Source: Atopobiaceae bacterium (GTDB taxonomy: Bacteria; Actinomycetota; Coriobacteriia; Coriobacteriales; Atopobiaceae). From it: 64,000 bases of DNA. The notes under the pieces were generated by a model. It searched no databases and was not told the DNA's origin. It saw only the letters and a program-made list of their open reading frames with translations. The DNA is taken from positions 1 through 64,000 of the forward strand of contig JAFWKQ010000116.1 of the NCBI GenBank assembly GCA_017545665.1, read 5' to 3'. This document shows positions 1-64,000 of this stretch, in pieces (position 1 is the first letter of the stretch; every line of letters starts with the position of its first letter). A program made the position numbers and the translations under genes.

Positions 1-86
1 CCCGCGCCCACGCCCCCGCATGCGGCTCCGCCCTCGCTTCGCTCGCTCACTTCGTGAGCCGCCGCCCGCGGGGGCGTGGGCGCGGG
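1..86. repeat. Variable-arm palindrome, family A copy 1
   Basis: The arms at 1-26 and 61-86 pair with two mismatches and enclose a purine/pyrimidine-asymmetric core that contains CTCACTTCGTGAG. The same core recurs near 12.8, 20.9, 28.4, 39.8 and 56.9 kb with different arms. The element may extend left of the window. The rest of 1-303 holds no convincing gene. Confidence 0.85.
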
Positions 87-191
87 GCCTGGACAACCCT
101 TGCTCAAGAATCGATGCGAACTATGATGCGAACGTCAAGAAGGAGACGGAGGTCGCCGCGTTCAGACAGCTTTCTCGAACCGCACATAGGA

Positions 192-229
192 TTGCCCCCA
201 AGGGAAGACGGTAATTCCCCTGGGGGCAA
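192..229 (-). terminator. Hairpin downstream of the dehydrogenase gene
   Basis: Arms TTGCCCCCAAGGGAA (192-206) and TTCCCCTGGGGGCAA (215-229) pair with one mismatch around an 8-base loop. They lie about 75 bases past the stop codon of the minus-strand dehydrogenase. No strong T-tract follows, so its terminator function is inferred. Confidence 0.5.
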
Positions 230-303
230 GTCTCGTGCAAACTTAGCAGTCCTTTGGTGGCCAGCACGGCAACCGAAGTTCTCTACGTAAGCTCAAGGGT
301 TAT

Positions 304-1392
304 TTAGCACACGACGGAACGCTCGACGTAGTCGATGCCACGCTCCTTGGCGACGGCATTCGTAAGGGTGACGCGTGCAATCTCGCCCAGAGCTTGCTTG
401 GTGAAGAAGGCCTGATGCGAGGTGACCACGACGTTGGGGAAGGAGCACAGGCGTGCGGTGATGGAATCTACGAGCTCGCCGGAGCGGTTGCGGTAGACGT
501 TCTCGTTCTCTTCCTCATACACGTCGAGACCCACGGCACCAAACTTGCCGCTCTTGACGCCGTGAATGATTGCCATGGTGTCCACCAGGCCGCCGCGGCC
601 GGTGTTAACGAATATGACGCCATCCTTCATCTTGGCAACGGCATCCTCGTCGATCATGTGATAGCTGTCCTTGTTCAGGAAGGCATGCAGCGAAATGAAA
701 TCGGCCACTTCGTACAGTGGGTCGTAGCTCACACGACGATCGGGGAAGCCGACGCCCTCGATCAGGCAGTTGGCCTTCTCGTCGTACACCATATCGCCGT
801 CGGCGTTGTACACCGGCACGTACTCGTCGACGATGCCTGCGTCCACAAGACCCTTGTTGGGACCAAGGTCAGCGCCAACGACCTTCATGCCATATCCCTT
901 GCAGATCTTGCAGAGGGCTGCGCCAATGCGACCGGTGCCAATAACGCCAGCGGTCTTGCCAATGAGCGTCTCGCCCACGAGGCCGTCCAGAGAGTAGTCG
1001 TTCTCGCGCACGCGGATGTATCCCTTGTGGATGCGGCGGTTGGCCGTCTGGCCAATGGCCATGGCGTGCTCGGCAATTGCCTCGGGGCTATAGGCAGGCA
1101 CGTTGGTTACGGTAAGGCCGAGGGACTTAGCCATCACGTGATCTACGGCATCAAAGCCTGCACAACGCATGAGGATGTGCTTGACGCCCAAGCCAGCAAG
1201 GATCTCAACGGCCATGGCGTTGATATTGGCGTTTACAAACGCGCATACGGCGTCGTAGCCCTGTGCCATGATGGCGGTACGCCACGTGAGGTTGGTCTTG
1301 GTAAAGGTGATGTCAACCTCAGGGAAGTCCTTGAGCTCGGCTTCAAACGACTCGCGGTCATAGCTGGTGGCACCAAAAAACAGAAGCTTCAT
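304..1392 (-). CDS. D-2-hydroxyacid dehydrogenase, D-lactate dehydrogenase-like
   Basis: A 362-residue cytoplasmic NAD-dependent enzyme, likely reducing pyruvate to D-lactate to regenerate NAD in fermentation. It shows the Rossmann motif GTGRIG, a catalytic Arg in NTGRGGLVD (NTSRG in most relatives), the DVYEEE Glu region and the catalytic His in TSHQAF. The start is set by GGAAGGAAG just upstream of the ATG at 1392; the open frame runs further upstream but only through a repeat-rich region. A segment of about 25 extra residues (around NADGDMVYDEKANC) follows the NAD-binding strand and is not typical. Related VanH-type or 2-hydroxyisocaproate dehydrogenases cannot be excluded. It is divergent from pyruvate kinase, whose product it could use. 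Confidence 0.88.
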   Translation of the reverse strand: MKLLFFGATSYDRESFEAELKDFPEVDITFTKTNLTWRTAIMAQGYDAVCAFVNANINAMAVEILAGLGVKHILMRCAGFDAVDHVMAKSLGLTVTNVPAYSPEAIAEHAMAIGQTANRRIHKGYIRVRENDYSLDGLVGETLIGKTAGVIGTGRIGAALCKICKGYGMKVVGADLGPNKGLVDAGIVDEYVPVYNADGDMVYDEKANCLIEGVGFPDRRVSYDPLYEVADFISLHAFLNKDSYHMIDEDAVAKMKDGVIFVNTGRGGLVDTMAIIHGVKSGKFGAVGLDVYEEENENVYRNRSGELVDSITARLCSFPNVVVTSHQAFFTKQALGEIARVTLTNAVAKERGIDYVERSVVC

Positions 1393-1561
1393 GTTCTTCC
1401 TTCCGATCGTGCGCGGCCATACGCCACGCCAACAACGCAGATAGTGAGATAGTAACGTACGGCACCTCAAACGGTCGCAAGGTATCGGTGACAGGTGGCG
1501 AGCGGAAGGTGTTTGCCCTCGGGCTTGGAGACTGGCGCTGCCCACCCGGCGTCTTAGCCGA

Positions 1562-1786
1562 GCGCACTTTTCTGTTTGCGGGCTTCTCCACCGGGCGCAC
1601 TTTTCTGTTTGCGGGCTTCTCCACCGGGCGCACTTTTCTGGTGACGGGCGAGGCCGTGCGCACTTTCCGCTCCACGAACGTCCCCACCGTGCGCACAAAA
1701 GGCCGATTTGTGCGCACGGTGGGGAAGGTTGTGGACGGGAAAGTGGACCCGACGGGAGGCGCGGCGCCCAGAAGTGCGCGCTGCGG
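1562..1786. repeat. GTGCGCAC nested inverted repeat with 33-bp tandem units, family D copy 1
   Basis: Two full copies of a 33-bp unit start at 1562 and 1595, and a partial third starts at 1628; each begins GCGCACTTTTC. They run into a nested hairpin whose central arms CCCCACCGTGCGCACAAA (1682-1699) and TTTGTGCGCACGGTGGGG (1707-1724) match perfectly. A weaker outer stem pairs about 1655-1680 with 1725-1750. A relative lies at 16883-16987. The remainder of 1393-1939 has only a possible promoter. Confidence 0.85.
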
Positions 1787-1862
1787 TAGAGGACGACATT
1801 ATCGCTGACAACCCTTGCGACTGCCGCCACCCAAAGATTTGGGATGGTAGCCGAACGCCATG

Positions 1863-1890
1863 TTCAAACGACCTCACTTTGGGCTATCCT
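1863..1890 (+). promoter_or_regulatory. Possible pyk promoter
   Basis: TTCAAA (1863-1868) and TATCCT (1885-1890) are spaced by 16 bases and lie about 50 bases before the pyk start. The match to the sigma-70 consensus is moderate. A TATCCT -10 box also occurs before pheS. Confidence 0.3.
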
Positions 1891-1939
1891 TGGACACATC
1901 GTGCAACCGATTGCCCGCAGATGCCAGCGAGGGGGAACA

Positions 1940-3397
1940 ATGACAAAGGTTTTTGACGTATCCAACAAGCGTACAAAGATCGTATGCACCATGGGTCCTG
2001 CGACAGAGGACGATGAGGTACTGCGCAACCTCATTCTTAATGGTATGAACGTGGCTAGGTTCAACTTCAGCCACGGGAGCCATGACTACCATCGCAAAAA
2101 CATCGAGCGCGTCCGCGCCATTGCCAGCGAGCTCAACACTGCCGTGGCCATTCTGCTCGATACCAAAGGCCCCGAGATCCGAACCGGCGAACTGGTAGAC
2201 CACCAAAAGGTCACCCTCGAGACGGGAAAGCAAATCGTTCTTACCACCAACGAGATACTTGGATCTTCGGAGTGCGTGAGCGTCAACTACGCGAGGATGA
2301 ACGAGGACGTAGTGCCGGGATCTACCATCCTCGTTGACGACGGTCTTATCGAGCTCTTGGTGGAGTCGGTGAAGGGGACCGACATGCTCTGTCGCATTAT
2401 CAACGGCGGCGAGCTCGGTGAGCGCAAGGGCATAAACATCCCCGGCGTGAACGTTGGGCTTCCTTCCGTAACCGATCAGGACGAGGCCGACATTCGCTTT
2501 GGCTGCGAGCTGGGAATCGACGCCATTGCGGCATCCTTTATCCGCGACGCGGCAGGCGTCAATGAGATCCGCGAGATCTGCTACGACATGAACACTCCCG
2601 ACGTGCTTATCTTCTCGAAGATTGAGTGCTCGCTTGCCGTGGATAACGTCGAGGAGATAATCGATGCCTCAGACGGCATCATGGTCGCCCGCGGCGACTT
2701 GGGCGTGGAGATTCCTGAGGAGCGGGTCCCCTACGTGCAAAAGACCATTATCGACCGCTGCAACCGCACGTACAAGGCAGTTATAACTGCCACCCAGATG
2801 CTCGATTCCATGATTCGCAATCCCCGACCCACGCGTGCAGAGGTGGCGGACGTGGCCAACGCAGTGTACGACGGAACCGACTGCGTCATGCTCTCTGGCG
2901 AGACGGCGGCGGGACTCTACCCCGTCCAGGCGGTACGTACCATGGCCTCCATCTGCGTCGAGTCCGAGAAGCACCGCGCCGAGAATCGCATCCTGCCCGA
3001 GCGCGACGGTATTCGCAACGTGAACACCACCATCGGCAGCGCCAGCGTGCTGATTGCCGACAACATCGACGCCAAGGCGATTCTGTGTCCCACCCACACC
3101 GGCCGCGCTGCACAGCTGATTGCGGCATCACGGCCACGGCATCCGATTTACGCCTTCTCGTCCATGGAGCCGGCCATTCGCCGCACCTGCTTCTATTGGG
3201 GCGTCAATGGCGTTCTTACCGAAGAGCAAGACACTCACGTCGATGCCTACTACAACGCATTGGATATCGCAAAGGAGCGCCAATACGTACAGCCAGGTGA
3301 CCTCGTAATAGTGACGGCAGGCAATCCGAACACTACGCCTTCCGACGAGACGTACGTCTGCTCGACGAACATGATCGAGGTCGCGCAGATCAAGTAA
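1940..3397 (+). CDS. pyk: Pyruvate kinase
   Basis: A 485-residue glycolytic enzyme converting phosphoenolpyruvate and ADP to pyruvate and ATP. The N-terminus RTKIVCTMGPAT, NVARFNFSHGSH and DTKGPEIRTGE are classic family motifs; the catalytic/Mg region appears as FSKIE and MVARGDLGVEIP, followed by TATQMLDSM and a C-terminal allosteric-type domain. Length is normal for the short bacterial form. The ATG at 1940 was chosen because GAGGGGG lies just upstream; the longer frame has no family similarity. A family C hairpin terminator follows at 3434. Confidence 0.97.
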   Translation: MTKVFDVSNKRTKIVCTMGPATEDDEVLRNLILNGMNVARFNFSHGSHDYHRKNIERVRAIASELNTAVAILLDTKGPEIRTGELVDHQKVTLETGKQIVLTTNEILGSSECVSVNYARMNEDVVPGSTILVDDGLIELLVESVKGTDMLCRIINGGELGERKGINIPGVNVGLPSVTDQDEADIRFGCELGIDAIAASFIRDAAGVNEIREICYDMNTPDVLIFSKIECSLAVDNVEEIIDASDGIMVARGDLGVEIPEERVPYVQKTIIDRCNRTYKAVITATQMLDSMIRNPRPTRAEVADVANAVYDGTDCVMLSGETAAGLYPVQAVRTMASICVESEKHRAENRILPERDGIRNVNTTIGSASVLIADNIDAKAILCPTHTGRAAQLIAASRPRHPIYAFSSMEPAIRRTCFYWGVNGVLTEEQDTHVDAYYNALDIAKERQYVQPGDLVIVTAGNPNTTPSDETYVCSTNMIEVAQIK

Positions 3398-3433
3398 CCT
3401 TGCTACGGCAGACAGGCCTAGGACCCTAACTTA

Positions 3434-3490
3434 GGGACAGGCCCCAAGTCAGGATTTGAAAAATCCTGACTTGGGACCTGTCCCCAGTTT
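3434..3490. terminator. Long-stem bidirectional terminator, family C copy 1
   Basis: A stem of about 24 bp with one mismatch: the left arm starts GGGACAGGCCCC at 3434 and the right arm ends GGGACCTGTCCC at 3484, followed by CAGTTTT. It lies between the convergent pyk and ion-channel genes. The outer part is shared with elements at 5725, 24318 and (more weakly) 53541; the inner part is locus-specific. Confidence 0.8.
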
Positions 3491-3501
3491 TGTTCATCGC
3501 G

Positions 3502-3918
3502 CTATTTCCTAAGCTTCTTTATCTTTTCGGAAATGGCCCTCAGCTCGTCCTTGTCAAGCTCATCCAGGTGCTCGAGCTTGTGCAAAACCGTCTCTGCCGA
3601 GGCATCCAGCTCGGCTGCGCGTCTCTCGTTGAAATAGTCCACGACGACTGCTGTGGTTATGGCCGTGGCCATGAGCGCATAGAGGGAGCAGCATATTGTG
3701 GCAACTCGCCCAATAGTGGTAACTGCCGTAAAGTCTCCGAGACCCACCGTGAGCGACACCGCCCAAAGGAACCACAGCGCGTCGCCGTATGTGTCGACGC
3801 CAGGCTCGGCTATGAGCACTACAAGCGCGCAGATGGCATAGGTTGCCAAGAACCCAATCGCAACCTTGTTGACGCCCGATCGCCTGAGCACGATTCTAAA
3901 CAAATGAAAACGCTTCAT
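3502..3918 (-). CDS. Two-TM potassium channel-like protein
   Basis: A 138-residue membrane protein with two hydrophobic helices (about residues 16-38 and 68-92) around a pore loop WAVSLTVGLGDFTAV. This corresponds to the K+ selectivity filter TVGYGD with Tyr replaced by Leu. The C-terminus is a charged helical tail (KLEHLDELDKDELR) that could be a coiled coil. Length and topology match KcsA-type channels (ion_trans_2). The start at 3918 is preceded by GGGAGG; an upstream in-frame start has no ribosome-binding site. Ion selectivity is uncertain because of the Leu substitution. Confidence 0.82.
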   Translation of the reverse strand: MKRFHLFRIVLRRSGVNKVAIGFLATYAICALVVLIAEPGVDTYGDALWFLWAVSLTVGLGDFTAVTTIGRVATICCSLYALMATAITTAVVVDYFNERRAAELDASAETVLHKLEHLDELDKDELRAISEKIKKLRK

Positions 3919-4057
3919 GGCACCTCCCGCTGCCCTATGCAGTATGACACATTTGTGACAAAACCCTGATGGTTTGGAGGGGGAAGTGCCCAACTGCCTC
4001 ACGGTAATCTGTTCCCAGCGTTAAAGGACGAGTCATTACCAAAGAAAAGGAGCAGTC

Positions 4058-5698
4058 ATGAAGCGCTTTACCACTTCGATCACCTCATTTGTCGCTGGCT
4101 GCGCAATCGTTGCCTCTCTTGCGGGCTGCGCAACAGCAACCACATCAGTAACGGCAGGCAGCACAGATGCTCCAAACGCTCTGCAGGGCGCATCCATTTC
4201 CACAAAGACCGCCAATGCCCCCGCTCGTACAGGCCAGCGTTCGAACGCGAGCTCCGCAACTGTGCTTGTATACATGAACGGGTCCGACCTGGAGTCCTAC
4301 GGCGGCGAGGCCACCTCCGACATCGCCGAGATGCTCAAGGCGAACGTGGGCGAAAACGTAAACGTCCTCATAGAGACGTTGGGCACCAAGCAGTGGCAGC
4401 AATTCGGAATCGCCTCCGATCACACGCAGCGTTATCGCCTGAATGGAAACAAGCTTGAGCTCGTGGACGACAGCCTAGGACAGCTTGACACGACCTCTGC
4501 CAGCACCCTTTCCGACTTCATTCGCTGGGGCACGCAAAACTACCCGGCCGATCGCTACATGCTTCTGTTTTGGGACCATGGAGCAGGCCCCGTGTACGGA
4601 TTCGGCTACGACGAATTCCAAAGCGACTATGCCTCCCTGTCCCTCGCCGAAATCCAGAGTGCGCTCAACGACAACTCAAACGTCCACTTCGACCTCATTG
4701 GAATGGACTGCTGCCTGATGTCTAGCATGGAGACGTGCAAAGTGCTCGCACCGTACTGCGACTACACGGTCCTTTCGGAAGACTTTGAGCCTGGCGTGGG
4801 CTGGAGCTACCAAAGGTGGCTCTCCATGCTGGAAAAAGACCCGGGAATCGCCACTACCGAGCTGGGCACCGCAATCGTGGACGACATGATCTCAGCCGTT
4901 AAGGCAGATCCCGAAAACGGCGACGCCACGCTCGCCCTCATAGACGAATCCCAGGCAGACAACCTCTACAACGCATGGATAAGCTTCGCATACGCCAACA
5001 AGGACGCACTTCTGAACACCAACTACAGCCAACAGACCGAAGTGCACGGTCGCCCCGGCCTCCCAGGCAGCTCTGGATCCGGCATGAGCTCAGGCGCCAA
5101 CGCGACGAACAATACGGGACACGGCCAGCACGGTCCTGGCCATGGACCAGGCAGCAATCAGAACTCCGACTACGACTATGGCTACGACTATGGCTACGAC
5201 TATGGCAGCGAGGCTGAGGATGGCTTCGGATCCGCACCTGACTTCGGAAACAGCATGCATGGCGACATGGGCGGATACGAGTCTTGGGACTACGACATGA
5301 GCTACGTCACGATGTCCGACTACTACGTCACCGATATCATGGCAGTGGCGTCCTCCATCGATTCCGACCAAAGCAAGGCGCTGGAGAACGCCGTGAGCAA
5401 CGCCATCGTCCACTACGGCTGCACGGATGGCGAACAAGGCATGACCGGCATCGGCGTCACCCTACCCTATGGCGACGCAGAGTTCTACGACGAGCTCGTT
5501 GACGCATTCACGGCGTGCGGCATAGACAAGGACTACGTCGCCTGGCTCGAGGCATTCGTAAGTGCACAGAACGCCAATGGCTCCTTTGACTATAAAAACT
5601 TTGTCGAAAGCTGGCCTGGGTGGGAAGACTTCTCCATGGGAAGCGAAGACTATGGCACCGGCAAGGACTACGGTTGGTTCGACCAGTACGCCGCATAG
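4058..5698 (+). CDS. Clostripain-family (C11) cysteine peptidase lipoprotein
   Basis: 546 residues with a lipoprotein signal peptide (lipobox LAGC, Cys24), so it is surface-anchored. The peptidase C11 fold is shown by VLVYMNGSDLES (about 69-80), the His in FWDHGAGPVYGFGYDE (about His174) and the Cys in IGMDCCLMSSMET (about Cys219), which form the His/Cys dyad of clostripain-like enzymes. These cleave after basic residues and often self-process. An insertion at about 335-400 is rich in Gly, Asn and His and holds a DYG/YDYG tandem stretch. AAGGAG precedes the start. It appears monocistronic and ends at a family C terminator. Confidence 0.9.
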   Translation: MKRFTTSITSFVAGCAIVASLAGCATATTSVTAGSTDAPNALQGASISTKTANAPARTGQRSNASSATVLVYMNGSDLESYGGEATSDIAEMLKANVGENVNVLIETLGTKQWQQFGIASDHTQRYRLNGNKLELVDDSLGQLDTTSASTLSDFIRWGTQNYPADRYMLLFWDHGAGPVYGFGYDEFQSDYASLSLAEIQSALNDNSNVHFDLIGMDCCLMSSMETCKVLAPYCDYTVLSEDFEPGVGWSYQRWLSMLEKDPGIATTELGTAIVDDMISAVKADPENGDATLALIDESQADNLYNAWISFAYANKDALLNTNYSQQTEVHGRPGLPGSSGSGMSSGANATNNTGHGQHGPGHGPGSNQNSDYDYGYDYGYDYGSEAEDGFGSAPDFGNSMHGDMGGYESWDYDMSYVTMSDYYVTDIMAVASSIDSDQSKALENAVSNAIVHYGCTDGEQGMTGIGVTLPYGDAEFYDELVDAFTACGIDKDYVAWLEAFVSAQNANGSFDYKNFVESWPGWEDFSMGSEDYGTGKDYGWFDQYAA

Positions 5699-5724
5699 CA
5701 GAGCAGGCTGTAGCCTCAACTTAT

Positions 5725-5770
5725 ACGGGCCCCGAGTTGCGATCCTGCAAAATCGCAACTTGGGGCCCGT
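5725..5770. terminator. Long-stem bidirectional terminator, family C copy 2
   Basis: Arms ACGGGCCCCGAGTTGCGAT (5725-5743) and ATCGCAACTTGGGGCCCGT (5752-5770) pair with one mismatch. The hairpin lies between two convergent genes. Confidence 0.8.
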
Positions 5771-5799
5771 CCCTCAGTTGAAGGCCTGGCATTCACGCG

Positions 5800-6795
5800 C
5801 TAGTCTTCGGCACCAATCAGAAGATACGCCTTTGCGTCCAGGGGCTTTCCGTCACGCCAGCGCAACTTCACGAACGCGGGATAGCAGTATATCTTGATCG
5901 TCTCACCTTTGAAACTCACGCGCTTGGCATACGGGACCTGTGCCAGCTCATGCCAGCGATCGTCGGCCAAACCCCACTCCTGCACTTGCGTCATTAGACG
6001 GACAAGTTCCATCATGCTCGAGCCATCACTCCAAGCATCGGCGTTAAAGCGCAGGCTTGCCCCAAGAGTGGGCAAGGCAAGCCCCTCCTCGCTCACATCG
6101 AATTGGAACTCAAGGTCAAAGCTTGTTCGTGCGAACGTTTGTATACGATCCACGAGCTCGTCATTCACACACGAGAAGCCCACTTGCTCCAAGTCCCTTC
6201 GAAGGGCCTCTGCGTCATCCGCATACGTTTTCTGCAGCTCTTCGTTCAACAAACACTCAACGCGCAGCCACCGAGCGCCATCGAAACCGGCACGTCCAGG
6301 AAATACGCCCACGTAACAGGCATACCACTGCACTGGCATGCGACTGGCAAAGGTGCGATAGGCATCGCATAGGTCTGCCCGGCCGGCCGCTTCCAAAAAC
6401 GCCAGGGGAACGGAAACGTCTGGGCCATTTACCAGAAGCTGAACTGCTGGATGATCCAAGTCGCCCGTGGACGAATCGTAGCTTAGGAAAAGCTGCCGAA
6501 CGGTACCGTTTGGCTGATTCGCAAACCACGAAAGCGCCTGGGCATACACACCACCCTGTCCCGGATAGCTCACCTGCTTTCCAGACACATCGTAGTACTC
6601 TGCGGGTACGTGGACGTCAAACCAAGGATCACCTAATAGCGGCAGCTCAATCCACATTTCCGGAAAGACCTCTCCCGTTATGCTGCGCTCGAAGGCTTTG
6701 TGACCCGCCGCGGCACTACTTCCAAACAGGATTTTCTCCCGCCCGTCCTTGGCAGCCAGGGAATAGATAATGTCGTAAATCATCACTCGATTCAT
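5800..6795 (-). CDS. Conserved hypothetical protein
   Basis: 331 residues, not recognised. There is no signal peptide or membrane helix. It reads as a soluble mixed alpha/beta protein with many Trp and Tyr residues (FDVHVPAEYYDVSG, MPVQWYACYVGVFPG) and a hydrophobic C-terminus ending in KAYLLIGAED. The start at 6795 has AGGAAG about seven bases upstream; a second ATG lies four codons in. It sits 56 bases after a TetR-family regulator on the same strand, so the two are probably co-transcribed and this protein may belong to that regulon. Confidence 0.75.
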   Translation of the reverse strand: MNRVMIYDIIYSLAAKDGREKILFGSSAAAGHKAFERSITGEVFPEMWIELPLLGDPWFDVHVPAEYYDVSGKQVSYPGQGGVYAQALSWFANQPNGTVRQLFLSYDSSTGDLDHPAVQLLVNGPDVSVPLAFLEAAGRADLCDAYRTFASRMPVQWYACYVGVFPGRAGFDGARWLRVECLLNEELQKTYADDAEALRRDLEQVGFSCVNDELVDRIQTFARTSFDLEFQFDVSEEGLALPTLGASLRFNADAWSDGSSMMELVRLMTQVQEWGLADDRWHELAQVPYAKRVSFKGETIKIYCYPAFVKLRWRDGKPLDAKAYLLIGAED

Positions 6796-6851
6796 AGTGT
6801 CTCTTCCTGTTGCCGTGCTCCAACGTTGGATCGTTAAGATGCGCGCCAGCC

Positions 6852-7433
6852 CTAGATCGCATAGGGATTGCCCGGAGTCTGCGCCCCTTCAAACAGCCGC
6901 TCCATGCCTATCCCACGCATGCGCGTAATGAGGTCGGCAAGTTCCTCCTCAGTAGATGGGAAGCCCGAAAGAATCCAGGCGATGGTCATCTGTACCGATG
7001 CGGTAACGTGATAGTAGGTGGCAAGGCGCAGCTCCTCGGGAAACGGCTCCTCCCCCCAAAGCTTTTGGTGCCATGCAAGGTCAAAGGAGCGAGCGCGCTC
7101 CAGCATGTGGTCGCATAGGTTATTCTGTCCGCCGAGCTTGCAAGCCTGGCGCAAGAATTCTCCGTGGCGACGCATCTGCCGCAAGGAAGCCGCCAACTCG
7201 TCGCGGTACGCAAAGCCCGAGGACGCATTGTTGAAAGTTGGCACCATACGCTGCTCGTATACCTCACAGATGAGGTCGTTCTTATCAAGAAAGTGGTTGT
7301 AAAAGGTCTGTCTGGAGACGCCAGACTCCTCCAACAGCCGCTTGACCGTAATTTTCTCCAACGCGATTCCATCTTGCTCAACGAGTTTTAGCAAGGCGTC
7401 AATTACCAGCGATTCCACATCTATTGCCACGGC
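6852..7433 (-). CDS. TetR-family transcriptional regulator
   Basis: A 193-residue DNA-binding repressor type. The N-terminal HTH is seen in ITVKRLLEESGVSRQTFYNHF (about residues 28-48), typical of TetR proteins, followed by an all-helical ligand-binding domain with a C-terminal helix resembling TetR_C relatives (ASVQMTIAWILSGFP). A GTG start at 7433 was chosen because GGAGGTG lies six bases upstream; the longer frame opens with TTG and overlaps that site. It likely controls itself and the downstream unknown gene. The ligand is unknown. Confidence 0.88.
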   Translation of the reverse strand, partial: AVAIDVESLVIDALLKLVEQDGIALEKITVKRLLEESGVSRQTFYNHFLDKNDLICEVYEQRMVPTFNNASSGFAYRDELAASLRQMRRHGEFLRQACKLGGQNNLCDHMLERARSFDLAWHQKLWGEEPFPEELRLATYYHVTASVQMTIAWILSGFPSTEEELADLITRMRGIGMERLFEGAQTPGNPYAI

Positions 7434-7633
7434 GAGCACCTCCAACAAGAGTATACGCCATGAGTGCGCGTTTGCTTACCAAGACGTTGAGGCATAGAGC
7501 TGAGGGCAAAGCCTTGTAGGATATCTCTACCATAGAAATGCCACGCTAGACACACACAGACAAGCCCAAGCGCTTGTCCACGTGTAAACTAAACGAGAGC
7601 CCCAGCCAAAAGACCAAGCGATCGGGAACAGTG

Positions 7634-8221
7634 ATGATTTTTGTAATCCGACACGGGCAGACCGAACTCAACAGCGCACATGCCCTGCAGGGAAGAAGCG
7701 ATTTGCCCCTAAACCACACGGGCGTCAGACAGGCAGAGGAGGCAGGCAGGGCACTTCGCAGCGCAAACATTCACTTCGATCGCGTGTACTCGAGCCCCGC
7801 GCAGCGTGCCGTGCAAACGGCGCGAATCGTTTCGCCAAACACGCCCGTGCACACCGATGACAGGCTTCTGGAGATGGACTACGGCCCCTATGAGGGTATA
7901 GACCTCACTTGTCCGCCGCCCGAGATCGTAACCTTCTTCAGCGACTTTACGCACAATCCCGCCCCAGAGGGAATGGAGCAACTCAGCGAGGTCGTGGCAC
8001 GCACGGGGGCATTTGTGGAGGAGATTCTCGCACTCCCCCACCACACGCTCGTCTCCACCCACGCCATAGCCATGAAGGGAATCTTGGAGTACCTTACGCC
8101 CGATTCCCAAGGCGGCTATTGGTCCAAGTACATAGGCAACTGCGCCATATACACCATCGACCCAACCGGCAGCCAAGGTGGTATCCCCACCGAATGGCAC
8201 CCCCTCTCCGATAGTGCATAA
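7634..8221 (+). CDS. Histidine phosphatase / phosphoglycerate mutase family protein
   Basis: A 195-residue cytoplasmic phosphatase. It starts with the phosphohistidine motif IRHGQTELN; a second core region YSSPAQRAVQTARI and the catalytic Glu in LLEMDYGPYEG follow, and STHAIAMKGIL supplies the second His. This fits the branch that includes broad phosphatases and alpha-ribazole phosphatase (CobC-like), not necessarily glycolytic mutase. The ATG at 7634 directly precedes the motif; the ribosome-binding site (GGGAACAG) is weak. A longer in-frame start at 7574 lacks similarity. Confidence 0.88.
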   Translation: MIFVIRHGQTELNSAHALQGRSDLPLNHTGVRQAEEAGRALRSANIHFDRVYSSPAQRAVQTARIVSPNTPVHTDDRLLEMDYGPYEGIDLTCPPPEIVTFFSDFTHNPAPEGMEQLSEVVARTGAFVEEILALPHHTLVSTHAIAMKGILEYLTPDSQGGYWSKYIGNCAIYTIDPTGSQGGIPTEWHPLSDSA

Positions 8222-8283
8222 GGCTAATCGGCAAACCGTGCCGACAATTCTTGCGACGCGCTCGTGTTATGGGTAGTTGCAGA

Positions 8284-8305
8284 GCTTGCGCATATATGCG
8301 CAAGC
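8284..8305. promoter_or_regulatory. 22-bp perfect palindrome upstream of lipoprotein gene
   Basis: A perfect 11+11 palindrome, GCTTGCGCATA followed by its complement, lies 18 bases before the lipoprotein start codon. Its position and symmetry suit a dimeric repressor operator; a short hairpin is the alternative. Confidence 0.45.
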
Positions 8306-8323
8306 ATTCGAAGGGAGTCGATA

Positions 8324-9148
8324 ATGAGACGCACATCACATTGCCCGTTCGCCCTCGTGACTACGATGGCGCTCGTACTCGGCCTTTGTACAGCTTGCTC
8401 GAGCCAGAGCACATCGAGCTCCTCAAACGTTTCGGCCTCCTCGGCCTCTTCAAGCGCATCGTCGAGCCTTGGTACGCCCCCGCCCTCCAATGCCAGCTCG
8501 TCCTCCAACAAAACGCCTCTGGACGAGAGCTCGATTCTGCGCTTCCAAAACGACGAGGGGGCGAAGAAGCTCATATCCGACATGGAATCCAAGAGGCTTC
8601 CCGTCGAATGCAACGTGCTCTACGACCAAATGGGATCGCGTCCCGACGTCACCGTAACCGATCCGACAACGATTGAGCAAGTATACGATCTAGTGAAGGC
8701 CATCCAGGTTATCGGACCATCGGGCATGTCCATTACCGACAGCTATCACCACGTGTCTTTTAAGCTGCAAGACGGAACGCAAGTGGGCTTTGGCTTCGAG
8801 GGAGAGGGTAACCTCGTGACAGGCAAAACGAATTACCTTGTCGTCGGCGACACCCAGCTCTGGTCTTTCGTTCGTCGCCTGCAAGAGCGCACGACGACGA
8901 GTACGCCCCTTTACGCCATAGACGCTACGGGAGATGTCGACCTCATCTCGCCGTTGCCGAAGGGCGCCGCCGAGGGAGATACCGTGTCGTTCGTCACTGC
9001 GCAAGTTTTGGGCGGCTCACCGCAGGTCCTCATGGACGAAAAGCCGCTTGAGCATGTACCAGGCTACGCAAATGTGTATGCCTTTAGCATGCCCGGTCAC
9101 AATGTGAGTCTGTCCATACAGCTGGTGGATGACGGCGCTGGCTCATAG
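8324..9148 (+). CDS. Putative lipoprotein of unknown function
   Basis: 274 residues. A lipoprotein signal peptide ends in LCTAC (Cys about 22), then a Ser-rich linker of about 40 residues (cell-wall spacer style), then a compact domain (ILRFQNDEGAKKLISDME onward) not recognised by eye. It has no catalytic motif. The start at 8324 has AAGGGAG upstream. It stands alone behind a 22-bp palindrome, so single-gene regulation is likely. A surface binding or sensing role is possible but not shown. Confidence 0.8.
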   Translation: MRRTSHCPFALVTTMALVLGLCTACSSQSTSSSSNVSASSASSSASSSLGTPPPSNASSSSNKTPLDESSILRFQNDEGAKKLISDMESKRLPVECNVLYDQMGSRPDVTVTDPTTIEQVYDLVKAIQVIGPSGMSITDSYHHVSFKLQDGTQVGFGFEGEGNLVTGKTNYLVVGDTQLWSFVRRLQERTTTSTPLYAIDATGDVDLISPLPKGAAEGDTVSFVTAQVLGGSPQVLMDEKPLEHVPGYANVYAFSMPGHNVSLSIQLVDDGAGS

Positions 9149-9197
9149 TCCGTTGCTGGAAGGCCCCTTTGGGTAGGGCAGCGAGAAGCCATTCGGC

Positions 9198-9953
9198 CTA
9201 CTGGCCCCTGGCAAAAATGGCACGGTTTGCCGCCAGCTCTACCTCGTCGTCGAGCGGTTCGAGCTCGGTCACACCATACCTACGCTCCATCGCCCGCAAC
9301 AGCAGATAGTCCGCGACGCCGGGATTTTTGGGCAACAGCGGCCCGTGCACGTAGGTGCCAATCACGTTTTTGTATAAACAGCCCTCCTGCCCGCTCTTGC
9401 CGTCGTTACCCCAGCCAAAGAGAACGCTGCCAAGCGAATCGACGCCTGCACCCAAGTAGGTGCGACCGCCATGGTTCTCAAACCCCACGATCGGCTCACG
9501 CGCGATGCGACTCTGAACGCCTATGTTGCCTATCAGGCGCGGTGAGCCCCTGTCGGTATAGAAGTCAACCAGTGAAAGCCCGCGAACTTCCTCATCGCCC
9601 ATCGAATAGCTATGCCCGAGCAGCTGATACCCACCACATACCGCCAGCAGCACGCCACCGTCCTCTACAAAGGAGGCGAGCTCCCCTTGCTGTTCCAAGA
9701 GCTTCTCGCACACGATCTTCTGATCGCGATCTGATCCGCCGCCTATGAATACGATATCTGTTTTCGAAAGATCGGCCTTCTCTCCCACGAACACCTCACG
9801 CACATTACACGCAAAGTGCCGCCACTCCAACCGCTTGCGAAGCACCAGTATGTTTCCCGAGTCGCCATAGAGGTTGAGGAGTTCCGGATACAGATGCGCG
9901 ATGCGCAATCCGCGACTGTTTTCGCGGCGGTTGATGACTCCCGCGTTATTCAT
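9198..9953 (-). CDS. gatD: Lipid II isoglutaminyl synthase, glutaminase subunit GatD
   Basis: A 251-residue class I glutamine amidotransferase of the CobB/CobQ-like type. Nucleophile Cys106 lies in LLAVCGGYQLLG and the catalytic His in GTYVHGPLLPKNP. Paired with MurT it amidates the D-Glu of lipid II to D-isoglutamine in the cytoplasm, needed for peptidoglycan cross-linking in many Gram-positives. It overlaps the end of murT by 8 bases, implying translational coupling. Length and motifs are normal for GatD. Confidence 0.95.
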   Translation of the reverse strand: MNNAGVINRRENSRGLRIAHLYPELLNLYGDSGNILVLRKRLEWRHFACNVREVFVGEKADLSKTDIVFIGGGSDRDQKIVCEKLLEQQGELASFVEDGGVLLAVCGGYQLLGHSYSMGDEEVRGLSLVDFYTDRGSPRLIGNIGVQSRIAREPIVGFENHGGRTYLGAGVDSLGSVLFGWGNDGKSGQEGCLYKNVIGTYVHGPLLPKNPGVADYLLLRAMERRYGVTELEPLDDEVELAANRAIFARGQ

Positions 9954-11307
9954 TGGATTCCGCCAATCGTCTTAGCTCTTCCTCCGCAGGTACAAGCGCC
10001 GAGTAGTTGGTAAGCACGTAGAGTACGCAGTCAACGGGCAACATTGTCGTCTGGTTCAGCGCATCGCTCACCCCATTGGCAAATGACGCGCCAACCCCGG
10101 CATACTTGAGTCGCACCAACAGGTCGTGCGAACGGAGCCCTCCGCACATCACGCATCCCACATCCCTACGCCCGGCAAGCAGCTCGAAGTCCACATCCCA
10201 TATCCAGGAGACGTCACGACCGTCGTTGGGATTGTCGTTCACCACCACAAACACGGCCTTTTGCCTTTGGTCGCCAAGCAGCAAGGCAATGTTCTGATTC
10301 ATGCCCGTTGGGTTCTTCGCGAGGTTGAGGAGCACATTACGCTTTTTTGCAACAAAGCGCTCCTGCCTTCCGTTATGGGGATTCACCGCTTCCACCACTT
10401 GCTGTAGGCTTTGCTCGGCAATGCCTACGAGCTGAGAAATCGCTGCCACTGCCGTGAGGTTGTACGCCATGTAGGCGCCAGAGAGCGACGAGCGGAGCGC
10501 CACCTGCCAAGGACGTGCGAACACATCGCGCGTCACCGTAAGCCGTATGCCCGTAGCACCCACGCGTACCTCGGTGGCAAAGAAGTCCAAGCGCGGACGG
10601 GCGAATCCGCATGACGGACAGCGGTAGTCGCCTAGCTGCGCATAGGCATGGCTTGCGTACGTAAGCTCCTCTCCGCATGTCTGACAAAACCGTGCCTCTG
10701 GCACGCGATCGCGCACGATGTCCATCCCATCCCGCACGCCAAACGAAAGCACCTGCGTACCGCTCTCTTTGGCACGCAGGGCAACGGCCCAACTTAGCGG
10801 ATCGTCCCCGCAAACGACCAAGACCGTATTGGGTGAGGAGGCAAGAGACTCCACGAGCACATCCTGAACGTGGTCTATCTCGCCAGTGCGATCGAGCTGA
10901 TCGCGAAAAAGGTTGAGCAACACAAGATAGGTAGGCTCAAGCTGGGGCAACACATGGGCGCACGAAAGCTCGTCTACCTCAAGGACGGCCCAGTCGGCCT
11001 TGCCGCGAGCAAGCAACGCTGACGTTACCCCAGCAAGCATGTTCGCGCCCGCACGATTGCACAGCACCCGCTTACCGGAGGCTTCCAACGTCGCGGCGAC
11101 AAGATTGGTCGTGGTTGTTTTACCGTTGGTTCCGCACACCACCACACTTCCCTGTTGTACCTTGCGCCGCAGATGGGACACAGCTTGGGGATCTATGGCC
11201 AAGCACACACGGCCGGGAAGCTGCGAAGCATCGCGTCGCAAGACGCCATGAAGCACCGCGTGCACCGCCCTGCCCGCGGCGGCAGCCAACGAACCCGTTA
11301 CGCTCAT
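9946..11307 (-). CDS. murT: Lipid II isoglutaminyl synthase, Mur ligase-like subunit MurT
   Basis: 453 residues. A Mur ligase ATP-binding loop CGTNGKTTTTN (about residues 58-68) is followed by a four-cysteine ribbon (FCQTCGEEL and YRCPSCGF) inserted in the central domain, which is the hallmark of MurT against other Mur ligases. The C-terminal domain has NPNDGRDVSWIWDVDFE, containing the conserved Asp region. It activates the lipid II alpha-carboxylate with ATP and receives ammonia from GatD. GGGGGG precedes the start. It is first gene of the murT-gatD operon. Confidence 0.96.
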   Translation of the reverse strand: MSVTGSLAAAAGRAVHAVLHGVLRRDASQLPGRVCLAIDPQAVSHLRRKVQQGSVVVCGTNGKTTTTNLVAATLEASGKRVLCNRAGANMLAGVTSALLARGKADWAVLEVDELSCAHVLPQLEPTYLVLLNLFRDQLDRTGEIDHVQDVLVESLASSPNTVLVVCGDDPLSWAVALRAKESGTQVLSFGVRDGMDIVRDRVPEARFCQTCGEELTYASHAYAQLGDYRCPSCGFARPRLDFFATEVRVGATGIRLTVTRDVFARPWQVALRSSLSGAYMAYNLTAVAAISQLVGIAEQSLQQVVEAVNPHNGRQERFVAKKRNVLLNLAKNPTGMNQNIALLLGDQRQKAVFVVVNDNPNDGRDVSWIWDVDFELLAGRRDVGCVMCGGLRSHDLLVRLKYAGVGASFANGVSDALNQTTMLPVDCVLYVLTNYSALVPAEEELRRLAESNE

Positions 11308-11491
11308 CGCTCGCCCCCCATCGACCAGCCCTATTGCCTGGCAACGGTTATACCTTGCTCACCTTGCGAAACCATGACACACACGTTGCCTTAGCGTTTC
11401 GGGAAGCCGAAACCCCTGGAGCCCTTTTGCGCGTGCCTTAACGCATTGCGCACATCGAACCCCAGGGGCATACGTTCTGGCGTATCGTACG

Positions 11492-12607
11492 CTACTCGAA
11501 CTCTTGCGCAGCGTCCTGGAGCTGTTCGATGATGCCTATGTGCTGCGGACAGGCCGCCTCGCACTGACCGCACTGTATGCAGTCGGAGGCTTTCACGCCA
11601 TCTCGCGTGGCAAAGCCGTAGTTACTCTTTCCCTTCTCCGTGCCATAAAGCGCCGCGCGATTGAGGCTCTCCATAATGGACGAGATGGGCATGCTTACCG
11701 GACAGTCCTCCATGCAGTAATGGCAGCCTGTGCACGGCACCGCAATGAGCTCGGCCAACTTGGCACGAGCGGCCGCCAAGGCTTCGAGCTCGGCCTGTGT
11801 GAGCGGTGAGAGGCCCTTGAGCGTCTGGAGGTTCTGGCGCATCTGCTCTATGCTCGACATGCCACTCAGGCAGGCGATGAGCCCTTCCGTGTTCATGGCA
11901 AAGCGCAGCGCCCACTCCACCGGCGTACGCTCCGGGTTGGCGGCACGCAGAACCTGAGCCACGGGTTCGGGCGGATTGGCCAGCGTGCCGCCCTTTACCG
12001 GCTCCATTATGACCACGGGCTTGCCGTATGCCCGAGCGACCTCGTGCACCTTGCGGGACTGTACCGACCCGTCTTCCCAGTCCGCGTAGTTGATCTGCAA
12101 CTGCACGAACTCCGCGTCATCCGCATGCCGATCGAGCACGCCTCGCAAGGTATCGGCGTTGTCGTGGAACGAGAAGCCCAGATGGCGAATCCTGCCCTCA
12201 CGCTTTTGCTCCAACGCCCAGTCCCACATGCCCCACTTCTCAAAGAACTCGGTACGCGTTCCACCCAGATTGTGCAGGAGGTAATAGTCCACATAATCCG
12301 TACCCAAACGCTCAAGCGATACGTCCAGTTGCGCCTTTGCCTCCTCGGCGCTCTTTGGGCCAAGCCACGCAGCGTTCTTCGTGGCGATGGTATAGCTCTC
12401 ACGTGGATGACGCTCAATGAGCGCCTGGCGAATGGCCTCCTCCGATCCGCCGTATGCCCAGGCGGTGTCGAAGTACGTACCACCAGCCTGCAAGAACTCG
12501 TCGACCATCTGAGAGACTTGCGGAACGTCTATGGTCTCGTCCTCCAGCCGTGGCAGCCTCATAAGGCCGAACCCCAGTTTGCAGGTTTCCTCTCCCAAGT
12601 AACCCAT
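11492..12607 (-). CDS. Aldo/keto reductase with C-terminal 4Fe-4S ferredoxin domain
   Basis: 371 residues. An aldo/keto reductase barrel runs from FGLMRLP to about residue 275 (catalytic region FDTAWAYGGSEEAIR and TKNA). It is followed by two cysteine clusters, CTGCHYCMEDCP and CIQCGQCEAACP, that should bind 4Fe-4S clusters. This fusion is common in anaerobes and is thought to use ferredoxin-type electron transfer; the substrate is unknown. GGAGGG precedes the start. It appears monocistronic. Confidence 0.92.
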   Translation of the reverse strand: MGYLGEETCKLGFGLMRLPRLEDETIDVPQVSQMVDEFLQAGGTYFDTAWAYGGSEEAIRQALIERHPRESYTIATKNAAWLGPKSAEEAKAQLDVSLERLGTDYVDYYLLHNLGGTRTEFFEKWGMWDWALEQKREGRIRHLGFSFHDNADTLRGVLDRHADDAEFVQLQINYADWEDGSVQSRKVHEVARAYGKPVVIMEPVKGGTLANPPEPVAQVLRAANPERTPVEWALRFAMNTEGLIACLSGMSSIEQMRQNLQTLKGLSPLTQAELEALAAARAKLAELIAVPCTGCHYCMEDCPVSMPISSIMESLNRAALYGTEKGKSNYGFATRDGVKASDCIQCGQCEAACPQHIGIIEQLQDAAQEFE

Positions 12608-12725
12608 GGTGTCCCTCCATCACATGTTATGCCTTGCCGTCAGTCTTAGTATACCGTCGCATGACTTTACCGATATGCCACATAGGCCGCTAACGGCATA
12701 CATATATCGTTGCTCACACCCGTGC

Positions 12726-12874
12726 CTGCGCACAACCCGTGCAGAGACCACGCCGTCCCGCACGCGGCTCCGCGCTCGCTTCGCTCGCTCACTTCGTGAG
12801 TCGCCGCGTGCGGGACGGCGTGGTCTCTGCTTCGCGCTCGCTCACTTCGTGAGTCGCCACGCGCAGGTCGGCGG
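12726..12874. repeat. Family A palindrome copy 2 plus an extra half copy
   Basis: Perfectly complementary arms of at least 26 bases lie at 12743-12768 and 12803-12828 around the family A core. A second core half with CTCACTTCGTGAG follows at 12829-12857. Short outer arms CCTGCGC (12726) and GCGCAGG (12862) suggest one element nested in another. The element lies directly downstream of the radical SAM gene. Confidence 0.85.
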
Positions 12875-12889
12875 GAACGCGGCGCGGCA

Positions 12890-13759
12890 TCAACAGTTGC
12901 CAGTGTACACATGGGCAAGGTGACCTCGCGCCACGTCGGCGAGGTCGTAGACGTGGCGCACTGGCGTCGGTCCCACATCGCGCTTTCGCCACGCGGGATG
13001 GAAGCGTGTCACATGCAGCACAATGCCAGGGTCCACGCTCGCCAACCACGCCGCCAACTGGCGCATCTCGTCCTCCGAGTCGTTGACACCGGGAACGACG
13101 AGCGTCGTCACCTCCAAATGGCAGGTGGGCGTCGCCGCAAGCAGCTCTATCGTGCGCTGTACGCAAGACAGCTCGCCACCGAGCGCACGATAGGTCTTGT
13201 CGCTAAAGGCCTTGAGATCGATGTTCGCCGCGTCGATGAGAGGGGCAACCTCTTGGACGACGCGCTCGCTCACGCATCCCGCACTCACCAGCACGTTGGC
13301 AAAGCCAGCCCCATGGACGAGCTCTCCCGCATCGCGTACGTACTCCCAACACACCAAGGGTTCGTTATAGGTATAGGCTACTCCAACCATACGAGAATCG
13401 CGACACCGCGCATCCTCCGCCAGTGCGACCAACATGTTCGGCCTCACCTCACGCCACGCAACGTCTAGTTCCCCCACCTGGGAAATGCCTGCGTTCTGAC
13501 ACCACGGGCAGCGCAAGTTGCAGCCATAGCCTCCCAACGAGAGGACCGTCGATCCAGGGCGCCACCGCGCAAGAGGCTTCTTCTCCACGGGGTCGATGGC
13601 GATTGCGGTTAGGCGGCCATAGCCGGTGGGTCTTATCGCACCGTCCACATTCGCACGCGCACGGCACGCCCCATGCGCGCCTGGCGGCAGCGCACAGCCT
13701 CGTGGACACACGTCACAGCGTATCGCATTCGAACCCAAGCCGGCCTCCCTCCTCATCAT
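12890..13759 (-). CDS. amrS: AmmeMemoRadiSam system radical SAM enzyme
   Basis: About 289 residues. An N-terminal Cys pair (RCDVCPRGC) and then the radical SAM motif GCNLRCPWCQNAG (CxxxCxxC) bind a 4Fe-4S cluster and SAM. The layout fits the AmmeMemoRadiSam subfamily, related to pyruvate formate-lyase activases; its product is unknown. The start is ambiguous: ATG at 13759 abuts a palindrome and has no ribosome-binding site, whereas TTG at 13738 has AGGAGGGAGG five bases upstream. It follows the Ammecr1/Memo fusion gene on the same strand. Confidence 0.9.
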   Translation of the reverse strand: MMRREAGLGSNAIRCDVCPRGCALPPGAHGACRARANVDGAIRPTGYGRLTAIAIDPVEKKPLARWRPGSTVLSLGGYGCNLRCPWCQNAGISQVGELDVAWREVRPNMLVALAEDARCRDSRMVGVAYTYNEPLVCWEYVRDAGELVHGAGFANVLVSAGCVSERVVQEVAPLIDAANIDLKAFSDKTYRALGGELSCVQRTIELLAATPTCHLEVTTLVVPGVNDSEDEMRQLAAWLASVDPGIVLHVTRFHPAWRKRDVGPTPVRHVYDLADVARGHLAHVYTGNC

Positions 13760-13834
13760 TGGGTACAAAGGGGACAGTCCCCTTTGTACCCAAAGCCAAA
13801 AGTGGGCCAAAGGGGACAGTCCCCTTTGTCCCAC
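13759..13834. repeat. Two GGGGACAGTCCCC palindromes inside the AmmeMemoRadiSam operon, family B
   Basis: The first (13759-13793) is a perfect 17+1+17 palindrome with GGGTAC arms. The second (13802-13834) is 16+1+16 with one mismatch. They fill the gap between the fusion gene stop and the radical SAM start and could attenuate or process the transcript. Confidence 0.85.
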
Positions 13835-15235
13835 TCACAGATGTCGAACGACCTCGAATCGCTCAAGCTCGTAGTCGTCAAAGTCCAAGTCGATATGACC
13901 CTTTTGGGCCGCGATACGCAGCTGCTCCCCAACCGAATCCACACCATCGAGGTCGGGAAGCAACAGACCGCGTCTCCCATCGCGCGTACTCACAATGACG
14001 CCGTATCTCGCGGGATCAAGCTGCCCAGGCGACTCGATCTTCTGAGGCTCGGTAAGCACATCCACGTCGTATACCAAGTCGTCGAGTTCGTCCTCTCGTA
14101 CCGGCCTGAAGCGTGGATCGCGCGTACCCGCCGAAATCGCGTTCGCGCAGATCTCGGCAGCAAGTGACGGGCGCGTCGGGGCAATGGTTCCAATGCAACC
14201 ACGTAGTCGCCCGTCAACCTTAAGCGAAACGAAGCAGCCCGCCCGCGCGCCCGTAAGTTCAGCGGGCAGGCCAAGGGGCACATCCATTGTCCTGTGCTCG
14301 CGCACATACGTCTCGAGCGAGGCGCGCGCAAGGCGAACGTAGGGATCCTCAGCTGCCTTGCGTGCGGCCAGATCGTCGCCACGCAACCGAAGGTAGGCGC
14401 TCACGCGGTCGCAGGTCTTGTCTGCCCCCTCTTCGCTCGCTGGCTCAAATGCCGCCACGCCATACCCCACGCCAAACGGCCCCTCATACGAGAGCAGTTC
14501 AGAGCGAACGGCCGTGCAGTGCAGGGAACCCACCATAAGCTGGAAGCTTCTGAGCCCGCACTCAGCCGCGCGTTCCGATAGAGAAGGATCCATGGCAAGA
14601 ACGTCCACCAGATCGCCGCGCGCGAAGTCGCCCGTAATGCGCTCGTCGAATTTCGGTCCCTCTGGCACGAAGCCATAGGGACCCTCCTCCAAGAGCTTGT
14701 GAGACAAGTCACCCGAGGCAAGCCACACCACACGTCGTCCCAGTGCCTGAGCAGCATCACGAAATGCGAGTCCCAGCTTGTAATGCTCAACAGGTGAAAA
14801 GCCCGAGAGCCCCATACGCACGATCTGGAAGTCCTGGTAATGTCGTTGGATAAAGTGCAGCGCAATCATGGTGCCATGGTCGAGCCGTGCGTCGCGTTCG
14901 TAGTCAGTGCCCGCCTCAATGCCTCGTTCGTCGCAAAGCGCACACGCAGCTTCGACGAGCTCGACGTCGTACACCGCGCGATACGCCGCTTGCGGAGCAC
15001 CATACTGCGCAAAGCTGCCTCGAGCTCCACGACCGGGAGATATGTGAAAGTAGTCTCCGTAGGATGTGGCATGCGGCGACGAGACGATTACCGTTTGTGG
15101 GGCCAGCGCAGCAATTCGACGCCCCACCTCCTCGCAGGCGTCAACGGTTGCTTGAATACCCCGCTCTTTGCCTCTGCCTACCGCCGGAATTATGAGCGGT
15201 GGATGTGGCATGGCGAATGCTCCCACTATGGCCAT
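13835..15235 (-). CDS. AmmeMemoRadiSam system fusion: MEMO-like dioxygenase fold plus AMMECR1 domain
   Basis: 466 residues. The N-terminal half (about 1-265) is a MEMO/LigB-type class III extradiol dioxygenase fold, with metal-ligand-like His in MPHPPLI, SSPHATSYGDYF and ASGDLSHKL. The C-terminal half (about 290-466) is an AMMECR1 domain with LRGCIGTIAPTRPSL. In many genomes these are separate A and B proteins; here they are one chain. The system's function is unknown. The start at 15235 is set by GAGGAGAGGGAC. It is upstream of the radical SAM gene in a likely operon. Confidence 0.92.
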   Translation of the reverse strand: MAIVGAFAMPHPPLIIPAVGRGKERGIQATVDACEEVGRRIAALAPQTVIVSSPHATSYGDYFHISPGRGARGSFAQYGAPQAAYRAVYDVELVEAACALCDERGIEAGTDYERDARLDHGTMIALHFIQRHYQDFQIVRMGLSGFSPVEHYKLGLAFRDAAQALGRRVVWLASGDLSHKLLEEGPYGFVPEGPKFDERITGDFARGDLVDVLAMDPSLSERAAECGLRSFQLMVGSLHCTAVRSELLSYEGPFGVGYGVAAFEPASEEGADKTCDRVSAYLRLRGDDLAARKAAEDPYVRLARASLETYVREHRTMDVPLGLPAELTGARAGCFVSLKVDGRLRGCIGTIAPTRPSLAAEICANAISAGTRDPRFRPVREDELDDLVYDVDVLTEPQKIESPGQLDPARYGVIVSTRDGRRGLLLPDLDGVDSVGEQLRIAAQKGHIDLDFDDYELERFEVVRHL

Positions 15236-15329
15236 GTCCCTCTCCTCTCTTTTCTCTTCTCTCATATTGTAAGCCCTCCACGAATCCATGCCCAAGTGCC
15301 TTTTGGGAACTCTACACTCATTCAAATGT

Positions 15330-15356
15330 GTCCAAAGGGGACTGTCCCCTTTGGAC
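15330..15356. repeat. GGGGACTGTCCCC palindrome, family B
   Basis: A perfect 13+1+13 palindrome with GTCCAAA/TTTGGAC arms, in the divergent space between the Memo fusion gene and the GH4 gene. Arms differ from the other copies. Confidence 0.85.
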
Positions 15357-15463
15357 TCAACCGTTAAGGCGTACCAAAAGACAACCTCCAAAAAGACAAT
15401 CGGGATACATGCTTGAGTGTCATACACTAATGCCATCACCATTATCCAAACACAGGAGGATCC

Positions 15464-16867
15464 ATGGGAAAAGGGGTTAAGATTTGCACCATTGGCGGGG
15501 GTTCGAGCTATACGCCCGAGCTCATGAACGGCTTCATTAAGCGCTACGACCGTTTGCCCGTGCGTGAGATATGGCTGGTGGACGTGGAGCGCGGTAAAAG
15601 GAAGCTCGAGATTGTGGGTGCCCTCGCACAGCGCATGTGGGACGCATCCGGCTACGACGTAAAGGTCCATCTCACGCTCGATCGCCGCGAGGCGCTGCGC
15701 GATGCCGACTTCGTAACGACTCAATTCCGCGTGGGCCAGCTCGAGGCACGCATAAAGGACGAGCGCATTCCCTTCTCATATGGCATGCTGGGCCAAGAGA
15801 CCAACGGTGCCGGCGGCATGTTTAAGGCGCTGCGCACCATTCCCGTGATCTTGGACATCGTAAAGGAGATGGCCGAACTCTGCCCCAACGCATGGCTCGT
15901 CAACTTTACCAATCCTTCCGGCATGGTAACCGAGTCTGTGATTCGCTACGGAGGGTGGGAGCGCTGCATAGGGCTTTGCAACGTGCCCATTGGCGCCATG
16001 CGAGAAGAGCCAAAGCTCATAGACAAAACCACAGACGAGCTCGTGTTCCGCTTTGCGGGCATCGATCACTTCCACTGGCACCGCGTCTTCGATGCCAACA
16101 CCGGCTCCGAGGTAACGGCGCAAGTCATCGACGCCATGCTCGACCCCAGCAAAACCGACGGCACGCCCGCAAACATCCACGACATCCCGTTCGCACGCGA
16201 GCAACTTGAGCACCTTGGCATAATTCCTTGCGCGTATCATCGCTACTACTACCTGCAGTCCGACATGCTAAACGACGGCCTGAAGGAATACGCCGACCCC
16301 CAAAAGGGTTCTAGGGCGGAACAAGTCAAGACGGTTGAGGACCAGCTCTTCGAGCTCTATCTCGATCCCGAGCTCACGACTATGCCCGAGCTCTTGTCGC
16401 AGCGAGGCGGAGCCTACTATTCCGACGTTGCCACCGAAACGATTGCCGCCATCCACAACAACGCCAACGAGCACATCGTATGCTCCACGCCCAACCGTGG
16501 TGCCATTCCCGACCTGCCGAGCGATGCCGTCGTACAGGTAAGCAGCTTTGTGGGAGGCGCGGGAGCCCAGCCCGTGGCATTTGGCCCACTACCAACCTCC
16601 GCGCGTGGCTATCTGCAGCTCATGTGGAACATGCAGCGCCTGGTGGAGGAAGCGGCCGTTACCGGCAACTACGGCGCTCTGCTCGAGGCCATTGCCCTCA
16701 ATCCGCAAACGCCGGGAGGGGCCACGTCAAAGCAGGTGGTTGACGAGCTCCTGCTTGCACACAAGCAGTATCTGCCGCAATTTGCCAACAAGATTGCCGA
16801 ACTCGAGGCGGCTGGGACGACCATAAAGGACCCCGTGGTGCGCGAGCTTTGCGAAAAGGGCCTCTAG
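15464..16867 (+). CDS. GH4 6-phospho-beta-glucosidase-like protein
   Basis: 467 residues, family 4 glycoside hydrolase. The N-terminal NAD-binding motif is CTIGGGSSYTPEL; the metal/catalytic region is VNFTNPSGMVTE with GLCNVP and the conserved His of AGIDHFHWH. GH4 enzymes use NAD and a divalent metal to hydrolyse phosphorylated disaccharides made by PTS uptake; the LicH/CelF-like sequence suggests 6-phospho-beta-glucosides. AGGAGGATCC precedes the ATG. It is followed by a family D hairpin, then cysK. No PTS gene is nearby. Confidence 0.92.
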   Translation: MGKGVKICTIGGGSSYTPELMNGFIKRYDRLPVREIWLVDVERGKRKLEIVGALAQRMWDASGYDVKVHLTLDRREALRDADFVTTQFRVGQLEARIKDERIPFSYGMLGQETNGAGGMFKALRTIPVILDIVKEMAELCPNAWLVNFTNPSGMVTESVIRYGGWERCIGLCNVPIGAMREEPKLIDKTTDELVFRFAGIDHFHWHRVFDANTGSEVTAQVIDAMLDPSKTDGTPANIHDIPFAREQLEHLGIIPCAYHRYYYLQSDMLNDGLKEYADPQKGSRAEQVKTVEDQLFELYLDPELTTMPELLSQRGGAYYSDVATETIAAIHNNANEHIVCSTPNRGAIPDLPSDAVVQVSSFVGGAGAQPVAFGPLPTSARGYLQLMWNMQRLVEEAAVTGNYGALLEAIALNPQTPGGATSKQVVDELLLAHKQYLPQFANKIAELEAAGTTIKDPVVRELCEKGL

Positions 16868-16882
16868 AAAAAACAGGCTGAG

Positions 16883-16987
16883 GGGCCGTGCGCACTTTTC
16901 GGCCCGCGAGCTTTCCCACCGGGTCCACAAATCGGCTATTTGTGGACCTGGTGGGAAAGATTGCGAAACGAAAAGTGCGCACGGCCC
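16883..16987. repeat. GTGCGCAC nested inverted repeat, family D copy 2
   Basis: Outer arms GGGCCGTGCGCACTTTTC (16883-16900) and its perfect complement (16970-16987) enclose a second stem: 22-base arms at 16911-16932 and 16938-16959 with one mismatch. It lies between the GH4 stop and cysK and may terminate GH4 transcription. Confidence 0.88.
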
Positions 16988-17090
16988 TCCCGTCAGGCTG
17001 CCCAAACCTCCGTGTCCATAAGCACATGCAAGGCAACCGCCAACGCAAAGTTATACAATGGGTGCCGATGCTGGAAAGGAGTGTCCAAGC

Positions 17091-19525
<2,435 letters not shown>

Positions 19526-19552
19526 GCGCGGAAAACTGCCCGTTCCGAGGGC

Positions 19553-19661
19553 GCGGGCAGATCCGCGAGGCGACGCTGGAAAGCGAGCCGTGCGAGTTCC
19601 CGCACGCAGCGCGGGCTGTCCGAGCACGGCGCTTTCCACGCCGCCGGACGTACCCGCCCGC
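19553..19661. terminator. Nested inverted repeat between convergent genes
   Basis: An outer imperfect stem (GCGGGC near 19553 with GCCCGC near 19656) encloses GGAAAGCG...CCGTGC (19578-19592) pairing with GCACGGCGCTTTCC (19624-19637), and an inner CCCGC/GCGGG. It probably terminates both the GH1 and LUD genes. Confidence 0.6.
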
Positions 19662-19666
19662 TGATA

Positions 19667-20296
19667 CTAGAACCCCAACGTATCGTTGACCAGAATCACG
19701 TGGATTCGTCCCTCGTGGCGCGAGTAGCGCGTCATGAGGAACTGGCAGCAAATCGTGTCGGGCGACTTGCAGTCAACGCAAGACCCAGTTTTCGAGCACG
19801 GCGTATTGAGGCCAAAGCGCTGCACGTTTATGGGGGCAGCCACGTTGCGCGCACGCTTCATGGCCCCGTCCACGTCGTCGCACACCTTGTTCATGCCAAC
19901 CACAAAGACGACCTTCTTCGGCCCTTGGGCTATGGCCGACACGCGATTGGCGTTGCCGTCTATGTTAATGAGCACGCCATCCTCCGTCATCGCGTTTGCG
20001 CTCGACAAGAACACGTCCGCGTCATACGCTGCCAACATAGCCGCACGCTTGTCTTTGTAGTCGTCACGGTCTATGAAGTTGTAGTCGCCCTGCTTGAGCG
20101 CATCGGGCAATCCAATGGCATGTACGCTCTCGCCGCCGCCCATGGTTACGCTGCTGCCCTCGGGAATGAGCTCAAGCGCTATTCGCAACGCCTCCTCCCT
20201 GCTGGGTGCGTAATAACCCGTCATATTGCGCGAGGCCAGGCCCTTGATTACCTTGATTGCCAAAAGCTCGTTTCGCTTGAATTCGAACTCGTTCAT
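19667..20296 (-). CDS. LUD-domain protein (lactate utilisation/DUF162 type)
   Basis: 209 residues of the LUD family, related to LutC and the C-terminal part of LutB. Motifs include GYYAPSREEALRIALELIP, VTMGGGESV, DVFLSSANAMTEDGVLINIDG and GPKKVVFVVGMNKV. A C-terminal cysteine set (NTPCSKTGSCVDCKSPDTICC) could bind metal or an iron-sulfur cluster. Single-gene LUD proteins of anaerobes have no firm function; a redox role is inferred. The start is set by GGAGGGGAG. It lies 67 bases after the NifX-like gene, probably in an operon. Confidence 0.88.
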   Translation of the reverse strand: MNEFEFKRNELLAIKVIKGLASRNMTGYYAPSREEALRIALELIPEGSSVTMGGGESVHAIGLPDALKQGDYNFIDRDDYKDKRAAMLAAYDADVFLSSANAMTEDGVLINIDGNANRVSAIAQGPKKVVFVVGMNKVCDDVDGAMKRARNVAAPINVQRFGLNTPCSKTGSCVDCKSPDTICCQFLMTRYSRHEGRIHVILVNDTLGF

Positions 20297-20363
20297 CTTC
20301 TCTCCCCTCCATCGTTTAAAATTTGTCCCACACGACACCATGTGACGACACATCGTCTTGCCG

Positions 20364-20729
20364 CTAATGCTTGCAGATGTCATCCTCCCCCATGAGCGTA
20401 ATGTCGCCTGCCACAAACTTTACTAGTACATCGCCCACGCCAGGCGTCTCACGGTCCACATACACCTTTACGCCGGCCTGCGTAAAGCGCGTGAACGGCG
20501 GATATCCCATTCCCGCAGTTATGATGGCATCGGCACCCAAGCCCATCACGTGCTCAATCACACCGCCACACCCCATTGCATCGTGATCGGCGTTCTTTAC
20601 CGCCGTTACCGACAAGGGCTTCATGCTCTCGTCCAAATCAACCACGGTAAGCCATGGGGCATGGCCAAAGTGACCACTTCGCATGCTGTCCAGAGTCTCG
20701 TCCGTTTCGCAGGGCACCACTACGCGCAT
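20364..20729 (-). CDS. NifX/NifB-associated domain protein (dinitrogenase iron-molybdenum cofactor family)
   Basis: A 121-residue small soluble protein of the NifX/NafY/YedF-neighbour fold that carries iron-sulfur or metal cofactors in other systems. Features are MRVVVPC at the N-terminus, the HFGHAPWLTVVDLD strand, and the MGCGGVIEHVMGLGADAIITAGMG loop. GAGAGGAA precedes the ATG. No nitrogenase genes are present, as is usual for anaerobes carrying orphan members. Likely co-transcribed with the LUD gene. Confidence 0.88.
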   Translation of the reverse strand: MRVVVPCETDETLDSMRSGHFGHAPWLTVVDLDESMKPLSVTAVKNADHDAMGCGGVIEHVMGLGADAIITAGMGYPPFTRFTQAGVKVYVDRETPGVGDVLVKFVAGDITLMGEDDICKH

Positions 20730-20835
20730 AATGCGTTCCTCTCACTATGAATACATCTCGTAGGAAGGTATTCTAACGCAACGCAGACGCCATGCGCACA
20801 TGAAGGAACGACCTGGGTCCTACACGCCTTCCACA

Positions 20836-20931
20836 TCCCGCTCTCCTGCGCCAGCCCGCATATGGCTCCGTGCTCGCTTCGCTCGCTCACTTCGTGAGTC
20901 GCCATATGCGGGTCGGCGCAGGAGAGCGGGA
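20836..20931. repeat. Family A palindrome copy 3
   Basis: 30-base arms at 20836-20865 and 20902-20931 pair with two adjacent mismatches around the family A core. It lies just past the GntR gene stop. Confidence 0.88.
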
Positions 20932-20950
20932 TTCGAACGGCGCACACACC

Positions 20951-21703
20951 TCAAACCAAGTCCTCGCGCGTCGTCTCGCTGCACAGGACGCATCGGTTGG
21001 CCGGCAGCCAGACGCTCCCCCACTCAAAGGGCGTACCGTCATCGAGCCGAACGAGCTGATCCATGTTGAGCACCGGCGCATGTTCGTCGCATTGCAACCA
21101 CACACCGCGCGCCGTACCTGCCACACAAGCGCTATAGGTAACCGCGGAGTGGCCAATGTCGCGACCGCTCGTGCGCTCCACGGCGGAAAACACGCTCTCG
21201 CGCTCAAAGTCCGCCTCTTCCAAACCGGGGCACGCCACCATGTTAAGGTGGCTCTCTATGAACATAACGGGCTTGCTCCGCACCGAACGAACGCGGGTAA
21301 GAAAGAGGTGCCTCTCTCCACGACGTAGACCCAGGCGTTTTGCGCATATCTCACCAGCCGGCTCCACGCGCTGCTCTATAACGTGCGTCGTATAGGGAAT
21401 GTCCTGCTCGTCCATGGATTCGGCAAACGACAGGAGCCGCGTGTTGCTTGGCCGTGCCATTAAGGGCTGGGTTACAAACGTACCCCGTCCCCTCTGCTTG
21501 GTCAGCAATCCCTCGTCCACTAACGTCTGGATGCCCCTGTGCACGGTTCCGCGCGAAAGGCCCAGCATCTCCATAAGCTCATGCTCCGAAGGTACGGGCT
21601 CTCCGACACCCCACTCCCTGGCATAGATCTTCTCGCGCACCAAATCCGAAACTTGTTCGTACAGGAGCGCCTCAGAATCCTTTCGCACGCTATTCTTGTT
21701 CAT
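20951..21703 (-). CDS. GntR-family transcriptional regulator with UTRA domain
   Basis: 250 residues. An N-terminal winged HTH (VPSEHELMEMLGLSRGTVHRG, about residues 35-56) is followed by a UTRA effector domain (residues about 90-245), the HutC-subfamily layout that usually senses sugar phosphates or related small molecules. The ATG at 21703 has GGGAGG upstream, inside the last codons of the preceding gene: the two frames overlap by 14 bases, implying coupled translation. Targets are unknown; nearby sugar genes are candidates. Confidence 0.92.
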   Translation of the reverse strand: MNKNSVRKDSEALLYEQVSDLVREKIYAREWGVGEPVPSEHELMEMLGLSRGTVHRGIQTLVDEGLLTKQRGRGTFVTQPLMARPSNTRLLSFAESMDEQDIPYTTHVIEQRVEPAGEICAKRLGLRRGERHLFLTRVRSVRSKPVMFIESHLNMVACPGLEEADFERESVFSAVERTSGRDIGHSAVTYSACVAGTARGVWLQCDEHAPVLNMDQLVRLDDGTPFEWGSVWLPANRCVLCSETTREDLV

Positions 21704-22388
21704 TGACCGGCCTCCCCAAATACGTGGGATTCCCTCCGCGTGCATGCACATGCAGCCCCTCACGCAGCACGCCGTCAACCTCAGCAAAGGTCTGTTCAAA
21801 GTACTCTGGCGAGAGAAGCGCGTACGAGGAAGCGGGCTCAACGTCTTTTGCTTGGTTTTGGTGCACGATACGCTCTTGCGCCCGCACGGCCGCAATTACG
21901 TCCTCAGACGCTATGGGATACTGCGCAAAGCGCGCGCATGCACGTATGAGTTTCTCGTCAATCTGGGGGACCGACGATATTCTGAGCGTTCGCCCAAACG
22001 CATCGAAATCGGCTTGCTTTTTAATGCGTGTCCGCTCGCCAGGCTTCACCCCTATTCGGGCAATGTACTCATTGGTACGTAGGTTGTAATAGTGGTCGCA
22101 CAGCAGATGCGCCCACGCGCCGAGCGTAAGGTCGTCCGTTTGGGCTCCAGACGCATAGAGTTCATAGAAACGCGCTGCATTGGGTGTGGGAACGTAACGC
22201 GGATCGGCAAAGTGGGTCTCTTTATATGCAATCTTGTGAGAAATGGGCTGAACAACATAGCCCACGTAAATGTCGGGAACAAAGTTGCCAAACAAAAACA
22301 GGTTCTTATCTCGTATGCCCAGCTGGTCCAACGACTCGCTCGCAAAGAGCCGTTCCACATGGGCCGTATGTATATTCCAACTCGGCAT
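21690..22388 (-). CDS. Zinc-dependent phospholipase C-like protein
   Basis: 232 residues with the pattern of zinc-dependent phospholipase C-like helical proteins: MPSWNIHTAH at the N-terminus, GNFVPDIYVGY, HFADPR, and LGAWAHLLCDHYYN, where the Trp, His and Asp residues would form the metal site. There is no signal peptide, so it is likely intracellular and the lipase activity is doubtful. GGGAGGGG precedes the start. It overlaps the GntR regulator by 14 bases in the same operon. Confidence 0.75.
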   Translation of the reverse strand: MPSWNIHTAHVERLFASESLDQLGIRDKNLFLFGNFVPDIYVGYVVQPISHKIAYKETHFADPRYVPTPNAARFYELYASGAQTDDLTLGAWAHLLCDHYYNLRTNEYIARIGVKPGERTRIKKQADFDAFGRTLRISSVPQIDEKLIRACARFAQYPIASEDVIAAVRAQERIVHQNQAKDVEPASSYALLSPEYFEQTFAEVDGVLREGLHVHARGGNPTYLGRPVNEQE

Positions 22389-22437
22389 ATGCCCCTCCCT
22401 TATGCAACGGAAATCAGTTTAGCGCATTCAAAGTGGG

Positions 22438-22524
22438 CATTGGGTACAAAGGGGACTGTCCCCTTTCATTGGGTACAAAGGGGACTGTCCCCTTTCATTG
22501 GGTACAAAGGGGACTGTCCCCTTT
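22438..22524. repeat. Three tandem 29-bp units with family B palindrome
   Basis: Units start at 22438, 22467 and 22496, each CATTGGGTACAAAGGGGACT then GTCCCCTTT, identical except at the last 3' end. Each contains the GGGGACTGTCCCC palindrome. The array lies upstream of the phospholipase-like gene. Confidence 0.92.
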
Positions 22525-22568
22525 GGCCCGCTTTTCCCTGCAGTTGGAACCAGGAAGGCCAAAAAACT

Positions 22569-22601
22569 CCCTGGCCACGCAACGTACGTAACCAGGGAGC
22601 C
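22569..22601 (-). terminator. Rho-independent terminator
   Basis: On the minus strand CTCCCTGG pairs with CCAGGGAG and is followed by a run of six T. It lies 33 bases past the stop of the small membrane protein gene. Confidence 0.8.
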
Positions 22602-22633
22602 TCATGCGAACAAAAACAAGCGCTAAGCCAAGA

Positions 22634-23080
22634 TTATTTGCCAGCCTCGGTCTTGATGTTGTTGGCAATCCAGAACATAAGACCCGAAAGAGCGAGACCA
22701 ACCAAGCTGCTGGCCTGGAATCCACCATTCACGATGGACATGATGATGCCAATTACGGAGAAGGCCAGACCGATGATGGCGAGAACCCACACAGGCATAA
22801 TCTTCTGGTTGTCGTTTGCGGCACGAATACCAAGAATGCCCTCAATCAGGGAAATGGCGCCACTGACAACAGAAACAATGGTAATAATCGTGAGACCGCC
22901 AGTCGCCACTGCCTGCATGCTGGAATCAACCCCAGCTTCTGCCAGCTGAGCACTCGAAGCCGCGCCAACCATGCCGCCTGCAACGCCTGTCATAATTGCA
23001 AACAAAATGGCAATTGCACCACCGATTATGTTGAGGATCGAAATGACCAACAACGCTTTCTGAGAACCGGAACGCTCCAT
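22634..23080 (-). CDS. Small multi-pass membrane protein
   Basis: 148 residues, not recognised by name. Four hydrophobic segments are visible: about 9-30 (ALLVISILNIIGGAIAILFA), 62-85, 95-117 and 122-140, giving a DUF4064-like tetraspan profile. Polar loops are short. Start MERSGSQKAL at 23080 is preceded by GGAAGAGAGG; an in-frame upstream ATG lacks a site. It is monocistronic with its own terminator. Confidence 0.82.
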   Translation of the reverse strand: MERSGSQKALLVISILNIIGGAIAILFAIMTGVAGGMVGAASSAQLAEAGVDSSMQAVATGGLTIITIVSVVSGAISLIEGILGIRAANDNQKIMPVWVLAIIGLAFSVIGIIMSIVNGGFQASSLVGLALSGLMFWIANNIKTEAGK

Positions 23081-23279
23081 AACATACCTCTCTTCCTTCG
23101 TCAGCCCGCCCTTTGCGAGCTGTGGATACCCTAATGGAGGGTACCTTATTATATGTCCATATGCCATGAGTTCAAGCGCAAACTTATATATGCTTTGAAG
23201 TTATTGCACAAACCGTAACACGTTGATCGTAACATGGACGTACGCGCACGCCTTGCACTGACAAATGGCATTTGGCTCG

Positions 23280-23975
23280 CTATATCCGCACAATCGCCTG
23301 TTCGACGATTCGTGCGCTTCGACGCCCCGCCTCAACCTTGAAGGTCGAGTAGTCCACATGTGCCCCGCCATCCGCCTGGTCCGAGATAGCACGTACCACC
23401 ACAAAGGGCACCTGCGCCAAATAGCAGGCTTGCGCAACGCCTGCGCCCTCCATCTCGGCGCAAAGCGCTCCAAATCGGGAGACGATGGTATCCTTCGCCT
23501 TGGCGTCACTCACGAACAGATCGCCCGTGGCAATGCGTCCCACATACACATTCACCTCGGGGGCAACCTGTTGCGTAATCTCCACGAGGGTATCCCTCAG
23601 ACGATCGTCCGCCTTAAACGCAAGGCAGTCTATGTCTGGAATCCGACCGACTTCGTGACCGAGTGCACTGGCATCCACATCGTGTTGCACCAAGTCGTCA
23701 GAAACCACTATGTCACCTATGCGCAGGCGCTCATCCAACGCTCCTGCGGCACCGGTATTCACAACGGCGCCCACACCAAAGTGCTCAATGAGGGCAAAGG
23801 CGCACAGGGCAGCGCCGACCTTGCCCATGCCACAGTTCACCACGACGGTCTCTGTCGTGCCTAGCATACCTTCATAGAAGTCCCTGCCCAAAAGCGAGCT
23901 CTGTCGCACAGCTGTAAGGCTCTCCTTTATCAAAGCGATTTCGGTTTCTTCCGCGCCAATTATGCCAACCTTCAT
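23280..23975 (-). CDS. mtnN: 5'-methylthioadenosine/S-adenosylhomocysteine nucleosidase
   Basis: 231 residues, the normal length for the Pfs/MtnN family. Motifs are KVGIIGAEETEI at the N-terminus, VVVNCGMGKVGAA, NTGAAGAL, and the substrate/catalytic EMEGAGVAQAC and AISDQAD regions. It cleaves adenine from MTA and SAH in methionine salvage and detoxification of SAM by-products, which suits the radical SAM enzyme in this window. A weak GGGGCGGAA site precedes the start at 23975. Confidence 0.95.
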   Translation of the reverse strand: MKVGIIGAEETEIALIKESLTAVRQSSLLGRDFYEGMLGTTETVVVNCGMGKVGAALCAFALIEHFGVGAVVNTGAAGALDERLRIGDIVVSDDLVQHDVDASALGHEVGRIPDIDCLAFKADDRLRDTLVEITQQVAPEVNVYVGRIATGDLFVSDAKAKDTIVSRFGALCAEMEGAGVAQACYLAQVPFVVVRAISDQADGGAHVDYSTFKVEAGRRSARIVEQAIVRI

Positions 23976-24079
23976 TTCCGCCCCAATCACCCCGCGTATC
24001 CAAATACAAAAATGCTTTAGAACGAACACGCCACAATCCTTGTGCCAATCCAAAAGCAGGTGTTTTTTATCGTCGTATT

Positions 24080-24223
24080 CTATATGGATTCATCGACAAG
24101 CGCGACCAAAAACGCAATCACCACACTGAGCGCGATGAGCCTTGGCATTCTGGTGTCTTCGCTCTGCAGAAGCCCAAACAGGGCCATAGCGATGGCGACG
24201 GCGACGGCGACGGCGACCATCAT
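24080..24223 (-). CDS. Possible small two-helix membrane protein
   Basis: 47 residues: two hydrophobic stretches (VAVAVAVAIAMALFGLL and LIALSVVIAFLVALV) joined by QSEDTRMPR. The ATG pair at 24223 has AGAGGG upstream. The frame stays open and protein-like (TYEILSDGPLGS) further upstream without an obvious start, so the true N-terminus may be longer. It follows the pheT terminator. Could be a non-coding open frame. Confidence 0.4.
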   Translation of the reverse strand: MMVAVAVAVAIAMALFGLLQSEDTRMPRLIALSVVIAFLVALVDESI

Positions 24224-24317
24224 ATCGCAAGCCCTCTTCTCTGGACTCGTGTTTGAGCCCAGCGGTCCATCCGAGAGTATCTCGTACGTGGGTCCTTGGA
24301 CCTGAAACCACAGCTTA

Positions 24318-24368
24318 GGGAAAGGCCCCAGATTAGGGTCAAAAAACCCAAACCTGGGACCTGCCCCC
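24318..24368. terminator. Long imperfect hairpin after pheT, family C copy 3
   Basis: Imperfect arms at 24318-24339 and 24346-24367 carry GGCCCC and GGGACCTG signatures of the family C terminators around an A-rich loop. It lies just past the pheT stop. Confidence 0.7.
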
Positions 24369-24385
24369 GACTTGGTGTCCAAGCC

Positions 24386-26863
24386 TTACGAACGCACCTC
24401 TCCGCCCGTGCTCTTAAGCACCTTGGTGAGCAGACGATTGTGCGCCTTCTCCACTTCCTTGGATGTCAGCGTGTGATCGTCCGCCCTATACGTCAGCGAG
24501 AAGGCCATGGACTTCTTGTTCACACCCACGCGCTTGGGATCGCGATACACGTCGAACAGGCGAACGTCGCGCAAGAGCTTGCCGCCCGCAGAGGTAATGC
24601 GCTGCACGAGCTGCTCGTAGGTCATGCTCTCGTCCACCACTATTGCCAAGTCCATCTCCACCCCAGGAAGCGTGGGCACGTCCTGGTACGGCAAACGGTC
24701 TTGTGCCAGACGCAGAAGCATGCCTACGTTGAGCTCAAAGCCAATAACGGGCTCGTGGATTCCAAAGAGATCGAGCGTCCTTGGGTGGATGTTGCCCACC
24801 CATCCAAGCACGGACCCACGCACCACAACCTCAGCGGCAAGGCCTGGTTGTAGCCAAGCGGTGCTTTCGGCTTCGGGAATGCGATAGCGCACCTTTTGGA
24901 CGCGCAACTTGTCCAACAGTTCCTCCACCACGCCCTTGGCATCGAAGAAGTCGAGCTGAGGATACCTACGGTTCCAGGTGTCGTCATCCCAAGAGCCGGA
25001 GAGCACGCCCGCCACGAAGGTCTCCTCGTCTGGTAGGCTCTTGTTCGCACGGCCAAACAGCAAGCGCCCAATCTCGTACAGATGCACGTTGTTGACGCCG
25101 TGGTCCTTGTTGTATGCAACGGCGCGAAGAAGACCGGGCAGCAGGTCGCGACGCATCTCGGACTGCTCGCTCACCAGCGGACGAATGATCTTTACCGCCT
25201 TCCCCTTAACCTCGCGCGCCATGCCCATACGTGCCAAGTCGCGCGGGTCGGCAAAGCAATAGGTGGTTGTCTCGCACAAACCACAGGCACGCAGCGCCTT
25301 GCCAATCATGCGAATGCGCTGTTGGTCCACCGTAAGACCGCCGGCGTGATTGCGTGCGGCCGGCAGCGTGGGCTCGACGTCGCCCTCACCCCACAGGCGA
25401 ACGATCTCCTCCACAAGGTCGATCTCGCGAGTGAGGTCGGGACGGTTTGTGGGTGCCACCACCTGCAGCACGCCCGACTCCTCCATCGTCACGGCGCATC
25501 CGAGCCTTTTGAGCCTACGTACCATGAAATCGTCCTCAATGGGCGCGCCACAGATGGCGCGCACGCGATCGCAACGCAAGGCAATCGGAGCGGCTTCGAT
25601 TTTGCCGGGGTACACGTCCACCATGCCACGCACTACCTCGGCACCGCAGCACTCCTCAAAGAGGGCAGCAGCCACATTGGAGACCACGTCGCACGCATCC
25701 GCATCGACCTGACGCTCGTAGCGGATGGATGCCTCGCTCATGAGTCCCAGGCTACGACTCGTGCGACTGATGCATCCCGAGTCGAAGCAGGCGCTCTCCA
25801 AAAGCACGTCTACGGTGCCGTCGTCAATATCGGAATTCAGGCCACCCATCACGCCCGCAAGTGCAACCGCACGCTCGTCTCCGTCCGAAATCACCAGCAT
25901 GTCGGGAGTGAGTGCACGATCCTGCTCGTCAAGCGTAGTGAGGTGCTCGCCCTCATGGGCCAGGCGAACCACGATATGGCGCTTTCCGTCGCGCTCCTCC
26001 AATTTGCCCAAGTCAAACGCATGCAACGGTTGGCCGGTAAGGAACATGACGTAGTTTGTCACGTCCACCACGTTGTTTATGGGACGCGCGCCCGCCGCCG
26101 TCACGCGTTTGGCCAGCCATTCGGGCGAGGGGCCGATCTTCACGTTGCGAACCACGCGCGCCGTGTAGCGACTGCAGAGCGCTGGGTCGTCAATGTGCAC
26201 GTCAACCATGCTGTGAACGTCATCCTCGCCTTGAGGTCCCACGCCATGCTCCTGCTGCACCGCAGGAAGCGTAATATGCGTATCCACATCGTAGATGGCA
26301 CTCACTTCCGTGGCGACGCCCGTCATGGAAAGGCAGTCGGGCCGATTCGGCGTCATCTCGCAGTCAAGCACCGTATCGGACAAGCCCTTGTATTCGGCAA
26401 AGGGCATGCCCACCGGAGCGTCAGGCGGAAGGATCATGATGCCTTGATGGTCTCCGCCAAGGCCCAACTCTCGCTCCGAGCAGTTCATGCCACACGACTC
26501 AATGCCACGGAGCTTGGATTTCTTGATCTTGAAGTCGCCCGGCAACACGGCCCCGATCATGGCAACCACGATCTTGTCATCCTGCTCGAAGTTCTGGGCG
26601 CCACACACGATCTGCAGTGGCTCGGGGTTTCCGTCCGCGTCGACGTTTTGAGTTCCCACGCCCACCTTGCAGAGCCACATGTGATCGGAATTGGGATGAG
26701 GTTCCTTGCTGAGGACCTGACCGATTACCACGTGGTCCAAATCTGCGCCCACGCGCTCCACACCCTCTACCTCGGTACCGGTGCGGGTGAACTCTGCCAC
26801 CAGCTCTTGGGGATCATCCGGAATATCCACCAGCTCTTTGAGCCATTCGTAACTTACGCGCAT
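24386..26863 (-). CDS. pheT: Phenylalanine--tRNA ligase beta subunit
   Basis: 825 residues, full length. Starts MRVSYEWLKELVDIP; contains the EMAP-like tRNA-binding domain (about 40-155), the B3/B4 editing domain (about 215-390), B5 (about 410-480) and a C-terminal anticodon-binding FDX-ACB domain ending in the last 95 residues (LPYQDVPTLPGVEMDLAIV). Forms an alpha2-beta2 enzyme with PheS that charges tRNA-Phe. GAGAGG precedes the start, 28 bases after pheS; both are under the pheS T-box. Confidence 0.98.
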   Translation of the reverse strand: MRVSYEWLKELVDIPDDPQELVAEFTRTGTEVEGVERVGADLDHVVIGQVLSKEPHPNSDHMWLCKVGVGTQNVDADGNPEPLQIVCGAQNFEQDDKIVVAMIGAVLPGDFKIKKSKLRGIESCGMNCSERELGLGGDHQGIMILPPDAPVGMPFAEYKGLSDTVLDCEMTPNRPDCLSMTGVATEVSAIYDVDTHITLPAVQQEHGVGPQGEDDVHSMVDVHIDDPALCSRYTARVVRNVKIGPSPEWLAKRVTAAGARPINNVVDVTNYVMFLTGQPLHAFDLGKLEERDGKRHIVVRLAHEGEHLTTLDEQDRALTPDMLVISDGDERAVALAGVMGGLNSDIDDGTVDVLLESACFDSGCISRTSRSLGLMSEASIRYERQVDADACDVVSNVAAALFEECCGAEVVRGMVDVYPGKIEAAPIALRCDRVRAICGAPIEDDFMVRRLKRLGCAVTMEESGVLQVVAPTNRPDLTREIDLVEEIVRLWGEGDVEPTLPAARNHAGGLTVDQQRIRMIGKALRACGLCETTTYCFADPRDLARMGMAREVKGKAVKIIRPLVSEQSEMRRDLLPGLLRAVAYNKDHGVNNVHLYEIGRLLFGRANKSLPDEETFVAGVLSGSWDDDTWNRRYPQLDFFDAKGVVEELLDKLRVQKVRYRIPEAESTAWLQPGLAAEVVVRGSVLGWVGNIHPRTLDLFGIHEPVIGFELNVGMLLRLAQDRLPYQDVPTLPGVEMDLAIVVDESMTYEQLVQRITSAGGKLLRDVRLFDVYRDPKRVGVNKKSMAFSLTYRADDHTLTSKEVEKAHNRLLTKVLKSTGGEVRS

Positions 26864-26891
26864 TTGCTTGCCTCTCTTACTAACGTGTCAA

Positions 26892-27959
26892 CTAGAACTG
26901 ACGCAGGAAGCGCATGTCGCCTTCCATGAGCATGCGCAGGTCGGGCAGGTCGTAGCGAAGCGCCGCCACACGTTCGACGCCAATGCCAAAGGCAAAGCCG
27001 GTGTACTTCTCGGGGTCGATTCCCACGTACTCGAATACGTTGGGATCTACCATGCCACAGCCCAAAATCTCCAGCCAGCCAACGTTTTTGCAGAAGCGGC
27101 ACCCTTCTCCATGGCATACGCCACAGCTCACGTCCACCTCGCAGCTCGGCTCGGTAAACGGGAAGAAGTGCGGGCGATACCGCGTGGCCCGATCCTTGCC
27201 AAAGATCTCGCGGCAGAAGTAGTCGAGCGTTCCCTTAAGGTCGCCAAAGGTAATCCCCTCGTCGACGACCAATCCCTCTACCTGCGTGAACTGCGGTAGG
27301 TGGTTGGCGTCGGGAGTGTCGGGCCTAAAGACCGTGCCAGGGCAGATCATATAGATGGGCGGCTTGTTCTCCTCCATGTAGTGCACCTGCATGCCCGAGG
27401 TCTGCGTGCGCAACAGCACGTCGGAGTCGCCCAGTTGCAGGGGCGGCTTGCCCTCTGGCGCGTTGTCCACAATGTAGAAGGAGTCCTTTGCCGAGCGACT
27501 CGGATGGTTCTCGGGCGCATTGAGCGCCGTAAAGTTATAGTAGGTCGTCTCCACGTAAGGACCGTCGGCCACGATGTAGCCGAGGCTGCAGAAGATGTCC
27601 TCTATCTCTTCGCGAATCTGGCTGATAAGATGCTGCGTACCCAGCGACAAGCTCCTGCCGGGCAACGTGACGTCGGAAGCCTCAGCCTCCATGCGCGCAT
27701 TCAGCTCCTCCTTGGCCAGTTCGAGCTTACGCTGCTTTAGCGCCTCGTCCACATTTGCGCGCACCGTATTTGCCATCTTTCCCATGGCTGGGCGCTCTTC
27801 GGGTGGAATCTTACCCATCATGCGCATAATGGAGGTAAGCGATCCCTTCTTTCCCAGAACCTGAACGCGCAGCTGCTCAAGCGATTCCATGGAAGTTGCC
27901 TCGGCCAGGTTTTTTATGACCTGCTCCTGAATCGCCCTGAGATCGTCTTGCATTGCCAT
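26892..27959 (-). CDS. pheS: Phenylalanine--tRNA ligase alpha subunit
   Basis: 355 residues. An N-terminal coiled coil (about 1-90) reaches to the tRNA; the class II catalytic core carries motif 2-like residues in RTQTSGMQVHYMEE and RPDTPDANHLPQFTQVEG, and motif 3 as GFAFGIGVERVAALRY. The GCG/CxxC part (CGVCHGEGCRFCKNVGWLEI) is common in this subunit. It catalyses Phe activation with PheT. AAAGGG lies eight bases before the ATG at 27959. A T-box leader precedes it. Confidence 0.98.
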   Translation of the reverse strand: MAMQDDLRAIQEQVIKNLAEATSMESLEQLRVQVLGKKGSLTSIMRMMGKIPPEERPAMGKMANTVRANVDEALKQRKLELAKEELNARMEAEASDVTLPGRSLSLGTQHLISQIREEIEDIFCSLGYIVADGPYVETTYYNFTALNAPENHPSRSAKDSFYIVDNAPEGKPPLQLGDSDVLLRTQTSGMQVHYMEENKPPIYMICPGTVFRPDTPDANHLPQFTQVEGLVVDEGITFGDLKGTLDYFCREIFGKDRATRYRPHFFPFTEPSCEVDVSCGVCHGEGCRFCKNVGWLEILGCGMVDPNVFEYVGIDPEKYTGFAFGIGVERVAALRYDLPDLRMLMEGDMRFLRQF

Positions 27960-27969
27960 CTACAAAACC

Positions 27970-28262
27970 CTTTCTCTACAACAAAAACCGTCCTCGCAGC
28001 TGCGCATTCGCGCAACCCCAAGGACGGAATGATCCGCGGTACCACCTCGGTTGAGCACATCGGTTTTGTGTCCGAGCACTCCACTCGTAAGTCCCGTGTC
28101 GTGGGACAGACGGCTTCCCTACTGAGCCCGAAGATGAGCCGTTGAGGTTGCGGCTGCTGGAGTGAACTCCGCGCGTCAGCCATCGCAGGCACCTTCCAGC
28201 CAATGGGCGCCCTCTCTCTTGACCCGGCACGCAACGCACGAACCTCTCCGTCATCGCCATCG
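27970..28262 (-). ncRNA. T-box leader (tRNA-Phe sensing) of pheST
   Basis: Reading the minus strand: a stem I region with GCTGGAAGGTGCC, a likely specifier TTC (Phe) at 28164-28166 within GGAGTTCACTCC, the T-box core GAGGTGGTACCGCGG (28033-28047) and a terminator hairpin CCGTCCTTGGGG with CGAGGACGG followed by TTTTTG (about 27985-28027). Uncharged tRNA-Phe binding should favour the antiterminator and let pheST be transcribed. Specifier assignment is inferred from position; the T-box core is certain. Confidence 0.93.
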
Positions 28263-28269
28263 GGTTGGT

Positions 28270-28298
28270 AGGATAGCACAAGTGCGAGCCCTTTTCAT
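28270..28298 (-). promoter_or_regulatory. Promoter of the pheST T-box operon
   Basis: On the minus strand ATGAAA (-35, 28298-28293) is 17 bases from TATCCT (-10, 28275-28270), with a TGC extension before the -10. It sits just upstream of the leader. Confidence 0.55.
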
Positions 28299-28347
28299 TT
28301 CCTTCATCGCGGCCACAAACCTTTGGGTGCAAGGTGGAGGGGTTGTT

Positions 28348-28436
28348 GCCCACGTGCCCGCGTCCATGCCGTCCCGCATGCGGCTCCGCGCTCGCTTCGT
28401 GAGTCGCCGCCCGTGGGACGGCGCGAGCGCGTGGGC
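28348..28436. repeat. Family A palindrome copy 4 with shortened core
   Basis: Imperfect arms at 28348-28384 and 28406-28436 enclose a core that lacks about 13 bases between two CTTCG repeats compared with other copies, as expected from slippage. It overlaps the next palindrome by a few bases. Confidence 0.8.
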
Positions 28437-28462
28437 CAAAGGGGACTGTCCCCTTTGTACCC
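28433..28462. repeat. GGGGACTGTCCCC palindrome, family B
   Basis: Core AAAGGGGACTGTCCCCTTT with unequal arms GGGCC and GTACCC. It lies just past the stop of the HAD phosphatase gene and touches the family A copy. Confidence 0.85.
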
Positions 28463-28468
28463 ATTACG

Positions 28469-29293
28469 CTATGCACCAAACGGCCACTCTCTTGCCGCCA
28501 GGGCTTCAATCGCCTTGGCTACCGACTCGTCTTCGCACGTGCCTATGTGCCAATGAGCGGCGACGGCGGCATCCGGAGCCGCATCGGCCACCGCAACGGA
28601 ATGGGGCACATGGGCAAGCATCTCCACGTCGTTGCCGCCATCGCCGAACACCACAACCTGGTCCAACCCGATGCCCAGCGCATCGCACATCACGTCGATG
28701 CCGCTCGCCTTGCTCCAGCCAATCGGCTTGATGTTCAGAAAGCCCGCCATGGGAAGGTCGAAACCCACGCCCTCTATGCGGTCATCCAAGTACTCCAGGA
28801 CTTCGCGCGTGTATGCCATATCGCCCGCCACGAAAACGTTCGCCTTCTCTATGTCGTGGGCGGGAACGTCCGTCACGTGGTGCGACTCTCGCGCATACAG
28901 AGGAAAACTTTTCTCCAAATCGGCCACGTCGCCCTCAACAAGCAACGGCACGCCATCCTCAAAGCAGATAAGCCCCGCATGTCTCACGTTTGCCAGCAGC
29001 TTAGCTATGCGAACAAGCGGGGCGCGAGGCAACAGCTCCTGATGTATGAGAGCGCCGTCCAAGAATACTTGCATGCCATTGGTTGCAAGGCAGGTGGCAC
29101 TGCAGGTCGCATCGCCACCAAACGTCACGGGAATGTACGAAAACCCTCGGCCACTTGCTGGGCCAACATGAATCCCCGCATCCTGTGCGGCATGGAACGC
29201 CGCCCGCACCCTGTCGCTCACCTGCTTCTTCCCATAAGGCAGAATCGTACCGTCTATGTCAGTAAGGATGAGTCGAATGTCCTTGTTAGGCAT
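28469..29293 (-). CDS. Cof-type HAD hydrolase
   Basis: 274 residues of the HAD superfamily subclass IIB. Motif I is LILTDIDGTILPYG (nucleophile Asp), motif II appears as GPASGRG, and motifs III/IV are the Lys in KPIGWSKASG and FGDGGNDVEML. It likely dephosphorylates sugar phosphates or related metabolites; the substrate is unknown. The start at 29293 overlaps the esterase stop by 8 bases, so it is the last gene of a nagA-esterase-HAD operon. It ends at two palindromes. Confidence 0.92.
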   Translation of the reverse strand: MPNKDIRLILTDIDGTILPYGKKQVSDRVRAAFHAAQDAGIHVGPASGRGFSYIPVTFGGDATCSATCLATNGMQVFLDGALIHQELLPRAPLVRIAKLLANVRHAGLICFEDGVPLLVEGDVADLEKSFPLYARESHHVTDVPAHDIEKANVFVAGDMAYTREVLEYLDDRIEGVGFDLPMAGFLNIKPIGWSKASGIDVMCDALGIGLDQVVVFGDGGNDVEMLAHVPHSVAVADAAPDAAVAAHWHIGTCEDESVAKAIEALAAREWPFGA

Positions 29294-30347
29294 GATCTTG
29301 CCCTTTCGTGCTTTGGGGCACCTCGTACGTTTCGCAGGCATGTGAAAAGCGTCGGATGAAAAACTCTCGCGCGCTGACAGCGGAGCTGGATTCGCCGAAC
29401 ATGTCGAACCCATGGTAGCAGCCCCTGTACTCGCGGAAGTCCGTTGGCACACCCGCACCACGCAGGCTGGTCACGTATGCAACCGTCTCATCCAGAAACG
29501 GTTCGAGCGACCCGACGAAGGTGATTGCAGGCGGCAAGTCCCCGTAGTCCGTCTCACGGGCGGGCGCCGCGTAGGGAATGATTCGTTCGCGATCCATTCC
29601 CTCGAGGTAGCGATCCCAAGCCAGGCGATTGAGCCTGCCATCCCACACGGGAGCCTCGTTGTGTGCAGAGGATGGCGTAGGGCGGTCGTCCAACATGGGA
29701 TAGAGGGGCATCTGACACGCAACGCGCACACCATCTTGCCCCGCGCGCAGAAGGTCCCTCTCGTATATGCAGAGAGCCGCCGTCAGCCCTCCGCCCGCGC
29801 TCTCGCCACCCACAAAGAGTTTGTCGCTACGCACGCCCAGCGCGTCCGCATGCGCACGCAACCACATAAGGGCAAGATGACAGTCCTCCAGACCTCCCGG
29901 AAACGGCATCTCGGGAGCGAGCCGATAGTCGGGACACACCACAACACAGGGACGCTCGCGCAGCATGTGCGGTGGCATACCCATATATGCGATCTCAGGA
30001 AAGCCGGTTACGTATCCGCCACCATGGATCCAGAGCACGCCCACCGCTTTCTGCGATGGCCCTGCCCCACCACCGGGGGCCTCTTCTTCAGGCTCGGCCT
30101 CTTCCGCAATCGCGCTCTCGCGCCGCAACACCAGCAGGCGCAGGTTTGTGCCATCCCCGCGCGGCACATACACATCGCTTGCGTCAATGTCGGTTGGAGG
30201 CTTGAAGCCTGGCATCACATAGGGCGCACCCGTCGCGGGATTGACGGGACGCGCCTTCCACAAATGGGGCAGGGGCAACTTTGCTACGTCGAGCGCATAC
30301 CCACGCATAAGAAGATCCGTCTGGACCTTGTCTTTCCAGTCGCCCAC
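29286..30347 (-). CDS. Alpha/beta hydrolase, hormone-sensitive-lipase-like esterase
   Basis: 353 residues, no signal peptide. The oxyanion-hole motif HGGGYVTG and the nucleophile elbow GGESAGGGL are the HSL-family signature; a Gln/Ala/Glu/Pro-rich linker (EEAEPEEEAPGGGAGPSQ) precedes the HGGG strand. Asp and His of the triad are likely in SLEPFLDE and YHGFDMF. Start is a GTG, with GTGAGG upstream, two bases after the nagA stop. It probably deacylates small esters; within this operon a role in trimming acetylated sugars is a guess. Confidence 0.88.
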   Translation of the reverse strand: MGDWKDKVQTDLLMRGYALDVAKLPLPHLWKARPVNPATGAPYVMPGFKPPTDIDASDVYVPRGDGTNLRLLVLRRESAIAEEAEPEEEAPGGGAGPSQKAVGVLWIHGGGYVTGFPEIAYMGMPPHMLRERPCVVVCPDYRLAPEMPFPGGLEDCHLALMWLRAHADALGVRSDKLFVGGESAGGGLTAALCIYERDLLRAGQDGVRVACQMPLYPMLDDRPTPSSAHNEAPVWDGRLNRLAWDRYLEGMDRERIIPYAAPARETDYGDLPPAITFVGSLEPFLDETVAYVTSLRGAGVPTDFREYRGCYHGFDMFGESSSAVSAREFFIRRFSHACETYEVPQSTKGQDHA

Positions 30348-30349
30348 GG

Positions 30350-31516
30350 CTATGGCCTCACGGCGATGCCATCCACGTAGGTCTCAACAACATTGAGCTC
30401 TGGGTCAAACACCACCAGATCAGCTGCACGGTCGGGAAGGATGGAACCGCACCGATCTCCCATGCCCAACGAGCGGGCAGGGACCTCGGTTGCCATGCGT
30501 ATGGCCTGCTCCGCGGTGACGATGCCCCAGTCCGCCACGTTCTTTACCGCCTTGGCGAGCGTGAGGGTACTGCCCGCAAAGTTGCCCCCGTCCTTGAGGA
30601 AGGCCGCGCCATCGCGGAGCTCTATGGGCAGCTCGCCAATGAAGTAGTCGCCATCCGGCAAGCCGCCACAGCTCAGGCAGTCGGTAATAAGGACGACGTG
30701 CTCCCAGCCCTTAGCACGCACGAGCGTCTCGCATACCACCGGGTCCACATGCAGCCCGTCACAGATAAGCTCTGCGTACACGCCCTGGCTCGTCATTGCG
30801 CACCCCACGATACCCGGATCGCGATGGGCCATATCGGCCATGCCGTTGAAGGCGTGCACCACGATCTTGGCGCCCGCAAGAACCGCCGCCGCAGACTCGC
30901 CGTACGTTGCCGAGGAGTGGCCAATCGCACAGCGCACCCCCGCCGACGTCGCCTTTGTGATGTATTCCACAACTCCTTCGCGCTCAGGGGCAAGCGCGCT
31001 CTTTGCAATGAGGCCGCCCGCCTTCTCCTGCCAGCGTTCCAGCAATTCGAACTGCGGATCGATGAGGTAGCGCGCATTCTGAGCGCCCTTGTGCTCCTCC
31101 GTAAAGAACGGTCCCTCCAAGAAAATACCCTGAATCTTGGCTCCTACGAAGTCAGGGTTCCCCTGCTGTATGCGGTTGGCCTCGCACACGCCCGCGCACG
31201 CCTCGCCGGTTTTGTCTATGCCAGCCGTAAGGGTGGTGGCAAGCCAGCTCGTAGTGCCGCATCTGGCGAGCCCCTCGCTCACGGCGACGACGCCCTCAGG
31301 ATCGCAATCCATAACGTCGTGGTCCATGAAGCCATGAATGTGAGTGTCAACAAGACCAGGAGCAACCCAACAGCCCATGCGGTCCACGATCTTTACGCCA
31401 GATGGCTCGTCCACGCTCACCTGCCCAAACTTCCCATCTTCCACCAACAGATATCCAAAGCCGTCTATGCCGCTGGGCAGTACGAGCCTATCCGACTTTA
31501 TTGCGAATGCGGTCAT
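30350..31516 (-). CDS. nagA: N-acetylglucosamine-6-phosphate deacetylase
   Basis: 388 residues of the amidohydrolase superfamily. Metal-binding HIHG in GLVDTHIHGF, the Glu in FLEGPFF, His in AIGHSSATY and VVHAFNGM, and the catalytic Asp in LITDCLSCGG match NagA. It removes acetate from GlcNAc-6-P in amino-sugar use and cell-wall recycling. GGAGGCACTC precedes the ATG. First gene of a tightly packed three-gene operon. No nagB lies in the window. Confidence 0.94.
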   Translation of the reverse strand: MTAFAIKSDRLVLPSGIDGFGYLLVEDGKFGQVSVDEPSGVKIVDRMGCWVAPGLVDTHIHGFMDHDVMDCDPEGVVAVSEGLARCGTTSWLATTLTAGIDKTGEACAGVCEANRIQQGNPDFVGAKIQGIFLEGPFFTEEHKGAQNARYLIDPQFELLERWQEKAGGLIAKSALAPEREGVVEYITKATSAGVRCAIGHSSATYGESAAAVLAGAKIVVHAFNGMADMAHRDPGIVGCAMTSQGVYAELICDGLHVDPVVCETLVRAKGWEHVVLITDCLSCGGLPDGDYFIGELPIELRDGAAFLKDGGNFAGSTLTLAKAVKNVADWGIVTAEQAIRMATEVPARSLGMGDRCGSILPDRAADLVVFDPELNVVETYVDGIAVRP

Positions 31517-31764
31517 GAGTGCCTCCTTTGGTCAAGCGCTTCTTTGATTCCGAGCACCATCATAACCCCATGAGGCCCTGCGTCGTTGCTCCAGTCGGCT
31601 TACGGCCCTCGCGTACAAAGGGAATCCCAATGTTTACCTGTGCAAAGTAGCAATCGAACCCTCCCAAAGCGAGGGAAGCGTCGCACACAATGATGGGTGC
31701 ACAAACAACGATGAGTAGTCCCAGACGGCTGGATTTGCGAACAGCGCGGGTATCGGATGCGCCG

Positions 31765-31993
31765 GTGCACGAACCGCCAGGATTTTGCGTGATCTCCCAC
31801 AAAACCCCAGCTCGCGCGAGATTGGCCCGGCGACTCTGGCGGCTCGTGTACAATTGGAGCTTCGCCGTTGTACACGAGCCGCCAGGAATTCCGCAAAACC
31901 GCCGCAAAAGGCCAGTTGGGCGCGAATGGTTGAGGATTTTTTGGCGGCTCGTGCACGCCCTGTTTTTTTGCGCCTGCACACGAGGCGCCAATG
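31765..31993. repeat. Array of five alternating GCACGAGCCGCCAG arms
   Basis: Arms lie at 31765-31782, 31835-31852 (reverse), 31869-31887, 31941-31957 (reverse) and 31973-31993; the middle pair makes a perfect TGTACACGAGCCGCCAG hairpin. Flanking bases differ. The array fills most of the 594-base gap between nagA and the flavodoxin gene, in which no coding frame looked real. Confidence 0.8.
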
Positions 31994-32052
31994 AAGCGCA
32001 AAAGCCGGCGAGTGTGTCAACGCCCCCGTGACACGCCGCCATACCAACGCAT

Positions 32053-32088
32053 AAAAAACGGCTCGCCAACATCGTTTTCGGCGAGCCG
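32053..32088 (-). terminator. Rho-independent terminator after the flavodoxin gene
   Basis: Arms CGGCTCGCC (32059-32067) and GGCGAGCCG (32080-32088) pair perfectly, with six T on the minus strand after the stem. It lies 23 bases past the stop codon. Confidence 0.88.
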
Positions 32089-32110
32089 CCTGGTTTATAC
32101 ACCCGAGACG

Positions 32111-32593
32111 CTACTCCTCTGCCTGCCCCGATTCCTCGGGAAGCTCCGCAGCCTTGTCCTCAGCCTCAGCCTCCTCGAATTCCTTCTCAATATTGCGAAC
32201 CTCACGTGCCGCCCATGTGGGCATAATCTCGTGCAGATACGGTTTGGGCTTGCCACGCATGTATACCGCCGACGGATGAACAGCAATGCCTTGGTTGCGC
32301 AATTGCTCCTGAAGAAGAAAAACCGGGCGACGCGTAAGCGCCGAGCTGCCAAACGTAACGGCCTTTCCCACGAGCTCGGCAGGAATGTTGCGTATGTACT
32401 CCTCCATGCCAGGGTCGAGCTTGAACTTATACAGCGCGCCGCCAATGAACAGCACGTCTACCGGTTCGGTAATCGGAGCGCGCGGGTCGTCGATCGAGAT
32501 TGGTTCCACGCCGGTACCCTCAGAGACTATCTCGGCCATTTCCTTTACGTGACCTCCGCGCGACTGATATCTAATGGCTACTTTCAAACTCAT
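32111..32593 (-). CDS. Flavodoxin-like protein
   Basis: 160 residues. The flavodoxin fold starts VAIRYQSRGGHVKEMAEIV, where the loop RYQSRGGHV should bind FMN phosphate (T/SxTGNT in classic flavodoxins), and has VDVLFIGGALYKF. It ends in a Glu-rich tail (about 25 residues). Likely an electron carrier or a flavin reductase partner in this anaerobe. The start at 32593 has TAGGGGAGG. Monocistronic, with its own terminator. Confidence 0.85.
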   Translation of the reverse strand: MSLKVAIRYQSRGGHVKEMAEIVSEGTGVEPISIDDPRAPITEPVDVLFIGGALYKFKLDPGMEEYIRNIPAELVGKAVTFGSSALTRRPVFLLQEQLRNQGIAVHPSAVYMRGKPKPYLHEIMPTWAAREVRNIEKEFEEAEAEDKAAELPEESGQAEE

Positions 32594-32677
32594 TATTCCT
32601 CCCCTATGTCTCGCAAGCATGCGCGACATTATAGCGTAGGACAGCCCTGTTCAACCCTTCGCCCAAACACATAGAAA

Positions 32678-32722
32678 ACGCCAAGGGGAACATGCGCTAC
32701 GTGTGCATGCTCCCCTTGGCGT
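32678..32722 (-). terminator. Rho-independent terminator after glucokinase
   Basis: Arms ACGCCAAGGGGAACATGC (32678-32695) and GCATGCTCCCCTTGGCGT (32705-32722) pair with one mismatch. T-rich sequence follows on the minus strand. Confidence 0.85.
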
Positions 32723-32779
32723 GTCATCAATCAACAATGGACGCAGACCCTCGCCCGTCCACGGCCAAACGTAGAGCAA

Positions 32780-33715
32780 TTACCCCTGCATCGCTTGGAA
32801 GGCACTGCCATACATGGCCGCATCGTTACCCAAGCTCGCCGGCAGGATGCGCGTGGAGATAGACGGCGCAAGGCAGTACTTGCGGAAGGCCGCTCGAAGC
32901 TCCTCGGCGAAGAGGTTAAAGCCGCCGGCAACCCCGCCGCCCACAAGGTACATCTGCGGGTCAATGATCACCGAAATCTGCGCCATGGCATACCCCAGGC
33001 AGTCGCACATGCACGAAATGGCCACTTTGGCAGCCTCGTCGCCCGCACGACAGGCGTTGAACACAGAGAGCGTGTCGGTGGGACCAGAAAGCGCCACGGG
33101 CTCCTGCCCGAGCTTCTTGCACTCCTGCTTGTACACACGGACGATGCCCGACGCCGAGGCATACTGCTCAAGGCAGCCCTGACGACCGCATCCGCAGCTT
33201 GCCGTCTCGTCGCGGTTTACGGTTATGTGGCCAATCTCTCCACCAGCGCCAAAGGCACCCGACACGATCTTGCCGTCAGTCACCACGCCGCCACCGACAC
33301 CGGTTCCAATGGCCACCAGCACGAAGCTTGTGGCGTCCTTGGCAGTCCCCTGCCAAAGCTCGCCAAGCGCCGCTGCGTTGGCATCGTTCACAAAGGCCAG
33401 GTTCGCACGCGAGAACGTGCGTTTGAGCGCAGCCTGGAGCCCTTCGGGGTCGAGCTCGATGTTTGCCAACATGCCCACCTTGCCGTCATCGTCAACAGGC
33501 CCCGGCACGTCCAAACCCACGCCCACCACGTCGCCCGCGCTCACGCCATTGTCTTCCAAGAGCTTCTTTAGGCCCTCGGTTACAACGGCAAAGGCAGCCT
33601 CGCTCACAATCTCGCCAGTGGGAATCTGGGTTGCGGCCTCAAGGGTGCCCTCGGTTGAGAACATGCCCGCCTTGATGCTCGTGCCACCGATGTCGATACC
33701 CAAAACCTTATCCAT
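32780..33715 (-). CDS. glk: ROK-family glucokinase
   Basis: 311 residues. The ATPase motif GIDIGGTSIKAG opens the protein; the ROK zinc motif CGCGRQGCLEQYAS and its upstream His (GGEIGHITV) identify the family, with catalytic Asp in FVNDANAAALGE. It phosphorylates glucose released by cytoplasmic glycosidases or imported without PTS. The start at 33715 has AGGAG upstream. It is monocistronic, flanked by a family B palindrome on its 5' side. Confidence 0.93.
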   Translation of the reverse strand: MDKVLGIDIGGTSIKAGMFSTEGTLEAATQIPTGEIVSEAAFAVVTEGLKKLLEDNGVSAGDVVGVGLDVPGPVDDDGKVGMLANIELDPEGLQAALKRTFSRANLAFVNDANAAALGELWQGTAKDATSFVLVAIGTGVGGGVVTDGKIVSGAFGAGGEIGHITVNRDETASCGCGRQGCLEQYASASGIVRVYKQECKKLGQEPVALSGPTDTLSVFNACRAGDEAAKVAISCMCDCLGYAMAQISVIIDPQMYLVGGGVAGGFNLFAEELRAAFRKYCLAPSISTRILPASLGNDAAMYGSAFQAMQG

Positions 33716-33820
33716 GGTGCGCTCCTCTCGCATGTGCCCACACAAACAAACTGATAAGGCCATACTAGCCGTTGACACAACGATGCGCCACGTCAAGTAA
33801 TGTGAGCGGTCGCAGATATA

Positions 33821-33861
33821 CAAAGCGGGACAAAGGGGACTGTCCCCTTTGTCCCGCTTTG
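33821..33861. repeat. Perfect 41-base GGGGACTGTCCCC palindrome, family B
   Basis: 20+1+20 bases without mismatch; arms CAAAGCGGGACAAAGGGGAC and complement. It lies between the glucokinase start region and the aminotransferase stop, and its end is three bases from the stop codon of the latter, so it probably terminates it. Confidence 0.92.
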
Positions 33862-33863
33862 CG

Positions 33864-35354
33864 TTACTGCCGGTAGTAGCCCAAGAATCGCTCGATCTTG
33901 TCGAGGGCCTCTCCCAGGATGGCACGTCGCGGCAGGAACACGATGCGGAAGTAGCCGGGCGTATGCCAATTGAATCCCTTACCTGGCACAATGAGCACGT
34001 GCTCGTCCTGCAGCAAGTCGAGTTGGAACTGCTCATCATCGGTAATGTTGAACTTCTGCGGGTCTAGGCGCGGAAAAACGTAGAACGCCGCCTTGGGCTT
34101 TACCACGCTCACGCCGTCTATGGCACGCAACCGCTCGTACACGAAGTCGCGTTGGTTGCACACGCGACCGCCGGGAACAACATAGTCCTTTACGGACTGA
34201 TGCCCCCCAAGCGCCGTCTGCACGATGGACTGCGCGGGCACGTTGGAGCACAGGCGCATGTTGGACATCATGTTGATGCCCTCAATAAGACCGCGTCCCA
34301 GTCGCTTGTTGCCGCTAATGGATATCCAGCCAACACGCCATCCCGCAATCATGTGGCTCTTTGAAAGGCCATTGAAGGTAATGCAGAACAGATCCGGCGC
34401 AAGGCTCGCGATGCTCACGTGCTCCTCGCCATCCATCACCAGGCGATCGTAGATCTCGTCCGAGAGAATGATGAGCTGGTTCTCACGCGCGATCTGAACG
34501 ATCTCCTCAAGCACTTCGCGCGGATAGAGCGCGCCCGTGGGATTGTTGGGATTAATGATCACGATGGCTTTGGTGTTGCTGTTTACCTTGGAACGCATGT
34601 CATCAATGTCGGGCATCCAGTCCGCCTGCTCATCGCAGAGGTAATGGACGGCCTTTCCCCCGGCAAGCGTCACGCAGGCAGTCCACAGCGGATAGTCGGG
34701 GCTCGGCACCAGAATCTCGTCCCCCGTCTCTATCATGGCCTGCATCACCAAATTGATAAGGTCGCTCACGCCGTTGCCGGTATAGATATCGCTCATCGTC
34801 ACGTTGGGAATATGCTTAATCTGGTCGTACTGCATGATTGCCTTGCGCGCGCTCCACAAGCCATGGCTGTCGGAATAGCCCTCCGTCTCGCGCAGCTGCG
34901 TGGCCATGTCTATGACCACCTCGTCGGGCGCCCTAAAGCCAAACGGCGCGGGATTGCCGATGTTCAGCTTAAGAATGTGAACACCGTCCTCCTCCATCCG
35001 CTTGGCTTCGTCGAGCGCGGGGCCGCGAACGTCGTAGGACACGTGGTCGAGCTTGCTGGATTTGGTAAAGCGTCGCATGGGCCTCTCCTTCTGTTCGTTG
35101 AACTTGTTGAGCTCGCTTTTTCTTTGATCCTGTGGCTCTTCGTTGCCGGCAAGCCACTCCTCCGACACGTCCAAGGCCTCCGCAAGGACGCAAAGCATAT
35201 CCGGCCGCGGGGTGGTCTTACCGCTTACGTACTGGCTGAGCTGGCTTTTTCCGAGCTTTTGTCCACGCGCGGCAACCAGGCGCAACACATCGACCTGCTT
35301 GAGCCCCTTGTCCCTCATCGCTTCCTGCAGGCGTTGGGAAAACAGATTCTGCAT
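33864..35354 (-). CDS. HTH-aminotransferase fusion (Cro/CI-type HTH plus AlaA-like)
   Basis: 496 residues. Residues 1-70 form a Cro/CI-type HTH (LKQVDVLRLVAARGQKLGKS then QLSQYVSGKTTPRP). Residues about 93-496 form a class I PLP aminotransferase very like alanine transaminase AlaA (KLNIGNPAPFGF, NPNNPTGA, PLP Lys in NGLSKSHMIAGW, ANVPAQ-like NVPAQS). An internal ATG at 35078 (residue 93) has a strong AAGGAG site, so the enzyme domain may also be made alone. Palindromic operators lie upstream, suggesting autoregulation and possibly metabolite-sensing. MocR proteins are analogous but use a GntR-type HTH. Confidence 0.93.
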   Translation of the reverse strand: MQNLFSQRLQEAMRDKGLKQVDVLRLVAARGQKLGKSQLSQYVSGKTTPRPDMLCVLAEALDVSEEWLAGNEEPQDQRKSELNKFNEQKERPMRRFTKSSKLDHVSYDVRGPALDEAKRMEEDGVHILKLNIGNPAPFGFRAPDEVVIDMATQLRETEGYSDSHGLWSARKAIMQYDQIKHIPNVTMSDIYTGNGVSDLINLVMQAMIETGDEILVPSPDYPLWTACVTLAGGKAVHYLCDEQADWMPDIDDMRSKVNSNTKAIVIINPNNPTGALYPREVLEEIVQIARENQLIILSDEIYDRLVMDGEEHVSIASLAPDLFCITFNGLSKSHMIAGWRVGWISISGNKRLGRGLIEGINMMSNMRLCSNVPAQSIVQTALGGHQSVKDYVVPGGRVCNQRDFVYERLRAIDGVSVVKPKAAFYVFPRLDPQKFNITDDEQFQLDLLQDEHVLIVPGKGFNWHTPGYFRIVFLPRRAILGEALDKIERFLGYYRQ

Positions 35355-35367
35355 CGGCTACTCCAAA

Positions 35368-35456
35368 AGTTCAATTTAAGACAAACTAAATTGAACTCAC
35401 CATACCACGGGTGTGGATAAGTTCAAGTGTGAACTCAAAAGTTCATTTTGAGTTCA
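35368..35456. promoter_or_regulatory. Three palindromic GTTCA/TGAAC operator-like sites
   Basis: Site 1: AGTTCAATTTA (35368-35378) and TAAATTGAACT (35387-35397). Site 2: GTTCAAGTGTGAAC (35421-35434). Site 3: TGAACTCAAAA (35430-35440) and TTTTGAGTTCA (35446-35456). They lie directly before the HTH-aminotransferase start, in a region also upstream-adjacent to the BspA-like gene terminus. Confidence 0.75.
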
Positions 35457-35511
35457 TCTACATGGATTCCGATGCGGGTCGCGTGGCATCGTTGGCCGCA
35501 AGGATGGGCCC

Positions 35512-36609
35512 CTACCCTTCGCTATTCGTATAGGTATCGACCACGCCGTTTCGCTCGCGGACTTTTTTGCGTCCATACCATACGCGGTCCGCTTTCGAAA
35601 ACCACATTCCCGGCTTCTCCTTGGAAGTCGATTCGGGAACCGAGTATTCGGAGTCGAAGGAGAAGCCCTCCCCAACTGCAAAGCTCTCCAACCCCGGACA
35701 ATGGCCAAACACTTCCCGACTACTCAAATTCGACGCATCCCAACCGGATAAGTCAACAGAACGAAGAGCCAGGCAACCGTCGAGCATGTTGTTGGCGTCT
35801 TTCAATTGGCTGGTGTTCCACTTTGACATATCCAAGCTCTCAAGCGCTGCACAGCCCCTGAACATATACGAGACATCCTGGACCTTCGACATGTCCCACC
35901 GCGATACGTCAACGTTCCTGAGCTTTTGGCAATCGGAAAACATACTTCCCATAGCGGTTACCGCAGAGGTATCGAGCGCGGCGGTATCGAGGGCTTCGAG
36001 TTCCTTACAGCCGCTGAACATTCTTGCCATACTTGTTACCTGCGAGGTACTCCATCTGCTCATGTCCAACGAAGTGATGGACTCGCATTCGCAAAACATC
36101 TCTGTCATATCGAGCACATGGGAGGTGTCGACTCGTCCCATGTCGATGGTGCGCATATGGGAGAGCCCCGCAAAGAGATTCGCGCATTTTGCGGGAAACA
36201 CGACTCCATCCTCAAGCCGGGCCGCGGTGATTTTCTGCTTTAGGTACGTCCATGGGGAACTTCCTTTGCCATGCTGGCCTTTGTTGTCCTCGCCCGTTCC
36301 AGCCTCAATTACGAGCACATCCCCATCAACGTGCCAGTTACACGTTCCCCATGTGCCCGTCGTTGAAAGAGGCGTCGATTCTCTTGTTTGGGGCTTCGGA
36401 CCAACCCGCCAAAACATGAACCACGCCATTCCGACAATCATGACCTCCACGATCGTGCTCACAATAACCAGGCGCAGCAGTCTGCCCGCTCGCTCGGGGT
36501 CCGTTTTTCGCATCTTGTGGCTTAGATAGAAACCAAAGGGAGGAAACACAACCGCCAGACCAAGAACCCTACCCCATATGAGAGGATACTTCTTGAGATC
36601 CGTGTTCAT
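35512..36609 (-). CDS. BspA-type leucine-rich repeat (DUF285) membrane protein
   Basis: 365 residues. Two hydrophobic helices (about 10-30 and 44-70) anchor it; then a domain with at least six repeats of about 23 residues of the type LDMSRWSTSQVTSMARMFSGC, the DUF285/BspA pattern of surface adhesins. The repeats start after EDGVVFPAKCANLF. No LPxTG motif is visible. GGAGG precedes the start. Likely displayed outside and involved in adhesion or binding. It is monocistronic. Confidence 0.88.
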   Translation of the reverse strand: MNTDLKKYPLIWGRVLGLAVVFPPFGFYLSHKMRKTDPERAGRLLRLVIVSTIVEVMIVGMAWFMFWRVGPKPQTRESTPLSTTGTWGTCNWHVDGDVLVIEAGTGEDNKGQHGKGSSPWTYLKQKITAARLEDGVVFPAKCANLFAGLSHMRTIDMGRVDTSHVLDMTEMFCECESITSLDMSRWSTSQVTSMARMFSGCKELEALDTAALDTSAVTAMGSMFSDCQKLRNVDVSRWDMSKVQDVSYMFRGCAALESLDMSKWNTSQLKDANNMLDGCLALRSVDLSGWDASNLSSREVFGHCPGLESFAVGEGFSFDSEYSVPESTSKEKPGMWFSKADRVWYGRKKVRERNGVVDTYTNSEG

Positions 36610-36810
36610 CGGTCAGCCTCCATCACTCCAAAGGTGTATAACTATCACACCCATTGTACTCAATTGCCTCACAGGGCATAAACGGTAACCAGAGTTATAA
36701 TTCGACGGTTCAACACGCCAATATTCGATTCATCGCACCGTACTTGGGGGTTATTATGGGAGGCGACATGAGCGTTTAATCGCGCAGTAGCCCAACGGAC
36801 GGAGCATAGC

Positions 36811-38697
36811 ATGGCAAGAAAAAAGAAGAGCACCAAAGACGCACCCCTCTCGATTCCGCCGTTTCTAACCAGCCCTCCCACAAAGAGGGATAGCAATCGC
36901 TCGATGGCCGAGTCTGCAGCCACGCCACAGGAGGACGAGGTCGACGCGGTAATGCAAACCGTTATGGAGGCTGCGGGCGTGCCATTTAACGGCGATAACA
37001 CGAAGGACGAGGCAGGTGACGAGAAATTGACAAAAGACGCCTCGAAAGAGGAGTCTTCCACTGCCGAGTCCAAGACGGAGGCAAAGACCGCGAAGAGCGC
37101 AAGCCCGACGGACGACCACGAGCCCGAGCCCGAACCCAAGGCTCCAGCAGAACCCGCGGCCGAGCCCAAGGCTCCAGCCGAGTCCGAGCCCACCTTGCAA
37201 GAGGATCTCGCCAACCTTGCGCGCATCGAACGCAAGCTCTTTGCCCATCGCTACGCATCCGCAGAGATAGAGACCTTTGGCGAGTGCTTGGACCCACCCA
37301 AGGCCACCGCAGATCGCGCCGAGGCGCTGGCAGTGCTGGTTGAGGAGAATCACGAACTGCTGAGCGACGCCAAGGTGGGAAGCATGCTGGAGCGCCTCGC
37401 AAGCCGCTCCAACGAGCTTGAGCCAATAGTCGCAAAGCAAGTGCAGGTGCTCGCGCGCGATCGTCATCAGCTGGTAAGCGTCCCCGCATCCATGCAGGCA
37501 AGGCTCGTACACCTTCAGGCGGAGTCCTATGACGCGTGGCTGGCAGCAAAGGCCACAAACGATTGGCGCTCGTTCGCTCCGTACTTGGATCGTATGGTTT
37601 CGCTCAAGCGCAAATTGGCCACCGCCATCAATCCGGACGCCGACCCCTACGACACCTTGCTCGACATCTACGAACCAGGAACCAACCGCGCCTTTTACAA
37701 CAACTTCTTTGCTCGCGTCAAGCAGTGCGTGGTGCCGCTTCTCTCCTCTATCTCGATGAGCGGGCGAACCCTCAGCCGCGATTGCGTGGCGGGGCGCTTT
37801 GACGTTGCACGCCAATGGGAGCTCGCACGCGACATAGCCCAGTTGGAGGGAATCGACGAGGACGCCCACTACCTCACTTCCACCGAACACCCCTTTTCGG
37901 AGGCAATGACCAGCAACTATGCCGTAACCGCAGCGCACGTGAAGGCAAACGATCTTACGAGCAATGTGTTTACCATGCTGCACGAGGTGGGGCACAACCT
38001 CTACGAGCAGGGGGTGGACGCATCCTACAACCGCACGTCGCTCAAGGGCGGAACCTCCATGGGCATGCACGAGGCACAGTCGCGCTTCTTCGAGAACTAC
38101 GTGGGTCGCGACAGGGCCTTTGTTCCCGTTCTTCTTGCGCTCATGAAAAACAGGTTCCCCGGTCAGCTGAGCCGTCTGACGCCAAACCAGCTGTATAGGG
38201 CCATCAACAGCGTGTCTCCCTCGCTCATTAGGGTCGATGCCGACGAGCTCACCTATCCGCTACACATCCTTATTCGCTACGAGATCGAACAGTTGCTGCT
38301 GGCGGGAAAGGCCACGGCACGCGAGGTGCCAGGGCTCTGGGCAAAGCGCTACCAGTCCTATATTGGCGCAAACGTCACCTCCGACACCCAAGGCGCGCTG
38401 CAGGACGTGCACTGGGCACAGGGCATGTTTGGCTACTTCCCCACCTATGCGCTCGGCAACGCCTATGCGGCACAGCTGCGCGCCAAGATGATCGAGGAGG
38501 GAATGGACTGGGACGGCATCCTCTCTTCCGGCGACCTCTCCCCCATTCGCGCTTGGCTGCGCCAACGCGTGTGGCGCTACGGCCGCTCCAAGGATCCGTC
38601 CGAAATCATACAGGACGCCTGTGGAGAGCCCTTTAGTCCCCGCCATTACGCAAACTACCTCACCCACAAATATGCCGCCCTCTACAACTTGCGATAG
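36811..38697 (+). CDS. M32 carboxypeptidase with N-terminal extension
   Basis: 628 residues; the family normally has about 500. The C-terminal 500 residues match carboxypeptidase Taq: zinc motif HEVGH in FTMLHEVGHNLYEQG, second motif MGMHEAQSRFFEN, and IRYEIEQLLLAG. The first 125 residues are low-complexity, rich in Lys, Glu, Ala and Pro (PEPEPEPKAPAEP, repeated), with no signal peptide. It removes C-terminal residues from peptides in the cytoplasm. A weak site precedes the ATG. The extension may be a flexible tether or binding tail. Confidence 0.92.
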   Translation: MARKKKSTKDAPLSIPPFLTSPPTKRDSNRSMAESAATPQEDEVDAVMQTVMEAAGVPFNGDNTKDEAGDEKLTKDASKEESSTAESKTEAKTAKSASPTDDHEPEPEPKAPAEPAAEPKAPAESEPTLQEDLANLARIERKLFAHRYASAEIETFGECLDPPKATADRAEALAVLVEENHELLSDAKVGSMLERLASRSNELEPIVAKQVQVLARDRHQLVSVPASMQARLVHLQAESYDAWLAAKATNDWRSFAPYLDRMVSLKRKLATAINPDADPYDTLLDIYEPGTNRAFYNNFFARVKQCVVPLLSSISMSGRTLSRDCVAGRFDVARQWELARDIAQLEGIDEDAHYLTSTEHPFSEAMTSNYAVTAAHVKANDLTSNVFTMLHEVGHNLYEQGVDASYNRTSLKGGTSMGMHEAQSRFFENYVGRDRAFVPVLLALMKNRFPGQLSRLTPNQLYRAINSVSPSLIRVDADELTYPLHILIRYEIEQLLLAGKATAREVPGLWAKRYQSYIGANVTSDTQGALQDVHWAQGMFGYFPTYALGNAYAAQLRAKMIEEGMDWDGILSSGDLSPIRAWLRQRVWRYGRSKDPSEIIQDACGEPFSPRHYANYLTHKYAALYNLR

Positions 38698-38756
38698 GTA
38701 GTGCAGCCCAATCGCGGCGTACCCACACCAACAATCGCCTCACGAGAGGAGGCGCC

Positions 38757-39194
38757 ATGCGCGCACTTGTACAAAGGGTAACCAAGGCCAGCGTACTGGT
38801 AGACGGTCAGACGGTAGGCTCGTGCAATCACGGCCTCCTGATCCTTCTTGGGGTCGGGCCAGACGATACGGAGCAGGTCGCCCAACGGCTTTGGAGCAAG
38901 ATCTGGAGACTCCGCATCTTTGCTGACGACGCAGAGAAGACCAATCTTTCGTTGGCGGACATAGACGGTGAGGTGCTGGTCGTGAGTCAGTTCACCCTCT
39001 ATGCCGACTGCCGCAAGGGAAATCGCCCCTCATTCGCAAAGGCGGCGCCGGCAGAGCTGGCAGAACGGCTATACGAGTGTTTTTGCGCTTGCGCTGCCAA
39101 GGATGCCCGTCATGTGGGAAGAGGCGTCTTCGGGGCAGACATGCAGATTGAGCTCGTGAACGACGGCCCGTTCACCCTTTGGCTGGACATGTAG
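38757..39194 (+). CDS. dtd: D-aminoacyl-tRNA deacylase
   Basis: 145 residues, normal length for Dtd. Starts RALVQRVTKASVLVDG; contains SQFTLYADCRKGNRPSF, with the conserved SQFTL motif and the cross-subunit Gly-cisPro region near KAAPAE. It recycles D-aminoacyl-tRNAs, useful in cells rich in D-amino acids for peptidoglycan. GAGAGGAGG precedes the start. It is 59 bases after the M32 gene, so co-transcription is possible. Confidence 0.97.
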   Translation: MRALVQRVTKASVLVDGQTVGSCNHGLLILLGVGPDDTEQVAQRLWSKIWRLRIFADDAEKTNLSLADIDGEVLVVSQFTLYADCRKGNRPSFAKAAPAELAERLYECFCACAAKDARHVGRGVFGADMQIELVNDGPFTLWLDM

Positions 39195-39281
39195 GAACAC
39201 TGCCAAATTCATCCCTTCACAAATCCTTCACAGTGTGGCATCATCTATGCACGCAGTACGACCCAAGGGAAAGGAATTGTT

Positions 39282-39716
39282 ATGAGTCTTGTCAGCGAGT
39301 TTAAAGAGTTTATCAACCAGGGCAACGTTATGGACATGGCCGTCGGCGTCATCATTGGCGGAGCCTTTACCGGCATCGTCACAGCGCTAACCGACGACGT
39401 CATCACGCCGCTCATCCAGCTTGCCGCTGGTGGAGCTCCTGACGTCTCGGGTCTCATGATTCCCGGCACAAACATCAACATCGGCGCCTTTATTTCCGCT
39501 GTGATCAACTTCCTCATTGTCGCGATCATTGTATTTTCCATGGTAAAGGGTCTCAATAAGCTGAAGGAGGCCACGGCCGCCATCACCAAGAAGCAAGAGA
39601 AAGAGGCCGAGGCCGCTGCTCCCACCTGCCCGTTCTGCCTTGAGGAGGTAAAGGAGGGCGCCACGCGTTGTCCGCATTGCGCAGGCGTCTTTGACAAGCC
39701 CGCAGAGGCCAAGTAG
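39282..39716 (+). CDS. mscL: Large-conductance mechanosensitive channel with zinc-ribbon tail
   Basis: 144 residues. The first about 100 residues match MscL: SEFKEFINQGNVMDMAVGVIIGGAF as TM1 region, an extracellular loop, and a second helix INFLIVAIIVFSMVKGLNKL, then a helical bundle. The tail adds CPFC...CPHC (about residues 115-135), a zinc-ribbon that E. coli-type MscL lacks. The channel releases solutes on hypo-osmotic shock. AAGGAA precedes the start. It ends in a hairpin. Confidence 0.95.
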   Translation: MSLVSEFKEFINQGNVMDMAVGVIIGGAFTGIVTALTDDVITPLIQLAAGGAPDVSGLMIPGTNINIGAFISAVINFLIVAIIVFSMVKGLNKLKEATAAITKKQEKEAEAAAPTCPFCLEEVKEGATRCPHCAGVFDKPAEAK

Positions 39717-39751
39717 TCGGCAGCCCCTCAACAAGGCAAGCTCTCAATAAC

Positions 39752-39790
39752 AAGCCCCCGGCGTTCATATCATACGATCGCCGGGGGCTT
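39752..39790 (+). terminator. Hairpin terminator after mscL
   Basis: Arms AAGCCCCCGGCG (39752-39763) and CGCCGGGGGCTT (39779-39790) pair perfectly; the T-tract is short. It lies 35 bases past the mscL stop. Confidence 0.8.
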
Positions 39791-39798
39791 TGGTATGC

Positions 39799-39897
39799 GC
39801 TCCCCCGCGCCTGCGTCCGTCCCGCATACGGCGACTCACGAAGTGAGCGAACTCAGCGAGCGCGGAGCTGTATGCGGGACGGACGCAGGCCCGGGAG
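39799..39897. repeat. Family A palindrome copy 5, inverted on the plus strand
   Basis: 21-base perfect arms at 39809-39829 and 39870-39890, with a few further pairs outside, around the core in the opposite orientation to copies 1-4. Relative to the preceding plus-strand gene the orientation is the same as after minus-strand genes. Confidence 0.88.
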
Positions 39898-40015
39898 CGT
39901 GGACATGCTAACGGAACTGTTTATGAAGTATGCGCATGCAATGTGAGCTTTTCCCCTTTGGAACATAAAAGGTGTACCATGTGTCGGCTTTCGATAGAGG
40001 CGCGAAGGAGGTCGC

Positions 40016-41806
40016 ATGGACATAGGGAACTTCTACGCAGGGGCAGAATTCTTTGCCCACACCTGGTTAGGGGCCCATTTGGAAGGCGGCGGCGTAACCT
40101 TTAGGACCTACGCTCCGGCCGCGGATGCCGTAGACGTCGTCTTTGACCGTGGCACCGTTGCCATGGGCAAAGTCGTAGACGGAAACTTTTGGGAAGCCCA
40201 CGTAGACGGCGTTGGCGCGGGAGACGCGTATGAATATCGCATCTTCCACGACGGCGAGCCGCACAACCACTGCGACCCCTATGGCTACGGCATGGACCTG
40301 CGCCCGGGAAGACGGTCCATCGTTCGCGACCTCTCGTTCGAGTGGCACGACGACGCTTGGATGGCCAGACGCTCCACTTGCATGGACGAGCCCGTCAACA
40401 TTTACGAGCTCCATCCCGGAAGCTGGCGCAAGCATAGCGGAGACCGCAAGAGCGGCGAGGTGGGTGACTGGTACACCTACCCCGAGCTCGCCTACCAGCT
40501 TATCGACTATCTCAAGGAATGCGGATACACCCACGTGGAGTTTCTCCCGCTCATGGAGCACCCCTACGACGGCTCGTGGGGATATCAGCCCACGGGGTTC
40601 TTCTCCCCCACCAGCCGCTATGGGACGGCCCACCAGCTCATGGAGCTCGTGGACCTGCTGCATGGTGCGGGTATTGGGGCCATACTGGACTTCGTCCCCG
40701 TTCACTTTGCCACAGACGACTACGCGCTGGCCAAATACGACGGCACGCCGCTCTTCGAGTATGCCGACGACGAGATGGCAATAAGCGAATGGGGCAGCTA
40801 CAACTTCGCACACTCCCGAGGCGAGACCCGTTCCTTCCTGCAAAGTGCGGCCAACTATTGGCTTGGGGCCTATCACTTTGACGGCCTGCGCATGGACGCC
40901 ATAAGTCGCATCATCTACAAACAGGGTGACAAGAACCTCGGCGTCAACGCGTCCGCCGTGACCTTCGTGCGCAACATGAACGGGGGCCTGAAGTACCTCA
41001 ATCCCGGCGTCATGCTCGTGGCGGAGGACTCCACGGATTACCCCGGCATAACCACGCCGGTAAACCAGGGAGGGCTTGGCTTCGACTACAAATGGGACAT
41101 GGGCTGGATGAACGACACCCTCAACATGTTCCGCACTCCCCCGGCGGAACGAGGCGAAAACTACCACAAGCTGTCCTTCTCCATGATGTACTACCACAAG
41201 GAGCACTACCTTCTTTCGCTCTCGCACGATGAGGTCGTGCATGAGAAGGCGACCATAGCGCAAAAGATGTGGGGCGACTACGACCTCAAGTTTCCGCAGG
41301 CTCGCACGCTGTACCTGTACATGTATGCGCATCCGGGCAAGAAGCTCAACTTCATGGGATCGGAATTTGCGCAGCTGCGCGAATGGGACGAGCAGCGTGA
41401 GCAGGACTGGATGCTGCGTCAGTTCCCCGTGCACGAGTCCTTCCTCTGCTTTTGCAAGGAGCTCAACCGCATCTATGCCGACCACCCCGCCCTCTGGGCC
41501 AACGACTACGAAGGTGGCACCTTTGTATGGCGCCAGGTGGACGATTGCACCAACGTGGTCTACGCCTTTGAGCGGCGCAGCGCATGCGAGAGAATGCTCT
41601 GCGTGTTCAACCTCTCGAACGAATGGCATCGCAGCTATGACGTGCAACTCGGGAGCGCACGGCGCGCCAAACTCGTGCTCAACACGGACTGGCACCGCTT
41701 TGGCGGAGAAACCGATCAGGACGACTGCAGCTGGTTCAGGCTCATGGGCAACAAGCTCACCTGCACGCTCGCGCCCTTCTCCGGCCAGCTCTACTTGGTA
41801 GAATAG
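40016..41806 (+). CDS. glgB: 1,4-alpha-glucan branching enzyme
   Basis: 596 residues, GH13. It carries an N-terminal CBM48-type domain (VTFRTYAPAADAVDVVFD), the barrel with VNIYELHPGSWRKH, the nucleophile Asp in DGLRMDAIS, the acid Glu in MLVAEDSTDYPG and LSHDEVVH. The shorter length reflects lack of the extra N-terminal domain of E. coli GlgB. It forms alpha-1,6 branches in glycogen. AAGGAGG precedes the start. No other glycogen gene is next to it; two unrelated genes follow closely. Confidence 0.95.
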   Translation: MDIGNFYAGAEFFAHTWLGAHLEGGGVTFRTYAPAADAVDVVFDRGTVAMGKVVDGNFWEAHVDGVGAGDAYEYRIFHDGEPHNHCDPYGYGMDLRPGRRSIVRDLSFEWHDDAWMARRSTCMDEPVNIYELHPGSWRKHSGDRKSGEVGDWYTYPELAYQLIDYLKECGYTHVEFLPLMEHPYDGSWGYQPTGFFSPTSRYGTAHQLMELVDLLHGAGIGAILDFVPVHFATDDYALAKYDGTPLFEYADDEMAISEWGSYNFAHSRGETRSFLQSAANYWLGAYHFDGLRMDAISRIIYKQGDKNLGVNASAVTFVRNMNGGLKYLNPGVMLVAEDSTDYPGITTPVNQGGLGFDYKWDMGWMNDTLNMFRTPPAERGENYHKLSFSMMYYHKEHYLLSLSHDEVVHEKATIAQKMWGDYDLKFPQARTLYLYMYAHPGKKLNFMGSEFAQLREWDEQREQDWMLRQFPVHESFLCFCKELNRIYADHPALWANDYEGGTFVWRQVDDCTNVVYAFERRSACERMLCVFNLSNEWHRSYDVQLGSARRAKLVLNTDWHRFGGETDQDDCSWFRLMGNKLTCTLAPFSGQLYLVE

Positions 41807-41841
41807 CCCCGAGCAACAACGAGCGATGGTATGGAGGCGCC

Positions 41842-42393
41842 ATGATAGACGAACGATGGGACGCATTCGTCATATACGTTAACGCTTATTACGCCGTACA
41901 AGAAGCCTATGACTCCGCACGGCGCAACTGGGAAAAGCCAGCGGATGGCCTTGTGGCGTTCTGTCGCGACGGAAACCCCTTTCTTTGGGACGCACAGGGA
42001 TCGGCGGAAGAGGAGCTTTACAAAGGCTTCTCCAACAGTTTCCGCACGCGTTTTGAGGACGGGCTTTGCACCGGAGAAGACGGCTATTCCTTCGCGCGCG
42101 AATGGCTCGCAGGGCTCGAGGGCGATGTCTACGGCACGGAACTCGTCGCGTCGTTTGACAGCATCACCAACGAGAGGGATTTCGCAAAGGCATGCTCGCC
42201 CGTGGCGCGCCAACTGCACACTCGTGCCACGCGCGTGGAGCTCACTCCCCAAGACACTCCCTTGCCCATGGAGGCGCCCATCACGAACCAACCCTCCAAG
42301 GCAGACATAGAGGCCGTAATCGCGCTACTGGCCAAAGGCGACGAGGAGTATGCCGCCAGCCTTCGCGCACGTCTCTCGGAAGAGGGCGAGTAG
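41842..42393 (+). CDS. Conserved hypothetical protein
   Basis: 183 residues, not recognised. It looks soluble and helical (DERWDAFVIYVNAYYAVQEAYDSARRNWEKPADG), with a C-terminal segment KADIEAVIALLAKGDEEYAASLRARL. GGAGG precedes the ATG. It lies 35 bases after glgB and 8 before the methyltransferase-like gene, so the three form a likely operon. Confidence 0.75.
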   Translation: MIDERWDAFVIYVNAYYAVQEAYDSARRNWEKPADGLVAFCRDGNPFLWDAQGSAEEELYKGFSNSFRTRFEDGLCTGEDGYSFAREWLAGLEGDVYGTELVASFDSITNERDFAKACSPVARQLHTRATRVELTPQDTPLPMEAPITNQPSKADIEAVIALLAKGDEEYAASLRARLSEEGE

Positions 42394-42401
42394 GGTCAGA
42401 C

Positions 42402-43193
42402 ATGGGGATCGCAAGCATGCTTCGCGCATGGTGGTGGCGCCTCAACGCACGGCGCTATGACACCATGTTTGGCACTGCCAAGGTCTACTTGGCGCCTTGG
42501 GAAAACACCCGCATACGTGTGCTCGATTTGGATGGCACCTATCAGTCGGCAACTTACATAGACAATAGATGGTGTGACGTGGCCTTCCCCTATCTGGCGC
42601 TTTACGACTGCATTTTTTCGACCGGTCGCCAAACGAAGGAAGTTTGCATGCTTGGCGGCGGGGGCTACGCCTTTCCCAAGCATGTGGTTGCCCATCGGGA
42701 TGGCGCACGCATCGACGTCGTTGAGGTCGATCCGGCCATTACCAGCATCGCGCGCGAGGAGTTCTTTCTGAACCGACTCGAGAAAGAGTTTGGGGCCGTT
42801 AAGAGCGGCAGGCTGGGCTTAATATGCGATGATGCCCTCGCCTACCTAACAAGCTGCGCCAAGTCCGGTCGCACCTACGACGCCATACTCAACGATTGCT
42901 TTGCTGCAGGCGAGCCTGAGACATCGCTCGTAACACCCCATGCAGTTCAAACCATAGCCCGCTGCCTCTCACAAGGGGGGCTCTACCTCACCAACGTCAT
43001 CACTGCCCTGGAGGGTGAGCAGGCGGGTCCCCTCGTGGACTTGGTAGACACGCTCTCGGATGCGTTTGCGCATATTGGCGCCTTAACCTGCGACCGCATG
43101 GAACCAGATGAGCGAGACAACGTGGTTATCGTTGCGTCCAACGCGCCGCTGCGCATCGAAGATGCCTTGTCTCTGTTCGACCGAACGCGTTAG
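42402..43193 (+). CDS. Spermidine synthase-like methyltransferase-fold protein
   Basis: 263 residues. The Rossmann-like SAM-binding motif is CMLGGGGYAFP and the acidic loop is DVVEVDPAITSIAREEF; DDALAYLTS, AILNDCFAAGEPE complete the spermidine-synthase profile. No N-terminal membrane segment is visible. Polyamine activity is uncertain: many bacterial homologues are of unknown substrate. The start is at 42402, just after the previous stop. It ends 19 bases from the convergent EAL gene. Confidence 0.82.
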   Translation: MGIASMLRAWWWRLNARRYDTMFGTAKVYLAPWENTRIRVLDLDGTYQSATYIDNRWCDVAFPYLALYDCIFSTGRQTKEVCMLGGGGYAFPKHVVAHRDGARIDVVEVDPAITSIAREEFFLNRLEKEFGAVKSGRLGLICDDALAYLTSCAKSGRTYDAILNDCFAAGEPETSLVTPHAVQTIARCLSQGGLYLTNVITALEGEQAGPLVDLVDTLSDAFAHIGALTCDRMEPDERDNVVIVASNAPLRIEDALSLFDRTR

Positions 43194-43212
43194 CGGCACA
43201 GTTATACTTGGT

Positions 43213-46200
43213 TTAAGTGTGCCGCTCATCCTTACGCATGCGCTGTTCCGCGAGGTCTAGCATCGAGCTCAGGTCCTCTCGCTCCGAGAATAGCGCGGCA
43301 CCCACAAAGCAGTGCAGGCGAATCTTTACACCGGCAACCTCATGAATGCCCCTGACGGCCTGGATGAGCTGCTCGGTTGCCTGTGCCACCTCGTCTTCGC
43401 TCGTTACCTGCTTGAGCGCCGCGAACTTGTCGCCACCAATTCGCGCCACCGACCCGCTTACGCCAGACGCCTTGGTAAGCGTACGCGCCACGGCCTTGAG
43501 CACCTGGTTTCCAAACGAGCGCCCATGCACGCTGTTAAGCGCACTCATACCATCGATATCTAAGATAATGCCTGCGAAGTCCAGGCCGTTGTCCTCATAG
43601 GACTCCTGATACGTTACCGCAGAAGACGCAAGTCCCTTGAGGTTGAGAATGCCAGTAAGCTGGTCGGTTTCGGCCATGCGGTCAAAGCCGTCAAAGATGA
43701 GCTTTCGCGTGCTTTCGCTCGGTTTCGTCTGATCCGTGAAGTATCCCAGCATGCCCACGACTTCCCCGTTTCGCCAAAGGGGAATTTTGCTGGCAAGAAT
43801 CTCGCGCACGCCGCCACGCGCAAGGCAGGTGCCATGGGCATTGATCACGGAATCGCCTTCGAGCACGCGCAATTCGTTGTTTTTGAAGGGGTCGGTATCA
43901 ACATGCCAACCCATCTCCTCGTCGTTCTTTCCCAGCACGTCATTCACTGAGTCAAAGTCGTAGAAGTCAAGGAAGTTCTTGTTTACGCCCACGAAGCGCC
44001 GATCTGCATCCTTCCAAAAGATTCCCGCAGGTACGAGCTCGACGAGGGTATCCCAGAGGAGCGATTTGGGTATTTGCTCCGAATTCGTCATGGTGGCAAC
44101 CACGTCCCTGTTGGCCCTGCGCACGCACACCAAAACCGTATCCTCGCCGTCAATCCGAATGGGAACGATGACTGCCGTTATCCATTCGTACAGCCCTGTT
44201 GGCATCAGAGCCCTAAAGGCCTCGGCAATGGTGCAACCATCACTCGCATTAGCGCGATCGATTACCGTGGAAAGGTCCATGAATCTTATAAAGCGCTCGC
44301 GATCCTCGGGGTGCACCCTCCTACCGCAAAACGCATCGATTGCCTCTTCGAACGGTGTGTTCGAGTCAACCAGAGGAATCGTCGTAGAGCCCCTATATAT
44401 GGTGGTTACCGTACGTTGGGGCAAGCTGATGATATTCACCTCGTCATACACCGCATACAAATAGCGCATGGCAATCTGCAGGCGCCGCTCTTCCTCCAAA
44501 TCGGAGAGGTGTGAGAGGTTCATGAAGGAAACCAACAATGCATCCACATTGTCATGGGACGCGATGAATCGAACCTTAAAAACGCAATGGCGCCCGTTTT
44601 CCAACACATCAACCGATTCCACGTCTCCCGACGCCACGGCAGCACGAATCGTCTCGCGCATCAGGCGTCCCTGACCATCCTCCCCCTCAGATATGCGCGC
44701 AGCCATTTGGGTCATGGTCCCCATGCCCACATCCCTCACCATCTTAACGAAGGCATCGTTGACCACGGCAAAGCGGATTTCGCTTGCCTCGCGCTCCAAA
44801 ACGGCAAGCGGAAGGATGTCGGCGAACATGTTCTGCCCAGGTTCACCGTCCCAAGGAAAGTCAAAGGGATCGGCCGAGAGCGAGTTAATGCCACCAAGGC
44901 GATCGTAATAGCCATGCAACGAAGACTGCTCCACAAACAGCTCGCCAGACAGCAGGCGCTCTACGTTATTATTGCTGGGAACAGGCTTCCCAATAAGGTA
45001 ACCCTGCGCGAACTCACACCCTATGCCACGTATGAAATCGAATTGCTCGGGCGTTTCCACGCCCTCTATAAGCGTGTGCATGCCCAATTGCTTGGCCATG
45101 TTTACCACCGACGCAATGATCACGCGCGAGCGTGGGTTGGTCTCGAACTCCCGCAAAAACGCCATGTCGATCTTTACCACATCAAATTGGTAATCCTTGA
45201 GCGTGTTCAGCGACGAATAGCCGCTGCCAAAGTCGTCCAGCCACACTTGGTAGCCCGCAGACCTAAAGCGCTCGACGTTTGCAGACAAGAGCTCGAGGTT
45301 TTCGTTCAGGGCGCTCTCGGTTACCTCCAGATGCAAGATCTGACGCGGCACATCGAACTCCTGCCTTGCTGCCTCAATCATCTCAAACGCATCGCACAGC
45401 TCGAAGTCCAACCTCGAGAGGTTTACGGAAACGGGAATGCGCCATTTCTTATAGCTACGAAGCTTCCGCCATTCGGAACAGACATGGCGAATCACGAAGG
45501 CATCGAGCTTGTGGATGAGTCGCGATTGCTCCAACACGTCAATGAACACCGCTGGCGACAACATGCCGTAATGTGGGTCATCCCATCGAGCCAGCGCCTC
45601 GAACTCGCACACCTCGCCCGAAATCGCCCGTATGATTGGCTGGTAGTACACCTTGATCCAGCCGCTCTCCAAGGCACGGTCTATATGAGACTCAATGTAT
45701 TTGCTGCGCTCAATACGCCAACTCAAGGCATCGTCAAACCAGCGATATATGTGGTCGTAGCGATGGGCAATGCTATCGCAGGCAGTCTTTGCCCTATCGC
45801 ACGCCAGGCCAATGTCAAGCGAGTCGTCGTCAATCACATAGATGCCGGCCTTCAGCCCCACGTTCGCGTTGCGACCAAAGGAATGCAGCTGGTCGTGTAT
45901 CTGAAGAATCGCCTCTTCCAAATGGTTGCTCACGCACACCAGCAGGAAGTGGTCGTCAGAAAACCGCGACACCAAATAACCGGGAAACGCCGTCTGTATG
46001 GCGACGGCCATAAGGTTAAGGAGCTTGTCGCCCTCATTAAAGCCATAGCGCTCGTTGAACGCGCTAAAGTTTTCCAAGTTGAAGTAAATGAGGTAGACTT
46101 CCTGCCCAAACTTATGCCCATAGCGCACGTATGCCCCCGCGTACTGCCTAAAATAGATCATGCTGGGCAGCTTGGTAAGGCTGTCGTACTCAATGGAAGC

Positions 46201-46218
46201 CTGGGTGCGCTGTGGCAT
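43213..46218 (-). CDS. GGDEF/EAL/PAS regulator with intact EAL domain
   Basis: 1001 residues, no membrane helix. Residues about 10-165 are a degenerate GGDEF domain (SDDHF at about 87-91). Residues about 175-430 are an EAL domain with complete catalytic motifs: FEALAR, EVTES, DDFGSGYSSL, KIDMAF and EGVET. Residues about 460-850 hold PAS-like sensory domains, and about 855-1000 a second GGDEF with GGDKF. The EAL domain should hydrolyse c-di-GMP; both GGDEF domains look inactive, perhaps regulatory by GTP binding. It is monocistronic. Confidence 0.9.
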   Translation of the reverse strand: MPQRTQASIEYDSLTKLPSMIYFRQYAGAYVRYGHKFGQEVYLIYFNLENFSAFNERYGFNEGDKLLNLMAVAIQTAFPGYLVSRFSDDHFLLVCVSNHLEEAILQIHDQLHSFGRNANVGLKAGIYVIDDDSLDIGLACDRAKTACDSIAHRYDHIYRWFDDALSWRIERSKYIESHIDRALESGWIKVYYQPIIRAISGEVCEFEALARWDDPHYGMLSPAVFIDVLEQSRLIHKLDAFVIRHVCSEWRKLRSYKKWRIPVSVNLSRLDFELCDAFEMIEAARQEFDVPRQILHLEVTESALNENLELLSANVERFRSAGYQVWLDDFGSGYSSLNTLKDYQFDVVKIDMAFLREFETNPRSRVIIASVVNMAKQLGMHTLIEGVETPEQFDFIRGIGCEFAQGYLIGKPVPSNNNVERLLSGELFVEQSSLHGYYDRLGGINSLSADPFDFPWDGEPGQNMFADILPLAVLEREASEIRFAVVNDAFVKMVRDVGMGTMTQMAARISEGEDGQGRLMRETIRAAVASGDVESVDVLENGRHCVFKVRFIASHDNVDALLVSFMNLSHLSDLEEERRLQIAMRYLYAVYDEVNIISLPQRTVTTIYRGSTTIPLVDSNTPFEEAIDAFCGRRVHPEDRERFIRFMDLSTVIDRANASDGCTIAEAFRALMPTGLYEWITAVIVPIRIDGEDTVLVCVRRANRDVVATMTNSEQIPKSLLWDTLVELVPAGIFWKDADRRFVGVNKNFLDFYDFDSVNDVLGKNDEEMGWHVDTDPFKNNELRVLEGDSVINAHGTCLARGGVREILASKIPLWRNGEVVGMLGYFTDQTKPSESTRKLIFDGFDRMAETDQLTGILNLKGLASSAVTYQESYEDNGLDFAGIILDIDGMSALNSVHGRSFGNQVLKAVARTLTKASGVSGSVARIGGDKFAALKQVTSEDEVAQATEQLIQAVRGIHEVAGVKIRLHCFVGAALFSEREDLSSMLDLAEQRMRKDERHT

Positions 46219-46302
46219 CTTGACTCATTTCTTGTTATGTGCCTTCTGTGTATCTAAGAATGCCATACCACGATAGAATAGTCTCTTGTTTAGGGAGAAA
46301 AA

Positions 46303-46746
46303 GTGAGAAAAAATAAAAAAACACGCGAAATGCTAATTGGTGGCATTGCCTTCCTCGCAACTGTGCTCGTCCTGTATGTTACCGGCGTTGGATGTCCCAT
46401 AAAGCTCGCAACCGGCATATCGTGCCCGGGATGCGGGATGACAAGGGCATGGCTCAGCGTGCTTTTGCTGCGCTTTGACCTCGCCCTCGCCTATCACCCA
46501 CTGTTCTGGCTTCTCCCCATAGTCATCGCACTCGTTTCGTTTAGAAAACGGATGCGCCCACGTCTCTATACCGGATTACTCCTTGCATGTATAATTGCAT
46601 TTCTCAGCGTTTGGATTGTGCGCCTCTTCCTACCCTCGGACTCAGGCGTACTCTTCTCAAACCTGTTGCATGAGGACGTGGTGTCAATAGGGCCGCCAAA
46701 GTGGCTCCAGCTCATCCAGCACGTGCTCGCAAGAACTGTTTGTTAG
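46303..46746 (+). CDS. DUF2752 family membrane protein
   Basis: 147 residues with DUF2752 signature CPGCGMTRAW (about 41-50) and CPIKLATG before it. Three hydrophobic segments are visible (about 9-28, 62-80 and 88-108). GTG start preceded by AGGGAG. It may work with the next gene, a zinc-ribbon/DUF4234 protein 14 bases downstream. Function is unknown. Confidence 0.85.
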   Translation: MRKNKKTREMLIGGIAFLATVLVLYVTGVGCPIKLATGISCPGCGMTRAWLSVLLLRFDLALAYHPLFWLLPIVIALVSFRKRMRPRLYTGLLLACIIAFLSVWIVRLFLPSDSGVLFSNLLHEDVVSIGPPKWLQLIQHVLARTVC

Positions 46747-46760
46747 CAATTGGAGGTACT

Positions 46761-47378
46761 ATGTTTTGCCCACACTGCGGTAGCAACGTCCCGGACGGCA
46801 CGCATTTCTGTCCCAACTGTGGCAACCAAATAAGCCTGCAGAACAATACGGGCTATGGGAATGCGCAGCAAGCCCAAACGCCGCCCAGCCCGACCTACGG
46901 GGCCCCAGCGCCCACCCAAATGACGTCCAACCCAACCCCCACACAATCGTATGGAAGTCCCATGCCAGGATCAGCCGGGCCGCTGCGCACCGACCGTGAC
47001 ATCATTATGTACATCCTGCTGTCCATCGTAACGTGCGGAATCTACTCCTACTGGTATATTTACCAGCTCTCGCAAGATGCAAATGCCATTTGCGCTGGCG
47101 ACGACGAGGAGACGCCGGGTCTGCTCATCTTCCTGCTGCTGTCCTTGGTAACGTGTGGAATCTACTCCTACTACTGGATGTACAAGCTTGCCAACCGCCT
47201 GCAGGCAAACGGCCCGCGCTACGGCATAACGATTCAGGAGAACGGATCCGACGTGCTCCTTTGGCTGGTCCTTGGCATCTTTACCTGCGGCATCTGCGCC
47301 TACTTTGCCATGAACATCATCATAAAGAACATGAACGCGCTTTCCGCTTCCTACAACAGCGCAAACGGATACGCATAG
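46761..47378 (+). CDS. Zinc-ribbon DUF4234 membrane protein
   Basis: 205 residues. An N-terminal zinc ribbon (MFCPHCGSNVPDGTHFCPNC) is followed by a Gln/Pro/Thr linker and three repeated membrane hairpins: LSIVTCGIYSYWYIYQL, LSLVTCGIYSYYWMYKL and LGIFTCGICAYFAM, the DUF4234 repeats. GGAGGTACT precedes the ATG at 46761. It is co-transcribed with the DUF2752 gene. Role unknown. Confidence 0.88.
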   Translation: MFCPHCGSNVPDGTHFCPNCGNQISLQNNTGYGNAQQAQTPPSPTYGAPAPTQMTSNPTPTQSYGSPMPGSAGPLRTDRDIIMYILLSIVTCGIYSYWYIYQLSQDANAICAGDDEETPGLLIFLLLSLVTCGIYSYYWMYKLANRLQANGPRYGITIQENGSDVLLWLVLGIFTCGICAYFAMNIIIKNMNALSASYNSANGYA

Positions 47379-47404
47379 GCGAGGGCGAACTGGAAAGGAG
47401 CAGC

Positions 47405-47914
47405 ATGATCGTTCGACGTGCCACGCTGAATGACATGCCCGGAATCAAATGCTCTTGGGTCAGGCCTTAGACGTGCATCGTGCAGGTCGGCCTGACCTTT
47501 TTCGTGCCCATACAAAAAGTTCACTTCCGAGCAGCTGCGTCGGATAATCGCTGACGACGTGCGACCCCTATTCGTTGCCGTAGAGGAAAACTCGCCTGCG
47601 GGACAAATCCTTGGGTATGCCTTCTGCGTGTTCCAGCAGCATCTTGACGACAACATCCTTACTGACGTCTTGACCCTCTGCATCGATGACCTCTGCGCAG
47701 ACAAAACCTTGCGTGGCAAAGGGGCGGACAGAAGAATCTATGATTGCGTCGTGGAATTCGCGCGCGAGCAAGGCGCCTATAGCATTACTCTTAACGTATG
47801 GACTCTGAACAAGAGCACGCATAGGTTCTACGAACATCTTGGACTCACGCCGCAAAAGACGGGAATGGGGTTCATACTGTATTTTCCAGGCAAACATCGC
47901 CAGAGAGGATTCCG
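47405..47914 (+). pseudogene. GNAT acetyltransferase with two frameshifts
   Basis: A good AAGGAG site precedes ATG at 47405, which reads MIVRRATLNDMPGIK and stops at 47468. The family sequence continues in a second frame as LLGQALDVHRAGRPDLFRAH (about 47450-47513) and in a third as KKFTSEQLRRIIADD (from about 47512) on to LNVWTLNKSTHRFYEHLGL. Both shifts fit single-base deletions, one in an A run near 47512. The third frame runs on through the CapA start. Sequencing error is possible; the end is approximate. Confidence 0.85.
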
Positions 47915-47917
47915 TGC

Positions 47918-49585
47918 ATGTCCGACAGAAACGCAAATAATACGCAGCACCCAGACAGACCACGTAAGAAGCGCAGGCCAGACACAACGCGGAAAAAGGG
48001 GACGCGCAGGCCGAACCCCGAGGCGATGCGCAGGCCAAGACCCGAAGCTACGCGCAGGCCACGGCCGAATGCAGGGCAAAGTCAAACCGGCGACCAGAGG
48101 CCAGCGACTTCACAACAGCCAAGGACAGCACGAAGACCGGCTGGTAAAAGGCCCACAAAACGACACGCGGGCTCGAATCGTAACTATGCACCTCGCCATA
48201 CCACGCACCCGCGCAAGCGTAGCCGCACACCCATCGTGGTGGGGTGCATCGTGGCGCTAGTGCTACTCATGGGCGGGTTCTTTGCCGTCCGTGCCTTGAT
48301 ACCCCAGCACCAAGAGGCAACCTCATCTGAGTCGCAGGCAACCGGCGCCTCGACGCAACAGCCCCAAACCACCCAAGCCAACCAAGCTGCGAGCAGTAGT
48401 AGCAGCGACAACAAGGAAACTGCATCTGGCTCAAGCGAAGCGCAACCAAAGAGCAACGTAGAGGTGCCAAAGCGCACCGGCGAGCCAGCCTCCATAAACG
48501 TCATGATGATCGGTGACGTCCTCATGCACGACGAGATCATAGACAGTGGCGCCCAAAGCGACGGTTCCTACAACTTCGATTTTGTGTACGACAACATCAA
48601 GGAATACATCGATGCGGCCGACTGGCGTATCCTCAACCAAGAGACGGTTATGGGCAGTCCCTCCTTAGGCTATCACCTTACCATGGGTGCCGCTGGACCC
48701 AAGATGAACACCCCTACCGCTTTGGCCGATTCCGAGGCTCGCTTTGGCTTCAACACCATTCTTAAGGCAACCAACCACACGCTCGACTTGGGATATGACG
48801 GGCTTGGCCATGAGCTCGACTATTGGAAGGCCACCTATCCAAACATACCTGTGGTGGGCGTGAGCAACCCCAATGCACCCGACGACAAGTCGCAAGACTA
48901 CGTGAACAACGTATACATATTCGAGAAGGACGGCTTTAAGGTTGGCATCCTCAACTATACCTGGGCCACTAACGAGAATATCGACGCAACAACCGACGCA
49001 ACCTACATCTCGTACATGTCTGAGGACAAGATTCGCGCAGACGTTGAGAAGGCACGTGCTGCCGGCGCAGAGATGCTGGTAGCCTGCCCGCATTGGGGCA
49101 TTGAGTACGACACCACACCCTCCGAGGAGGAACAGACCTACTCCAAGCTCTTCTGCGACTTGGGCGTAGACCTCATATTCGGTTCCCACCCACACATCCT
49201 GCAACCAGTTGAGCTCCTACAGAATGCCGAAGGTCACAAGACGGTGTGCTACTATTCCATGGGCAACTACGTGGCGGCAAGCCTCATGGAACCTGACTCA
49301 CTCGTTGGCGGCATCGCGCGAGCGACGCTGAATCGTGCGGAGGACGGCACCTACAGCGTATCTGCCGCAAGCCTCGTTCCTACCGTAATCTGCCATACCT
49401 ACGGTCCGAACATGACCGCCTTCCCCATAACAAAATGGACAAATGACCTTGCGGCACAAAGCACGCGCCCGCAGCTCACGCCCGACTATGCGAATTCGTT
49501 CTGCGCGAACGTGCTTGGCCAGGGCTATGACACCTCAAGCGGAACCTACACGCTCGACGTAAACGGCAAGGCTCGCACCGTATAA
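47918..49585 (+). CDS. CapA-family (PGA_cap) metallophosphatase-like membrane protein
   Basis: 555 residues. The first 100 residues are Arg/Pro/Thr-rich with degenerate RRPRPEA repeats, then a membrane helix (about 105-127), a Ser/Gln/Thr-rich wall-spanning linker and the CapA domain from about 190: GDVLMHDE, LNQETVMG, KATNHTLDLG, CPHWGIEYD and FGSHPHILQP. The domain resembles poly-gamma-glutamate CapA and calcineurin-like enzymes; no capB/capC is present, so a cell-envelope hydrolase is possible. AGAGAGG precedes the start. Confidence 0.9.
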   Translation: MSDRNANNTQHPDRPRKKRRPDTTRKKGTRRPNPEAMRRPRPEATRRPRPNAGQSQTGDQRPATSQQPRTARRPAGKRPTKRHAGSNRNYAPRHTTHPRKRSRTPIVVGCIVALVLLMGGFFAVRALIPQHQEATSSESQATGASTQQPQTTQANQAASSSSSDNKETASGSSEAQPKSNVEVPKRTGEPASINVMMIGDVLMHDEIIDSGAQSDGSYNFDFVYDNIKEYIDAADWRILNQETVMGSPSLGYHLTMGAAGPKMNTPTALADSEARFGFNTILKATNHTLDLGYDGLGHELDYWKATYPNIPVVGVSNPNAPDDKSQDYVNNVYIFEKDGFKVGILNYTWATNENIDATTDATYISYMSEDKIRADVEKARAAGAEMLVACPHWGIEYDTTPSEEEQTYSKLFCDLGVDLIFGSHPHILQPVELLQNAEGHKTVCYYSMGNYVAASLMEPDSLVGGIARATLNRAEDGTYSVSAASLVPTVICHTYGPNMTAFPITKWTNDLAAQSTRPQLTPDYANSFCANVLGQGYDTSSGTYTLDVNGKARTV

Positions 49586-49607
49586 AACCCGCTCGAAAGC
49601 CCCGTGC

Positions 49608-49672
49608 CAGTCCGCTCGGCTCAGCGTTCGCTACGCGATTCGCCGGCGGACAGGGGTGGCCCCTCCGTTTGC
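49608..49672. repeat. Possible divergent family A element
   Basis: Short arms TCCGCTCGGC and GCCGGCGGA flank GCGTTCGCTACGC, and a second small hairpin GGGG-TGG-CCCC follows. It lies past the CapA stop and may be its terminator. Relation to family A is uncertain. Confidence 0.35.
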
Positions 49673-49726
49673 CACTCCATACGCAAGGCCTCCATCATTG
49701 GAAGCGGTGTTTACCAGCCATACAAT

Positions 49727-50719
49727 CTAAACAAAGATGCCCACCACGAAGGCACACAGTCCGCCAAGAACCATGGTTGCCGGCAACGTGGTGAACCACG
49801 CCTTCACAATGCTTCCGGCAACTCCCCAGCGAACCTTCTTTGCACCTTTGGCACTGCCTGCGCCCATGATGGCGGTGGTTACGACCTGCGTCGTGCTTAC
49901 CGGAGCACCGAAGGCAGTCATCGTCTCGATTGCAATTGCCGATGAGGTTTCGGACACAAAGCCTACCACGGGCTCGAGCTTGGTTACGCCAGCACCAACG
50001 GTTTTCATAATGCGCTGGCCGCCAATGGAGGTACCCAGCGCCATGGTCGCCGCACAGAAGAGCTTGACCCACAGCGGCACGCCCGATCCCGCCGCCAGCT
50101 CACCACTGCCAATGAGGGCTAGGGTAATGATGCCCATGGTCTTTTGCGCGTCGTTGTTGCCATGACTATAGGCCATGAACATAGAGCTTACGATTTGTGC
50201 CTTGTGGAATAGGCCGTTCGCCTTGCTCGGTCTCCAATTGGCAAATAACTCGAATACGAGCTTCATGAAGAAAAATCCCAAGGCCAATCCGATGATGGGC
50301 GAGGTGAACAGTGGTATTACCACCTTCCACAGCACGCCCTCCCACATGATGTGCTGAATTCCGCCCGAGAATACGATGGTGGCTCCAATGAGGCTGCCAA
50401 TAAGCGCATGGGACGAGCTGCTGGGTATTCCCTGCCACCATGTGAACAAGTCCCAAATAATGGCGCCAAGTAGCGCCGCGAGAATCACATAGAGCTCTAG
50501 TTGTACGTCTATGAGGCCATGAGCGATGGTCATAGCGACTTTCTCGCTCATAAGGGCGCCGATGAAGTTCATGGTGGCGCTCATAAGAATGGCTACGCGC
50601 GGGGGAAGTGCACGGGTATACACCGTCGTCGCAATGGCGTTCGCCGTGTCGTGAAACCCGTTAATAAACTCAAAGGTAAATGCGGCCGCAAGTACGGCCA
50701 GAAGCAGTCCGCTAAGCAT
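49727..50719 (-). CDS. pit: Inorganic phosphate transporter, PiT family
   Basis: 330 residues. Duplicated PiT signatures NGFHDTANAIAT (about 20-31) and YSHGNNDAQKTMG (about 190) sit in a multi-helix membrane protein starting LLLAVLAAAFTFEFI. It imports phosphate with protons or sodium. Its start overlaps the stop of the DUF47 gene by 8 bases, and the two are a common pair. It is last in the operon. Confidence 0.95.
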   Translation of the reverse strand: MLSGLLLAVLAAAFTFEFINGFHDTANAIATTVYTRALPPRVAILMSATMNFIGALMSEKVAMTIAHGLIDVQLELYVILAALLGAIIWDLFTWWQGIPSSSSHALIGSLIGATIVFSGGIQHIMWEGVLWKVVIPLFTSPIIGLALGFFFMKLVFELFANWRPSKANGLFHKAQIVSSMFMAYSHGNNDAQKTMGIITLALIGSGELAAGSGVPLWVKLFCAATMALGTSIGGQRIMKTVGAGVTKLEPVVGFVSETSSAIAIETMTAFGAPVSTTQVVTTAIMGAGSAKGAKKVRWGVAGSIVKAWFTTLPATMVLGGLCAFVVGIFV

Positions 50720-51338
50720 TTTTCATTACCACGCCCTGGACGATGTCGCATGCGTGTTCGCATGCGTTCAGGGCGAGCTCCATGCGGTCCAGTACACGTG
50801 ACCACTTCATAATTTCCAAGGTCGGGACGCCCTCGCGGAAGAGGTCTGCCAACGCCATCTTATACACGGCGTCACCCTCATCCTCAATGGCGTCCACCCC
50901 AAGCGCAAGTTCCATAACCGTCTTGTCCTTTTTGAAATTGGAAAGGCGATCCGTGATCTTTGCCAACTCTCCGATTGCCTGTACGGTTATGTCCGCAAGC
51001 TTAATGGCCTCGGGGCGCATGTCCTCCACGCCAAAGAGTTCGAGCCTGCTGGCGGCAGCCTCCATATAGTCAACTACATCGTCCATACGCTTGGTAAGGA
51101 CGCCTATGTCCTCGCGGTCGAACGGCGTAATAAAGGAATTGGAGAGCTCCATAAAGATCTTCTTTGCCTGATCGTCGCAGACGTTCTCGTAGTCCTTCAT
51201 GCTGCGAACCAAGAGTCTATTGGAGGGATAATCCTCAGAGAAAATCTTCTTGTATACCTCCCCCACCGTCACGAGCTTTTCGCCATACTCCCTAAATAGG
51301 CGGTAGAAGACGTCTTCCCTACGTTTTACTCTACTCAT
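50712..51338 (-). CDS. DUF47/PhoU-like phosphate transport accessory protein
   Basis: 208 residues, helical, with the DUF47 (PhoU_div) pattern: EDVFYRLFREYGEKL, MKDYENVCDDQ, SFITPFDREDIGVLTKRMDDVVDYME, and a final DRMELALNACEHACDIVQG. It likely regulates the PiT transporter. The overlap with pit and a common promoter support co-expression. Confidence 0.9.
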   Translation of the reverse strand: MSRVKRREDVFYRLFREYGEKLVTVGEVYKKIFSEDYPSNRLLVRSMKDYENVCDDQAKKIFMELSNSFITPFDREDIGVLTKRMDDVVDYMEAAASRLELFGVEDMRPEAIKLADITVQAIGELAKITDRLSNFKKDKTVMELALGVDAIEDEGDAVYKMALADLFREGVPTLEIMKWSRVLDRMELALNACEHACDIVQGVVMKNA

Positions 51339-51383
51339 ATGAGTTCACCTCTTTCTGGGTGTGCGACCACGAAGGTCGAATGC

Positions 51384-51412
51384 ATTGTACGAGATGTATC
51401 AATATGTGTCAC
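51384..51412 (-). promoter_or_regulatory. Promoter of the DUF47-pit operon
   Basis: On the minus strand GTGACA (-35, 51412-51407) is 17 bases from TACAAT (-10, 51389-51384), about 45 bases before the start codon. The best sigma-70-like promoter seen in the window. Confidence 0.6.
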
Positions 51413-51574
51413 TAGCCCGTCGCCGAATTGAGGTGTTTTTGCCCTAAAGGGTTCATACGTTAAATACTGATAAGCTATTATGCCTATAACAACATCAGCG
51501 TTTCTCCATAAGTGTCCATCCTGTACAATACGCGTCGTTTACGTTTTCGTTCAGCAGAGAAAAGAGATTCACCC

Positions 51575-53038
51575 ATGTCACTTGACACCTGGAACGTAGG
51601 CTTCCATCTTCGCTCGCCAAAGTACTGGCTCAACGACCCCAACGGACTCTGCCAGTTTGGGGGAACCTATCGCTTCTTCTATCAATACAACGATTCCTGG
51701 CCTCACGCCGACCAAAAGGCTTGGGGGCAATTCGCGTCGGAGGACCTCGTTCATTGGCGTTATGAGGGCGTTTCCATAGAGCCCAGTATGTATGAGGACA
51801 AAAACGGCGTCTATTCCGGCACTACCGTAATCGAGCGTGGGGCCGCGTCCGATGGAACCGATTTGTTGAGGGCTTACTATACCGGTAACGTTATAGATCC
51901 TGGCCCCAACCACAGTCCCATGGACTGGGGCCACGTGGTGGAAGGGCGTGAGGCAAATCAGATAACCTGCGTCTCTACCGATGGCGTGCACTTTGGGCCC
52001 AAGCAGGTCCTCCTCAGGAATGCCGACTACCCCAATAACTGCAGCCTACACGTGCGCGACCCCAAGGTCTGGATTCAGGATGAAACCTATTACATGCTAC
52101 TCGGCGCACGCGATACGCTCGATACGGGTATGTGTTTGCTATACAGCTCGCCCAACGGCCTTAATTGGAACATCGTGCACGAGATCCGACCCCAATACCC
52201 CTTTGGATATATGTGGGAATGCCCCAATCTCGTCTCGTTGGATGGACGTGACTATTTGGCAGTGTCACCCCAAGGTCTCCCCCGCGAATTCGATCGGTGG
52301 CACAATCGGTGTCAGGCCGGATACTTTCCCCTTCCCTCCGCCGTACTCTCTACGCAGGAAGTGGATGAGCGCACCTTCGTCGAATGGGACCACGGCCACG
52401 ACTTCTATGCGCCACAAACCTTTGTCGACGAATCAGGGCGGTCGATTTTGGTGGGTTGGCTCGGCGGCTTCGATCGTGCCTATGAATACACGCCAGACGG
52501 ACTCGACTGGTGCCACTGTCTTACGGTGCCACGCCTGCTCACACGCGACGAAAGCACAGGCCTCCTCTTGCAGAATCCCGTACCCGAGCTCGACGACTTG
52601 CACATAAAGCGAGAGGACATACGCGCAGACGCACCAACCGCCATACCGGGACGTTTTGCAGACATAGCGCTTGCAGGCATCCAAGGAGAGGGATCGCTCT
52701 CGCTCGACGACGACATCGAGGTATTCTTTAAAGACGGGCGCCTGGGACTTCGCTATGCGCTCCCTTCGAGCGCCGCTGGCCGAGAAGAGCGTTCGGTGCC
52801 TTGTGAAGCGCTTTTTGACCTGCGCGTACTCGTAGACGGTTCGGTTGTGGAGGCATATGCAAACGGAGGCGCCTTGGTCTTTTCGTCACGCTGGTTTTGC
52901 ACTCAAAAGCCCACGCTCAGCGTGCAGTCGGCCTTTAATGCTGCACAGGCATGCGTATGGTCCATGGAGGACGCGATGCGTAAGATGTATGCAACGGCAA
53001 AGGCGCCGCGACTCCATATGGACGGGCGGATTCGCTAA
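51575..53038 (+). CDS. GH32 glycoside hydrolase (sucrose-6-phosphate hydrolase-like)
   Basis: 487 residues. GH32 motifs: WLNDPNG (nucleophile Asp21), HVRDPK and the acid Glu in WECPNLV (about Glu214), then a C-terminal beta-sandwich module. With no signal peptide it acts in the cytoplasm on sucrose-6-phosphate or fructo-oligosaccharides. The start at 51575 has a weak site; a 21-codon upstream extension is possible. It stands alone, followed 66 bases later by a YbjN-like gene. Confidence 0.93.
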   Translation: MSLDTWNVGFHLRSPKYWLNDPNGLCQFGGTYRFFYQYNDSWPHADQKAWGQFASEDLVHWRYEGVSIEPSMYEDKNGVYSGTTVIERGAASDGTDLLRAYYTGNVIDPGPNHSPMDWGHVVEGREANQITCVSTDGVHFGPKQVLLRNADYPNNCSLHVRDPKVWIQDETYYMLLGARDTLDTGMCLLYSSPNGLNWNIVHEIRPQYPFGYMWECPNLVSLDGRDYLAVSPQGLPREFDRWHNRCQAGYFPLPSAVLSTQEVDERTFVEWDHGHDFYAPQTFVDESGRSILVGWLGGFDRAYEYTPDGLDWCHCLTVPRLLTRDESTGLLLQNPVPELDDLHIKREDIRADAPTAIPGRFADIALAGIQGEGSLSLDDDIEVFFKDGRLGLRYALPSSAAGREERSVPCEALFDLRVLVDGSVVEAYANGGALVFSSRWFCTQKPTLSVQSAFNAAQACVWSMEDAMRKMYATAKAPRLHMDGRIR

Positions 53039-53104
53039 GGCTCAAAGCATAACGGGCGTAACGGTGTAAAATGGTACAGACGTCAGACGAGGTGAGGAGC
53101 ACAC

Positions 53105-53530
53105 ATGGCAACAGGATCAGCTAACCTCATAGCATTCGAAACCGCCCTCGACCAGCGAGGCATAAAGTACGCAGAGCTCGAAAACGCCAAACAACCGGCG
53201 GTTCGCATAGGCTACAGCCTGCAGAACATGAACCACCTTGATGTCTTCTTCTGGTTTGATGAGGATGGCGAGACCATGCACTTTGGCAGTGGCGTGGTAG
53301 CGCACGTTCCCGAGAACAAGACCGAAGAGGCGCTTAAGGCCATCAATGCCGCCAACGTAAACTATCGTTGGCTTACGTTCTTCCTCGATAAGGACAACGA
53401 CATCGTGGCAAGCGGAGACCAGATACTTGCTCCCGATGTGATTGGTGACACCTGCCACGAATTGTTGCAACGCACGCTCAACATCTGCGACGAGGCATAT
53501 TCCACGTTCATGAAGGCCATCTGGGCATAA
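53105..53530 (+). CDS. YbjN-domain protein
   Basis: 141 residues resembling YbjN (bacterial sensory transduction regulator-like) proteins: FETALDQRGIKYAELENAKQ, VFFWFDEDGETMHFGSGVVA, NYRWLTFFLDKDNDIVASGD and a helical C-terminus. No catalytic motif. GAGGTGAGG precedes the start. Its terminator is the family C hairpin at 53541. Function unknown; a chaperone-like fold is known for relatives. Confidence 0.82.
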   Translation: MATGSANLIAFETALDQRGIKYAELENAKQPAVRIGYSLQNMNHLDVFFWFDEDGETMHFGSGVVAHVPENKTEEALKAINAANVNYRWLTFFLDKDNDIVASGDQILAPDVIGDTCHELLQRTLNICDEAYSTFMKAIWA

Positions 53531-53540
53531 CGCTGCCCTA

Positions 53541-53602
53541 AATTGGTAACAGGCCCCGAGTTGAGATTTTGGAGAACCTCAACTCGGGGTCTGTTTCCAA
53601 TT
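53541..53602. terminator. 25-bp-stem bidirectional terminator, family C copy 4
   Basis: Arms of 25 bases at 53541-53565 and 53578-53602 pair with two mismatches (AATTGGTAACAGGCCCC and complement outermost). It lies between convergent YbjN and VWA genes. Confidence 0.85.
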
Positions 53603-53624
53603 AAGCGTACCACCCCTACCCTAC

Positions 53625-55448
53625 CTAGTTCTTCTCTGCGAGATCCACAAGCCGCAGGAAGTCGGTGCGCAACTCTTCTGTGGGCTTTCCCACAAGCTTT
53701 CGAATCCCATCGTAGGAGGATGACCCCTTGAACTCCGAGTCACGAAGCAGCATGCCGAACTCCGTTACCGCCGCCGCGAATCGCCAGTCGTCGCCGGGAT
53801 CGTCACTCCAGCTCTTGTCATCTACCACGAGCTCCTGCTCCTGCACGGCCTTGCCATCGATTGGCATATAGCGCAGCTTGGCCGTAAGCCACTCCGCCCC
53901 ATTGCTCGTCTCCTGGGACGACTTTTCGTACTTGAGGTTTGGCACGTCTATGTTCATGGCCGAGTCCACAGGTACGATTTCGTATACAACCGTAAACTGA
54001 CTGGATGGCCCCACCTCGCCGGCATCCTTGGCGTCGTTTTTAAAGTCCTCAGCGGCCATGGTACGATTCTCGTAGCCCACCAAACGATAGCCCTTAATCT
54101 TGGCGGGATTGAACTCTACCTGCACTTTTACATCATTCGCAAAGGGTACCAGATTGGCCGTAAGGCGCTGTCCGAACACACGCTTGGCTTCCTGCTCGCA
54201 ATCGATGTAGTGATACGATCCGTTGCCGTGGTCGGCGAGGGTCTCCATCTTATTGTCCTTGTAGTTCCCAGCGCCAAAACCCAGAACCGAAAGGTACACG
54301 CCGCTCTCGCGCTTTTTGTCCACAAAGTCGTGCAGATCGCTTTCGCTGGTCATACCTACGTTGAGGTCGCCATCGGACGCCATAACAATGCGGTTCACGC
54401 CGCCTTGTATAAACTGCTTTTGCGCTATGTCATACGCCATACGCAATCCCGCCTCACCATTGGTCGAGCCATGCGCCTTGAGTCCACGAATGGCCTTCAT
54501 TATGGCTTGCTGGTTGGTGCCGCTCTCGCCTTCCAGGACTACCTCTTCCTCGCCCGAGTAGGTAACGATGGATATGCGATCCTTCTCACCCAGCTGGTCC
54601 ACAAGCTCGCCAAATGCGCTTTGAAGGAGCGGGAGCTTGTCTGGGTCATCCATGGACCCCGACACATCAATAAGAAACACCAGGTTGGCACCTTTTTCGC
54701 GCACGGCCTTGTCCTCAGGCGCCGTGGCATAGCCCAACACCAACAGATTGGTGTCCTTGTTCCATGGGCATGCACCTGCTCGTGCGTTTATGGCAAAGCC
54801 CTTCCCGTCCTTTGGCGCCTCGTAAGCATAGTCAAAGTAGTTGACCATTTCCTCTATGCGAACTGCTCCGGTGGGAATGATGTTCTGGCTCTCCAAATAC
54901 CGCTCGTCAACATCCGCGTCTTCAATCACATCCACTGGCTTCGACGTCTTTTTCGAGTCCGTCTTCTGTTCCTTATTGGAGTCGGCGCTCACCTTAGTCT
55001 TAAAGCCCTGTGTAAGCATACGGCGCAAGTTTGCGTAGCTTGCGGTGTCAACATCTGCGGAAACCGTAGATAGCGGACTGGTTTGCGTAGACACAAACCC
55101 GCTCTCGTTTATCTTGCCGTACTCCTCGGTGTTGAAGTCCGGCATCGACGGCACATAACCGTTGGTCATGGCAGAGTCCGCGTCCGTCATTACTTCTAAC
55201 CCCATGTTTTGGGCATCGCCCATAGACGTAGACTCTGCCGATGGGCTCTGCTGCCCGTCTTCCCGCTTTTGCTGCTCGGTTGCCTGCGGCTGTGAGCTCG
55301 ATTGTGACTGCGAGCTACTTTGCGGTTGCTCGCTCGGCTTGGCACCCTGGCTGTCGAACGGTACCGGCGAAAGACTGCAGGCCGCTAGCCCGATGGCGAG
55401 CGCGCACGCAAGTGCTCCCCGAGCAAAAGACTTCGTGTTGTCGATCAT
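53625..55448 (-). CDS. VWA-domain lipoprotein (YfbK-like)
   Basis: 607 residues. Lipobox LAAC (Cys24), a Ser/Gln-rich linker (about 30-75), an N-terminal YfbK domain with VSTDVDTASYANLR-like residues (SADVDTASYANLRRML), a VWA domain with MIDAS motif DVSGSMDDPDK (about 268-278) and a C-terminal DUF3520-type domain. It is probably anchored outside the membrane and binds metal/protein ligands. It follows the sigma/anti-sigma pair, 225 bases upstream, and may be their target. Confidence 0.92.
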   Translation of the reverse strand: MIDNTKSFARGALACALAIGLAACSLSPVPFDSQGAKPSEQPQSSSQSQSSSQPQATEQQKREDGQQSPSAESTSMGDAQNMGLEVMTDADSAMTNGYVPSMPDFNTEEYGKINESGFVSTQTSPLSTVSADVDTASYANLRRMLTQGFKTKVSADSNKEQKTDSKKTSKPVDVIEDADVDERYLESQNIIPTGAVRIEEMVNYFDYAYEAPKDGKGFAINARAGACPWNKDTNLLVLGYATAPEDKAVREKGANLVFLIDVSGSMDDPDKLPLLQSAFGELVDQLGEKDRISIVTYSGEEEVVLEGESGTNQQAIMKAIRGLKAHGSTNGEAGLRMAYDIAQKQFIQGGVNRIVMASDGDLNVGMTSESDLHDFVDKKRESGVYLSVLGFGAGNYKDNKMETLADHGNGSYHYIDCEQEAKRVFGQRLTANLVPFANDVKVQVEFNPAKIKGYRLVGYENRTMAAEDFKNDAKDAGEVGPSSQFTVVYEIVPVDSAMNIDVPNLKYEKSSQETSNGAEWLTAKLRYMPIDGKAVQEQELVVDDKSWSDDPGDDWRFAAAVTEFGMLLRDSEFKGSSSYDGIRKLVGKPTEELRTDFLRLVDLAEKN

Positions 55449-55492
55449 GGCAACTCCTTTCTGGCCACCTTATAACCAACATACGAGCAATC

Positions 55493-55532
55493 AGGCCAAA
55501 TTGTCGGAACTTTTTTCCAATCGGCCAAATTG
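55493..55532. repeat. Direct repeat GGCCAAATTG upstream of VWA gene
   Basis: GGCCAAATTG occurs at 55494-55503 and 55523-55532, 29 bases apart (about three helical turns), just before the VWA gene. It could be a paired regulator site; promoter elements nearby are weak. Confidence 0.4.
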
Positions 55533-55673
55533 AAGCACCGCGGTGTTCGAATTTCGCGTATTTTGCGAACCATTTCGATGGGCAGACAAGCCCGAGAGCC
55601 AAAAAAGTGGACCCGCCAGAAGAAAAGCGTCCTCCATGCAACCGCAGGCTCAAGAGTCAGATAAACCTGCGAC

Positions 55674-56270
55674 TCAAGAAGATGGCACGAGCTCGTACCA
55701 TGCCCCATCGTCCGCAAAGCGCACGTAGCGACCTTGGGCAACCGTACATTCAACAACGGCATTGCCGTCCTTGTCCAAGGCCCATGCCGTTTCGAGGGAA
55801 TCGGACGCTGGGTCTATGCTAGCCAACGCGCCTACTTCGTACGTCTTTCCGTTGTCCAACGTAACTGCCTGATAGGGCGGCTCTGCGTAACGAACATTCG
55901 CTGCCTCTGCCGCATCCATCGCAGCATCTTCTTCTGCCGCAACTTCCAGAGATACGGTCCCCGAGGTTGAAGGCTGTTTTTCTTCGTTCTTCTGCACCAC
56001 GGCATTCGGCTGAAGTTCGGCCTTTGTGGCATCCGATTTCGAAAGCGCACCAACCGACAGCACCACCGCAATCGCGGCTATTCCCGCGGCAAGTGGAAGG
56101 ATTATCATAGCTTTCCTATGTGGGTGCGATGCATTGGCCTGCGCATTTGTGCGCTGTTCCTCCACAAGACGGACGCGTACACGCTCACGCGCGTCTTGCG
56201 TGGGGCCCATGGCATCGTAGGCTTTGCGAATCCCTGCGTCGAACTCAAGCTTGGTCTCGTCTTTGCTCAT
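55674..56270 (-). CDS. Putative anti-sigma factor, single-pass membrane protein
   Basis: 198 residues. A cytoplasmic N-terminal helical region (about 1-53, EFDAGIRKAYDAMGPTQDARERVRVRL), one membrane helix (about 55-77, MIILPLAAGIAAIAVVLSVGAL) and an extracellular C-terminal domain. The overlap ATGA (56267-56270) with the upstream sigma gene and this topology strongly suggest a transmembrane anti-sigma factor. No zinc-binding HxxxCxxC is visible, so it would be a non-ZAS type. Confidence 0.8.
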   Translation of the reverse strand: MSKDETKLEFDAGIRKAYDAMGPTQDARERVRVRLVEEQRTNAQANASHPHRKAMIILPLAAGIAAIAVVLSVGALSKSDATKAELQPNAVVQKNEEKQPSTSGTVSLEVAAEEDAAMDAAEAANVRYAEPPYQAVTLDNGKTYEVGALASIDPASDSLETAWALDKDGNAVVECTVAQGRYVRFADDGAWYELVPSS

Positions 56271-56746
56271 GCCGTGGCACCTCCCAAATCCTTGCGCAAT
56301 AGCGCACGCGCGTCGCTCAGGCGATTTCGCACCGTGGATGCCGGTATGCCAAGCAACCGACCTATCTCAGCGGTCTTATAGCCCTCGTAGTAGTGCAAAT
56401 ACACACAGTCCTTCAAACGTTCCGGCAGGCGAAGGACCGCTTCCATGGTGTCGCTCGACGAGTCCTCGGTCGAAAACAGCGTATGGTCACGCTCGGGCAG
56501 CGCGTAAACCCTCGTGCGGTGAGCACTCTTGAGCACGTCTTTGCAGTGGTTGGACGTGCAAACAATAAGCCATGCCTTCTCGTGTTCCTGGCTCTTAAAT
56601 GCCCTTGGCTTACGGACGAGCTTCATGAACACCGATTGCGCGGCATCCTCGGCATCGGCTGCACTGCCCAAATACGAGTAGCTCAGGCGATACACCATAG
56701 AGAAGTGCCGCTCAAACACATCTTCTATATTGCAAAGGTCATCCAT
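56267..56746 (-). CDS. ECF-type RNA polymerase sigma factor
   Basis: 159 residues with region 2 (DVFERHFSMVYRLSYSYLGSAADAEDAAQSVFMKLVR) and region 4 (LPERLKDCVYLHYYEGYKTAEIGRLL then GIPASTVRNRLSDARALLRK). It overlaps the anti-sigma gene by 4 bases. The start at 56746 lacks a strong ribosome-binding site; a second in-frame ATG lies nine codons upstream. It probably activates its own operon and the VWA lipoprotein gene in response to envelope stress. Confidence 0.92.
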   Translation of the reverse strand: MDDLCNIEDVFERHFSMVYRLSYSYLGSAADAEDAAQSVFMKLVRKPRAFKSQEHEKAWLIVCTSNHCKDVLKSAHRTRVYALPERDHTLFSTEDSSSDTMEAVLRLPERLKDCVYLHYYEGYKTAEIGRLLGIPASTVRNRLSDARALLRKDLGGATA

Positions 56747-56832
56747 GCACTCAGAATAGCATATGGCGACCATGAATCGAGCCTTGTCCTGACGCCCTAA
56801 CGGACGTCCAACGAACAAGGTTGCCGCGCGCG

Positions 56833-56926
56833 CCCCGCGCCCGCGAGGGGACCGCAGGCGGCGACTCACGATGTGAGCGAGCGAAGCGAGCGCGGAGCCG
56901 CATGCAGGCCCCTCGCGGGCGCGGGG
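56833..56926. repeat. Family A palindrome copy 6
   Basis: Arms at about 56833-56861 and 56898-56926 pair with a few mismatches; the outer 18 bases (CCCCGCGCCCGCGAGGGG) are perfect. The core carries CTCACGATGTGAG, a one-base variant. It lies between the permease stop and the sigma gene start, in the reverse orientation relative to the permease. Confidence 0.85.
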
Positions 56927-57011
56927 ACGCATTCAGAACAAGAGGCGGGCCCCGGATGGCTTAGCCGGGAGCCCGCCTTCAACCGCTCGGCGCGGATTAT
57001 CGTGTGTGCCG

Positions 57012-60000
57012 CTAGAAGCGGTTGATGTCGGTAAGGTCGAAGCGTGGGATTAGCCTGAGTGCATACAACAACACGGCCGCAGAGAACGCGCCCGCGCCAA
57101 CGATGCCAACCACAGCCGCAACAAGGTTGAAGCCCTTCACCCATGTTGCCATCTCGGGCTCGAGCGCGGCAACGGTAATGCCACCCATTATGGCGCCGAA
57201 CAATATGCCCAACAATATGCCAATTACGGTAAGCACAATCGAATCTCGATATATGTACGCCTTCGCGTCCTTTACCGAGAAGCCGCAGATCATAAGCACA
57301 ATGAGCTCGCGCTTCTTCTCGTTCACGAACATGATGTCGAGGTTGAGCAGCACCATGAGCGCCATGAGCGCAGAGAGCACGAGGTAGATAATAACGACGG
57401 TCCTCATAATGTCGTTAATCTGAGTATAGGAGTACGAAGCGTCGCTCTTGTCGTCCACGAGCGAGTTGTAGCCATCAACCTCCTTCAATGCATCGCGCGT
57501 GCGCCCAATGTCCGCACCATCCAAACTGGTGAGCAATACGTTTGGCTGGGGCTTCTCGCCAAACGCCTCGCGATACTCATTGGGACTCAAAACAAACTCG
57601 TATCGCACAAGGTAGTACTGGAATATGCCAGCCACCCTAAAGGTGTGAGTCTTTCCGCTGAACTCGGTAAGCGTTACCTCGTCACCCACCTTAACGCCAC
57701 GGTGGTCGGCATAGGCAGTCGATATCCACAGGCCACCATCGTTGATGTTCGCAGGCTTGCCATCGGTCGTCAGAACGTGGTATTTCTTGTCAAACGCGTC
57801 CTCGATGGTGGGAACCATGAGCGTAACAACAGAACGTTCGCCGCTGTCCTTGCGCGTTTGGAGCTTGCGCGTATACGCAGGCGCGCTGTCTATGCCACGG
57901 TTGTGGAGCGCCAGAGCAACCGAATCTGCCTGTTTTTCGCTTGCGTCATCGAGGAAGGTAAGGGTGTCGAACTTATACACCGAATTGTAGTGCAAATCAA
58001 AGCTTCGCATGATGTTTCCGGCCAAGGTAACGGCAACCACAATCAGTGCCGTACAACCTATGACCCCCACCAACGTACCGATCACACGACGCGTGTCGTT
58101 TATGCAGTTGTTCACCACCGTTTGTGAGAACAGCGACATGCGCTTCCAAATTGCCCAGTGCTCGTAGAAATGCTCCTTGGCATTCGCGGTGGACTCACCC
58201 GCCAACAGATCCCTGGCATTTCGCTTGAGCAGCCCATGGATGGCGAACCACGTTGCAAAGAGGATGAGCAGAATCTCGAGGCCGCCCATAATCAGGGTGT
58301 CCAGCAAACCAACATAGGGACCAAACGGCGGCATGGTAAACTGTGCGTTGGCCTTGGGATTCATGATGCCCTGAACGATCAGCACTGCCAGAAGCACGGC
58401 AACCAGCACGCCCAACAAGGCTGATACCCCCGAAAAGGCAAGGTAACCCGACATCACTTCTCCCTGGCGGAATCCCAGGGCCTTTTTCGTTCCAATCTGG
58501 ATTATTTGCTCGTGTACCAAACGCGATATGGCGGAATAGCACACAAACAGACCCACGAGTATGAACAGGAGCGCCATCGCCCATTTGACGTTATCCATCA
58601 TGCTGGTGATCATAATGAGACCCATAACGGAGCCTAGGCCCTGACGCGGGAGAACGACCCATTCGTACTGCACCATGTCTTTGAATTGCTTCTCGGCGTC
58701 GGCATACTTGTTTTTGCCATCCTGGAGCTCCTTGGTCTTGTCGGCAATCTCCTTCTTGCCGTCCTCGAGCTCTTGCGTCTTGTCCTTAAGCGTCTCTTTG
58801 CCAGAATCAAGTTCCTGCTGACCGTCAATGAGCTTTGCCTGGCCTTCGGCAACGCCCGCATCGTATGCCGCCTTGGCTTGGTAATATTCCTCCCAGCCTG
58901 CGTCAAGGCGCGCCTTGCTTTCCTCCAAGGTCGCCTCTGCCTCGGACATCTTGTCGCCTAACGTCCCGAGTGCGCTGAACAGGTCGGTAACCACACTGGA
59001 ACCCGAGCCCGAAGAGCCGCCGTTGTCACTAATCGCGCCGCTCAGATCGTCTATTGCACTACGGGCCGAATCCAAGAGCTCGCCATCGCCCAGTTCAGTC
59101 CCAGTCGAGTTTTCGTCTCTGTTTAACCAAGAACCCTCGTCATTGCCACTAAAGCCAGAGGAGGTCGAGGACTTCCCAGTAGACGACGAATTGCCATCTG
59201 ACTGTCCGATGTTGCCTATTGCAGATAAGATCTCGTTGTATATTTCGGTTACCTGCAGGTATGTTGCAACACCTGCATCGTACTTAGCCTGGCCGTCCGC
59301 AAGCTGCCTATACCCCTCTTGCAGCTTTATCTGCGCCGCATTCTGTTGCGCAGAGCCAGATACCACACCGTTTACGAGTTCCTTTTCGCCGTCGTCTACC
59401 TTTTCCCTACCGTCCGCAAGCTGCTTCTCGCCATCGGCAATCTTGTTCTTGCCGTCTTCAAGCTGCTTCTCACCATCGTCAATCTTCTTCTTCGCGTCGT
59501 CGAGCTTCTTTTGCGCATCGTCGTGGAGCTTGTTATAGCGTGCGGTTCCCAGCGTTCCGCCCAATTCGGTGATCTTGTCCGCAATGGATAGGGCCTTCGT
59601 TTGGTATTCGTTCTCGAATACGCTCAAGCCATTCAGCGAATCGCAACGGATGTACACGTTGGGATACCCGTCGTTGTACTTGCTTGTGTCAAACGACTCG
59701 TTCGTTATGTAGCCCACACAATCCACTTGGCCGGAACCGATGTTGCATACGCCAAGAGCTTGTGGGTTCTTATACAGGTATTCCGCACTGTTTACAAGCG
59801 CCGTCACGGTATATGTGTCGGTATTTAGAAACTGCATGCCATCTGGATCGGTTGTGGTCGTTCCGTCCTCGTTGAATTGTTCTGTGGCATCGTGCTTGAG
59901 GGTTATCTTGTCGCCCACCCCAATGTGGTGCTCATCGGCGAAGTTTGCCAAGAGGGCAATCTCGTTTTTCTCTTTGGGCATATTGCCCCTTATGGAAATC

Positions 60001-60347
60001 GGCGTGTTGATCTCTTGAGGTACGGATTGCACCTTGAGCGTATAAGCCGTGCTTCCGTCTTCCATTACCACATAGCTGGAATAGCCAGGCTCGATCTTGC
60101 TTACGCCCTCGATGTCCTTAATCTGGCTAAGATCGCTTTCCGTTATGCCATAGGGGAACTGCACGGATATGTCGTTGAGGTTTCCTGCGTTCATGGATTC
60201 CAACGAGGCATTGCGCAACGCGACGGCACCCCATTGTATGCCCAAAAACAGACCGACACCCAGGCACACAAACATGGCTATCGACAAAAACGCAACCAAG
60301 TTCGCCTTTATGTTGGCCAGTATTTCGATAATTCGAATTCGTTTCAT
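57012..60347 (-). CDS. FtsX-type ABC transporter permease with coiled-coil insert
   Basis: 1111 residues. A first membrane helix (ANLVAFLSIAMFVCLGVGLFL, about 15-36), a large extracellular part, then two FtsX-type membrane blocks of three helices each (about 600-735 and 960-1105). The extracellular part carries heptad-like repeats (DDGEKQLEDGKNKIADGEKQ and similar, about 285-345, and again about 505-575), predicted coiled coils, separated by a Ser/Gly-rich region. It resembles MacB/YhgE-like exporters. It starts 12 bases after the ATPase gene. Confidence 0.92.
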   Translation of the reverse strand: MKRIRIIEILANIKANLVAFLSIAMFVCLGVGLFLGIQWGAVALRNASLESMNAGNLNDISVQFPYGITESDLSQIKDIEGVSKIEPGYSSYVVMEDGSTAYTLKVQSVPQEINTPISIRGNMPKEKNEIALLANFADEHHIGVGDKITLKHDATEQFNEDGTTTTDPDGMQFLNTDTYTVTALVNSAEYLYKNPQALGVCNIGSGQVDCVGYITNESFDTSKYNDGYPNVYIRCDSLNGLSVFENEYQTKALSIADKITELGGTLGTARYNKLHDDAQKKLDDAKKKIDDGEKQLEDGKNKIADGEKQLADGREKVDDGEKELVNGVVSGSAQQNAAQIKLQEGYRQLADGQAKYDAGVATYLQVTEIYNEILSAIGNIGQSDGNSSSTGKSSTSSGFSGNDEGSWLNRDENSTGTELGDGELLDSARSAIDDLSGAISDNGGSSGSGSSVVTDLFSALGTLGDKMSEAEATLEESKARLDAGWEEYYQAKAAYDAGVAEGQAKLIDGQQELDSGKETLKDKTQELEDGKKEIADKTKELQDGKNKYADAEKQFKDMVQYEWVVLPRQGLGSVMGLIMITSMMDNVKWAMALLFILVGLFVCYSAISRLVHEQIIQIGTKKALGFRQGEVMSGYLAFSGVSALLGVLVAVLLAVLIVQGIMNPKANAQFTMPPFGPYVGLLDTLIMGGLEILLILFATWFAIHGLLKRNARDLLAGESTANAKEHFYEHWAIWKRMSLFSQTVVNNCINDTRRVIGTLVGVIGCTALIVVAVTLAGNIMRSFDLHYNSVYKFDTLTFLDDASEKQADSVALALHNRGIDSAPAYTRKLQTRKDSGERSVVTLMVPTIEDAFDKKYHVLTTDGKPANINDGGLWISTAYADHRGVKVGDEVTLTEFSGKTHTFRVAGIFQYYLVRYEFVLSPNEYREAFGEKPQPNVLLTSLDGADIGRTRDALKEVDGYNSLVDDKSDASYSYTQINDIMRTVVIIYLVLSALMALMVLLNLDIMFVNEKKRELIVLMICGFSVKDAKAYIYRDSIVLTVIGILLGILFGAIMGGITVAALEPEMATWVKGFNLVAAVVGIVGAGAFSAAVLLYALRLIPRFDLTDINRF

Positions 60348-60359
60348 CTGCGGCCACCA

Positions 60360-61580
60360 CTACCAAACGAGATCGGTCGCATGTGCCTTGCGACGGTTGA
60401 TGGTTACCTCGTGCATGCGACCGCCCCTCATGCGCACCACGCGATCCGCCATGCGGCAGATCTCCTCGTTGTGCGTAACCATGATCATGGTGGTACCCTC
60501 GGCGATGATCTTCTCCATAACCTCAAGCACCTCGATCGATGTGGTGTAGTCCAATGCGGCGGTGGGCTCGTCGGCCAATATGATGCCCGGACGCTTCATG
60601 AGCGCACGGGCGATGGAGACGCGCTGTTGCTGTCCGCCGGACATCTGAGACGGGTAGTTGTGCTTGCGCTCGCTCAGATTAACGATGCTCAGAGCCTCGT
60701 CTGCCGTCATTGGGTTGGGCACCAGACTTGCAATGAGCTCGAGGTTCTGCGCCGCGTTGAGGTTGGGCATGAGGTTATAGCTTTGGAAAATAAATCCGAT
60801 GTTGTCGCGTCGATACTCGGTAAGGCGTTCCTGCGAGGCGTTTGCAAACTCCTCGCCAAAGCACTCGAAAGATCCCGAGGTGGGATGGTCCATGCCACCA
60901 ATTATGTTGAGCAGGGTGGACTTACCACATCCCGACTCGCCCAAGAGCACCAGGAACTCGCCTTCGTACACGTCTAGGTTTACGCCCTTGAGGACCCTAG
61001 TGACCACGTCCCCATTCGTGAACTCGCGCGTAACATCGCGTACGCGCATAATCGCCTTACCTGGGGTCCATGCGGGCTGGATTGCCTCGTTGTCGTCCAA
61101 GGCCATGGCCGCGAGCATGGCCATCATCTCGCAGACGTCAGCCTCTTCCGCAGTAAAGAAGCCGCCGCCCTCCTTGTTTATGAATTGAATGCATCCCAAA
61201 TTGTCATTTGCGCTTGAGAAGGGGACGCAAATCATGGAGGTTACTTCTATGCCAGCAAAGTCGGTTGTCGTCATGGGATCGTTTGCGGGAGTAAAGGTAA
61301 GGTAGCGCTCGGCCTGTTGCGTTTCAAACACGCGACCCACGGCCCCCTCGCCTGGCATGTGCTTGCAAGACGTAAGATCGGACGGGGCAATCCAAAAGTA
61401 CGGATGGAGACAGTTTTCGTCATTCTTGTCCGCATACCATATTGCACCAGACTCCGCTTTGCAGTTGGCAAGAATGACCTTAAGGCCTTCCTGTAGCGCC
61501 TCATCGAGCGTAGTCGCTCGTGAAATGGCATCTTGCGCAGCATTTAACGCACGATACGCAGAAACGATGGACGTGTCCAT
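60360..61580 (-). CDS. ABC transporter ATPase with N-terminal GAF domain
   Basis: 406 residues. Residues about 20-165 form a GAF domain (CKAESGAIWYADKN, PGEGAVGRVFETQQ, GIEVTSMICVPF, GCIQFINKEGG); residues about 180-400 form a MacB/LolD-type ATPase with Walker A GESGCGKST, signature SGGQQQRVSIARAL and Walker B IILADEPT. The fusion suggests a ligand-sensing exporter ATPase. A GGGAG site precedes the start. It is the first gene of the ABC operon. Confidence 0.95.
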   Translation of the reverse strand: MDTSIVSAYRALNAAQDAISRATTLDEALQEGLKVILANCKAESGAIWYADKNDENCLHPYFWIAPSDLTSCKHMPGEGAVGRVFETQQAERYLTFTPANDPMTTTDFAGIEVTSMICVPFSSANDNLGCIQFINKEGGGFFTAEEADVCEMMAMLAAMALDDNEAIQPAWTPGKAIMRVRDVTREFTNGDVVTRVLKGVNLDVYEGEFLVLLGESGCGKSTLLNIIGGMDHPTSGSFECFGEEFANASQERLTEYRRDNIGFIFQSYNLMPNLNAAQNLELIASLVPNPMTADEALSIVNLSERKHNYPSQMSGGQQQRVSIARALMKRPGIILADEPTAALDYTTSIEVLEVMEKIIAEGTTMIMVTHNEEICRMADRVVRMRGGRMHEVTINRRKAHATDLVW

Positions 61581-61727
61581 AAGTCAGCTCCCTTACTCGT
61601 GTGAAATCACATGACTAGACGTTTAAACCCATTGATACAAGTAGACATTATGGAACTTTTTTTCTTCGTTTTAAACCCAAACATCAAAGAGAATCGTGAG
61701 GCGCGCAATCGCGTCTGCAAACAACTA

Positions 61728-62675
61728 CTAGCCTTGGGTTCCCGTAGCGTCAATGACCATGTTTTGGAATCGGCTCGACATAAACTCGTTGCTATAGTTT
61801 TTGTCTACCCATTCCTCAAAAGCATTCGCTGGGGGAATACCGTCGTTGCGCGCCGCACGCCGCGTAAAGCATGCGACGGTCATGAATATATCGAGACTCA
61901 AATACAGGGCGAGCAGCACGGTAAAGATGTACTTCCGACGTGTGGTGGGCTCACCCAAGGCAAACAAAAGCTCGGGCATCACCCAGCGATACCACACGTA
62001 GCCCAGCACGCCCCAAAAGATGAGAAACGGCACGGCAACCCATTTGGTTATGGCGCCCGGAACATGACCGGCAATATAGTCCCAGCTCACCGCATCCATA
62101 AAGGTTTCCATGCCCCAACCGGTAATCTGCTCCAAGAGCCCGCCCAACGCCAGAGAAACCAAGAACACTTGCCAGCACTTGGTGTCGTGCGAGCGCATGG
62201 CAAACGTCGTTATGGTGAGCAGCACGGCCCCCACCCCGTAGAGCGGCGACAAAGGGCCCCACACCAAGCCGGACCGATACTGGGTAACGCCCATTGAGGC
62301 CAGCATCCACAGCTCTTCCAAAATCAGGCCGGCAACGGAGCCTATGAAGAAGATTATGGTTACCTGATACCAGCCAATGCGCAAATGGTTTAGAAAGTCA
62401 TCACGCACATAGCGCTGAGCCCGTCGCACCTCTTTTACCATATCACGAGAAAGGCGAATCACCGGGCCTTGTTGCCCCTTGCCAACATACTGGGCAGCGC
62501 GCAAGGCGTCGATCGCCTCTATGGTCTGCCTGACTTCCTCAGACACGAGGTTACGTTCGACGACGCCGTGGACGGACTTGCCGCGCCCAAGCCATGCCCA
62601 AAACGAACGGATGCACCACCAGGCGCCCTGAATGAGCTTTACGAGGACCCAAAGGCCTATGAGCGCCCAAAGCAT
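61728..62675 (-). CDS. CmpB-like multi-pass membrane protein (putative ABC transporter type IV)
   Basis: 315 residues. A first hydrophobic segment (LWALIGLWVLVKLIQGAWW), a cytoplasmic-looking stretch (about 35-95), then five or so helices; FIGSVAGLILEELWMLASMG and GLVWGPLSPLYGVGAVLLT match the CmpB/ABC_trans_CmpB pattern. Function unknown; annotated in many genomes as putative ABC permease. It is next to, but separate from, the GAF-ABC operon. Confidence 0.82.
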   Translation of the reverse strand: MLWALIGLWVLVKLIQGAWWCIRSFWAWLGRGKSVHGVVERNLVSEEVRQTIEAIDALRAAQYVGKGQQGPVIRLSRDMVKEVRRAQRYVRDDFLNHLRIGWYQVTIIFFIGSVAGLILEELWMLASMGVTQYRSGLVWGPLSPLYGVGAVLLTITTFAMRSHDTKCWQVFLVSLALGGLLEQITGWGMETFMDAVSWDYIAGHVPGAITKWVAVPFLIFWGVLGYVWYRWVMPELLFALGEPTTRRKYIFTVLLALYLSLDIFMTVACFTRRAARNDGIPPANAFEEWVDKNYSNEFMSSRFQNMVIDATGTQG

Positions 62676-62832
62676 CGCAACCCTTCCCTAAGTAGCCACC
62701 GTACGAAGGCAAGTTCTATAGTAACAGGCTTACCCGTGCATAACCGCAAACAGCTCACTCGATTTTTGGAGTCTATGCCAGGGTTTGCACCCTCACCTAA
62801 GGGACGGATGCATTGCGAAATCGCAAATCTGC

Positions 62833-64000
62833 CTACAGCTGCACGTGGGCATGCGACGCCACGTCGCGCCACTTAACGGTATAGCCTGCGCCATGGCTGC
62901 AAAACACCGAATCGGGCGTGTTCGCAAGGTCCGCCTCGGGATCATAGGCTGCCGCCTCGATCACGTCTTCGGCATCGTGGCAAGCATCGTATCCGCCATA
63001 CTCCAAGAGTAGGCTTCCGTCTCCTCCTGTATACGAACGAACCTCCAGCGAGTAATCGCGCATGGATGAGACGGGCGCTCGGCCCTCTATGAGCGCCCGT
63101 TCGCCATCAATGTGTGGCGCCTCGAACTCTGCCGCCATTCGTTGCAGGTCGGCGAGTGCTCGCCCAACCCTTTGAGCGGGCAACTGCAGAGAAAAGCGAT
63201 ACCAAGGCTCGAGCAGAAGGCTGTTGGCCTGCATAAGCGCCTGGCGAATGGCTCGGTAGGTCGCCTGCCTGAAGTCTCCACCCTCGGTGTGCTTGTTGTG
63301 TGCGCGACCGGCAAGCAGCACGATGCGCACATCGGTAAGTGGGGCTCCCACAAGTACGCCCCTATGTGCACGTTCGATCACATGCGTCGTAATGAGCCGT
63401 TGCCAGTTGCGCGCAAGTACGTCCTCACTGCATTCGCTGCACACGCGAACGCCACTACCCCGTGTCCCTGGCTCAATCCTCAGATGAACCTCCGCATAGT
63501 GGCGCAAAGGTTCAAAGTGGCCAATACCCACCACGCTATCCGTCACGGTTTCGTTATAGAGCACCGAACCGCTCCCGAATTCAATCGAGATACCGTATCG
63601 CTCTAGCATCAGGCGCTGCACGATCTCTTGTTGCACGACTCCCATAAGGCTTAGGCGGACCTCCCCAAGCTCTTCGTCCCACGCAACGCGGAGCAAGGGG
63701 TCTTCGTCCGCAAGAATGCGCAGTTTCGTATACGTGGTAAACGAATCGCAGCCATCCGATATAACGCGATAGTCCAAAACCGGAAGGAGCGCCGGCGTTT
63801 GGCCAATCGACTCAGATCCAAGGGCGTCTCCCGGCAAAGCCTTCGTAAGACCCACCGCGGCGCAAACGCTGCCCGCAGGAACCTCCCTCACCACGCTGTG
63901 GCGCTCGCCCATATACACGCGCAGCTGGTCGACCTTCTCCTCCCACTTCTCTCCGTTAAGGCCCATGCCGCGGACGACCTGCTTTGCGTCCAAGGCGCCA
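62833..64000 (-). CDS. TetM-like ribosomal GTPase family protein, 3' part
   Basis: The last 388 residues or so, open to the window edge, so its N-terminal GTPase domain is outside. It starts within domain II (GLNGEKWEEKVDQLRVY), continues with domains III-V (GVLVGAPLTDVRIVLLAGRAH, TEGGDFRQATYRAIRQALMQ, PWYRFSLQLPAQRVGRAL), matching the EF-G/TetM group and more exactly the translation-factor GTPase paralogues. Tetracycline resistance cannot be claimed without the rest. Confidence 0.8.
   Translation of the reverse strand, partial: GALDAKQVVRGMGLNGEKWEEKVDQLRVYMGERHSVVREVPAGSVCAAVGLTKALPGDALGSESIGQTPALLPVLDYRVISDGCDSFTTYTKLRILADEDPLLRVAWDEELGEVRLSLMGVVQQEIVQRLMLERYGISIEFGSGSVLYNETVTDSVVGIGHFEPLRHYAEVHLRIEPGTRGSGVRVCSECSEDVLARNWQRLITTHVIERAHRGVLVGAPLTDVRIVLLAGRAHNKHTEGGDFRQATYRAIRQALMQANSLLLEPWYRFSLQLPAQRVGRALADLQRMAAEFEAPHIDGERALIEGRAPVSSMRDYSLEVRSYTGGDGSLLLEYGGYDACHDAEDVIEAAAYDPEADLANTPDSVFCSHGAGYTVKWRDVASHAHVQL

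Follow-up and report, generated by a model that had tools for sequence, protein, structure and literature searches.

The hth-alaA gene of an Atopobiaceae bacterium, in which a phage-type DNA-binding head is joined to an AlaA-type transaminase, likely encodes a dedicated autoregulatory trigger enzyme and, from a second start within the same reading frame, a free isoform of that enzyme. Its product combines an intact enzyme with a DNA-binding domain of its own and with conserved sites at its own promoter, and we therefore call it a trigger enzyme, a variant with a TP901-1 CI-like head on AlaA. As in PutA, NadR and the group II biotin ligase BirA, an enzyme carrying its own DNA-binding domain would regulate its own pathway, and biotin ligases, like AlaA, occur both with and without such a domain. 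The enzyme and the HTH differ from those of PutA, NadR and BirA, however, and both forms of the fusion appear to come from one gene.

The fusion gene and its probable internal start

The gene lies on the minus strand of the window, the whole 64,000-nucleotide stretch of DNA that was analysed, and its 496 codons begin with an ATG preceded by GGAG (35364-35361). The preliminary description had placed a Cro/CI-type HTH N-terminal to an AlaA-like aminotransferase, and this order is confirmed by matches to Pfam HTH_3 (residues 11-68; 32.5 bits against a cut-off of 23) and Aminotran_1_2 (residues 126-477; 196 bits), and by a top PDB match of the enzyme part to E. coli AlaA (4cvq; residues 90-496, 536 bits). 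In the AlphaFold2 (AF2) model, whose overall confidence is moderate (pTM 0.54), the HTH is confidently folded and the linker is disordered. The AAGGAG noted earlier ahead of the internal ATG (residue 93) is present as described. The features of the locus are as follows.

33864..35354, minus strand: hth-alaA fusion gene, 496 aa (ORF, Pfam, PDB match)
35145..35342, minus strand: Cro/CI-type HTH, residues about 5-70, five helices, recognition segment LGKSQLSQYVSGK (Pfam; nearest solved relative phage TP901-1 CI; AF2 pLDDT 86-97)
35082..35144, minus strand: hypervariable linker, residues 71-91 (relatives differ in length and sequence; AF2 pLDDT < 50 at 74-90)
35085..35090, minus strand: internal Shine-Dalgarno (SD) AAGGAG, 6 nt 5′ of the internal ATG (sequence and comparison of fused genes)
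35076..35078, minus strand: internal ATG start codon (residue 93), at which free AlaA is predicted to begin (homologous to the sole start of the HTH-less relative L026)
33867..35078, minus strand: AlaA-type fold-type-I transaminase domain, catalytic residues intact (Pfam, PDB match, alignment)
35367..35377, minus strand: predicted operator half-site AAATTGAACTT, adjoining the main ribosome-binding site (sequence and comparison)
35388..35398, plus strand: predicted inverted half-site AAATTGAACTC, reading GAGTTCAATTT on the gene strand, directly past the putative -10 (sequence and comparison)
35417..35426, minus strand: half-site TTGAACTTAT, with a possible double role as -35, 16 nt ahead of TATGGT (sequence reading; putative promoter)
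35430..35456, unstranded: three more AGTTCA/TGAACT cores at 35430, 35441 and 35452, including the inverted repeat TGAACTCAAAA-TGAAC-TTTTGAGTTCA (sequence)
35098..35104, unstranded: possible intragenic half-site AGTTCAAC in linker-coding DNA, just 5′ of the internal SD (sequence; class-wide ATTGAAC enrichment in linker DNA)
33827..33846, minus strand: terminator-like palindrome 3′ of the gene, which also belongs to a dispersed repeat (sequence)

The dispersed palindromic repeat GGGACAGTCCCCTTTGTCCC occurs at window positions 13762-13832, 22443-22529, 28433-28461 and 33827-33855, with 13 matches against 0.5 expected by chance, and a similar sequence is present in the related locus L103.

An internal ATG at the N terminus of the AlaA part is found in 96 of 101 fused genes, in which the linker peptide is unconserved; the five genes that lack it indicate that it is dispensable in some lineages. 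Pairing with the anti-SD sequence reaches -6 kcal/mol or below ahead of 85% of the internal ATGs, as against 12% of the other in-frame ATGs of the same genes and 46% in synonymous recodings. The SD cores occupy all three codon phases (48/22/18), stand 4-8 nt from the ATG in 83 of 88 cases, and are at least as strong as those of the main starts. The strongest cases are those of the QRS type, and synonymous recoding would produce many of the KEV-type SDs almost as readily. In L026, a member of the fused clade without an HTH, the gene begins exactly at the ATG homologous to the internal start, although the long branch of this protein leaves its exact position in the tree unsure. Because the SD is kept across codon phases while the linker turns over, and because L026 starts where it does, an internal ribosome-binding site seems to be under selection at the nucleotide level, and the second start very probably also yields a headless enzyme. 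The preliminary description had proposed that one gene gives both a DNA-binding enzyme and a free one; comparison of relatives upholds the selected internal start and makes DNA binding very likely. In AerR, too, a single bacterial regulator exists as long and short isoforms that differ at the N terminus (PMC6199135), although that protein, a photoreceptor that uses B12, acts on CrtJ and is not an HTH-bearing enzyme.

The chief competing account is a simple homeostat that regulates itself by its own concentration alone; its aminotransferase domain would sense nothing, and its internal SD would be a translational pause site between folding domains or a relic. Ribosome pausing has been proposed as an effect of SD-like sequences within genes, the five genes mentioned above do without the internal ATG, and nothing links DNA binding to ligands. 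Pausing, however, does not need an ATG, and a relic would decay as linker length and frame shifted; the tight spacing, the strength of the SD relative to the main starts and the start of the L026 gene at this very ATG speak against both roles. We regard this rival as possible but the less likely account.

The enzyme part and the CI-type head

The fusion contains a full-length class I/II aminotransferase domain that is closest to AlaA and retains the Schiff-base lysine and the aspartate, tyrosine and arginine residues that contact PLP and substrate. In an alignment of 99 AlaA domains that includes E. coli AlaA, residues Y129, N179, D207, Y210, K240 and R248 (E. coli AlaA numbering) are identical in every row and R378 is kept in 98, the remaining row being a gap, which bears out the earlier remark that the PLP motifs look intact. 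K240 corresponds to Lys332 of the fusion protein. Since the catalytic residues are invariant, the fused protein is expected to be active as a transaminase. E. coli AlaA, a glutamate-pyruvate aminotransferase, corresponds to the C-terminal 407 residues of the fusion, shares its catalytic residues and has its N terminus at the internal start, but it lacks an HTH, whereas the fused gene has predicted operators and two starts.

The preliminary description had also set the protein apart from the MocR-type regulators, and this distinction holds. MocR, GabR and PdxR likewise carry an N-terminal DNA-binding domain on a C-terminal fold-type-I PLP domain, a shared layout (PMC5320631) that would allow the aminotransferase domain of the fusion to be a sensor that binds an effector without turnover. 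Their head, however, is a GntR-type winged helix, whereas that of the fusion matches HTH_3 and not GntR and has a phage CI as its nearest solved relative. A MocR-like sensor is rendered very improbable by this CI-type head, by the intact AlaA-type active site, by an identity of up to 64% to unfused clostridial AlaA, and by the conserved start for a free aminotransferase domain, for which a pure sensor would have no use. In BzdR, too, an XRE-type HTH is joined by a linker to an enzyme-derived, shikimate-kinase-like domain (PMC3602430), but there the enzyme domain has lost its activity.

The nearest solved relative of the head is the N-terminal domain of TP901-1 CI (E 1e-10), with which it aligns through the segment KLxKSxLSQYV; it is a five-helix HTH with a CI-type recognition segment. 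The HTH also gave apparent matches to BurrH repeats, but these add up weak repeat hits and were disregarded. The TP901-1 and phi13 CI proteins (PDB 5a7l, 3zhm, 6tri) share with the fusion this segment, an AGTTCA operator core and a flexible linker to an oligomeric part. In the fusion, by contrast, a transaminase takes the place of the CI oligomerization helices, and the half-sites occur in all orientations, one to five helical turns apart.

Half-sites before the gene

Upstream of the window gene, six GTTCA/TGAAC cores lie inside 90 bp. An array of AAGTTCAATTT and its complement AAATTGAACTT precedes nearly all fused genes, including the clostridial ones, though the flanking DNA is not conserved; L097, whose contig ends early, shows no upstream half-sites. 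In total, TTGAAC/GTTCAA occurs 411 times in 19.2 kb upstream of fused genes (21.4/kb), compared with 0.86/kb in their HTH DNA and 1.13/kb in their aminotransferase DNA. Upstream of unfused alaA it occurs three times in 8 kb (about 0.4/kb), a count that leaves out L171, L172 and L174, which were found to be fused and with which it becomes five in 8.6 kb. The HTH-less L026 has no operators upstream.

The motif derived from this conservation has the same AGTTCA core as the TP901-1 CI half-site, whose consensus is AGTTCAYR (PMC8516035) and which is represented in the operator OL, AGTTCATGAAACGTGAACT (PMC4941734). The case that the HTH binds the upstream array, as it very probably does, rests most strongly on this match to the half-site of its nearest solved relative. 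TP901-1-type phage repressors share the half-site (PMC8516035, PMC7250872), and the sites could in principle serve another regulator such as a prophage CI, but this is highly unlikely given that they track the fusion across two phyla, almost never precede unfused alaA, do not precede the HTH-less gene, and hardly occur elsewhere in their genomes.

Distances between neighbouring half-sites cluster near 10-12, 20-23, 30-33, 42-44 and 53 bp, with a similar pattern in tandem, converging and diverging pairs. Phasing at 10.5 bp remains significant when the set is dereplicated to 44 upstream regions (R=0.49; p=0.0002 in a jitter test) and further to 17 (R=0.59) and 8 (R=0.74). Within the linker DNA, the 7-mer ATTGAAC, seen for example in L027, L048, L050 and L130, occurs 20 times against 2.1 expected under synonymous recoding, an enrichment which suggests that some fused genes may carry intragenic operators.

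The exact 10-mer AATTGAACTT is present in zero to three copies in most related genomes, often at the fusion locus only. Searches of relatives with AATTGAACTT and with paired half-site patterns found no convincing wider regulon, and the off-locus matches that were inspected are mostly single and lie within other coding frames. Because the exact sites are nearly unique to the fusion locus, the protein is probably a dedicated autoregulator. The preliminary description had envisaged control of transcription in general; with candidate sites almost solely at the gene's own promoter, autoregulation replaces it as the supported reading. In genome G439 (L140, 2597-2615), a tandem half-site pair lies where a gene predicted to encode a nucleotide-disulfide oxidoreductase begins, a possible second target. 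A sigma-70 promoter scan of the region returned no promoter at its threshold.

Spread of the fusion and a proposed mechanism

The database search suggested earlier for this domain order finds it widely: the fused gene, whole or fragmentary, is present in 27 of 40 related genomes searched, from many genera, and a scan of named genomes with an HTH profile gave 210 confirmed loci. The best 80 of these 210, which were kept for analysis, come from Atopobiaceae, Coriobacteriaceae, Eggerthellaceae, Lachnospiraceae, Oscillospiraceae and other Clostridia. In samples of the two groups, AlaA is mostly unfused in Clostridia, and fused forms in Actinomycetota are confined to the order of the window. The domain order is presumably that of CDD PRK13355, provisionally named "bifunctional HTH-domain containing protein/aminotransferase", to which, as far as we are aware, no operator, isoform or function has ever been assigned. 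A literature search, with subscription papers mostly beyond its reach, found no study of the HTH-AlaA architecture.

In a tree of aminotransferase domains, all fused proteins, from Coriobacteriia and some Clostridia, form one clade (support 100/100) nested among unfused clostridial AlaA. The tree is most simply read as one fusion that later spread, both inside Coriobacteriia and Clostridia and from one of these groups to the other. Mis-binning of metagenome-assembled genomes was considered as the origin of the clostridial copies and appears unlikely, as 16 copies group together on a separate branch of the first tree (SH-aLRT 97) and one lies on a Roseburia plasmid record; in a second tree, to which L026 was added, the 16 are not resolved as a single group. 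The plasmid copy (Roseburia sp. 831b, NZ_CP135163.1, 34625-36100) matches residues 2-496, HTH included, at 65.5% identity, and points to a possible route of transfer. Candidatus Eisenbergiella pullistercoris has two fused copies in one genome (L084 and L102), with an operator array at each.

The comparative record establishes the fusion, its intact active site, the operator array with its near-uniqueness to the locus and its helical phasing, and signs of selection on the internal SD; DNA binding itself, the sign of regulation, the two isoforms, mixed dimers and a response to PLP, pyruvate, alanine or glutamate are inferences that go beyond it. In the mechanism proposed here, full-length HTH-AlaA would be catalytically active as an alanine transaminase and, in keeping with its fold class, is assumed to be dimeric; its CI-type heads on flexible tethers would bind AGTTCAA half-sites that share a DNA face along the gene's own promoter. 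Two heads tethered to an oligomeric core would require a single DNA face but would tolerate differences in orientation and in the number of turns. AraC likewise tolerates changes in the orientation of its sites and the number of turns between them. Head binding would repress the gene's own transcription, with activation less likely, because half-sites coincide in part with the putative -35 and with the probable transcription start. The second start, exactly where ordinary AlaA begins, would give free AlaA from the same mRNA, supplying enzyme without DNA binding, and mixed dimers with one head could weaken repression. Ligand sensing, and with it the earlier idea of a sensor for alanine and pyruvate, is plausible. 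Conceivably, though this can be offered only tentatively, the gene makes two proteins in a set ratio, namely a self-repressing dimer that bridges phased half-sites in any orientation and senses alanine/pyruvate flux at its active site, and a headless titrator that acts via mixed dimers; if true, this would be a self-contained metabolic feedback circuit within a single ORF.

The fusion is a widespread and apparently unstudied case in which the head of a phage-type repressor has taken over an enzyme of central metabolism; it occurs in Coriobacteriia that are common in gut and rumen (Collinsella, Olsenella, relatives of Atopobium, and Eggerthellaceae) and in some Clostridia. It offers a natural system for the passage from enzyme to regulator without loss of catalysis, for one gene encoding two forms, and for flexibly tethered heads that read half-sites alike only in the face of the DNA they occupy.
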